Shown: positions 1 through 36,855 of the stretch, in pieces
How the letters are laid out: each line of letters opens with the position of its first letter
Numbering within the stretch: the stretch's first letter is position 1
Assembly (NCBI GenBank): GCA_019308995.1
Contig: JAFDHD010000024.1
Span: 1-36,855, forward strand
From: Deltaproteobacteria bacterium
Lineage (GTDB): Bacteria; Desulfobacterota; Desulfarculia; Adiutricales; JAFDHD01
DNA: 36,855 nt
Reading direction: 5' to 3'
Program-made: the position numbers and the translations under genes
The notes under the pieces: generated by a model
What the model was told of the DNA's origin: nothing
What the model saw: only the letters and a program-made list of their open reading frames with translations
The model's database searches: none

Positions 1-1421
1 CTTAATTTTTCTTCCCTGCTCTCTTCCTCGAGGCATTGTTTGACCTTTTCATCATAGACCTGTCTGATTCTGTCACTATTCATTAGGCAACCGGTTCCTC
101 TCACAGCCGCATCCCTCAGGGTTTCAAGAGAGTAAGGGAAATCAACAGAATCAAACCGCATAGCCATCAACGCCATAAGCTCGGCGTTTTTTTTAAGCGC
201 CTTAGCCTTAATCATATCCATATTGTCACCATCACTGTGGTAGAAGGCAAAAAAAGGCGAGCGCCTGCCTGTCCCCAGGTCCGGTGTCATCCAAAACATT
301 ATGGAAGAGACACCTCTCAGGTGAAACTGTACCTGATCGCTAAGATACCAATATGGGGTTGGTTCTACCGCCCGGGCGTATTCCCCTAAATCCGAGGCCA
401 CCTCACGGGCGCCAGGAATAAGCTCAGGTGAACACATGGCATCCATGAGCTGCGAATAACCCATGAATTCGCCGTTAATGATACAAATCGGAATTTCATC
501 AAGTTGCCCGGTTAGGGCTTCATAGTGGGCTTTACAATAGCCGGCGGAACCGCATTCACCAAATTGCGCTGATTCCTCAGCCTTACCACCTGACTCTTCA
601 GAACCGAATATGACAAACCTGATGGTTCGTCTGGGCCGATATTTGTTAAATATCTTGGCGGTTTCTAAAAGGCAGGCCACCGAGGACATATTGTCATTGG
701 CCCCGTAGAACCAAGAATCGTGATGCGCGGTGATATAGATAACCTCATTAGGATATTTAGAACCGACAATGTTTCCCACCACGTTATAGGTTGTGCTGTC
801 CGCGGATTCTAAATTCGACTCAAAATTTATTTTAACCTCACCATGTTCGGCCAATAAAGATCTCAGGTCGGCGGCGGCGCGATTACTTATGCTTAAGGCC
901 GGAAAATTAATATTACTGACATGAGCTGAAACGACATTATCATCCTTTTCCGGTGTGTTGTATAAAAGGCAGCTTGCCTTGTGGTTTCTAGCCTCAAGAC
1001 ACATACTTGCCCTTTCTGAAATAGAAGCGGTGGGTGATTTACAGGTTGCAAGAACTGCCGCGGAGTTGATATCGCTACCCAGATTATTATAATCAGCCGC
1101 ACGCCCATGGCCCGCATCCAGCAATGTCACCGTGCCGCTTCCTGACCCAGCCAATCGTGTGGCAGCGCAGGGGATGGAAACCTGGACCGGAAATACGACC
1201 TCCAATCGGCCTTCGGTTTTAGTATAGACAGTGACAGGAACTCCCTCCAGCTCACAGGAATCAACATAGGTTTCAAGCTTGCCTTTGACTTTTCGGGCTC
1301 CTTCATGTTCCGCTTCGGAGCCAGCGGTTCTATCAATAGGAATAATCAGTTCAGAAACATTTTCCCGAGCTTCCTCACCCGATATCATGGCCAGTTTCTC
1401 GCGCTCATTTTCAGTAATCAT
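1..1421 (-). CDS. M28-family metallopeptidase, C-terminus beyond window
   Basis: An open frame of 473 codons runs leftward from an ATG at 1421 to the window edge without a stop, so the C-terminus is missing. It looks like a zinc aminopeptidase/carboxypeptidase of the M28 clan. Visible motifs are an N-terminal DRTAGSEAE segment, TAHHDSW (His and Asp metal ligands), GANDNMSSVA (bridging Asp), FGSEESGG (catalytic Glu plus Glu ligand) and YHSDGDNMD (last His ligand). Residues between about 70 and 210 would fit a PA-like insert, as in carboxypeptidase Q-type members. At the fourth ligand site, where M28 enzymes usually have Asp, the sequence reads INGEFMG, so Glu may replace Asp. No signal peptide is seen, so it is probably cytoplasmic. 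GGAAGG lies just before the ATG. The gene is AT-richer than most of the window. Substrate unknown. Confidence 0.8.
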   Translation of the reverse strand, partial: MITENEREKLAMISGEEARENVSELIIPIDRTAGSEAEHEGARKVKGKLETYVDSCELEGVPVTVYTKTEGRLEVVFPVQVSIPCAATRLAGSGSGTVTLLDAGHGRAADYNNLGSDINSAAVLATCKSPTASISERASMCLEARNHKASCLLYNTPEKDDNVVSAHVSNINFPALSISNRAAADLRSLLAEHGEVKINFESNLESADSTTYNVVGNIVGSKYPNEVIYITAHHDSWFYGANDNMSSVACLLETAKIFNKYRPRRTIRFVIFGSEESGGKAEESAQFGECGSAGYCKAHYEALTGQLDEIPICIINGEFMGYSQLMDAMCSPELIPGAREVASDLGEYARAVEPTPYWYLSDQVQFHLRGVSSIMFWMTPDLGTGRRSPFFAFYHSDGDNMDMIKAKALKKNAELMALMAMRFDSVDFPYSLETLRDAAVRGTGCLMNSDRIRQVYDEKVKQCLEEESREEKL

Positions 1422-1470
1422 CACCTTCCCTATTTAATATTTTTTTCGTGTAGGTAATATTGAAGGAATA

Positions 1471-1499
1471 TTTTTAACTAAATTGAAAGTATCTGTCAA
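1471..1499 (-). promoter_or_regulatory. sigma-70-type promoter of the M28 peptidase gene
   Basis: On the minus strand a perfect -35 box TTGACA (1499-1494) is followed after 17 bases by TAAAAA (1476-1471). Transcription would start about 45 bases before the ATG at 1421, with a GGAAGG ribosome site between. Confidence 0.5.
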
Positions 1500-1839
1500 G
1501 AATTTTTTTTAAAATAGAAATAATCTACGAAAATACCTATGATTACAATTATTTTAGGAATTGTTTCCTCCACATGTCTATGCGCCTTTCTCGTTGCCCT
1601 TATTGAATGCCCTAATATAACCCACTAATTAAAATTAGCTCACAGTTCTGAAGTATAATAACCAAGATTTTTTTATGAACTCCGAAAACCGAGCCCTTTA
1701 TGAAGCGAATTAAGGCACGTCCTTAACAAATATGACATGACAAAACTTAAAAATTAAGGAACACCATGCTAATTTCTTGATATTTACGTTCTTTCAACTA
1801 TCCTAACCAGACCTCCAGCCGCATTTTCCAGTTTAACAT

Positions 1840-1868
1840 TTGACCTCGATGAAAGGCCTGTGATATTT
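1840..1868 (+). promoter_or_regulatory. candidate promoter for oppDF
   Basis: TTGACC (1840-1845), a 17-base spacer and ATATTT (1863-1868) lie 30 bases before the oppD ATG. The -10 match is poor. No clear Shine-Dalgarno precedes the oppD start. Confidence 0.3.
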
Positions 1869-1898
1869 TTCTCGTGATTTTTGTGAGTTAAAACGCTA

Positions 1899-2885
1899 AT
1901 GCCTTCACAGCCTTTTCTCAAGATTGAAGACCTGACGACCGTGTTTGAGACCCGCGCCGGGCTGGTCAAGGCCGTGGACCGAGTCTCGCTGGAGCTTGCC
2001 GAGGGCCAGACCCTCGGGCTGGTGGGCGAGTCAGGCTGCGGCAAGAGCGTCACCGCTCTCTCCATCATGCGCCTGGTGCCTCACCCGCCTGGCCGCATCG
2101 AATCGGGCCGGATTCTGTTTGGCAGTCAAGACCTGCTTAAGCTTTCCGAAGAGGAGATGCGCCGCCTCCGAGGCAATGATATCTCCATGATCTTCCAGGA
2201 GCCCATGACCTCCCTCAACCCGGTCCTGACCGTGGGCGACCAGATCGGGGAGGTCTTCAGGCTGCATCAAGGCATGAACAGGTCTGAGGCCCTGGCTGCT
2301 TCGGTGGAGATACTTCAGCAGGTCGGCATCCCGTCGCCTGAGAAGCGCATCCGGGAGTATCCTCACCACTTAAGCGGAGGCATGCGCCAGCGGGTCATGA
2401 TTGCCATGGCCCTGGCCTGCCGGCCACAGGTGATGATAGCCGACGAGCCGACCACGGCCCTGGACGTTACCATCCAGGCGCAGATCCTGGCGCTCATGAA
2501 TCAGCTCAAGGAGGAGATAAAAACCACCATTCTCTTAATCACGCACAACCTGGGCGTGGTGGCGGAGATGGCGGACCGGGTCGCGGTCATGTATACCGGC
2601 CGCATCGTGGAATACGCCCCCATGGATGAGCTGTTCGAGCACACCGCGCACCCCTATACCCTGGGCCTGCTCCATTCCCTGCCTCCAGCGGCCGCTGAGG
2701 CGCCTCAGGACCGGCTGGAAACCATCACTGGCATTGTGCCTTCGCTCCTTGACCTGCCTTCGGGCTGCAAATTCCGGGACCGCTGCCCGGATGTCTTTGA
2801 ACTCTGTGCGGTTGAAGAGCCGCCTTTATACCAGCTTGGCCGGGAACATTTTGTCCGCTGCTTCAGGTACAGGCATACGGCATGA
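1899..2885 (+). CDS. oppD: oligopeptide/dipeptide ABC transporter ATP-binding protein OppD/DppD-like
   Basis: This 328-residue protein is a peptide-type ABC importer ATPase that would bind the cytoplasmic face of OppBC/DppBC permeases. Walker A GESGCGKS is at residues 43-50, the Q-loop at [10 protein letters not shown] near 99-108, the signature LSGGM at 158-162, Walker B VMIADEP at 178-184 and the H-loop His in ITHNL near 216. The C-terminal oligopeptide-transporter extension has four Cys (about 290, 296, 303, 321), the arrangement usual for this subfamily. Its stop overlaps the oppF start (ATGA). No permease or binding-protein gene is next to it. The start fits the family N-terminus ([10 protein letters not shown]), but no strong ribosome site is visible. 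Confidence 0.93.
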
Positions 2886-3844
2886 CGCCTCTGTTAAAAC
2901 TCCTTGATTTGAAAAAGAACTTTAAGGTGAAGGCCTCTGCCTTCCGGGGCGGTCAAGAGACATTGACGGCCGTGAACCGGGTCAGCCTTGCGATTCAGCC
3001 TGGAGAGTGCCTGGGGCTGGTGGGTGAATCCGGGTGCGGGAAGAGCACCCTGGCTCGTTTAATCGTGCGCCTGGAAAGGCCTTCCAGCGGGAAGATCATC
3101 TTTGACGGGCAGGATCTCTCGCACATGACCCATCAGGAGGAAATGAAGTTTCGGCGGCGGGTGCAGATGATCTTCCAGGACCCTTATTCCTCGCTCAACC
3201 CCCGCAAAACCATCGGCAGTATTATCGGGGAGTCCTGGCGCATTCACGGTCTGGGAAACCGGAGGCAGCGGCGGGAAAAGGTGCTCGAGCTTATGCAGGA
3301 GGTGGGTTTGCGGCCGGAATACTACGGACGATATCCCCATGAATTTTCCGGAGGGCAGCGTCAGCGGGTGGGCATTGCCCGGGCCCTGTCCTTAAGCCCT
3401 GACCTGATCGTGGCTGACGAACCGGTCTCGGCCCTGGACGTCTCCATTCAGGCCCAGGTCGTCAATCTGCTCAAAGACCTACAGGACAGGTTCAACCTGA
3501 CCTATGTCTTCATCGCCCATAATCTTTCCCTGGTGCGTCACGTCTCGGATCGTATCGCCGTGATGTATCTGGGCCGACTGGTGGAAGTGATTCCCAGAGA
3601 AAGATTTGGTCAGGTCCAGCACCACCCTTATACCCTGGCCCTGCTGGCATCGGAACCGGTGCCCAAACCGGGGGCCAGGAAAAAGACTCAGCCGCTTACG
3701 GGCGATGTTCCCAGCCCGATCCATCCGCCGTCCGGATGTTTCTTCCATCCCCGCTGTGCGGAGCAGGTGGCGGTCTGCCAGGCCGACTTCCCGGTCTTAA
3801 GAGAGATTTCCCCGGGTCACCTTATGTCCTGTCACCGGCGTTGA
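2882..3844 (+). CDS. oppF: oligopeptide/dipeptide ABC transporter ATP-binding protein OppF/DppF-like
   Basis: This 320-residue protein is the second ATPase of a peptide ABC importer and would pair with OppD as a heterodimer. It has Walker [10 protein letters not shown] (48-56), Q-loop [10 protein letters not shown], signature FSGGQRQRV, Walker [13 protein letters not shown] and the H-loop in IAHNL. The C-terminal extension carries Cys in [12 protein letters not shown] and MSC. The ATG overlaps the oppD TGA, so the pair should be translationally coupled. Membrane components must be encoded elsewhere if the transporter works; the substrate (peptides, nickel or other) cannot be told from the ATPases. 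Confidence 0.93.
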
Positions 3845-3924
3845 TGTTCATTGACCGGCTTCATCGTCTGGATCAGGCGTTGAAAGCTGATTTTAGCCTT
3901 CAAATCGAGGTACTCTTTTTAATC

Positions 3925-3952
3925 TTGCAGTTTCTAATTTATCCTGTAAAAT
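3925..3952 (+). promoter_or_regulatory. candidate promoter of nfeD
   Basis: TTGCAG (3925-3930), a 16-base spacer and TAAAAT (3947-3952) precede nfeD. The predicted start of transcription, near 3959, lies downstream of the TTG at 3954 and so favours translation from the ATG at 3969. Confidence 0.45.
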
Positions 3953-3968
3953 ATTGGGTGCAGTGCTA

Positions 3969-5300
3969 ATGAGACTTTTACAAATTAGATCAGTCGGTTT
4001 TCGGGGATTGATAGCCCTTTTATGGATCGCTCTGGCCGCGGCCGGTGTTCTTTATGCCCAGGAATCTTCGAATCAGGGGCCTGTCTATGTCATCCGCCTC
4101 GAAGGGGTCATCAGCCCTGCCACCACAGGCTTCCTGACCTCATCCATTGCCAAGGCCCGTGAGGCTGGCGCGCACGCCTTACTCGTCGAACTCGATACCC
4201 CCGGCGGCCTGGGAGAGTCCATGAGGGACATGGTCAAGGCCATCATGAACGCCCCGCTGCCCGTGATCGTTTATGTTTCTCCAGCCGGGGCCCAGGCGGC
4301 CTCGGCCGGCGTCATGATCACCCTGGCCGCGGATGTGGCGGCCATGGCGCCTGGGACGAACATCGGAGCGGCTCATCCGGTGAGCGCTGAAGGCAAGGAT
4401 ATCCAGGGCGAGATGGCCAAGAAGGTGGTTAACGACATGGTGGCCCTGATCCAGAGCATTGCCAAGCACAGGGACCGCAACATCGAATGGGCCGAAAAGG
4501 CCGTGCGTGAGAGTGTGTCCGCCTCGGCTTCCGAGGCCCTCAAGCTCGGGGTTATAGACCTGGTGGCCATAAGCCGGACCGATCTGCTGAAAAAGATTAA
4601 CGGCCGCCAGATCAAGCGGGCGGGGCTGGACCTGACACTTGCCACGGCTGAGGTCGAGGTGGTCCGTCTGGAGGAGAGTCTGCGGGACCGAATTCTAAAG
4701 ACCCTGGCCAACCCGAACATCGCCTATATCTTGATGATGTTAGGCCTGGCCGGTTTGTACTTTGAGCTGTCCAATCCCGGGGCCATTTTGCCCGGCGTCC
4801 TGGGCGGCCTGTTTATCATCCTGGCCCTTTACGCCTTTCAAACCCTGCCCGTTAATTATGCCGGGGTTTTACTCATTATCCTGGGCATCATCTTCTTTAT
4901 CCTGGAACTCAAAGTCGTCTCCTACGGCATGCTGAGCCTGGCAGGCCTGGCCAGCCTTACCATAGGCTCCCTCATGCTCATCAAAAGCCCGCATGATTAC
5001 CTGCGCGTCTCTTTGAGCGTCATTCTCCCTACGGTAATCCTTATCGGAGGCTTTTTCGCAGTCGTGGCGTCCCTGGTCGTCAAGGTCCATGTCAGGGGGT
5101 TAACCATAACCGGTCCCGACGGCATGATCGGACTTAAAGGTCCGGTCAAGGAGTGGGAGACCAATAAAGGCAAGGTTTTGGTTCACGGGGAGTGGTGGAA
5201 GGCCTTTGGAGAGGAAAATCTTAAACCAGGAGATGAAATCGAGGTGGTTGCGGTGAACAACCTCAACCTCGAAATCAGGAAAATCAGTCGCGCCGATTAA
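3969..5300 (+). CDS. nfeD: NfeD-family membrane serine protease (long form)
   Basis: This 443-residue membrane protein resembles the long NfeD/STOPP form. It has an N-terminal signal or anchor ending near LYAQ. A ClpP/SppA-like protease domain covers about 40-220, with the presumed nucleophile Ser in AQAASAGVMI and a basic dyad residue expected in the HRDRN/AEKAVRES region. Four or five hydrophobic segments (about 260-380) follow, then a C-terminal OB-fold domain with GEWWKAF. Characterised relatives cleave stomatin-type proteins, and the next gene encodes a slipin, so the pair probably acts together in inner-membrane quality control. The ATG at 3969 was chosen over TTG 3954 or GTG 3963 because it starts a clean signal sequence and lies after the predicted transcription start. 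Confidence 0.9.
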   Translation: MRLLQIRSVGFRGLIALLWIALAAAGVLYAQESSNQGPVYVIRLEGVISPATTGFLTSSIAKAREAGAHALLVELDTPGGLGESMRDMVKAIMNAPLPVIVYVSPAGAQAASAGVMITLAADVAAMAPGTNIGAAHPVSAEGKDIQGEMAKKVVNDMVALIQSIAKHRDRNIEWAEKAVRESVSASASEALKLGVIDLVAISRTDLLKKINGRQIKRAGLDLTLATAEVEVVRLEESLRDRILKTLANPNIAYILMMLGLAGLYFELSNPGAILPGVLGGLFIILALYAFQTLPVNYAGVLLIILGIIFFILELKVVSYGMLSLAGLASLTIGSLMLIKSPHDYLRVSLSVILPTVILIGGFFAVVASLVVKVHVRGLTITGPDGMIGLKGPVKEWETNKGKVLVHGEWWKAFGEENLKPGDEIEVVAVNNLNLEIRKISRAD

Positions 5301-5443
5301 TAATTTTTCTTTAGACAAGCCCTGCATTTTCCAAAAACGCTTTATCTAGTCTTTAAGATAGAACTGTACATAAAAGAGGATAATCAATACTAAAAAAGGC
5401 AAGGCCTTATCATCTTACGGCCTGGCCAGAGAGGGAGGGAGAC

Positions 5444-6241
5444 ATGTATTTCGCGATCGTTATTATCGTCCTTGTCGTACTTTTTCTTTCTTCGGCAATA
5501 CGCATCGTCAAGCAGTATGAACGAGGGGTTATCTTTCGACTGGGCAGGGTCCTGCCCAAAGCCAAGGGGCCGGGCCTGATTATCCTGATTCCGGTTATTG
5601 ATAAGATGACGCGCGTCACCCTGCGCCTGGTGGCCATGGACGTTCCGCCTCAGGACGTCATTACCCGGGACAACGTTTCGATCAAGGTGAACGCCGTGGT
5701 TTACTTCCGGGTCATGGAGCCGATCAAGGCCATTATCGAGGTGGAAGATTATCTCTACGCCACCTCCCAGCTTTCTCAAACGTCTCTCAGAAGCGTCTGC
5801 GGTCAGGCCGAACTGGACGAGCTTCTCAGCGAGAGAGAGCGGATCAACACCAAGCTCCAGGAGTATCTCGACGAGCACACCGATCCCTGGGGCATCAAGG
5901 TCGCAAACGTCGAGGTCAAGCATATTGATCTGCCTGCGGATATGCAGCGGGCCATGGCCAAGCAGGCTGAGGCCGAGAGGGAGCGCCGGGCCAAGGTTAT
6001 CAATGCCCTTGGTGAGTCCCAGGCCGCCACCAAGCTGGCTGAGGCAGCCACCACCATCCGGGATCACCCCATAGCCCTGCAGCTCAGGTTCCTGCAAACC
6101 GTGCGGGAGATCTCTTCGGAAGGCAACACCACCACCATTTTCCCGGTGCCGATTGACCTCTTCAGGCCTTTTCTGAAATTAACTGAAGCGCTTGAGGCAC
6201 AGGAGGAATCAAAAGAAAACGAAGAAGAATCCGAGGACTAG
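5444..6241 (+). CDS. slipin (stomatin/prohibitin/band 7 family protein)
   Basis: This 265-residue protein has one N-terminal hydrophobic helix (residues 2-18) followed by an SPFH/band 7 domain: [31 protein letters not shown], then the coiled stretch [20 protein letters not shown] and a PVPIDLF motif near the end. The tail is very acidic ([12 protein letters not shown]). Slipins form membrane-attached oligomers and are the usual partner and probable substrate of the NfeD protease encoded just upstream (143-base gap). The strong ribosome site GAGAGGGAGGGA before the ATG fixes the start. A separate promoter in the gap is possible, but none is clear. Confidence 0.93.
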
Positions 6242-6387
6242 GACCCCCGGATAATTCTTCCGGCGCCACGTTCGCAGCGAAATGACCTCAAGGCTACCAG
6301 CCGGTTGGCTTGATTTCTTCTTCAAAATTGACGCGCCACCGGCTATATTTCCCCTGTTTGAGACCACCGTTTAAAAAAGGAGTTGGT

Positions 6388-6717
6388 ATGGCAAAAAAAG
6401 AACGAATGAATAAAAAAGATAAACCCCTGGAGAAGATGACGGCCAAGGAACTGCGCGAGCTGGGGCTGACCATACCCGAACTGACCGGCGTGCACGGCAT
6501 GAACAAGGCCGAACTGATTACCGCCATTAAAGAGGTTCGAGGCATCAAGGAGGAGAAAAAAGAAAAAGGGCAGGATATCCGGGAGCTGAAGAAGAAAATT
6601 AAAGCCCTTAAGGCCGAAAAAGAAAAGGCTTTCGAGCTGGGCCAAAGCAAAAAGAACATTGAAATACTGCGGAAAAAAATTAACCGGCTCAAGAAAAAAA
6701 TTCGTCGAGCCGCATAA
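6388..6717 (+). CDS. small basic protein with Rho N-terminal-like (SAP-type) domain
   Basis: This 109-residue, Lys-rich protein has a helix-extended-helix segment at about 13-50 (LEKMTAKELRELGL, then MNKAELITAIKEV) like the Rho termination factor N-terminal domain, followed by a long charged coiled coil rich in KK and EK pairs. Such domains bind nucleic acid, so a role in nucleic-acid binding is inferred but not shown. The frame stays open upstream to 6310, but the ATG at 6388 is preceded by AAAAAAGGAG at the right distance, and the upstream part looks non-coding. It may be co-transcribed with the slipin gene. Confidence 0.75.
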   Translation: MAKKERMNKKDKPLEKMTAKELRELGLTIPELTGVHGMNKAELITAIKEVRGIKEEKKEKGQDIRELKKKIKALKAEKEKAFELGQSKKNIEILRKKINRLKKKIRRAA

Positions 6718-6814
6718 CTTCAGGCCGCCTGTTGAGCCTCAAGTCCGTACCAGTGTGGTGTCTCGTAAAAAAGTAATAATTCAAATGGACTTTCCGTCAT
6801 TTTTAAAACGACCC

Positions 6815-7027
6815 GACATTGCGAGCCCCCGGCCCTTCGGCAGGAGCCGTAGGGTTATTTGACAAAGAAACTGTTTTCAAGTTTTGGAAGAGGGCGGGGA
6901 TAAACCCCGCCCGCATATATCTGGATATACCGGCCTGAACGCTCCTTATTAGAGCGATTGGCAAAAGAGCTTTTGGAAAAATTAAACAGGAGAGTGCTCC
7001 GCGGAGAAGCAAAAGGCTCGCAATGAC
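6815..7027. repeat. MITE-like element with near-perfect 13-bp terminal inverted repeats
   Basis: GACATTGCGAGCC (6815-6827) and GGCTCGCAATGAC (7015-7027) are inverted copies matching at 12 of 13 positions. About 213 bases are enclosed, with no ORF of note. Inside lies a GC-rich palindrome that recurs twice in the window. ATTGCGAG-type termini are a common dispersed repeat signature in bacterial genomes. Confidence 0.6.
6892..6912. repeat. GC-rich dispersed palindrome, copy 1
   Basis: Perfect 8-base arms GGGCGGGG and CCCCGCCC flank ATAAA. The same 21 bases occur at 25180-25200 and, in reverse orientation, at 29161-29181. It lies inside the MITE-like element. Confidence 0.85.
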
Positions 7028-7094
7028 AAGCTATGAGACATTTTACTCGTCTAATTTTGGGACATAACACCAGGGGTGCGGGAATCGTTCCTCA

Positions 7095-7122
7095 AGGCCC
7101 ATGCTGCGGGCCTTTATTTTTT
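7095..7122 (+). terminator. intrinsic terminator
   Basis: AGGCCC (7095-7100) pairs with GGGCCT (7108-7113) around a 7-base loop and is followed by a T-rich run to 7122. It would end transcription coming from the slipin/Rho-N genes. The lipoprotein ribosome site begins only 11 bases later, so it could also act as an attenuator. Confidence 0.6.
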
Positions 7123-7132
7123 CTAGTTTTTC

Positions 7133-7138
7133 AGGAGG
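7133..7138 (+). promoter_or_regulatory. ribosome binding site fixing the GTG start at 7147
   Basis: AGGAGG ends 8 bases before GTG 7147. This, plus the lipoprotein signal peptide that begins there, selects the GTG over the longer upstream reading. Confidence 0.8.
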
Positions 7139-7146
7139 ATGGAAAG

Positions 7147-7566
7147 GTGAAACAGAGACTGTTCGGCCTGACCTTGGCGGCGCTGATCATCGCGTCGGTG
7201 CTTGGCTGCGAGGCAAACAGGCCGGGACCCGCTCAGCTCAGGCCGACGCATGATACAGCGGTACGCAATGAAAAGGCCCGGGGTCTTAACCTGGAACTGA
7301 TTGCATTTTCCTGGTATTACCAAAAAGACATGGACCGGGTCCATGTCTCAGGCCGGGTGCGCAATCTGACCGGGCAAAACATCCAGGCGTGCCGCCTTAT
7401 CGTCATGGCTTACGATCAGTTCAATCGCTACCTCGGGCGCAAAGAAGCCTTTCTTCAACCGACCTATATCCCGGCTGATCGCAAGGCCAGGTTCGACTTT
7501 TACCTGGAAGACGGTCGTGACGTGAAGAGCCTTCATCTGAATTACCACTTCATGACCAGATATTAG
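7147..7566 (+). CDS. small lipoprotein with FxLYD-like beta domain
   Basis: This 139-residue protein starts at GTG after a strong AGGAGG. It has a short basic N-terminus, a hydrophobic stretch and a lipobox ending SVLGC near residue 21, so it is predicted to be a lipid-anchored envelope protein. The rest looks like one beta-sandwich with GRVRNLTGQ, CRLIVMAYDQFN and a FDFYLED segment, resembling FxLYD-type domains found in many small lipoproteins of unknown function. It sits 24 bases before the glutaredoxin gene, but a link to redox function is not evident. Confidence 0.75.
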   Translation: MKQRLFGLTLAALIIASVLGCEANRPGPAQLRPTHDTAVRNEKARGLNLELIAFSWYYQKDMDRVHVSGRVRNLTGQNIQACRLIVMAYDQFNRYLGRKEAFLQPTYIPADRKARFDFYLEDGRDVKSLHLNYHFMTRY

Positions 7567-7590
7567 AGGCCGGATGAGAAAGGAGGCGGG

Positions 7591-7842
7591 ATGCCCGAAA
7601 AAATAAGGCTGTATGCCCTCAGTACATGCAGCCATTGCAAGAGCGCCAAGAAGCTTTTGAACGACCACGGGGTCGAATACGATATGGTTGAGGTGGACCT
7701 GGCTTCCGGGGAGGAGCAAAAGGCGATCCTGGAAGAGGTAAAACAGTGTAATTCAGCACTTACCTTCCCGACCATCGTTATCGGCGAAAAAGTAATTATC
7801 GGATTTCACGAGGATAAAATAAAAGAGGCCTTAGGGATATGA
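7591..7842 (+). CDS. glutaredoxin-family protein
   Basis: This 83-residue thioredoxin-fold protein has the redox motif CSHC at about 14-17 in a LYALSTCSHC context, a cis-Pro in LTFPTIVIG and a GFHEDKIKEAL end. It is the length of a minimal bacterial glutaredoxin. AAAGGAGG gives a strong ribosome site. Its stop overlaps the start of the next gene, an iron-sulfur FTR-type protein (ATGA), so the two are probably partners: the FTR-like protein would pass ferredoxin electrons to this glutaredoxin, which would reduce target disulfides. That flow is inferred from gene coupling and from known FTR/thioredoxin chemistry. Confidence 0.9.
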   Translation: MPEKIRLYALSTCSHCKSAKKLLNDHGVEYDMVEVDLASGEEQKAILEEVKQCNSALTFPTIVIGEKVIIGFHEDKIKEALGI

Positions 7843-8174
7843 CTGCGGTCGAAAAGCTCTACCAAAGCCTGAAAAAGATCCAGGAGCCCAAAGGATATTT
7901 TTTTAATGCAGACCGGGAAAGGGTCTTTGAACTGCTGGAAGCGCTTTTGACCAACAGGGAAAGATACGGCTACATGTGCTGCCCCTGTCGGCTGGCTTCC
8001 GGGGACCGCCAGAAGGACGCGGATATCATCTGTCCTTGCCTCTATCGCGAGCCGGACGTGGCAGACTACGGGAGCTGCTACTGCAATCTTTACGTTTCAA
8101 AGGAATGGAACGAAGGGACGGTCCCTCACGTCTATATCCCGGAAAGGCGGCCGCCGGACAAGGTCCCTTTTTAG
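7839..8174 (+). CDS. ferredoxin-thioredoxin reductase catalytic-type protein
   Basis: This 111-residue protein carries the Cys pattern of the FTR catalytic (beta) chain: CPC at 48-50, CPC at 65-67 and CYC at 80-82, with one more Cys at 47. In plant and cyanobacterial FTR these residues hold a [4Fe-4S] cluster and a redox disulfide that takes ferredoxin electrons one at a time. Here the last motif is CYC where chloroplast FTR has CHC, so the active-site His is replaced by Tyr, and the spacings (14 and 12) differ from the classical 16 and 8. No variable (alpha) subunit gene is nearby, so it probably works alone, as in other non-photosynthetic anaerobes. It overlaps the glutaredoxin gene by 4 bases. 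Confidence 0.88.
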   Translation: MTAVEKLYQSLKKIQEPKGYFFNADRERVFELLEALLTNRERYGYMCCPCRLASGDRQKDADIICPCLYREPDVADYGSCYCNLYVSKEWNEGTVPHVYIPERRPPDKVPF

Positions 8175-8190
8175 GACAGGTATTCCCGGT

Positions 8191-10599
8191 CTAGCTCCCG
8201 CTCGTCTCCAGGGGCGGGGGAGATGATTTCACCGCGGCTCCACTCACGGAACTGGCTGCGGTCTTTTTTTCCAGGGCTTCTTTTTCCAGGTCTGCTAGAT
8301 CGGCCTCACCGCGCCTTTCGAGCGGGACGGGTTGCTGGTATCCAATTGGAGAGCGAGGTGCAACAGCCTTGAGGGTGCGTTCGGCCTCGGTTTTTTGATC
8401 AACCAGCTCAATGACGCGCTGGTTAATGTCCTCCAGGCGCCGCACCAGGGTCGTGATAACCTGCTTGCTGATATCAGGGTAATTTTCCAGGGTTTCCCAT
8501 AGTTTATCGCCTGGAAAGACCTTGACGATACTCTTGCCCATGGAGCGGATGGTTGCGGTTCGTTTGCCGCCCATCAAGGCGCTCATTTCACCGAAATAGG
8601 AGTCAGGTTCGGAGATTTCGGCGATTTTTTCATTGCCTTTAACGACTTCGAGGCAGCCCTGGATGAGTTTATAGAAATTATTGTCCGCGTTGCCTTCTCG
8701 AATGATGATGTCGTTGTTTTCAAATACCTGTTCGTCCGGATTGAGCAGGTAGGCGGGCAGGCTTTCCTTTTGCAGAACGGTTTTTTCCAGGGCCTGATCC
8801 AGGGTAATGATGCCCTGTTTGACCTTGATCAGCGCGTCCTGGCGCAGGGTTTTCATGCCTTCCTTGATGGCGATCTTTCGGAGCTGGCTTTCCGGCACCT
8901 CTGAAGAGATGGCCTGTGCGATATCTTCCGTGATCTCCATGACCTCGAACGCGCCGACGCGGCCTTTATATCCGGTGCCCGAGCAGTGCGGGCAGCCTTT
9001 GCCTTCATACAGGTGCAGGCTGGAGAATTCCGATTTGTCAAAACCGGCCTCCAGAAGCTTGTTGGCGCTCATTTTGGTGACCGGGGCCTTACACTTCGGG
9101 CAGATCCGCCTCAGGAGCCGCTGGGCCGTGATCAGCGTAACCGAAGAGGCGACATTGAAGGAGGGGACGCCCATGTCTGTGAGGCGGGTCACCGTTCCGG
9201 CGCAGTCGTTGGTATGCAGCGTTGAAAACACCAGGTGGCCGGTCATGGCCGCCTCGGTCGCGATGGAACCGGTTTCAATGTCTCGAATCTCACCGATCAT
9301 GCAGATATCCGGGTCCTGGCGCAGAAAGGACTTCAGGGCGACGGCAAAGGTCATGCCGACTTCATTATTGACGTTGACCTGATTGATACCCCTGAAATTG
9401 AACTCCACCGGGTCTTCAGCAGTCAGAATCTTGACGTTCTCTTTATTTAAAATGCTCATGGCCGAGTAAAGCGTGGTCGTCTTGCCTGAACCGGTCGGCC
9501 CGGTAACCAGAACTAGGCCGTAAGGACGGGCGATGGCCCTCATGAATTTGGCCAGGTCTTCCTGGGTCAGGCCCATTCTGGTCAGGTCAACGTTGAGGCC
9601 GCTTTTATCGAGTATTCGTAAAACGATGGACTCGCCAAAAAGAGTGGGCAGGGAAGAGACGCGAAAATCTACTTCCTTGCGCGGGCCGAGCCTCATCTTG
9701 ATCCGGCCGTCCTGGGGGACTCGCTTCTCGGTGATATCCAGGCCGGAGATGATCTTGAACCGCGCCGTTATGGCGTTCTTGATCTCAAGAGGCAGGTTCA
9801 TGGTCTTAAAAAGAGCGCCATCAAGACGGTAGCGCACATAAAAGGCCTTTTCAAACGGCTCGATATGGACGTCCGAGATACCGTCCTTGATGGCCTTGAT
9901 TAAAATACCGTTGACCAGCTTGATGATGGGGGCGTCCGAGGCCTGGAATTGGCCGTTAACCTCGTCCGCCCCGGAGCTGTCACCGCTTACGAACTCATCG
10001 GCCACCTCGCCCACCAGGTCGCCGAAGTTCTCGACATCCGTGATGCTCATCTGTTCGTCATCTTCCTCGGCCGAGGTCTGCTCGAAGAAGGACTGATACT
10101 CCGCGTCGTCAATCTTGTAATACTTACGATAGGCTTCAACAAGGTCTTTTTCGTCAGCGACTCCAGCCCTGATGGTGACCTTCGTATGCCTGGTCATATC
10201 CTCCACAGCCCCTGAATTTGTCGGTTCGGTCATGGCCATCAGCAGGGATTTGTCTTTCAGGCGCACCGGGAAGGCGAAATATTTCCGGGCCAGTTCATAC
10301 GGCACCAGATTGACGACTTTGCGGTCTATCTCCTGTTCAGCGATATTGATGATGGGGTAGTTGTATTTACGGGAGAGCAGGTTCGGGATGGTGTTTTCGT
10401 CAATATCTCCGTTCTTGAGGAGGATACTGCCGATAAAGCCCCCGTCTTTCTTATGGATGGCCATGGCGTCATCCAGCTGCCGGGCCGTAATCTGCCCTTC
10501 TTTCTTCAGGATTTCGCCGATCTTGTATAGCGCTTGATCGCCGGTTTGATCCCGAATGGTCCCTACGAAACTTGATTTTTTCTTGACGATCTCGGGCAT
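8191..10599 (-). CDS. pilB: PilB/GspE-type pilus assembly ATPase with C-terminal cyclic-nucleotide-binding domain
   Basis: This 802-residue protein is well above the usual 560-580 of PilB. Residues 20-160 resemble the MshEN/T2SSE N-terminal domain (KIGEILKKEGQITARQLDDA). The motor domain has Walker A GPTGSGKT (367-374), an Asp box, Walker B DPDICMIGEIRD (429-440), a His box with STLHTND (459-465) and the Cys4 zinc site CPKC/CPHC (500, 503, 536, 539). From about 615 to 730 there is an extra CRP-like cNMP-binding domain with a phosphate-binding cassette FGEMSALMGGKRTATI (669-684) that keeps the key Glu and Arg. The last 60 residues are low-complexity. It should power pilus extension under nucleotide control. 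It faces the FTR gene tail-to-tail with a 16-base gap. AAGGTGA precedes the ATG. Confidence 0.88.
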   Translation of the reverse strand: MPEIVKKKSSFVGTIRDQTGDQALYKIGEILKKEGQITARQLDDAMAIHKKDGGFIGSILLKNGDIDENTIPNLLSRKYNYPIINIAEQEIDRKVVNLVPYELARKYFAFPVRLKDKSLLMAMTEPTNSGAVEDMTRHTKVTIRAGVADEKDLVEAYRKYYKIDDAEYQSFFEQTSAEEDDEQMSITDVENFGDLVGEVADEFVSGDSSGADEVNGQFQASDAPIIKLVNGILIKAIKDGISDVHIEPFEKAFYVRYRLDGALFKTMNLPLEIKNAITARFKIISGLDITEKRVPQDGRIKMRLGPRKEVDFRVSSLPTLFGESIVLRILDKSGLNVDLTRMGLTQEDLAKFMRAIARPYGLVLVTGPTGSGKTTTLYSAMSILNKENVKILTAEDPVEFNFRGINQVNVNNEVGMTFAVALKSFLRQDPDICMIGEIRDIETGSIATEAAMTGHLVFSTLHTNDCAGTVTRLTDMGVPSFNVASSVTLITAQRLLRRICPKCKAPVTKMSANKLLEAGFDKSEFSSLHLYEGKGCPHCSGTGYKGRVGAFEVMEITEDIAQAISSEVPESQLRKIAIKEGMKTLRQDALIKVKQGIITLDQALEKTVLQKESLPAYLLNPDEQVFENNDIIIREGNADNNFYKLIQGCLEVVKGNEKIAEISEPDSYFGEMSALMGGKRTATIRSMGKSIVKVFPGDKLWETLENYPDISKQVITTLVRRLEDINQRVIELVDQKTEAERTLKAVAPRSPIGYQQPVPLERRGEADLADLEKEALEKKTAASSVSGAAVKSSPPPLETSGS

Positions 10600-10696
10600 T
10601 TTACTTCACCTTCATGGCCGAAAAAAATTGCCTTCCCTGCCGGGTTACGGCATTGATAATTGCTATAAATCGCAACAGAGTACTTATTTTGTTACT

Positions 10697-10725
10697 ATTT
10701 TATTCCACGGGTTTGAGAATTGCAA
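10697..10725 (-). promoter_or_regulatory. sigma-70-type promoter of pilB
   Basis: On the minus strand TTGCAA (10725-10720), a 17-base spacer and TAAAAT (10702-10697) make a good promoter about 100 bases before the pilB ATG, leaving a leader of roughly 90 bases. Confidence 0.5.
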
Positions 10726-10894
10726 GTTAATATTCAACGAACGTATCCGCTTCGCTCGCTTATGCCGCGTATAAGATATTATTATATCATCATTTGATTC
10801 TTTCACCAAATTTTACCCCTTATCTTTGAAGCCTTCACCTGAGCCGGAACCTAGAAAAATCCTTAATTATTCTTAATTTATTTAACAAGGCATA

Positions 10895-10924
10895 TTGACA
10901 AAGACCGGCTCGAAGCCTTAAAGT
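10895..10924 (+). promoter_or_regulatory. sigma-70-type promoter of ispG-proS-rel
   Basis: A perfect TTGACA (10895-10900) is followed after 17-18 bases by TTAAAG/TAAAGT (10918-10924). It lies about 60 bases before the ispG TTG start and is the only clear promoter for the three-gene run. Confidence 0.5.
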
Positions 10925-10984
10925 ATTAATTTAAGGGACATAATCTCCCGTGAATTTTCTTGTGGAGGCGTAATTTAAACAGTT

Positions 10985-12070
10985 TTGACCAGGCGCGAAC
11001 AGACCAGAAGGCTTTGCCTTGGAAACGTGGACATTGGCGGCGGCGCTCCGGTGGTGGTGCAGTCCATGACCAAAACCGACACCCGGGATGTGGAGGCCAC
11101 CTGCGCCCAGATCGAGCGTTTGGCTGAAGCCGGATGCGAGGTGGTCCGCGTGGCCGTGCCTGACGAGGAGGCCGCCTTGGCCTTGAGCCGGATCAGGTCG
11201 AAATCAAGTCTGCCTCTGGTGGCGGACATTCATTTTGATCCCCGGCTGGCTCTGATGGCCCTGGACCAGGGTGTAAACGGGCTGAGGCTCAACCCGGGCA
11301 ACATCGGCGGCCGGGCCGAGGTTAGAAAGATCGCGGTCGAGGCCAAGGCCAGGGGCGTGCCCATTCGCGTCGGGGTCAATGCCGGTTCCCTGGACAAAGA
11401 CCTGCTTGAAAAATACGGTCGGCCTTGTCCAGAGGCCATGGTTGAGAGCGCCCGGCGGGAGATCGCCCTGCTGGAAGACGCGGGTTTCGATATGATCAAG
11501 GTCTCGGTCAAGTCTTCCGATGTGCTGGATACTATCGCTGCTTACCGGCTCATGGCCCGGGAGACCGATTACCCTCTCCATCTGGGAGTCACCGAGACCG
11601 GGACCCTGATCGCCGGAACCGTCAAGTCCGCTCTGGGCCTCGGTCTTCTCCTGTCCGAAGGCATCGGGGACACGATTCGCGTTTCCCTGACCCGCGACCC
11701 GGCGGACGAGGTCCGTGTGGCCTATGAAATCCTGCGCGCCCTGAATTTGCGCCACCGCGGCCCGGAGATAATCTCATGCCCGATCTGCGGCCGATGTGAG
11801 ATTGATCTCTTCAGTCTGGTGGAAGAAGTGGAAAAAAGGCTGTCAGGCCTGGCGACCCCGATCAAGGTTGCGGTCATGGGCTGTGTGGTCAATGGTCCGG
11901 GGGAGGCGCGATCGGCCCAGGTCGGTGTGGCCGGAGGCCGCGGCCAGGGTATCCTCTTTAAAAACGGTAAACTGGTGTCCAAGGTCCCTGAAGAAAAACT
12001 GGCCGACGTGCTGGTGGGTGAGGTCCTGCGGCTGGTAAATGAAGAAAACAAGCAGGTTGAGAAAGTCTGA
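10985..12070 (+). CDS. ispG: 4-hydroxy-3-methylbut-2-enyl diphosphate synthase IspG (GcpE)
   Basis: This 361-residue enzyme catalyses the penultimate step of the MEP isoprenoid pathway, reductive ring opening of MEcPP to HMBPP. The TIM-barrel half begins with GNVDIGGGAPVVVQSMT and includes DIHFDPRLA and RLNPGNIGG. The C-terminal half holds the [4Fe-4S] ligands Cys265, Cys268, Cys300 and Glu307 (SCPICGR, MGCVVNGPGEA). Residue 271 is an extra Cys next to the cluster motif. The start is TTG at 10985: an in-frame stop at 10976 blocks extension and the resulting N-terminus matches the family. GGAGG lies rather far upstream (16 bases). The stop abuts the proS ATG directly. Confidence 0.95.
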   Translation: MTRREQTRRLCLGNVDIGGGAPVVVQSMTKTDTRDVEATCAQIERLAEAGCEVVRVAVPDEEAALALSRIRSKSSLPLVADIHFDPRLALMALDQGVNGLRLNPGNIGGRAEVRKIAVEAKARGVPIRVGVNAGSLDKDLLEKYGRPCPEAMVESARREIALLEDAGFDMIKVSVKSSDVLDTIAAYRLMARETDYPLHLGVTETGTLIAGTVKSALGLGLLLSEGIGDTIRVSLTRDPADEVRVAYEILRALNLRHRGPEIISCPICGRCEIDLFSLVEEVEKRLSGLATPIKVAVMGCVVNGPGEARSAQVGVAGGRGQGILFKNGKLVSKVPEEKLADVLVGEVLRLVNEENKQVEKV

Positions 12071-13801
12071 ATGCGAAGTTCGAGATTGTTTTTACCCACA
12101 CTCAAGGAAGACCCGGCTGAAGCCGAAGTGGTAAGCCACCGGCTTCTGATCCGGGCCGGGCTCATCAGAAAACTGGCCACCGGTATTTTTTCTTATCTCC
12201 CCCTGGGTCTTTTAGCCCTGCGCAAGTTTGAAAATATCGTGCGGCAGGAGATGTTTCGGGCCGGTGCTCAGGAAATCCTTCTGCCATTCGTTCAGCCGGC
12301 CGAGATCTGGAAGGAGTCAGGCCGGTGGAACCATTATGGTAAGCTGCTCCTGCGCTTCAAGGACCGGCATGCCAATGAATACTGCCTGGGACCGACGCAT
12401 GAAGAGGTCATCACTGACCTGGTCCGGCGAGAGGTCCGCTCCTATCGAGACCTTCCCCTGACTCTCTTTCAAATTCAAACCAAGTTCAGGGATGAAATCC
12501 GGCCCCGGTTCGGCCTGATGCGGGGCCGGGAGTTCGGCATGAAGGACGCCTATAGTTTTGACATTGATGAAGCCGGGGCCGAGCAAAGCTACCGGGCCAT
12601 GTTCGAGGCCTATGGCCGGATTTTTAGACGCTGCGGCCTCCGCTTTTCCGCGGTTGAGGCTGACAGCGGCGACATCGGCGGGAGCTACTCCTATGAATTC
12701 ATGGTCCTGGCAGATACCGGCGAGGACGCACTGGTCAACTGTCTGTCCTGCGGGTATGCCGCGAATACGGAAAAAGCGGAACTGGCGCCCCCGCCGCAGG
12801 CAGATATTTCTCCAAACGCCCCTATGTCCAAAAAGGTTCTGACCCGGGACATGCGTACCGTGGAAGAGGTGACCAGTTTCCTGAAGAAGGAGCCGAAAGA
12901 CCTCATTAAAACGCTTATCTATAAGTCTGAAGACGGTTCACCCGTGGCGGCTTTGGTGCGGGGGGACCACGAGCTCAACGAGGTTAAGCTCAGGAATACC
13001 CTGCACGACCCTACCTTGGAAATGGCTGATGCAGCCTTGATCCAGACATTGACCGGAGCACCGGTGGGCTTCAGCGGGCCAGTCAGCCTCAAGGCGCGCC
13101 TCCTGGCCGATTACGCCATCAAAGGCATGAGCCAGGCCGTGGTCGGGGCCAATGAAGAGGACTACCACCTTACCGGCGTTGTGCCCGGTCGCGACTTCAT
13201 GGTGGACGAATACCATGACCTGCGCCTGGCCCGGGCTCAAGACCCCTGTCCGCGATGCGGGGCTGAACTGGAGCTCAAACGCGGCATTGAGGTCGGACAC
13301 GTCTTCAAACTGGGCGTAAAATATTCCAAGGCCATGAACGCCACCTTTCTCGATCCTCAAGGCCGGAGCGCGCTGATCGTCATGGGCTGCTATGGCATCG
13401 GCATCGGCCGGACCGTCGCCGCAGCCATCGAACAAAACCATGACGAGCATGGCATCATCTGGCCCATGCCTCTGGCGCCCTATGAGGCTATCATCCTGCC
13501 GCTTCAGATTCAGGATGAAGAAGTGCGCCAGGCCGCGGAAGACCTTTACCAGGCCTTGCAGGACCTGGGGGTCGAAACCCTGCTCGACGACCGGAACGAG
13601 CGGGCGGGCGTTAAATTCAATGACGCCGATCTGGTGGGAATCCCGCTGCGCCTGGCTGTCAGCCGTCGGACCCTCGCCCGCAAAGAGGTCGAGTTCAAGC
13701 AACGCGCCGGAAGCGAGATTCAATTTTTAAAATTGAGCGAAGCGCCCCTGAAGATAAAGGAAATTCGAGACCGCCTTCTGGCTGATACGGGAGGTGAATA
13801 A
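12071..13801 (+). CDS. proS: prolyl-tRNA synthetase, bacterial type with editing insertion
   Basis: This 576-residue class II synthetase charges tRNA-Pro. It has GPTHEEVI (108-115), motif 2 KFRDEIRPRFGLMRGREF (138-155), the YbaK-like INS editing domain at about 230-390 (LIKTLIYKSEDGSPVAALVRGDHELNE region), a Cys pair CPRCGAEL, GIEVGHVFKLGVKYS, motif 3 GIGIGR and a C-terminal anticodon-binding domain. Length is standard for the bacterial form (about 570). It starts on the base after the ispG stop, so the two are transcribed together; ispG-proS linkage is frequent in this bacterial group. Confidence 0.96.
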   Translation: MRSSRLFLPTLKEDPAEAEVVSHRLLIRAGLIRKLATGIFSYLPLGLLALRKFENIVRQEMFRAGAQEILLPFVQPAEIWKESGRWNHYGKLLLRFKDRHANEYCLGPTHEEVITDLVRREVRSYRDLPLTLFQIQTKFRDEIRPRFGLMRGREFGMKDAYSFDIDEAGAEQSYRAMFEAYGRIFRRCGLRFSAVEADSGDIGGSYSYEFMVLADTGEDALVNCLSCGYAANTEKAELAPPPQADISPNAPMSKKVLTRDMRTVEEVTSFLKKEPKDLIKTLIYKSEDGSPVAALVRGDHELNEVKLRNTLHDPTLEMADAALIQTLTGAPVGFSGPVSLKARLLADYAIKGMSQAVVGANEEDYHLTGVVPGRDFMVDEYHDLRLARAQDPCPRCGAELELKRGIEVGHVFKLGVKYSKAMNATFLDPQGRSALIVMGCYGIGIGRTVAAAIEQNHDEHGIIWPMPLAPYEAIILPLQIQDEEVRQAAEDLYQALQDLGVETLLDDRNERAGVKFNDADLVGIPLRLAVSRRTLARKEVEFKQRAGSEIQFLKLSEAPLKIKEIRDRLLADTGGE

Positions 13802-13809
13802 ACAGAAAA

Positions 13810-15948
13810 TTGCGCCGGTTCTCTGAAATACTGGATAAGGTTGAGGAATATCACCCTCACGCGGACCTGGCTTTGATTGAAAAGGCCTACATCTTTACAG
13901 CCAAGGTCCACCAGGGACAGGTGCGCCTTTCCGGGGAGCCTTATTTGTCCCATCCCCTGGAAGTGGCCGGTTTGCTGGCTGACATGAAACTTGACGTGGC
14001 CTCGATTGCGGCCGGTCTACTCCATGATACGATCGAAGACACTAAAGCTAGCCTGGACGATATCAGGAACATGTTCGGGCCCGAGGTTGCCAATATCGTT
14101 GACGGGGAGACCGCGATCAGCCGCATCAACTTTTCTTCCTACGCCGAACATCAGGCCGAATACATGCGTAAGATGATCCTGGCCATGGCGACTGACATCC
14201 GCGTCATCCTGGTCAAGCTCGCGGACCGTCTTCATAACATGCGCACCCTCGGGTATCTGCCGCAGTCGAGACAGATACCCATTGCCCAGGAAACTCTGGA
14301 GATTTACGCTCCGCTGGCCTCCCGGCTCGGAATCTACAAGGTCCAATCCGAATTAGAAGACCTGTCTCTGTTCTACCTCGAACCCAAGGTTTATGAGGAG
14401 GTGCTGTCCGGTATCACCAGGCAGCGGGGCGAACGGGAACGATACATCCGTGAATTCATCGAAGTCATCCAGCCCAAGATGGAAGAATTCAATGTTTCCT
14501 GTCAGATCGAAGGCCGGCCGAAGCACCTTTACAGCATCTACCGCAAGATGATGGAGCAGGATCTGACCATTAATCAGGTTTACGATGTCACGGCCTGCCG
14601 CATCATCGTGGACTCGGTCAAAGACTGCTACGCCGCCCTAGGCGTCATTCACTTGATCCTCAAGCCCATTCCCGGGAGATTCAAGGACTACATTTCCCTG
14701 CCCAAGGAAAACGGCTACCAGTCGCTCCATACCACGGTCATCGGCCCGCACGGAGAGCGCATGGAGGTCCAGATTAGAACCCAGGAAATGCACCTCTTTG
14801 CTGAAAACGGCATCGCCGCTCACTGGCGATACAAAGACGGCAGCCAGTCTACGGAAACCGAGAGCGAGCGGTTCGTCTGGCTAAGGTCCCTCCTGGAATG
14901 GATCAAAGAGCTCAAGGACCCCACCGAATTTCTGACGAGCTTGAAAGAAGACCTCTTCCGGTATGAAGTCTATGTCTTTACTCCGGCCGGAGACGTCAAG
15001 GAACTGCCTCAAGGCGCCACCCCGGTTGACTTTGCTTACTCCATCCACACCGAAGTCGGACACCGCTGCACCGGCGCCAAGATCAACGGCGCCATTGTTC
15101 CTTTGAAATATCAGCTTCGCAACGGGGACACCGTCGAAATCCTGACCTCCAAGCACCACGCCCCCAGCAAGGACTGGCTGAACTTTGTCATTACCCCCAA
15201 GGCCCGCAATCGTATCCGCCAGTGGTTCAGGATTGAAGAACGAACACGGTCCATCTCACTCGGGCGGGAGATGATCGAAAAGGCGTTTCGCCGTCATGAG
15301 CTGAGTTTCAATCAGCTTCTCAAGACCGAAGAGCTGGACCGTGTCGCCAGGGAGTATTCATTAAATGGCTATGAAGACCTCCTGGTCGCGGTCGGTTTTG
15401 GAAAGATCACGGTCAACCAGGTCGTCGGCAAGTTCAAGACCGTTGAAGAAAAAGCGCCTTCCCTGGTGGGCCGCGTTGTCCAGGCCATGCGGAAAAAGCC
15501 CCACGAGGGCATCAAGGTGCGCGGTATGGACGATATCCTGATCCGATTCGCCGGCTGCTGCAATCCCTTGCCTGGCGAGGACATTATAGGGTTCATCTCC
15601 CAGGGCCGCGGTGTCACCGTCCACTCGGCCAACTGCAAAAACATGATGCAGACTGATCCGGAGCGGCGTATTGAGGTGGAGTGGGATATGGACGATTCTA
15701 ATGGACAGATCACCTACCCGGTCCATATCCAGGTTGTCAACCGGGAACAAAAAGGCGGGCTGGCCGAACTGAGCGGCGCCATCGCTGAGGAGAACGCCAA
15801 CATCAGCCAGGCTAAAGTCGAGATCACACCGGATAATAAAGGCATCTCTGATTTCACCATCCATGTTACTGACAAGGATCACCTGCGCCGGGTGATTCAG
15901 CAGCTGAAAGGCCTGAAGAACGTCCAGAGAGTGACCCGCCTGCGCTGA
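13810..15948 (+). CDS. rel: bifunctional (p)ppGpp synthetase/hydrolase, Rel/SpoT type
   Basis: This 712-residue protein makes and degrades the stringent-response alarmone. The HD hydrolase domain has SHPLEVA, HDTIEDT (72-78) and KLADRLHNMRTL. The synthetase domain has GRPKHLYSIYRKM, GRFKDYISLPKENGYQSLH and EVQIRTQEMH; the RFKD version of the basic motif is the one seen in bifunctional Rel enzymes. TGS (about 390-450), a Cys-rich AGCCNPLPGEDIIGF region and a C-terminal ACT domain follow. In the hydrolase domain the usual DGVTK reads DGETA (98-102). It starts with TTG at 13810, with GGAGGTG about 13 bases upstream, 8 bases after the proS stop. The N-terminus RRFSEILDKVEEY fits the family. Confidence 0.95.
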   Translation: MRRFSEILDKVEEYHPHADLALIEKAYIFTAKVHQGQVRLSGEPYLSHPLEVAGLLADMKLDVASIAAGLLHDTIEDTKASLDDIRNMFGPEVANIVDGETAISRINFSSYAEHQAEYMRKMILAMATDIRVILVKLADRLHNMRTLGYLPQSRQIPIAQETLEIYAPLASRLGIYKVQSELEDLSLFYLEPKVYEEVLSGITRQRGERERYIREFIEVIQPKMEEFNVSCQIEGRPKHLYSIYRKMMEQDLTINQVYDVTACRIIVDSVKDCYAALGVIHLILKPIPGRFKDYISLPKENGYQSLHTTVIGPHGERMEVQIRTQEMHLFAENGIAAHWRYKDGSQSTETESERFVWLRSLLEWIKELKDPTEFLTSLKEDLFRYEVYVFTPAGDVKELPQGATPVDFAYSIHTEVGHRCTGAKINGAIVPLKYQLRNGDTVEILTSKHHAPSKDWLNFVITPKARNRIRQWFRIEERTRSISLGREMIEKAFRRHELSFNQLLKTEELDRVAREYSLNGYEDLLVAVGFGKITVNQVVGKFKTVEEKAPSLVGRVVQAMRKKPHEGIKVRGMDDILIRFAGCCNPLPGEDIIGFISQGRGVTVHSANCKNMMQTDPERRIEVEWDMDDSNGQITYPVHIQVVNREQKGGLAELSGAIAEENANISQAKVEITPDNKGISDFTIHVTDKDHLRRVIQQLKGLKNVQRVTRLR

Positions 15949-15986
15949 TCGGCCCGGGAGCGCCCACCGCCCGAGTCCTATCCCAG

Positions 15987-16052
15987 AGCCAACCAGGCCT
16001 CTACTAATAATGCCGAGCCACCCGGCTGGTTGGCTTGAGTCTAAGATTTTTA
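15987..16052 (+). terminator. weak candidate terminator after rel
   Basis: A perfect 10-base inverted repeat AGCCAACCAG (15987-15996) / CTGGTTGGCT (16026-16035) with a 29-base loop follows the rel stop, with a short T run at about 16047-16051. The loop is long and the T run is not adjacent, so termination efficiency is doubtful. Confidence 0.35.
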
Positions 16053-16053
16053 C

Positions 16054-16082
16054 TTGACCTCTCGCAGGGGTTGGCCTATGTT
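16054..16082 (+). promoter_or_regulatory. candidate promoter just upstream of the Cys-rich protein gene
   Basis: TTGACC (16054-16059), a 17-base spacer and TATGTT (16077-16082) are well spaced. Transcription would begin only a couple of bases before the ATG at 16091, which has no Shine-Dalgarno, so the mRNA might be leaderless. Confidence 0.35.
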
Positions 16083-16090
16083 CAATCGTT

Positions 16091-16375
16091 ATGGCGCTTT
16101 GTTTTTTCTGCCATAAGCCCTTGGAGTTAGAGGGGAAGGTTTCCTTCAGGGAACTCTGTGCCCATTGCGGCATGGATGTCCACGTCTGCCTCAACTGCGA
16201 GTTCTACGACCCGGGTTATTCCAATGACTGCCGCGAGCCTCAGGCAGAACCGGTCCGGGACCGGGAGGCCCGCAACACGTGCGAATATTTTGTCCTGACT
16301 TCATCGGATCGTGAGCATGATGACGCCGCTGCCAGAGTCAAGGCCCAGTTAGATGATCTTTTTAAAAGGAAATGA
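16091..16375 (+). CDS. small Cys-rich, probably metal-binding protein
   Basis: This 94-residue protein has three CxxC-type pairs in its first 40 residues (CFFC, CAHC, CLNC) with nearby His (CFFCHKPL, GMDVHVC), then CRE and NTCEYF. The pattern suggests one or two zinc sites of a ribbon or treble-clef kind. The second half is acidic with a short helix ending in DDLFKRK. I do not recognise a characterised family; similar small proteins occur in Desulfobacterota but their function is unknown to me. Three bases separate it from the TPR membrane protein gene, so they are likely co-expressed. No ribosome site is seen before the ATG. Confidence 0.7.
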   Translation: MALCFFCHKPLELEGKVSFRELCAHCGMDVHVCLNCEFYDPGYSNDCREPQAEPVRDREARNTCEYFVLTSSDREHDDAAARVKAQLDDLFKRK

Positions 16376-16378
16376 GCG

Positions 16379-17092
16379 ATGGTCAAAAAAAAGCTGACGC
16401 GCAAAGAACTGCTCTCGCAATCCGATGAGTTCATGACCCAAACTCAAAGGGTTATTAGTTTTGTAGGCAGACATCCGGGAAAATTTATCATCGGCGCCGC
16501 AGCAGCCCTGGCCCTGCTCCTTACGGTCATGGGGATAAAAGTTTACATGGATCGCCACACCGGGCAGGCCCTGGCTGCCTATAGTGAGGCCCTGGCGCAG
16601 GCCAACAGGCTCAAAAGCCGGGACAATAAAGGCGCTGGGGAGGAGATCGAGGCGGTCCTGGATGCGCTCGAAAGGGTCAGCACGAAGTACGCGCGAACCA
16701 CCCCCGGCCGGCTGGTCCTCCTCGACCTCGGGACCCTGTATTTTCATCTTAAGCGCTACGATGAGGCCAGATACACCTATAAGAAATGCCTCAAGGTCCT
16801 CAAACCCGAGGAAGAAAGTCTGCGGCCTTTTATTTTGGACAGCCTGGCTTACACTTATGAGGCTCAAAATAAACTGACCGAGGCCGCGGCCCAATGGGAG
16901 GAGATTGTCAGGCTGCCAGGAAACATACTCAAGGATGAAGCCTTCCTTAGCCTGGGCCGAGTCTATGAGGCGCTCAATGAGCCGGAAAAGGCCGGTGAGG
17001 CGTATCGGCAGCTCATTGACAGATTCCCCGATTCCCCGCACTTCAGCCTGGCCAGCTTTAAACTAAAAAGGGTGGCGCCAAGAAAACCCTAG
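16379..17092 (+). CDS. single-pass membrane protein with TPR repeats (YfgM-like)
   Basis: This 237-residue protein has a charged N-terminus, a transmembrane helix at about residues 38-56 (FIIGAAAALALLLTVMGIKV) and a long helical domain with tetratricopeptide-like repeats (GTLYFHLKRYDEARYTYKKC, then DSLAYTYEAQNKLTEAAAQW, then SLGRVYEALNEPEKAGEAYR). The layout resembles YfgM-type or BamD/CpoB-like envelope scaffolds, with the TPR part facing the periplasm. A role in protein-protein contacts at the envelope is inferred; the partner is unknown. It directly follows the Cys-rich protein gene. Confidence 0.8.
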   Translation: MVKKKLTRKELLSQSDEFMTQTQRVISFVGRHPGKFIIGAAAALALLLTVMGIKVYMDRHTGQALAAYSEALAQANRLKSRDNKGAGEEIEAVLDALERVSTKYARTTPGRLVLLDLGTLYFHLKRYDEARYTYKKCLKVLKPEEESLRPFILDSLAYTYEAQNKLTEAAAQWEEIVRLPGNILKDEAFLSLGRVYEALNEPEKAGEAYRQLIDRFPDSPHFSLASFKLKRVAPRKP

Positions 17093-17444
17093 CGATAACT
17101 GTATAAAATGGGCACGCCAGCTTCTTTACAACTTGTGAAAGGTAAAAACCTGCTCTTTCTCTTACCTGCAAAAGAGAAACCCACGGTAAAAAATAAGGAG
17201 ATTTTGGGGTTGCTGTCTTCGATAGGATGTCCCGCGCGCCGGCCAGTCCTTTCGGAACACTCATACCCAAAAACGTTGTTTCAAGGTTAAAACCTTTGCC
17301 TTCGATCCAGTCAGTTTCATGTCTGCTGAAAAATCACGGCTTCGAGCAGGCCCTGGATCAAAAGGAGATGAGTTCGCAGCCATAAATTCGCCTTCAGCCG
17401 CTTTGCTGAGGGAAACAGCATCAATACAGAAAGGATGAGACAAG
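17093..17444. other. gene-free region before paaK
   Basis: This 352-base gap has no supported ORF. It contains an AT-rich inverted repeat TTTCTCTT (17156-17163) / AAGAGAAA (17172-17179) with an 8-base loop and no T run, possibly a protein-binding site. No clear promoter for paaK was found, although one is expected here. Confidence 0.45.
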
Positions 17445-18749
17445 ATGTCTGAGTACTGGGATGAAAAGAATGAAACCATGTCTGTTGAAGAGATGAAAGC
17501 CCTTCAGCTCAGGGCTTTACAGGCGACCTTGAAATGGGTCTATGAGCGTATCCCGTTTTACATGAATGCCTTTGATCAGAAAGGGGTCAAGCCCGAAGAC
17601 TGCCAGTCCCTTGAAGCGCTGTCGGACTTCCCGACCACCGTTAAGAACGATCTTCGGGACAATTACCCTTTTGGCCTCTGTGCCGTGCCCATGGAGGAGG
17701 TCATTCGCATTCATGCCTCTTCAGGCACCACGGGCAAGCCCATCACCGGCCCATACACGGCCGAGGACCTCCAGGGCTGGACCAGCTGCATGGCGCGAAG
17801 TTTATGGGCCGCGGGCCTGCGTAAAGACGACATCTGTCAGAATGCATACGGCTACGGACTTTTTACCGGAGGCCTTGGTTTTCATCAGGGCGCGGTCGAG
17901 GTCGGCTGCACCATTGTCCCGACCTCGGCCGGTCTGACCGAGCGCCAGCTGACCTTGATGCAGGACTTCGGGACGACCGCCCTTTTCTGCACCCCGACCT
18001 ATGCCTTGACTATTGTCGAAAGGGCGGAAAAAATGGGGCAGAATATAAAAACCTGGCCCTTGCGGGTTGGGGTTTTCGGCGCGGAGCCTTGGAGCGAGGC
18101 CATGCGGCTGGAGATCGAAAATCGCATGGGCATCGCCGCTCATGAAGCTTACGGCCTGACCGAGATGGGAGGACCGGGTGTGGCCTTTGCCTGCCCGGAG
18201 CACAGGCTGCATATCAATGAAGATCACTACTTTCCGGAAATCATTGACCCTGACACCGGCGAGGCTCTGCCAGAAGGCGAGCAGGGAGAGCTCGTCTTTA
18301 CCGCGCTCAAGCGCCGGGCCATGCCTTTGATTCGTTTCCGCACCAGAGACATCAGCTCCCTGAAGCGGGAAGAGTGCCCCTGCGGCCGGACCTTAATCAC
18401 CATGAAAAAAATTACGGGCCGGTTTGACGACATGCTCATCATCTCCGGGGTCAACGTCTTCCCCTCCCAGGTAGAGTCGGTTATCATGGAGTTCCCGGAG
18501 ATGGAAGCCCAGTACCTGCTCCGGGTCGGACAGAAAGGCTACCTCAGTACCCTGGCGCTCGAAGCCGAGGCCAAGGAAGACGTTTACAAGGGCGGTCAGG
18601 AGGCCACCGATGTCTTGGCTGAGAAAGTCTCCAGAAGAATCCAGCAGGTCATCGGCATTCATGTGCCTGTGACCATCGTGCCTCACGACTCCATCGCTCG
18701 TTCCGAAGGCAAGGCCCAGCGGATCATTGATGAACGGAATTCGAGGTAA
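17445..18749 (+). CDS. paaK: phenylacetate-CoA ligase
   Basis: This 434-residue AMP-forming ligase activates phenylacetate or related aryl acids to CoA thioesters. It has the ATP motif HASSGTTGKPITG (about 90-102), the adenylate motif EAYGLTEMGGPG, the RFRTRDIS hinge region, ISGVNVFPSQVE and a C-terminal GKAQRIID lysine motif. Length matches the PaaK family (about 430). It starts at ATG after AAAGGATGAG and lies 3 bases before iorA, so it is part of a paaK-iorA-iorB operon. With IorAB it would interconvert aryl-pyruvates, aryl-acetyl-CoA and aryl-acetates, recovering ATP or reduced ferredoxin depending on direction. Confidence 0.93.
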   Translation: MSEYWDEKNETMSVEEMKALQLRALQATLKWVYERIPFYMNAFDQKGVKPEDCQSLEALSDFPTTVKNDLRDNYPFGLCAVPMEEVIRIHASSGTTGKPITGPYTAEDLQGWTSCMARSLWAAGLRKDDICQNAYGYGLFTGGLGFHQGAVEVGCTIVPTSAGLTERQLTLMQDFGTTALFCTPTYALTIVERAEKMGQNIKTWPLRVGVFGAEPWSEAMRLEIENRMGIAAHEAYGLTEMGGPGVAFACPEHRLHINEDHYFPEIIDPDTGEALPEGEQGELVFTALKRRAMPLIRFRTRDISSLKREECPCGRTLITMKKITGRFDDMLIISGVNVFPSQVESVIMEFPEMEAQYLLRVGQKGYLSTLALEAEAKEDVYKGGQEATDVLAEKVSRRIQQVIGIHVPVTIVPHDSIARSEGKAQRIIDERNSR

Positions 18750-18752
18750 ACC

Positions 18753-20615
18753 ATGCATCCACTGCTTAAGACCAGATCAGGTCAACAAAAACTGCTCCTG
18801 GGCAACCAGGCCATCGTCCGGGGCGCCCTGGAAGCCGGTGTCGCCTTTGTCACCTGCTATCCAGGCACCCCCTCTTCCGAGATCTCAGACGCCTTTTTTG
18901 AACTTTCAGCCGAAACCAACCTCTACTTCGAGTATTCAACCAATGAAAAAGTCGCCCTGGAGGTCGGCGCCGGCGCCGCCGCTTCCGGTCTGCGCACCCT
19001 GGTGGTCATGAAGCACGTCGGGGTGAACGTGGCGGCAGACCCGCTCATGACCCTGGCCTACGTTGGCGTCGAGGGCGGTATGGTCGTCATTTCCGCAGAC
19101 GACCCTTCCCTCTTTTCCAGCCAGAACGAGCAGGATAACCGGTATTATGGCAAACTGTCCAGCCTGCCCATCCTGGAGCCGTCTTCTCCAGCCGAAGCCA
19201 GGGAGATGATCAAAGACGCCTTCGACCTCTCTGAAAGCCTTAGGCTGCCCGTCATCTTCCGAACCACGACCCGCATCAATCACTCCCGTGGCACAGTCAC
19301 TTTCGGCCGCATGAAAAAAAGGATCACCCAGGGCCGTTTTGTTAAAGACCCTGGCCTCAAGGTAACCCTGCCCGCTGTATCCCGCGTCCTGCACGGCATG
19401 CTCATCGAGAAGTACGCCCGGGCCTTCCAGATGGCCAATGCCTCGCCGCACAATTTCGTCAAAGGCCGAGGCAGACCGGGGATCATCACCAACGGCATCA
19501 GCTACGCCTATGTCATGGACGCCCTGAGCGACCTGGGCCTGAAAAGCAGGATCGCAGTCCTTCGTCTCGGGTTCAGCCATCCTTTCCCCAAGAAGCTGGT
19601 GCAGCGCTTCCTGCGCGGCCGGGACAAGGTACTGGTGGTCGAGGAACTCGAGCCGTACATGGAAGAAGAAACCAGGGCCGCGGCTCAGGAAGCCGGGCTA
19701 ACCCTCAAGATCGCTGGCAAGTCAGACGGACTTTTCTCCCGCCTTTTTGAGTTCGATCCGGGCATGGTTCGGGCCGGGATAGCCAGGTATTTCGATCTGA
19801 AATACAAGGCGCCCAGGCCGATCAAAACGGCAGACCTGCCAGAAACACCCAGCCGCCCGCCGAACCTCTGCCCCGGCTGCCCTCATCGTTCCACCTTTTA
19901 CACCGTCAAGAAAATCGCCGGTCCTGACACGGTTTACCCGACCGATATTGGCTGTTACACCCTGGGCTTCATGCCGCCCCTGCGCATGGCCGACTTCCTG
20001 CTGTGCATGGGTTCGTCCATCTCCACCGCCTGCGGCATCTCCAGGGCCACGGGCCGCAAGACAGTGGCCTTTATCGGTGACTCGACCTTTTTCCACGGCG
20101 GCCTGACCGGCCTGGTGGACGCGGTTCACAACAAGCACAATGTCCTCCTGATTATCCTGGATAACGGAACCACGGCCATGACCGGCCACCAGATTCACCC
20201 TGGCGTGGACACGACACCCATCGGCCGCGATAAAAAGCAGATCCGCCCTGAAGACGTGGTCAGAGGGCTGGGGGTGGAGGACGTTTACGTCGTCAAGCCC
20301 CGCAACCTCAAGAAAATGGAGGCAGCGGTCAAAGCGGCCATGGCCCATGAAGGCGTTTCGGTCATCGTCTCTGAAGAAATCTGCCCCCTTTACGCCCAGC
20401 GCATCGGCCAGTTCACCAAGAAGATGGTCTTTAGGGTGGATCAAGCCAGGTGTAAAAACCGGCGCGACTGCCTCAATCTTCTGGCCTGCCCGGCATTTTA
20501 TCTGGATGAAGACAAGGTCATGATCAATCCTGACCTCTGCATCGGATGCGCCGTGTGCAGCCAGGTCTGCCCGGAGCATGCCATCCGGCCGGTCAAACTA
20601 GGAGAACTGTCATGA
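18753..20615 (+). CDS. iorA: indolepyruvate:ferredoxin oxidoreductase, alpha subunit
   Basis: This 620-residue thiamine-diphosphate enzyme subunit oxidatively decarboxylates aryl-pyruvates from Trp, Phe and Tyr to aryl-acetyl-CoA, reducing ferredoxin. The N-terminal pyrimidine-binding half has GNQAIVRGALEAGV and YPGTPSSEI; the PP-binding half has CPGCPHRSTFYT, FIGDSTFFHGG and LDNGTTAMTGHQ. The C-terminal ferredoxin-like domain has one complete cluster motif CIGCAVCSQVCP (Cys 596, 599, 602, 606), but the first site has only three Cys (567, 573, 579), with Arg where the second ligand is usually found. The stop overlaps the iorB ATG. Confidence 0.95.
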   Translation: MHPLLKTRSGQQKLLLGNQAIVRGALEAGVAFVTCYPGTPSSEISDAFFELSAETNLYFEYSTNEKVALEVGAGAAASGLRTLVVMKHVGVNVAADPLMTLAYVGVEGGMVVISADDPSLFSSQNEQDNRYYGKLSSLPILEPSSPAEAREMIKDAFDLSESLRLPVIFRTTTRINHSRGTVTFGRMKKRITQGRFVKDPGLKVTLPAVSRVLHGMLIEKYARAFQMANASPHNFVKGRGRPGIITNGISYAYVMDALSDLGLKSRIAVLRLGFSHPFPKKLVQRFLRGRDKVLVVEELEPYMEEETRAAAQEAGLTLKIAGKSDGLFSRLFEFDPGMVRAGIARYFDLKYKAPRPIKTADLPETPSRPPNLCPGCPHRSTFYTVKKIAGPDTVYPTDIGCYTLGFMPPLRMADFLLCMGSSISTACGISRATGRKTVAFIGDSTFFHGGLTGLVDAVHNKHNVLLIILDNGTTAMTGHQIHPGVDTTPIGRDKKQIRPEDVVRGLGVEDVYVVKPRNLKKMEAAVKAAMAHEGVSVIVSEEICPLYAQRIGQFTKKMVFRVDQARCKNRRDCLNLLACPAFYLDEDKVMINPDLCIGCAVCSQVCPEHAIRPVKLGELS

Positions 20616-21193
20616 ATATAATCCGGATCCATATAACCGGTGTCGGCGGGCAAGGCACCCTGCTGGCCACGAGCCTCATCGGCGAAGCCGCACTGCTGGC
20701 CGGAGTCAACGCCAATATCAGTGAAGTGCATGGCATGGCTCAGCGGGGCGGAGTCGTTGAATCAGCCGTCGTCATCGGCCCGGCCCTGAGCACCATTATC
20801 TCTGACGGCGAAGCGGATATTTTACTGGGGTTCGAACCTTCGGAGACCCTGCGCGCCGCTAATAAATGCGGTTCAGATACCCTTGTCATAACCAACTCAC
20901 ATCCGCAGCCTCCCTTTACGACAGCAATTGGCCAGGGGAGATATCCCGATGTTGATCCAGCCCTGGCGCAGCTGGCCAAGAAGGTCAGGCGCCTGATGGC
21001 CCTGGATGCAGACGCCTTTGCCCATCAGGCCGGGAGCATTTTATCCATGAACATGGTCATGCTGGGGGCGCTGGTCAGGCACGCCGACCTCCCCGTCAAG
21101 GCAAATCATCTAAAAAAAGCCATAAAATCAAATACAAGGAAGACATTCTTAAAGATGAACTTGAAGGCTTTTGACCTGGGATATAACCATTGA
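20612..21193 (+). CDS. iorB: indolepyruvate:ferredoxin oxidoreductase, beta subunit
   Basis: This 193-residue protein is the gamma-type catalytic partner of IorA. It begins with the typical IRIHITGVGGQGTLLATSLI and continues with EVHGMAQRGGVVES and ILLGFEPSETLRA; the C-terminal helical part ends in AFDLGYNH. The frame is open upstream to 20546, but the ATG at 20612 is right for the family, overlaps the iorA stop as ATGA and has AGGAGA before it. Length equals that of known IorB. Confidence 0.95.
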   Translation: MNIIRIHITGVGGQGTLLATSLIGEAALLAGVNANISEVHGMAQRGGVVESAVVIGPALSTIISDGEADILLGFEPSETLRAANKCGSDTLVITNSHPQPPFTTAIGQGRYPDVDPALAQLAKKVRRLMALDADAFAHQAGSILSMNMVMLGALVRHADLPVKANHLKKAIKSNTRKTFLKMNLKAFDLGYNH

Positions 21194-21220
21194 CCTGAAC
21201 CGTTTTAAAACACCGCTGAC

Positions 21221-22018
21221 ATGAAACTGAACCGGCGCAGAGGCAGAATATCAACTCCGGCTTACCTGGCCGTCTTACTTGTCCTGGCCGGGGCAGCTGC
21301 AGCCGCAGCCTTTTACCTTTACTTTTATCTGCCTTCGGCCGGGCTTGAATCTGAGCTGGAAATAACGGCCCGGGCCGTGGCCCTGCCTCGGACAGCCCCG
21401 ATTCAATCCCGGGTCAAGTACACCTTCAGTTCTGACGAACTGAAAAAAAGGCTCATAAGCGAAATTGTGGTTCCGAAAAGGGCTTCCAGGCCTAAAGCCG
21501 CGCCCAAACCAACCCCTCCGCTTCTTCCATTACCACCTCTGGGCCGACCTCAAGCCAAGCTCACGCCGCCTACTGTCCCCATGCTCAAAATACCTCCAGA
21601 CTCCGAACCGGAAGCAAAACCATCACCCGGCCCTGAAAGCGGCGAACGCTCTCCCGCCCCGGTCTGGGTCCTAAATGTGATTTCCACCGAGATGCCGGAA
21701 AAGGCCCGCCGTTTTGTCGAAATTCTGCAAAAGACTTCTTACCGGGTTTACAGCTACAGGGTGGAAGGAGAAAAGGCGAGTTGGTACCGCGTGCGCGTCG
21801 GTTTTTTCTCCACGCGCCAGGAGGCCGAAGCCGCGGCCGCCTTTCTGGTCAAGGAATACCAGATGCCCCAGGCCTGGATCCTCACCCCGGCCCCCATGGA
21901 GGTGGCCAGGTATTTTCGTAATCAATCATCCCGGCCCGATCGAAAGCCTCTCCCGGCCGATCACCAGGCCGAGCAGGATGAACGAATAGATGAATTCAGT
22001 ACTCCTGATCTCCATTGA
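21221..22018 (+). CDS. SPOR-domain membrane protein
   Basis: This 265-residue protein has an arginine-rich N-terminus, one transmembrane helix at about 12-33 rich in Ala, a Pro/Lys-rich linker (about 85-145) and a C-terminal SPOR-like domain at about 148-230 (VWVLNVISTEMPEKARRF, YRVRVGFFSTRQEAEAAA). SPOR domains bind denuded peptidoglycan, often at the division site, and the linker is long enough to span the periplasm. The last 29 bases overlap the sulfatase-like gene in another frame, so the two are probably coupled. The start lacks a strong ribosome site. No specific partner can be named. Confidence 0.85.
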   Translation: MKLNRRRGRISTPAYLAVLLVLAGAAAAAAFYLYFYLPSAGLESELEITARAVALPRTAPIQSRVKYTFSSDELKKRLISEIVVPKRASRPKAAPKPTPPLLPLPPLGRPQAKLTPPTVPMLKIPPDSEPEAKPSPGPESGERSPAPVWVLNVISTEMPEKARRFVEILQKTSYRVYSYRVEGEKASWYRVRVGFFSTRQEAEAAAAFLVKEYQMPQAWILTPAPMEVARYFRNQSSRPDRKPLPADHQAEQDERIDEFSTPDLH

Positions 22019-23399
22019 CGCCTTACGGGCCGATCACCTGGGATGTTACGGCTACCCGCGCCGGACCTCCCCGAACCTGGACCGTCTGGCCCGGGAAGCG
22101 GCCCTGTTTGAACACGCCTTTGCCCCCAGCTCATACACCATTCCCTCTTTTACCTCTTTGATGACCGGCCGCTGGCCGAGCTGGCACACGGCCAAACTGT
22201 TTCTTCAAGCGCCTTACGCCCTGACGCCGGACATGGTCCCCCTGGCCGAACTCATGGCCGCTTTTGGCTATCGAACCGCGGCCTTTATCAGCACCATCGT
22301 CTTGAGCCGGCAGAACAGCGGCCTGGATCGCGGGTTCGAGGTCTATGATGAAGAAACTAGGGTTCCGGAACTTAACCGCCCCATGTTCCTTTACCGCAGG
22401 GCTGAGGACACGCTGGCCGCCGCGGCAGCGTGGCTCAAGGAGATCAAGGATGAGCCCTTCTTTCTCTGGGTTCATCTTATGGATGCCCACGGCCCCTACA
22501 CCCCGCCCCCGCCCTTTGAGACTCGCTTCGCTGGCGACGGCCTGACCCTGACCCCCTTTGACCGGCTGCGCCTGCCGCTTACTGAAACACAGATCACTCG
22601 AAAGACCGCGCCCGAAGATTACATCCCGGGCATCCCGGCCTATCAGGCGCTCGGGTTCGAGCCGTCCAGCCCGCCTAAATATGAAAGCCGTTTCAAGGAG
22701 TACCTTGACCGGTACGACGGCGCCATCGCCTATGCAGACCTGGCCGTCGGACGCCTCCTGGCTTTGCTCAAGAGCCAGAACCGGTATAATGACGCCATCA
22801 TCATCGTGCATGCCGATCATGGCGAGGCCTTTGGGGAGCAGGGGGTCTTTTTCTTCCACGGGCTGACCGTGACCCGGGATCAGATCCATGTGCCTTTGAT
22901 CGTCAAGGCGGCGCAGCTGACCCCGGGCCGGTATTCGGCCCCGGTTTCCCTGTGCGACATCATGCCCTTTCTGGCTGAAGCCCTGGACCTGGATGCCCCG
23001 GGCGGCGTGATGGGCCGCTCTTTACTCGCCAGGCCCGATCCGCAGCGCTTCATTCCGTCCCAGATCCTGAGGCAGCTTGCCATAATCAATAACGAGAATC
23101 TGTATCTTTATGGACAAGGATACTTTGAGCCGCCGAGGCACGGAACACTCTTTGAAACGCAGCATGGGCTCGAGTTCCTCAAGCGCACCCTTCCCTGCCG
23201 CCGCTTCGAGTATCAAAAAGACCCCCTGGGCTATTATCCGCTCAAGCCCGGGCCGGAAGGACCCCGCCTGGACGACTGGGTGCAAGAATTCGTGAGTGAG
23301 GCCAATGCTCAGGTTTTTGAAGCAGAACCGCTAATACGCGAGGACCAGGCAAACGACAGCTTGACCGAACGCTTGCGCGCTTTGGGATATCTGGATTGA
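21990..23399 (+). CDS. sulfatase-fold (alkaline phosphatase superfamily) hydrolase
   Basis: This 469-residue protein has the superfamily landmarks: an N-terminal metal site ISIDALRADHLGCYGY, a nucleophile loop SSYTIPSFTSLMTG (residues 47-60), HLMDAHGPY and a second metal site IVHADHGEAFGEQG. In true sulfatases the loop is C/S-x-P-S-R with a formylglycine; here it reads T-I-P-S-F, with Thr50 in the nucleophile place and no Arg. It may therefore be a phosphodiesterase or phosphotransferase rather than a sulfatase. No signal peptide is seen. The start fits the family N-terminus exactly and lies inside the end of the SPOR gene. Confidence 0.82.
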   Translation: MNSVLLISIDALRADHLGCYGYPRRTSPNLDRLAREAALFEHAFAPSSYTIPSFTSLMTGRWPSWHTAKLFLQAPYALTPDMVPLAELMAAFGYRTAAFISTIVLSRQNSGLDRGFEVYDEETRVPELNRPMFLYRRAEDTLAAAAAWLKEIKDEPFFLWVHLMDAHGPYTPPPPFETRFAGDGLTLTPFDRLRLPLTETQITRKTAPEDYIPGIPAYQALGFEPSSPPKYESRFKEYLDRYDGAIAYADLAVGRLLALLKSQNRYNDAIIIVHADHGEAFGEQGVFFFHGLTVTRDQIHVPLIVKAAQLTPGRYSAPVSLCDIMPFLAEALDLDAPGGVMGRSLLARPDPQRFIPSQILRQLAIINNENLYLYGQGYFEPPRHGTLFETQHGLEFLKRTLPCRRFEYQKDPLGYYPLKPGPEGPRLDDWVQEFVSEANAQVFEAEPLIREDQANDSLTERLRALGYLD

Positions 23400-23493
23400 T
23401 TCGTTCAGGGTTGCCCGTTATTTACATCAAGCGCTTTGGAGAAAAACCAAATTTTTACTTGCCCCTGAACAAGGGGTGGGATAGAGTTTAGGC

Positions 23494-24345
23494 ATGCAAA
23501 AGATAGGCTTGGTGGTAAAAAAGGGCGCACGCAAGGCCCGGAAGGCAGCGAAAGAATTAGAGGCCTGGCTCAAGGAGCAGGGGCTCGAGGTTTTTATTGA
23601 TGAAGTGGAAGTGCAAAATAGTTCGGAGTCCTGCCGCACCGAACCGCCTTCCCCCATCCCGGATGACGTTGATTTGATCGTGGTCCTGGGCGGGGATGGG
23701 ACCCTGCTCTATGCGGCCCGCGCCGTCAGGAAAAGCGGCGCTCCTCTTCTGGGCGTCAACCTGGGCGGTCTGGGTTTTTTAACTGAAATCGGATTGAAAG
23801 ACCTGTATGCGACCATGGAAAAGGTCCTGGCCGGCGATTTCATTGCCGAAGCCAGGATGATGCTCACCGTTTCGGTTCAACGCTCCGGCCGTTCCATCGC
23901 CCGGTACACGGTCCTCAACGACGCGGTCATCAACAAGGCGGCCCTGGCCAGAATCCTGGACCTCAAGGTCAGGATAGACGGCCGGAACCTGACGTCCTTT
24001 CGCGCGGACGGCTTGATCATTTCCACGCCCACCGGCTCGACAGCCTATAACCTTTCAGCCGGCGGGCCCATTGTCTACCCGGCTCATGAGACCATACTCC
24101 TCACCCCGATCTGCCCTCACACCCTCAGCAACCGCCCCCTGATACTGCCCGAAACCGCTCAGATCGAAATAGAGATGGACCCCAGTGCTTCAGACATGAT
24201 CCTCACGGCAGACGGGCAGGTCTTCTGCGACCTTAAACCCGGCGACACGGTCATGGCCCGCCGCGCCCGCACCAGGATTTCTCTGATCAAGAATCCGTAT
24301 AAAGACTACTTCGAGATCCTCAAGACCAAGCTCGGCTGGGGTTAA
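23494..24345 (+). CDS. nadK: NAD kinase
   Basis: This 283-residue enzyme phosphorylates NAD to NADP. It has the GGDGT motif at 66-70, [21 protein letters not shown] with the conserved Asn-Asp (NE/ND motif) and [21 protein letters not shown]. Length is normal for the bacterial family. It begins 94 bases after the sulfatase-like gene; a GC-rich hairpin (CCCCT/AGGGG) lies in the gap around 23463-23477. It is probably the last real gene before the repeat-bracketed GxxExxY remnant. Confidence 0.96.
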
Positions 24346-24357
24346 GATAGGAATATT

Positions 24358-24385
24358 CACCGCAGAGTTCGCAGAGAACGCTGAG
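24358..24385 (+). repeat. CACCGCAGAG-type repeat, left copy
   Basis: This CACCGCAGAG/CGCAGAG-rich repeat precedes the GxxExxY gene directly. An inverted relative follows the gene at 24801-24825, and a third, diverged one lies at 29097-29128. Confidence 0.7.
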
Positions 24386-24795
24386 ATGAAAAAGGAAATA
24401 AATGAGATCACCGAAACGATAATCGGTTCGGCCATCGCAGTTCATAGAGAACTCGGCCCCGGTCTCTTAGAATCAGCCTATGAAGCCTATGAGAAGCCTA
24501 TGAAGCATGTTTAGCTTACGAATTGGTTGAGAGTGGGCTGTTCGTGGAACGGCAGAAGGCTCTACCTGTAATATATCGAAATATAAGAGTGGACTGCGGT
24601 TATCGCATTGATCTGCTCGTGGAAAGAAAGATCATAATCGAACGTAAGGCGGTCGAGAAACTGGAACCTATCCACCAGGCGCAGCTTTTATCTTACCTGA
24701 AACTGTCTAACTGCAAGGTGGGACTTTTGATCAATTTCAATGTTAAAGTACTGAAAAACGGAATACGCCGATTAGTTTATGATTTAGAAGAATAA
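24386..24795 (+). pseudogene. GxxExxY-family protein gene, frameshifted by a tandem duplication
   Basis: The N-terminal part starts at ATG 24386 and reads [19 protein letters not shown], then the family motif GLLESAY, but stops at TAG 24512-24514. The rest continues in another frame (open from 24493 to 24795) with YRIDLLVERKIIIERKAVEK, the PD-(D/E)xK-like core, and HQAQLLSYLKLS. The break is caused by three successive CCTATGA-type units at 24477-24485, 24486-24496 and 24497-24505; the middle unit has two extra bases, so 20 bases are added. Without them the reading becomes [17 protein letters not shown], as in intact relatives. The family is uncharacterised and usually sits between short repeats, as here. 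Confidence 0.85.
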
Positions 24796-24800
24796 TTTTT

Positions 24801-24825
24801 CCGCGCTCTCTGCGCTCTCTGCGGT
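24801..24825 (-). repeat. CACCGCAGAG-type repeat, right inverted copy
   Basis: Read on the minus strand this is ACCGCAGAGAGCGCAGAG..., an inverted relative of the 24358-24385 repeat. Together they bracket the broken GxxExxY gene like the ends of a mobile cassette. Confidence 0.7.
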
Positions 24826-24858
24826 AAAAAGCCATCAGCCATCACCGGAGGTTGACTG

Positions 24859-25137
24859 ATGAACGATGATGAAGTTATCGTCGTTCCCATTGAAGACAGC
24901 ATTGATTTGCACACCTTTCGCCCGGAGGAAGTCTCCTCGCTGCTCATGGATTATTTTCAGGCCTGCCTGGAAAAAGGGATCAAGGAGGTCAGAGTCATTC
25001 ATGGCAAAGGCACAGGCCAGCTGCGGGCCGGTGTCCTTTCCTTCCTTGAAACATGCAGCCTGGTTAAGTCTTATTCCCCGGCCCCGCCGGAGCGAGGCGG
25101 CTGGGGCGCCACCATTGTGAAACTAGCAGGCCGCTGA
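24859..25137 (+). CDS. stand-alone Smr-domain protein
   Basis: This 92-residue protein is essentially one Smr (MutS2 C-terminal-like) domain: SIDLHTFRPEEV (the DLHT/DLHG motif), VIHGKGTGQLRAGV (the HGKGTG motif) and a final GGWGATIVKL strand. Smr domains are nucleases acting on branched DNA or on RNA; the stand-alone bacterial form has recently been linked to mRNA cleavage at stalled ribosomes in some species. The target here is unknown. GGAGGTTGACTG before the ATG is a strong ribosome site. Confidence 0.9.
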   Translation: MNDDEVIVVPIEDSIDLHTFRPEEVSSLLMDYFQACLEKGIKEVRVIHGKGTGQLRAGVLSFLETCSLVKSYSPAPPERGGWGATIVKLAGR

Positions 25138-25179
25138 ACCGGCTTGCGCACTGCTCAAAAGATCGGTTGAGACCTTTTC

Positions 25180-25200
25180 GGGCGGGGATAAACCCCGCCC
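25180..25200. repeat. GC-rich dispersed palindrome, copy 2
   Basis: Identical 21 bases to 6892-6912: arms GGGCGGGG and CCCCGCCC around ATAAA. Confidence 0.85.
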
Positions 25201-25206
25201 CTACAA

Positions 25207-25233
25207 CTGGATTTCGGCGTGCGCGGGAATGAC
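25207..25233 (+). repeat. CTGGATT...GGGAATGAC-type repeat
   Basis: CTGGATTTC followed by GCGCGGGAATGAC is a diverged copy of the widespread repeat also seen inverted at 29188-29214. It sits directly after the GC palindrome, and the same pair occurs together at 29161-29214. Confidence 0.6.
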
Positions 25234-25275
25234 AGCGGGAGTAAAGATTAATGGATTAAATGAGGAGGGACAGGC

Positions 25276-25545
25276 TCAGTGTCTGAACCCAAGGCGGTCG
25301 AGGTTCTGGACGGTTGCAGTGTAATACAGCCCCAGCTCTTTCAGGAGCCGGTTGGTCGCCTCTTCGACCTGCTGGATGTCGCTTTCACTGATTTCATCCA
25401 GAGCCACGGAACTCAAGGCCGATTTGAGCTGTTCGAACTTCTGCGTCAGGATGGAGTCGCGCTGCTGGGGATCCAGAAAGCCGTGGACCTCAACAATGGT
25501 CCTGACGCACGATGACAGGCGCAGTCTTTTCCTTACCGCGTCCAT
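25276..25545 (-). CDS. small helical protein of unknown function, pilT-cluster member
   Basis: This 89-residue protein begins MDAVRKRLRLSSCVRTIVEVHGFLD and is predicted to be mostly helical (TQKFEQLKSALSSV, SDIQQVEEATNRLLKELG). There is no signal peptide or membrane segment. I do not recognise a family. Its ATG at 25545 shares a base with the stop of the preceding zinc-ribbon gene (TGATG), so translation is coupled; a TTG one codon earlier is a possible alternative start. As the last gene of the pilT cluster it may form a complex with that zinc-ribbon protein, which is inference. Confidence 0.65.
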   Translation of the reverse strand: MDAVRKRLRLSSCVRTIVEVHGFLDPQQRDSILTQKFEQLKSALSSVALDEISESDIQQVEEATNRLLKELGLYYTATVQNLDRLGFRH

Positions 25546-26234
25546 CAAGATCTTCCCAGCTCTCGCGAAATCTCGAAGAAGACCTTATAGAACCGCTCAT
25601 ACTCAACCAGGGCCTTGTGGATGATCTTATCGAACCTGGATTCATCGTTTAACGATATGACCGCATTAACTGAAAGCTGGAAGGCAGTCATATAATCCAG
25701 GCTATGGTAGTCTTTCCCGAACAGGGCCAGGAAAATGCGGCGCCGGGTGGACATGATCATGGGCTGGATGGTCCTTAGGATGGGGTGGAATCCATCGAGA
25801 TGCCCGTCGTAGTTTTCATGGAGCAGGATAGCATGAAACTGGGTGACCTTGAGCTGCCGGAGCACGTCCCGGATTGATTCAGGCAGGACCGGGACATAGC
25901 CCAGGTCGGTCATGATTTTTGCCAGGCTGTCCCGCTGAGGGCCTTGGTCAAAGCAGATCAGGGCCAGTTTAGCCCCCTCTTCGTAGAACTCGCCAACAAC
26001 GTCCTCCTCGCCTTCATCAAACTCCAGTTCGGGCTGCGGCGATTCGGGTTCCAGCTCCACGCTCAACTCCCCGGGCCCGGCCGAAGCAGGTTCCTGGACA
26101 TCCTGAGCCGGGACCAGGATGGAGTTCCTGGTTTTGCACCTGGGGCAGGTAAAGGTGAAATCCTCGCCCGGGACTAACTTGTCATCAGGCAGGTTGATCT
26201 TTACGTGACAACTCGTGCATTCGACCTTCATCAT
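25545..26234 (-). CDS. zinc-ribbon protein with degenerate receiver-like domain
   Basis: This 229-residue cytoplasmic protein has an N-terminal MJ0042-type finger (VECTSCHVKI...FTCPRCKTRNS, two CxxC pairs), an acidic Glu/Pro-rich linker (about 45-85), and a C-terminal alpha/beta domain starting KLALICFDQGPQRDSLAKIM that looks like a response-regulator receiver. At the place of the phospho-accepting Asp the strand reads FHAILLHENYDG, so normal phosphorylation is unlikely. GGAGG precedes the first of two adjacent ATGs. It lies 17 bases after the second PilT-like gene and is probably a regulator or adaptor for pilus retraction or twitching. Function not established. Confidence 0.7.
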   Translation of the reverse strand: MMKVECTSCHVKINLPDDKLVPGEDFTFTCPRCKTRNSILVPAQDVQEPASAGPGELSVELEPESPQPELEFDEGEEDVVGEFYEEGAKLALICFDQGPQRDSLAKIMTDLGYVPVLPESIRDVLRQLKVTQFHAILLHENYDGHLDGFHPILRTIQPMIMSTRRRIFLALFGKDYHSLDYMTAFQLSVNAVISLNDESRFDKIIHKALVEYERFYKVFFEISRELGRS

Positions 26235-26251
26235 GGCCTCCAGGTCTGATG

Positions 26252-27463
26252 TTAGCTTTTCTTGCGGCGAGCCATGGCACGCTCACGCGCCATTTCTTCT
26301 TCCGTCCGGCCGTATTTACTGTCAACGGTCAGGCCTTCGATGTCCGTTGTCTTCTCGCCCCTCTCTGCCTTCTGGGTGTCAATCCCCCGTCCGACAATCG
26401 CCTTCTTAGAGGCATAGGCCATGGAGTTCTCTTCAGAAATCAAGCCTTGCTTGTAAAGGCTGAGGATGGACTGGTCAAAGGTCTGCATGCCAAACGGATT
26501 CAGTTCTTTAATCGTATTGTAATAGGTCTTTTCCTCTGTCTCTCCATTGAGGATCATGTCCTTGATCTGAAGATTGGTGCCCATGACTTCGAAAGCCGCA
26601 ACCCGGCCGCCGCCCTCCTGAGGCAGCAGGCGCTGGCTCACGATCCAGCGCATGGTGTCAGCCAGACGGATGCGAACCTGATGTTCCTCCTCCTGATCGA
26701 ACATGCCCAAGATACGATTTATGGTCTGCCCAGTGTCAACGGTATGCAGGGTCGAGAGCACCAGGTGACCGGTCTCAGCCGCGGACAGACCGATCTCGAC
26801 CGTCTCCCGGTCCCGCATTTCACCGACCAGGATGACCTTGGGGGCCTGCCGCAGTGCCGCGCGCAGGCCATTGGCAAAGCTGTCAAAATCCTGGCCCAGC
26901 TCCCGCTGGTTAAAGGTTGATTTTTTATGAGGATGGACGTATTCGACCGGGTCCTCGAGGGTGATGACGTGCACCGCTTCTTTTTCATTGATATCGTTGA
27001 GCAGGGCGGCCAGGGAGGTGGTCTTGCCGCTGCCAGTAGCTCCGGTAACCAGGATAATCCCGTTCTTTTCCCGGGCCATGATCTTGAAGGCCGGGGGTAA
27101 TTTTAGCTGATCAATGGTTGGAATCGTGGTTTCGAGTTTTCTTAAAACCATGGAGTAGCAGTTGCGCTGGGAGAAGATATTACCCCTGAAACGGGCCTTG
27201 CCTGCCAGCTGGTAGGAAAAATCGCAGGAACCCTGTTTGACCAGGTCCTCGGTCAGACGCCGGTCATTGTTGATCAGGTTCAAGGCAAAGATCTCCGCCT
27301 GAAACGGCGTCAGGGCGTCAATTTCAGGCTTGAGGTCGAGTTCAATCAGCTGGCCTGAAGATTCGACCTGGAATTTTTTGCCCACAGTGATGTTCAGGTC
27401 TGAAACATTGCTGTGGGATTCGAGCATCTTACTTAGAATGTAATCAATCTGTGACTGCTGCAT
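26252..27463 (-). CDS. pilU: PilT-like retraction ATPase, second copy (PilU/PilT2 type)
   Basis: This 403-residue hexameric ATPase has Walker A GATGSGKT (141-148), the Asp box ITLEDPVEY, Walker B VILVGEMRDRET and the His box LVLSTLHTVD. It is longer than PilT, with a charged C-terminal tail (REEMARERAMARRKKS-like), and the PilT AIRNLIRE region is replaced by LQIKDMILNGETEE. Those features fit a PilU/PilT2-type accessory motor that needs PilT to retract pili. It lies 14 bases after pilT on the same strand. The assignment as PilU rather than another PilT paralogue is tentative. Confidence 0.85.
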   Translation of the reverse strand: MQQSQIDYILSKMLESHSNVSDLNITVGKKFQVESSGQLIELDLKPEIDALTPFQAEIFALNLINNDRRLTEDLVKQGSCDFSYQLAGKARFRGNIFSQRNCYSMVLRKLETTIPTIDQLKLPPAFKIMAREKNGIILVTGATGSGKTTSLAALLNDINEKEAVHVITLEDPVEYVHPHKKSTFNQRELGQDFDSFANGLRAALRQAPKVILVGEMRDRETVEIGLSAAETGHLVLSTLHTVDTGQTINRILGMFDQEEEHQVRIRLADTMRWIVSQRLLPQEGGGRVAAFEVMGTNLQIKDMILNGETEEKTYYNTIKELNPFGMQTFDQSILSLYKQGLISEENSMAYASKKAIVGRGIDTQKAERGEKTTDIEGLTVDSKYGRTEEEMARERAMARRKKS

Positions 27464-27477
27464 GGCACTGCCTTCCC

Positions 27478-28560
27478 TTACGCGTCGGTGAAATCATCCG
27501 GCGATTTGGTGAGATACTGTCTGAACTTGGCCTTATCAAGGCACTTGTTGTAACCATCGTTCGCGTCAATCCGGCCGGCGTTCAGATGATCCAAAATGGC
27601 GTCGTCAAGCGACTGCATGCCGAATTTCTTTCCGGTCTGAATGACTGAGGGAATCTGAAAAGTCTTGCTTTCTCGAATCAGGTTACGGACGGCCGGAGTG
27701 GCCAGCATGATCTCCAGGGCGGCCACGCGTCCCTTTTTATCAATCCGCTTGAAAAGAGTCTGGGCCACAACCGCCCGCAGGCCGTCGGCCAGGGAGGACC
27801 GAATCTGAGCCTGCTGGTCGGCCGGAAACTGCTCAATCATGCGGTCCACCGTCTTGGCGGCGCTGGTGGTGTGCAGGGTGCCAAAGACCAGGTGGCCGGT
27901 ATTTGCGGCCTCGATCGCCAGAGCGGTGGTCTCCAGGTCGCGCATCTCACCGACCATGATAATATCCGGGTCCTCGCGTAAGGCCCCTCTCAGGGCGGCG
28001 GCAAAGGACCTGGTATGCGTCCCGACCTCACGATGGTTCACCAGGCAATTTTTACTCTGGTGCACAAACTCCAGGGGATCTTCGATGGTTATAATGTGAT
28101 CCCGGCGAATGCTGTTGCATTCGTCAACTATAGCAGCCAGGGTGGTGGACTTGCCGCTGCCCGTCGGGCCCGTGACCAGGACCAGGCCCTTGGGAAGACT
28201 GGACAGTTTTTTGATTACCGGTGGCAGACCAAGCTGATCCGTGGTCAGAATCTGGCTGGGTATCTCCCGAAAAACAGCTCCGATGCCCCATTTCTGATTG
28301 AAGTAGTTAGCTCGATAACGGCTCAGGCCCGGAATCTCATAGGCAAAGTCCACGTCACCGCTCTCTTCAAAGACCTTGATCTTCTCCTCAGGCGTGATTT
28401 CATAGAGCAATTTTTTAAGATCGTCATTTTCCAAGGTCTTGTAGTTGATACGCTCCATCTCCCCGTTGATGCGCAAGATCGGCTTGCTGCCCGTAGTCAA
28501 ATGGAGGTCAGAAGCGCCCTGATCGTTCATAAGTTTAAAGAATGCGTCAATCTGAGCCAT
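27478..28560 (-). CDS. pilT: type IV pilus retraction ATPase PilT
   Basis: This 360-residue protein is the motor that depolymerises type IV pili for twitching and DNA uptake. It has an N-terminal PAS-like domain starting MAQIDAFFKLMNDQGASDLH, Walker A GPTGSGKS (131-138), IITIEDPLEF, Walker B IIMVGEMRDLET, the His box LVFGTLHTTS and the PilT signature AVRNLIRESKTFQIPSV near the C-terminus. Length is typical. TAAGGAGG gives a strong ribosome site. It is the first motor gene of a minus-strand cluster of five, which starts with a small membrane protein gene. Confidence 0.95.
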   Translation of the reverse strand: MAQIDAFFKLMNDQGASDLHLTTGSKPILRINGEMERINYKTLENDDLKKLLYEITPEEKIKVFEESGDVDFAYEIPGLSRYRANYFNQKWGIGAVFREIPSQILTTDQLGLPPVIKKLSSLPKGLVLVTGPTGSGKSTTLAAIVDECNSIRRDHIITIEDPLEFVHQSKNCLVNHREVGTHTRSFAAALRGALREDPDIIMVGEMRDLETTALAIEAANTGHLVFGTLHTTSAAKTVDRMIEQFPADQQAQIRSSLADGLRAVVAQTLFKRIDKKGRVAALEIMLATPAVRNLIRESKTFQIPSVIQTGKKFGMQSLDDAILDHLNAGRIDANDGYNKCLDKAKFRQYLTKSPDDFTDA

Positions 28561-28593
28561 ATTTATAGAACCTCCTTAATAAACTGCTTGAAC

Positions 28594-28989
28594 TTATTTC
28601 CACCGGCCGTCAGAACTTTTGCGCATCTCCATGTACTCGACCCGCCCTTTTGAATTTATAAAGGAGTTGCCCAACCAGCTGACAATGCTCAGCAGGAGGG
28701 CGCCCCAAAAGGCCGCCCAGAAGCCATGAACATGAAAGCCCTTGATAACCGCGGAGACGATCATGAGCATGAAGCCGTTGAGAACCAGAATAAACAGCCC
28801 AAGGGTCAGGATGGTCAAAGGCAGTGTCAGAATGATCAGTACGGGCCGAACAATGGCATTGAGCACGCCCAGAACGGCGGCCGCGATCAATGCGTAAACA
28901 AACCCCTCTACCTCGATACCAGGAACCAGGTAGCCAATAAGGAGCAAGGATATGGTACTAACGAGCCAGCGCAGTAAAAGACCATTCAT
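28594..28989 (-). CDS. phage-holin-family / YvlD-like four-helix membrane protein
   Basis: This 131-residue protein has four hydrophobic helices (about 4-22, 28-52, 55-82, 88-110) with short polar ends, including GVLNAIVRPVLIILTLPLTI and LTLGLFILVLNGFMLM, which is the pattern of the YvlD/DUF360 family often labelled phage holin family. Function of the family is unclear; despite the name, no phage genes are nearby. It begins the pilT cluster (33-base gap to pilT), but such proteins occur in many contexts, so a pilus role is not implied. Confidence 0.82.
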   Translation of the reverse strand: MNGLLLRWLVSTISLLLIGYLVPGIEVEGFVYALIAAAVLGVLNAIVRPVLIILTLPLTILTLGLFILVLNGFMLMIVSAVIKGFHVHGFWAAFWGALLLSIVSWLGNSFINSKGRVEYMEMRKSSDGRWK

Positions 28990-29027
28990 TATTCCAAACC
29001 GACATTACCTTATGAATTCTCTAGATT

Positions 29028-29054
29028 ATTATCATATCACGGCTAAAGGTTCAA
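29028..29054 (-). promoter_or_regulatory. candidate promoter of the pilT cluster
   Basis: On the minus strand TTGAAC (29054-29049) and GATAAT (29033-29028) are separated by 15 bases; TAATAA two bases on gives a 17-base spacer. It lies about 40 bases before the first gene. Confidence 0.3.
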
Positions 29055-29080
29055 GCCTCGATTGGCCTGAATAAAAACAC

Positions 29081-29214
29081 GCGGGAATCCAGATCTCACC
29101 GCGGAGACCGCGGAGAGCGCAGAGGAGTCATTCTAGCGCAAGCGGGAATCCAGAGAGTAGGGGCGGGGTTTATCCCCGCCCGTATATGTCATTCCCGCGC
29201 AGACGGGAATCCAG
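29081..29214. repeat. composite block of short dispersed repeats
   Basis: In order: a GCGGGAATCCAG fragment (29081-29092), a CACCGCGGAG-type repeat (29097-29128) related to those bracketing the GxxExxY gene, a second GCGGGAATCCAG fragment (29136-29153), the GC palindrome in reverse orientation (29161-29181), and an inverted CTGGATTCCCG...GGGAATGAC repeat (29188-29214). Three repeat families found elsewhere in the window are stacked here. Confidence 0.75.
29161..29181. repeat. GC-rich dispersed palindrome, copy 3 (reverse orientation)
   Basis: Arms GGGCGGGG and CCCCGCCC around TTTAT, the reverse complement of copies 1 and 2. Confidence 0.85.
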
Positions 29215-29259
29215 AACAGCAGAGCCTGGGAACGAGAACTAAAAATACCTTAAAAACGT

Positions 29260-29286
29260 AAAAAGGAAGCCCGAAGGCTTCCCTTT
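29260..29286 (-). terminator. intrinsic terminator of the SDR gene
   Basis: On the minus strand GGAAGCC, loop TTCG, GGCTTCC (29282-29265) is followed by five T (29264-29260). It lies 35-60 bases beyond the SDR stop. A TTTT on the other side could make it bidirectional. Confidence 0.85.
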
Positions 29287-29320
29287 TAAGGTTTTACAGG
29301 TTAACCAAAAAACACCCCGC

Positions 29321-30088
29321 TCACCTGGGCGCCATGCGGATGGCCCCGTCCAGACGGATGGTCTCGGCGTTTAACATGGGGTTTTCAATGATCTGGCGAG
29401 CCAGCATGGCATATTCGCTATCCTTGCCAAACCGGGTCGGGAAGGGAGTTTGCGCCAGCAAGGCATCCCTGTTCTTCTGCGGCATGAGGGCCATCATGGG
29501 GGTATCGAATATGCCCGGAGCAATGGTACAGACCCGGATTCCGGAGCGGGCCATATCCCGGGCGATGGCCAGGGTCATGCCGACGATGCCAGCCTTGGAA
29601 GCAGAATAAGCTGCCTGCCCGATCTGGCCGTCCCAGGCGGCCACAGAGGCCGTGTTGATGATCACGCCCCGCTCGCCGTCCTCATTCGGCTCGTTGTCCT
29701 GCATATAAAACGCGGCCCAGCGCGTGGCGTCAAAGGTCCCGATCAGATTGATCTTAACGATCATGGTAAAGGCATTCAGGTCATGAGGCCCTTCCCTGCC
29801 CACCGTCTTCATCGGCAGGCCGGCGCCGGCGCAATTTATTAAAATATCTATCTTGCTGAAGTTCTCCAGCGCGGTTTTCATGGCCGCCTGCACTTCCTCG
29901 GTCTCGGTGACGTTCGTCTTGGCAAAGACGGCGCGGTTCCCGAGTTCAGAGCACACCGCCGGCCCTTTTTCTTCATTCAAATCCAGGATCACAAGATTTG
30001 CCCCCAAACTGTGAAGAAGTCTGGCCGTGGCCGCGCCCAGGCCGCTCGCGCCTCCAGTGATGACAGCCGTTTTACCATTAATCTCCAT
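29321..30088 (-). CDS. short-chain dehydrogenase, 3-hydroxyacyl-CoA dehydrogenase type 2-like
   Basis: This 255-residue Rossmann-fold NAD(P)-dependent oxidoreductase has the cofactor motif TGGASGLG near residues 11-18, Asp in [10 protein letters not shown] favouring NAD, INCAGAG, the catalytic Ser in [10 protein letters not shown], and YSASK. The [10 protein letters not shown] and FGKDSEYA stretches resemble mitochondrial HSD17B10-type 3-hydroxyacyl-CoA dehydrogenases, so a role in beta-oxidation of acyl-CoA or branched or aromatic acids is likely. The divergent neighbour is a crotonase, which fits the same pathway. AAGGAGG sits before the ATG and a strong terminator follows. Confidence 0.9.
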
Positions 30089-30357
30089 GCCTGTTCCTCC
30101 TTGAGAAGTTTTAATGAAAGGATTAAAAAAATTCGCTCAGATTGCCTGATCAAACCAGTACTGTTCCAATGCCCGTTTACGTGGCTTCCGCTTGAATTTA
30201 GAGGGCTATCTTTGCATTTATGACGGCCAAGATCAAGGATAATTTAGTTTTTTTACGCTCGTCTGAAGACAGCTTGATAATTCGGTCTAAAAAGGTATAG
30301 ATTAATCATTATATTTAAAATATTAGTGAAACGGTCTTGATATGTTAATATGTAACG

Positions 30358-30411
30358 ATGAAAAATTTAGAGAGGTGGCTTCAGGAGAATATTGAAGACG
30401 TAAGGAAGTAA
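30358..30411 (+). CDS. possible 17-codon small ORF followed by an intrinsic terminator
   Basis: ATG 30358 opens MKNLERWLQENIEDVRK, ending at TAA 30409-30411, with the strong terminator 21 bases later. No Shine-Dalgarno is seen at the correct distance. It could be a leader peptide, a tiny protein or simply part of a small RNA. The AT-rich stretch before it could hold a promoter. Low confidence as a protein; higher as a transcribed unit. Confidence 0.3.
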   Translation: MKNLERWLQENIEDVRK

Positions 30412-30431
30412 AAAAATCACCAGATACCCCT

Positions 30432-30463
30432 GGCAGGGTCAGAAATGTCCCTGCCTTTTTTTT
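30432..30463 (+). terminator. strong intrinsic terminator without a normal gene upstream
   Basis: GGCAGGG (30432-30438) pairs with CCCTGCC (30449-30455) around a 10-base loop and is followed by eight T (30456-30463). The nearest plus-strand gene upstream ends far away, which implies a small transcript in this region. A short CCAG/CTGG pairing (30420-30433) overlaps the left arm. Confidence 0.85.
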
Positions 30464-30560
30464 ATTACGTTAGGTAAAAAACCATCATAATTGCACCTGC
30501 TTTATTGATAATTATTTGAAATTAAATTAAAATCGTTTATAAATGTCCTCGCTATGGCTG

Positions 30561-30589
30561 CATTAAATTGGAGGCCATTGCTGTATAAT
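30561..30589 (+). promoter_or_regulatory. candidate promoter of the crotonase gene
   Basis: A perfect TATAAT (30584-30589) lies 39 bases before the ATG. The -35 region (CATTAA with a 17-base spacer) is weak, so activation by a regulator is possible. Confidence 0.45.
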
Positions 30590-30628
30590 CGAAGTTAATA
30601 AAGCTTATCAAGAAAGTGGAGGAGGATT

Positions 30629-31435
30629 ATGAATTATAAGAACATTATCGTTGCGAATGAACGAGGGATCACAACCATAACCTTGAACCGTCCTGAGAAG
30701 CTCAACGCCTTGGACGCAAATATCTTGCAGGAGCTAATCAAGGCGATTGATGAGGCCAGGGAGGACGATGAGTCAAAGGTGATGATTATCACCGGCGCTG
30801 GCCGTGGTTTCTGCTCTGGGGCGGATATCACGTCAACAGCTCTGGGTACGGATACCAGGCTGCCAGGGATCAATCGCTCCCATCGTCTCGAACCTTTTAT
30901 CCTATTTGGGGCGGTGATGAAGCGGTTGCGAAATTTTCACAAGCCTATTCTCGTTGCCATTAATGGTATGGCTAGCGGCGGTGGTCTTTCTCTTGCTTGT
31001 TTGGGGGATATAAGGATTGGCTGCGAGGAAGCCAAGTTTAGCGCCATCTTTGTGAAAAGGGGATTGGTGCCCGATTGCGGCGCATCTTACCTCCTCCCCA
31101 GGATTGTGGGGACACAGAACGCCCTAAAGCTTATGTGGACCGGCGACATTATTGACGCCAGAGAGGCGGAAAGAATCGGTCTGCTAAGCGGTGTTGTGCC
31201 TGCTGATGAACTTATGAGCACTGTAAAGGAGCTGGCCCTTCAGATCGCCCATGGACCTTCAACAGCTATCGAGCTAATGAAACGCATGGTATATGAGGGG
31301 CTGGAAGCGAACAGCTTCTCTCTTTCCATGGCCTATGAAGGTTGGGCCCAGGAAATGTGCTACCTGACAGAAGATGTTCAGGAAGGAATTAAGTCCTTCA
31401 TGGAAAGAAGACCTTCTAATTTCACAGGCAAGTAA
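30629..31435 (+). CDS. enoyl-CoA hydratase/isomerase (crotonase) family protein
   Basis: This 268-residue protein has the crotonase layout: LNRPEKLNALD, the CoA-binding oxyanion segment TGAGRGFCSGADI, a second oxyanion loop in AINGMASGGGLSLACLGDI and RGLVPDCGASYLLPRIVG. Where enoyl-CoA hydratase has its second catalytic Glu this protein has Asp (VPDCG), as in PaaG-type isomerases, so it may isomerise rather than hydrate. It could act on acyl-CoA or aromatic-derived CoA esters together with the divergent SDR. GGAGGAGG before the ATG is a very strong ribosome site. Confidence 0.9.
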   Translation: MNYKNIIVANERGITTITLNRPEKLNALDANILQELIKAIDEAREDDESKVMIITGAGRGFCSGADITSTALGTDTRLPGINRSHRLEPFILFGAVMKRLRNFHKPILVAINGMASGGGLSLACLGDIRIGCEEAKFSAIFVKRGLVPDCGASYLLPRIVGTQNALKLMWTGDIIDAREAERIGLLSGVVPADELMSTVKELALQIAHGPSTAIELMKRMVYEGLEANSFSLSMAYEGWAQEMCYLTEDVQEGIKSFMERRPSNFTGK

Positions 31436-31481
31436 GAAGGGCACGCCTGGGAGTTTCTCGATAAAGGGTGAATTTTGTCCT

Positions 31482-31859
31482 TCAGTCATTTATTTGATCC
31501 AGGTATGACAGGTACTCCTCCCCGGTCATCAGCTCATCCAGCTCGCCAGGATCAGAGGGAATAATCCTGGTGATCCAGCCGCGGTCTTCAGGAGACTGGT
31601 TGATCAGGGTCGGGATGTCCTCAAGCTCCATGTTGGACTCAATAACATCACCGCTTATGGGCGCGATCAGGTCGCTGGTCGTCTTGGTTGATTCAATCTG
31701 GCCGAATTCATCCCCGGCAATGAGTTTATCGTCCGCCTCGGGTAAATCCACGTAAACAATCTCGCCCAGCTCTTCCTGGGCATGATCGGTAATGCCGACC
31801 AGGGCTTCATTCCCATCCATCTTAACCCAGGTATGCTCCTTGTGATATTTGAAAATCAT
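31482..31859 (-). CDS. gcvH: glycine cleavage system H protein
   Basis: This 125-residue lipoyl carrier shuttles the aminomethyl group between the P, T and L proteins of glycine cleavage. It begins MIFKYHKEHTWVKMDG and has GITDHAQEELGEIVYVDLP, the lipoylation site GQIESTKTTSDLIAP (Lys59) and GDVIESN; the length is standard. The frame is open for 39 more codons upstream, but the ATG at 31859 has AGGAGGAG before it and matches the family start, so the longer reading is rejected. No gcvT or gcvP is in the window; it stands alone and faces the crotonase gene tail-to-tail. Confidence 0.95.
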   Translation of the reverse strand: MIFKYHKEHTWVKMDGNEALVGITDHAQEELGEIVYVDLPEADDKLIAGDEFGQIESTKTTSDLIAPISGDVIESNMELEDIPTLINQSPEDRGWITRIIPSDPGELDELMTGEEYLSYLDQIND

Positions 31860-31868
31860 ATTGCGAGT

Positions 31869-31876
31869 CTCCTCCT
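31869..31876 (-). promoter_or_regulatory. ribosome binding site fixing the gcvH start
   Basis: AGGAGGAG on the minus strand ends 9 bases before the ATG at 31859 and decides between it and the longer in-frame reading. Confidence 0.8.
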
Positions 31877-32103
31877 GATATTTGCCTTTTTCATTCACAG
31901 ACCAGAACTGATCGCATGAAAACGCGCCGGGTTCAGGCGGTCCTGATCGGGGAACATAGCTCACTTGGGCCTGCAACTCAATACCTTTTATTAGAGATCT
32001 GCCGACCTTTGGGAAAGCCGGTCAGGGCGTGGATGCTCTTGACTTATTCCCTCAAGCAAGCTATTTTTTAAATTACAACCCATGGGAATTGTGAGGAAGT
32101 AAC

Positions 32104-32829
32104 ATGAAACGAGTATTATACTCCGGGCTCATTCTGGCCCTTCTGGCAGTGGGAGGCTGCACCGGGTATACTTACATGCCCGTGCCTTTTAAGGCGCCCG
32201 AGGCCTATCTCAATCATCAGCGCCTGGATGGGGCGGTGATTGCCATACGAAGTTACTCCAGCAGCATTGAGGCCAAAGAGGCCTTTGGTTTCGACATCAT
32301 AGGCGCCGGCCTTCTTCCCCTTCAGATCATTATGGACAACAAAGGTCCTCATTCCTACGAGCTTGTCCCGGCGCAGACCCTTCTTAAAGACGCTGATAAT
32401 AATTTATGGAACATCTTGCCAGCCGAAAGAGCTTACGACCGGGTGAACAAGAAGGACGAGCTGGCGCGTCTGGGCAAAACTGGCGCCAAGTCAGCCGCGT
32501 TAACCGGCGCGGCCGGGGCTATTCTGGGTTTTGCCTTGGGGGTGATAACCGACTCTGACATCAGCCGGACAACGCTTAAAGGGGCCACGGCCGGTGCGGC
32601 TCTGGGCGCTGTGGGCGGAGGTTCAGCCGGTTACCATGACCGTCAGGCCAGGAACCGCATTGCCCGGGACCTGCGGGAAAAAAGCCTGAAAAGCGGGACT
32701 TTCCGTGCCAAGGAGTTTGCGCACGGATTCCTTTTCTTCCCGGCTGAGGTCAAGAATCCCAAGCTCCTGCGCCTGAAACTTAAGGAAAAAAACACGGGCC
32801 GCATTCATATTCTGGAGTTTAGGCTTTAA
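32104..32829 (+). CDS. envelope lipoprotein with glycine-zipper-like segment
   Basis: This 241-residue protein has a lipoprotein signal ending AVGGC (Cys at about 19), then a beta-rich part (RLDGAVIAIRSYSSSIEAKE, PHSYELVPAQTLLKDADNN), a hydrophobic Gly/Ala segment (about 140-180: AALTGAAGAILGFALGV, then GATAGAALGAVGGGSAG) like the glycine zippers of envelope proteins, and a C-terminal strand-rich end (GFLFFPAEVKNPKLLRLKLK). It should be anchored in the envelope. Function unknown. GTGAGGAAGTAAC provides the ribosome site. It converges on greA with an 18-base gap. Confidence 0.8.
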   Translation: MKRVLYSGLILALLAVGGCTGYTYMPVPFKAPEAYLNHQRLDGAVIAIRSYSSSIEAKEAFGFDIIGAGLLPLQIIMDNKGPHSYELVPAQTLLKDADNNLWNILPAERAYDRVNKKDELARLGKTGAKSAALTGAAGAILGFALGVITDSDISRTTLKGATAGAALGAVGGGSAGYHDRQARNRIARDLREKSLKSGTFRAKEFAHGFLFFPAEVKNPKLLRLKLKEKNTGRIHILEFRL

Positions 32830-32847
32830 AGGAAAGGCCGGAAGGCG

Positions 32848-33312
32848 CTACCTGATCTCCACGATCTCCATCTCCTGGACGCCTCCAGGAGCCTTGACTC
32901 GAACCTCGTCCCCCTCCTCCTTGCCGATCAAGGCCCGACCGAGAGGAGAGGTTACGGAAATGCGGCCCTTTTCAGGATCAGACTCATAAGGCCCCACCAG
33001 CATGTAGCTTTTTTGTTCCCCTGTCTCACTATCTTCTAGTGTAATCCTGGCGCCGAAAACGGCCCGGTCATGAACCTGGCTGGTGTCAATAATATCGCAC
33101 TCCCCGATCTGAACCTGAAGCTCGGCGATCCGGCCTTCGATAAAGGACTGGCGATCCTTGGCAGCATGATACTCGGCGTTTTCCATGATGTCACCGTGAG
33201 CCCGGGCGGCTTTTATGGCTTTCACGTTGGCCGGCCGTTCGATCTTGATCATCCTATCCAGTTCCTTTTTGAGATTCTCATACCCTGGGCGTGTAATAGG
33301 CGTTCTTTGCAT
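32848..33312 (-). CDS. greA: transcription elongation factor GreA
   Basis: This 154-residue protein rescues backtracked RNA polymerase by stimulating cleavage of the nascent RNA. The N-terminal coiled coil has ITRPGYENLKKELD, and the tip reads GDIMENAEYHAAKDRQ, which keeps the catalytic acidic pair (Asp and Glu) although the usual Leu-Ser is Ile-Met. The C-terminal FKBP-like domain has FGARITLED and SPLGRALIGKEEGDEV. The frame extends 6 codons further, but the ATG at 33312 has GGGGAG at the right distance. Confidence 0.94.
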   Translation of the reverse strand: MQRTPITRPGYENLKKELDRMIKIERPANVKAIKAARAHGDIMENAEYHAAKDRQSFIEGRIAELQVQIGECDIIDTSQVHDRAVFGARITLEDSETGEQKSYMLVGPYESDPEKGRISVTSPLGRALIGKEEGDEVRVKAPGGVQEMEIVEIR

Positions 33313-33319
33313 CGTTTTA

Positions 33320-33325
33320 CTCCCC
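33320..33325 (-). promoter_or_regulatory. ribosome binding site fixing the greA start
   Basis: GGGGAG on the minus strand, 7 bases before ATG 33312, supports the shorter GreA. Confidence 0.7.
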
Positions 33326-33596
33326 ACCAACTCAAAACCGGCGGCCAGTCCAGGCTACCGGCATCAGACTTGCGGGTATTTTTGACTATCCTATTTTTTC
33401 TGGCTTGCTAAAAATCAGCCGGACATGACAAATAATAGGTCAAATGGCTCCCTTTTCTCTTACCAGAGGCACCATGGCTCTGTCAAGATGCCCGGGCCTG
33501 AAACTGGACTATTAGAGCAATTGCTGAGTTGCCCCCGGTTTCTTTGGACACGAAATTGCATTAACGTGAGAAGAAGTTGTTCAAGGAGGTCGGGTC

Positions 33597-33725
33597 ATGA
33601 AAGAGGAGAGGAAAATAATGGGAGAGGTCGTTGGCATGACCGGAGGCAAGCCAACGACTGGCGGCCAGGGTGGACCCCTGGGGCCGAAACAGCGCTGGAG
33701 TGTCAGCCGAAAAAAGGAAGGATTT
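33597..33725 (+). pseudogene. possible N-terminal remnant of an IS transposase helix-turn-helix protein
   Basis: ATG 33597 is preceded by a perfect AAGGAGG. The first 43 codons include GGPLGPKQRWSVSRKKE, which resembles the RRWSxxRK start of transposase-associated HTH proteins. After about 33725 the frame runs into the antisense of the Gly/Ser-rich gene and gives a His/Leu/Asn-rich artefact, so the original gene is cut off there. Family assignment from memory of the motif; not verified. Confidence 0.35.
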
Positions 33726-33729
33726 AAGG

Positions 33730-34617
33730 CTAATTGCCACTACCTGAACCTGAACCACCTCCACCGCCATGCCCTCCTGAACCTGAACCGCCTGATCCTG
33801 CATCACTGGAGCCACTTGAATCCGTGCCGCCGGAGTGGTCTGAACCACCACCTGTTTTTGAATCCTGGTCTTCAGTATTTTGTCCACCTTTGAAAGAATG
33901 GGTGTATTCATTGGCTACCTGGGCAGGGGAAACTGTTCCAGATTTAGTCATGAAGGTATTCCTCATAGTCACCATTTCCCGTACTGTTGACTGGTTCTCG
34001 AGGGCCAGACTGATGAGGTCGGCTGTGTCACGGGAACTAAGACCAAGGCGTGCCATGTCGCGAGTCGTCTTAAGGCTCTCTTCACTAAGCTCCAAGGCCT
34101 GTGCATGATCCATGGTGTGGATCCTCTCTTGTAACTGGTTCATGATCCCTTTCATATCCTGCTCTTCCACGCCCGCGACCATGCACGCGGCAATGGTATT
34201 CGCTAACATACGGATCTGGGACCGTTCCTGGGTTATCATTCTAGCCTGGTCGTATGCCGAAGCAAACCTGGAACGAACCTTTTCCATGGCCTGTAAAATA
34301 GTCTCCGCCTTTACTTGCTTGGCAATACCCTCATTTACCTTACTCGTGATCGGCTCCACGGGCAATTCCTTCTCACTGGTCTCCATCACAATCTGATGGG
34401 CTCGCAAAATATGCTCTTCCCTGAATCTGGTTTGAAGCATTAGGCGAGTAATTTCCATGGCGTCATCGCTATCGATTCCCATCCTAATCATGGATCTCAC
34501 ACTGGCCCTGACACTTTTCGTGGCGCTTTGAGGAAGCCCATCGTCAACCTCGTCGGCCAAGGCGATAGAACAACCGAAAAAAATCACGCACGCGATAATA
34601 ATAAATATTTTTTTCAT
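33730..34617 (-). CDS. secreted helical protein with Gly/Ser-rich C-terminal tail
   Basis: This 295-residue protein has a signal peptide (MKKIFIIIACVIFFGCSIALA, cleavage before DEV). A mainly helical body follows with repeated R-M-G/L-G and D-A-M/D-T-A motifs (SMIRMGIDSDDAMEITRLML, then DMARLGLSSRDTADLISLAL), suggesting an internal repeat. The last 50 residues are almost only Gly and Ser with a few Asp and His. No known family is recognised. It is the last gene of the ECF sigma operon, 51 bases after the lipoprotein gene, so it is probably the envelope output or partner of that system. The start at 34617 (GAGGTGACGGC before it) was chosen over one 9 codons upstream because the signal peptide begins there. 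Confidence 0.75.
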   Translation of the reverse strand: MKKIFIIIACVIFFGCSIALADEVDDGLPQSATKSVRASVRSMIRMGIDSDDAMEITRLMLQTRFREEHILRAHQIVMETSEKELPVEPITSKVNEGIAKQVKAETILQAMEKVRSRFASAYDQARMITQERSQIRMLANTIAACMVAGVEEQDMKGIMNQLQERIHTMDHAQALELSEESLKTTRDMARLGLSSRDTADLISLALENQSTVREMVTMRNTFMTKSGTVSPAQVANEYTHSFKGGQNTEDQDSKTGGGSDHSGGTDSSGSSDAGSGGSGSGGHGGGGGSGSGSGN

Positions 34618-34668
34618 GCCGTCACCTCTCACGGGTCTTATCAATATAACGAGCAGCCTCGATGAAGG

Positions 34669-34998
34669 TTACAATTCAGGGACGTATACACAGTTTTTCG
34701 ATCCGAAATCATCAAACTGTTTCAATCTACAGGAAGGGATAAAATGTACCCCATCAATCATATAAAAATAAGTAAAGGCACGATTTGCTGGCAAGGTCAC
34801 TGCCCAGGTTGAGCCGGCTTTTTTTTCAGCAAGGTGAAGTTTGAATCCGTCCAGGGAGGAGGCAAAATAGACTATTACAGCATCAGATTTGTTCAGGTAC
34901 AGGTAAAGTGAGTTTGTCCCGACCCGATAATGATGACTGCCCCCGCAGCCGGCTAGAGTAGTAGTTAATACGATTGCTGGAAGCAGGTACCACTTCAT
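34669..34998 (-). CDS. small lipoprotein with AMPK-CBM-like beta domain
   Basis: This 109-residue protein has a lipobox TLAGC (Cys at about 18) and then a single E-set-like beta domain: AVIVYFASSLDGFKLH, GSTWAVTLPANRAFTYFYMI and the end FDDFGSKNCVYVPEL. The last part mirrors the end of the anti-sigma-like protein encoded just before it (KDDFGGENSILRIGV), and both match the way AMPK glycogen-binding domains finish. The conserved binding Trp of the F-x-x-W turn is not present here. Two bases separate the genes. Probably a membrane-anchored ligand-binding partner; inferred only. Confidence 0.75.
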   Translation of the reverse strand: MKWYLLPAIVLTTTLAGCGGSHHYRVGTNSLYLYLNKSDAVIVYFASSLDGFKLHLAEKKAGSTWAVTLPANRAFTYFYMIDGVHFIPSCRLKQFDDFGSKNCVYVPEL

Positions 34999-35000
34999 GT

Positions 35001-35549
35001 TTAGACCCCAATCCGAAGGATCGAATTCTCACCTCCAAAATCATCCTTTTCTAGAGTCAGAATGGTTGGATCGGCGACCCTCAGCCGGTCCTCGAAAATA
35101 TAACTAAACTGATGCTCTCCGTGTGGCAATTCAAGAGTGATTTCCCAGTATCCGGTCGTACCTACTCTTTTCAAGGGGACCTTTTGCCACTGCGTGAAAC
35201 TCCCGGCGATTTCCACTTTTTTTACGTCCGGACGATGGATCACAAACCTATGCGGGGTAGTAGTTATTTTAGCTGGCATCAGCAGGAAGAGCAGGATAGC
35301 CGCAGTCACTGCAGCAGCCGGGACCATATATCCAACAGGACGCAGCCATGAGAACGGCTTCCTTTTTTCTGAAGGTAGCACTGCTTCCGGAACACGATCC
35401 GTAACGTCGGACCGGAGTCTCTGCTCTAATTGCAGGAGCGCGATGGATTTGTCCTTAAAGGACTTATCCTGATGAACCATTTCAATATATTTGATTTTTT
35501 CTTCCATGTTCAGTTCGTTATCGATGAACATACTGATGAGATGATCCAT
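35001..35549 (-). CDS. anti-sigma-like membrane protein with periplasmic AMPK glycogen-binding-like domain
   Basis: This 182-residue protein has a helical N-terminus typical of anti-sigma factors (ISMFIDNELNMEEKIKYIEMV, residues 5-25), a single transmembrane helix at about 72-91, and a C-terminal CBM48/AMPK-CBM-like domain at 100-182 (VEIAGSFTQWQKVPL, GYWEITLELPHGEHQF, DDFGGEN). Trp121 and Asn175 match glycogen-contact residues of AMPK-beta; the second contact Trp is absent. It lacks the HxxxCxxC zinc motif. The ATG shares a base with the stop of the sigma-factor gene (TAATG). Likely role: bind and hold the sigma factor, and release it when the periplasmic domain senses a sugar polymer or an envelope change. 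Confidence 0.82.
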   Translation of the reverse strand: MDHLISMFIDNELNMEEKIKYIEMVHQDKSFKDKSIALLQLEQRLRSDVTDRVPEAVLPSEKRKPFSWLRPVGYMVPAAAVTAAILLFLLMPAKITTTPHRFVIHRPDVKKVEIAGSFTQWQKVPLKRVGTTGYWEITLELPHGEHQFSYIFEDRLRVADPTILTLEKDDFGGENSILRIGV

Positions 35550-36025
35550 TACTTTTCTCCTACTGTAAGGATTTTTTTAAGCGCAAGGCGGGCCCTATGG
35601 ACCTTAACCTTCACGTTTGCCTCGCTGATTCCCACCACAGAAGCGATTTCCCGATACGAAAAGTCGCTGCTTATAACCAGAGTTAGGATCTCCCGTTCAC
35701 CAGGTTCGAGTTCATTCATGGCAGTCAATACCTCCTGGTATTCGCTCCGCACAAGGATAGTGTGTTCGCCATCATTGCTCCTATCACCCGGATTATCATC
35801 AAATTTTACGCTGCGCTTCGATTCGCGGTGATGATCGAAAAAGGCGTTCCGGGCAATAGTATATAACAAGGTTTTTTGGGGTTCCTTGTCACCATAGTGC
35901 TCTATATGCCGTTTAAAACTTTCCTGCATGAGGTCACCAGCCAGGTAATAGTCACCGGTCATCCGCATCAGGTATCCGAACAGCTGATCTTTGTGCTGTA
36001 TGTAGAACTCCTTATATTTTTTCAT
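35549..36025 (-). CDS. ECF-type RNA polymerase sigma factor
   Basis: This 158-residue protein has the two ECF domains. Sigma-2 covers about 8-75 with LFGYLMRMTGDYYLAGDLMQ and the LLYTIARNAFFDHHR segment; sigma-4 covers about 105-155 with LEPGEREILTLVI, FSYREIASVVGIS and ANVKVKVHRARLALKK. The acidic linker between them (FDDNPGDRSNDGEH) is normal. It is the first gene of a four-gene minus-strand operon whose second gene is its presumed anti-sigma. No Shine-Dalgarno is seen before the ATG. A candidate ECF-type promoter lies directly upstream, so it may regulate itself. Confidence 0.93.
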   Translation of the reverse strand: MKKYKEFYIQHKDQLFGYLMRMTGDYYLAGDLMQESFKRHIEHYGDKEPQKTLLYTIARNAFFDHHRESKRSVKFDDNPGDRSNDGEHTILVRSEYQEVLTAMNELEPGEREILTLVISSDFSYREIASVVGISEANVKVKVHRARLALKKILTVGEK

Positions 36026-36038
36026 ACTGTCTATGGTT

Positions 36039-36066
36039 ATAACGCGAACCAGGTTTAATGGTTACA
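36039..36066 (-). promoter_or_regulatory. candidate ECF-type autoregulated promoter
   Basis: On the minus strand TGTAAC (36066-36061), a 16-base spacer and CGTTAT (36044-36039) fit the AAC / CGT layout of ECF sigma promoters. It is 13 bases from the sigma-factor ATG, giving a very short leader. Confidence 0.35.
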
Positions 36067-36390
36067 GATTTTCTAAAAATATAGTCGTTTGAACCAGAAC
36101 GGATTCGGCATAGAGATATCAATCAAAGATTTATTAGGAAGCCGTACACCTGGAGTTCCGGGGACATCCATGATAAGAGTATGTCAAGGGAAAACGGAGA
36201 TTTCCCTCAGCCCTCCAAACAGGATACTTAATTGTTGTCCATTAACTCTCAGATGCAATCTTCAAAGTAGTTAGGAACCAACCATTGTTCCAAAAACGGG
36301 TCTCCTCAACTTTTCCTTGTCAGGTCAATGATACAATAATCCCCGCCTCTCATTACAGGACAACGTAACAAAGAAAAAGAACAGCCAATT

Positions 36391-36421
36391 GTTGGGTTTC
36401 GCTCCGCTCTACCCAACCTAC
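36391..36421. repeat. widespread GTTGGGT...ACCCAAC palindromic repeat
   Basis: Arms GTTGGGT (36391-36397) and ACCCAAC (36411-36417) enclose TTCGCTCCGCTCT. This short interspersed palindrome is familiar from many bacterial genomes. Only one copy is seen in the window. Confidence 0.7.
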
Positions 36422-36459
36422 AAAACTGTACAGGAGAATCAGCCCGCCGATTTTAGAAT

Positions 36460-36684
36460 TTAAGTATTGGTATCGTATTTCTGGATAATAGAAGTATTAA
36501 ATTCCCATACAAAAAGGACGTTGAATCCATGAGGCCCTATTGCAGAAGCTAGCGAAGTTATTGGAGAAAGATTGATTTTAAGAGACTTGTAATGCCTCGA
36601 TTTCAATTGATCGTTTTTTAGATGATGGTCGGCAATGGCGCGTACTTCCTCCCAGGTATGCTCCCTTGAAAGAAAGATACCCAT
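36460..36684 (-). CDS. possible small hypothetical protein or gene fragment
   Basis: This 74-codon frame begins MGIFLSREHTWEEVRAIADH and has a protein-like composition (IGPHGFNVLFVWEFN). No ribosome site precedes the ATG, and the frame is closed by a stop 8 codons upstream. No family is recognised. It may be the end of a damaged gene or a small real one. Confidence 0.3.
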   Translation of the reverse strand: MGIFLSREHTWEEVRAIADHHLKNDQLKSRHYKSLKINLSPITSLASAIGPHGFNVLFVWEFNTSIIQKYDTNT

Positions 36685-36855
36685 CTTATAAGTATGATTG
36701 AGCGCTTAATTAGTGCCTGTCCGGTTTTCTAAGTATTTGGGTTAAAAGTAAAAAAAGCGCATTTTATGCTGGCCATTAGTTCTTCGGATAGTGTAGAATA
36801 AGTTATAACGTCTTAAAAAGACTATCAAAAGAAAGAATGAGCCACACACAAAATG
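36685..36855. other. AT-rich right end of the window
   Basis: No gene is supported in the last 171 bases. The run TAGTGCCTGTCCGG near 36711 looks like it could be an IS end, but no second end or transposase is visible. Confidence 0.3.

Follow-up and report, generated by a model that had tools for sequence, protein, structure and literature searches.

The window analysed here, a stretch of 36,855 nucleotides, carries on its minus strand a four-gene operon that encodes, in this order, an ECF sigma factor, an anti-sigma factor, a lipoprotein and a secreted helical protein. The gene set, its order, its domains and two predicted ECF-type promoters are conserved across the Desulfobacterota, and the promoters indicate that the operon is self-regulated. 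We put at roughly two in three the probability that the operon as a whole works as a self-regulating ECF sigma/anti-sigma signalling circuit, including the signal cycle proposed below, in which the periplasmic CBM48-type domain of the anti-sigma factor and the lipoprotein of like fold would be the most likely signal receivers. All four open reading frames were found where an initial annotation of this DNA had placed them, one of them with a revised start. That annotation named neither the promoters nor self-regulation nor secreted proteins as the probable output.

The sigma gene (35549-36025, minus strand) encodes 158 amino acids, and its assignment to the ECF factors is well founded. The protein scores over the Pfam cut-offs with Sigma70_r2 (E=1.1e-10) and with Sigma70_r4_2 (E=6e-15) and over the NCBIfam cut-off with sigma70-ECF, it consists of sigma2 and sigma4 domains only, and its length falls near the ~160-200 amino acids expected of this group. 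Its own genome (assembly of 3.78 Mb in 228 contigs, 96.5% complete) has seven Sigma70_r2 matches, among which it is the sole ECF-type sigma factor found. Since the others are by size and type RpoD-like, with one FliA/WhiG and one RpoH, the window sigma factor is the only candidate reader of the two promoters.

The anti-sigma gene (35001-35549, minus strand) shares one nucleotide with the sigma gene (TAATG) and is separated from the lipoprotein gene by 2 nt. Overlapping or near-zero spacing, described initially for the whole operon, therefore holds for these three genes but not for the fourth, whose ATG follows the lipoprotein gene after a gap of 51 nt that holds a promoter of its own. The anti-sigma protein has an N-terminal class-I-like domain (residues ~1-60), a single hydrophobic segment that forms the predicted transmembrane helix (~72-91) and a periplasmic CBM48/AMPK1_CBM domain (~100-182). 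The C-terminal AMPK-CBM/CBM48 domain that had been proposed was recovered over the Pfam cut-offs with both AMPK1_CBM (E=3.3e-10) and CBM_48 (E=1.1e-4), and a PDB profile search with 14 relatives led to AMPK beta1 (1z0n, E=1e-9).

The lipoprotein (34669-34998, minus strand) has the lipobox LAGC, a divergent CBM48 fold and two conserved cysteines, C90 and C103, both invariant in 58 relatives. It has no Pfam CBM match of its own; its profile aligns with the anti-sigma CBM (E=1.8e-15), and the best Foldseek matches of its AlphaFold model (pLDDT 87) are AMPK-CBM/CBM48 structures, in agreement with the related domain claimed for it at the outset. The last gene (33730-34617, minus strand) encodes the secreted, all-helical protein with a Gly/Ser-rich tail, which we call the EGxAK family. 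The gene, the tail and the helices had been read correctly from the start, but not the initiation codon: ATG at 34617 is a better start than TTG at 34644, being immediately preceded by an ECF promoter and a Shine-Dalgarno sequence (TGTAAC...CGTTATATTGATAAGACCCGTGAGAGGTGACGGCATG, which spans promoter, Shine-Dalgarno and start). The AlphaFold model of this protein (pLDDT 94.5) is a 13-helix array for which no PDB match was found at E<=0.001, and the protein belongs to no Pfam family. Solved structures considered as relatives were rejected, the sequence matches being only Gly/Ser-linker artefacts.

A scan of GTDB genomes identified 171 relatives of the window-type (type-1) anti-sigma factor. The best 80 of these are nearly all labelled Desulfobacterota, and 68 of their 80 loci hold the full four-gene set in the order of the window, so that the operon is not a chance arrangement and the neighbourhood survey, one of the checks that the initial annotation had put forward, bore it out. 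When 395 genomes of the phylum were searched with the Pfam model AMPK1_CBM and 40 loci were then fetched, three architectures emerged. Type 1, that of the window, consists of sigma factor, anti-sigma factor lacking a zinc motif, lipoprotein and helical protein. Type 2, seen in a congener (genome G001, locus L012), runs CBM lipoprotein, sigma factor, anti-sigma factor and helical protein, and type 3 has a sigma factor, a helical protein devoid of the Gly/Ser tail and an anti-sigma factor in which a true zf-HC2 domain, a transmembrane segment and a CBM are joined. Homologues of the helical protein occur in all three types and share the core motif K..EG.AK. A profile of the helical core found 43 loci in 42 of the 395 genomes, all 42 of which also have AMPK1_CBM; 40 of the 43 have an AMPK1_CBM match no more than 2.5 kb away, two others adjoin a CBM anti-sigma gene on inspection, and the third exception sits on a separate contig of a fragmented assembly. 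The helical and CBM anti-sigma families are therefore almost obligately linked.

The distribution of the module is uneven. One genus contains two versions, type 1 in the genome of the window (G000) and type 2 in G001 (L012), with anti-sigma factors that are 27% identical, and elsewhere in that order and class the sampled genomes do not have the module, which suggests transfer or loss. A locus labelled Flavobacteriaceae (L138) has a type-1 sigma and anti-sigma pair and neither the lipoprotein nor the helical gene, as a result of either transfer or mis-binning, and no relative of the window anti-sigma factor was found among viral contigs. Next to the operon the window also encodes a GreA/GreB-type elongation factor (32848-33330, minus strand) and a glycine-zipper lipoprotein-like protein (32104-32829, plus strand), which as far as seen are not conserved parts of the module.

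The case for self-regulation comes from the regions upstream of the sigma genes. The pattern AAC-N16-CGT is present in 57 of 81 such regions, compared with 0-5 at other spacings and a mean of 4.8 (maximum 9) in shuffled sequence. Bases outside the search pattern are conserved as well (TGT before, TT after and T after CGT), giving TGTAACcTTT-N-CGTTAT. In the window the predicted promoter of the sigma operon is TGTAACCATTAAACCTGGTTCGCGTTA (36040-36066, minus strand), and a second predicted promoter, TGTAACCTTCATCGAGGCTGCTCGTTA (34647-34673, minus strand), precedes the helical gene. A matrix built from the sigma-gene sites alone recovered this same promoter before 48 helical genes in relatives, versus 4 matches in 739 kb of shuffled sequence. 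The exact pattern TGTAACc-TT...CGTTAT occurs twice in the 3.78 Mb of the genome, both times in this operon. Allowing one mismatch added 19 sites in the same genome, while a reversed-pattern control gave 36, and these sites are therefore not called a regulon. Judged by sequence, both predicted promoters are of the AAC-N16-CGT type expected of an autoregulated ECF sigma factor. In the promoter of the helical gene, the -35 element shares bases with the stop codon of the lipoprotein gene (TTGTAACC; 34673-34669), an overlap kept in 39 of 50 relatives. No promoter of the window type was found ahead of the type-2 sigma genes. In four type-3 loci (L049, L050, L053 and L059) the module contains an AGTAACc-N16-CGTA site, which in L049 lies some tens of bases ahead of the gene for the zinc-type anti-sigma factor.

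Beyond the module itself, 22 of 36 promoter targets near the operon in relatives are small secreted glycine-rich proteins, compared with 28 of 2393 (~1%) at random positions. Since the helical protein and these targets are secreted, the output of the circuit would be a secreted, cell-surface or matrix-type protein. The glycine-rich target proteins that were scanned belong to no Pfam or NCBIfam family. Gly-rich repeat proteins with motifs such as GPGDGTGN..GPKDGTGYGPG and QDRLKDGSC adjoin the module behind this same ECF promoter in loci L089, L104, L106, L114, L115, L119, L128, L131, L140, L153, L157 and others, and genes for di-haem cytochrome c peroxidases (MauG-type) lie behind a weaker match (17-20 bits) to that promoter in L139, L150 and L156. 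In the 228 contigs of the genome that carries the window, the promoter search found no Gly-rich target, and only the module itself matched.

The anti-sigma identity of the CBM membrane protein deserves scrutiny because it could be merely an envelope protein that is co-transcribed with the sigma gene. In favour of this alternative, the window N-terminus has no significant match to an anti-sigma model in Pfam or NCBIfam. The zinc motif HxxxCxxC is absent from the window protein and all 65 type-1 relatives. A profile comparison of the window-type with the zinc-type anti-sigma domain was not significant, so that the identification has to come from other evidence. That evidence is threefold: the anti-sigma gene overlaps or abuts the sigma gene in nearly all loci; type-3 sister systems of equal architecture have HxxxCxxC in 9 of 9 anti-sigma factors, with zf-HC2 over its cut-off and a CBM on one protein; and zf-HC2 is matched by 12 of 65 close relatives (best E=1.5e-4), while a few relatives match NCBIfam anti-sigma models. 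The sister zf-HC2 systems thus support reading the type-1 protein as a probable anti-sigma factor, and we regard the alternative as highly improbable. Lack of the motif is also common in this class, as about half of the membrane-bound class I anti-sigma factors have no Hx3Cx2C (PMC7406223), and the window protein resembles them further in lying adjacent to its cognate ECF factor.

The ligand of the CBM48-type domain is harder to assign. In AMPK beta1 the contacts with cyclodextrin include W100, K126, W133, L146, T148 and N150 (PMC9788615). Type-1 anti-sigma factors keep W100 and N150 in 65 of 65 and have Phe at the L146 position in 63 of 65, but none of the 65 retains K126 or W133, leaving the AMPK set of glucan contacts incomplete. 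With W100 and N150 kept and K126 and W133 gone, carbohydrate binding is possible, but the case for an alpha-glucan bound in the manner of AMPK is not established, and it is just as likely that the ligand has changed or that the domain binds another protein. The ECF/anti-sigma signalling module with a periplasmic CBM48 that had first been proposed stands in its domains and gene coupling but not in the alpha-glucan binding attached to it. Direct binding of an alpha-glucan or another exopolysaccharide, with release of the sigma factor as in an RsgI-like glycan sensor, would be in keeping with a CBM that scores over the Pfam cut-offs, with the invariant and aromatic ligand positions, with the W133 kept in 7 of 9 zinc-type (type-3) anti-sigma factors and with the precedent of RsgI (PMC4711584). 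We nevertheless consider it rather unlikely in view of the missing type-1 contacts, and the promoter targets found near modules include no glycan enzyme or other gene of glycan metabolism.

A somewhat more favourable view, though still short of even odds, can be taken of the CBM48 as a protein-interaction E-set, in which the CBMs of the anti-sigma factor and the lipoprotein would form a periplasmic pair that is disturbed either by the secreted helical protein or by a defect of the envelope. Such a scheme would follow a logic like that of RseA/RseB or RcsF. Two CBM-fold proteins of common descent are co-encoded in nearly all type-1 loci, the lipoprotein is conserved, with its two cysteines, even though the W100 position is Tyr or Phe in 58 of 58, and none of the 44 lipoproteins with a readable lipobox has Asp at +2, which is compatible with outer-membrane sorting. 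On the other hand, every type-1 anti-sigma factor has kept the ligand residues W100 and N150, for which a domain devoted purely to interaction would have no need, and type-3 systems showed no recognisable lipoprotein partner.

The self-regulating circuit, our preferred reading, would run as follows. In the resting state the anti-sigma factor would hold the sigma factor at the membrane through its N-terminal domain. The periplasmic CBM48, probably together with the like-fold lipoprotein, would read an envelope signal, upon which the sigma factor could be freed through a conformational change or through site-1/site-2 proteolysis (the genome has two M50-family matches). Free sigma factor would then transcribe its own operon and the gene for the secreted helical protein with its Gly/Ser tail, and in many relatives also those for small secreted glycine-rich proteins. 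The circuit would most likely control an extracellular layer, with the CBM reporting the state of that layer through a polysaccharide or protein ligand. A more elaborate version, in which a pair of CBM48-fold proteins, the inner-membrane anti-sigma factor and the lipoprotein, monitors an extracellular layer of Gly-rich protein or polysaccharide, the dedicated sole ECF factor tunes production of the layer, and the EGxAK helical protein, secreted and autoinduced, is a component of it or a ligand for feedback, would amount to an undescribed class of envelope signalling in the Desulfobacterota; in this complete form we find it quite doubtful.

The initial annotation knew of no characterised system of this composition, and for the four-gene module this holds in the papers searched, but carbohydrate modules in sigma/anti-sigma signalling are themselves known. 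SigI/RsgI of Clostridium thermocellum combines an autoregulated sigma factor, a co-transcribed single-pass anti-sigma factor with an extracytoplasmic carbohydrate module and a secreted-protein regulon (PMC4711584). The window system shares these features, the autoregulation and the secreted-protein regulon by prediction. It differs in that SigI is not an ECF factor, that the RsgI N-terminal domain and its CBM3, PA14 or GH10 modules are unrelated to a zf-HC2-type domain and CBM48, that SigI/RsgI has neither a CBM-fold lipoprotein nor a helical Gly/Ser protein and that the promoters differ. By Pfam and NCBIfam the window sigma factor is of the ECF and not of the SigI type, and its anti-sigma factor gave no RsgI_N match at E<=1. 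ECF52, such as SCO4117 of Streptomyces coelicolor, likewise unites an ECF sigma factor, an anti-sigma part (a zinc finger), a transmembrane segment and an extracytoplasmic carbohydrate domain in one signalling unit, but as a single fused polypeptide with a smart00776 domain, reported to be exclusive to Actinobacteria and devoid of a lipoprotein or helical partner (PMC5826349), whereas the window has separate genes and none of the 65 relatives a zinc motif. The window system would thus operate in a similar way to SigI/RsgI and ECF52 but is a member of neither group. The AMPK beta glycogen-binding domain is similar in fold and, through W100 and N150, in part of its ligand site; unlike it, the window domain is periplasmic and sits on an anti-sigma factor that has lost K126 and W133, and the lipoprotein copy has lost W100. 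The text of the class I anti-sigma survey (PMC7406223) mentions no CBM48/AMPK domain, and our literature search found no paper that links AMPK1_CBM/CBM48, isoamylase or glycogen-binding domains with an anti-sigma factor; the search did not cover the ECF group classification, in which a numbered group may exist. The four-gene set and its output are apparently undescribed in the literature searched.

Taken as a group, these systems represent a widespread and, as far as found, unnamed ECF/anti-sigma group that has a sensor-type domain of CBM48 fold, a promoter that could be predicted and a very small predicted regulon. They bring with them two unannotated families, that of the EGxAK helical protein and that of the secreted Gly-rich proteins. 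With so small a regulon and a single ECF factor found in the genome, the circuit lends itself to direct testing, and cultured carriers exist (Desulfopila aestuarii and Desulfoprunum benzoelyticum). The circuit could reveal what relatives of the sulfate reducers build on their surface.
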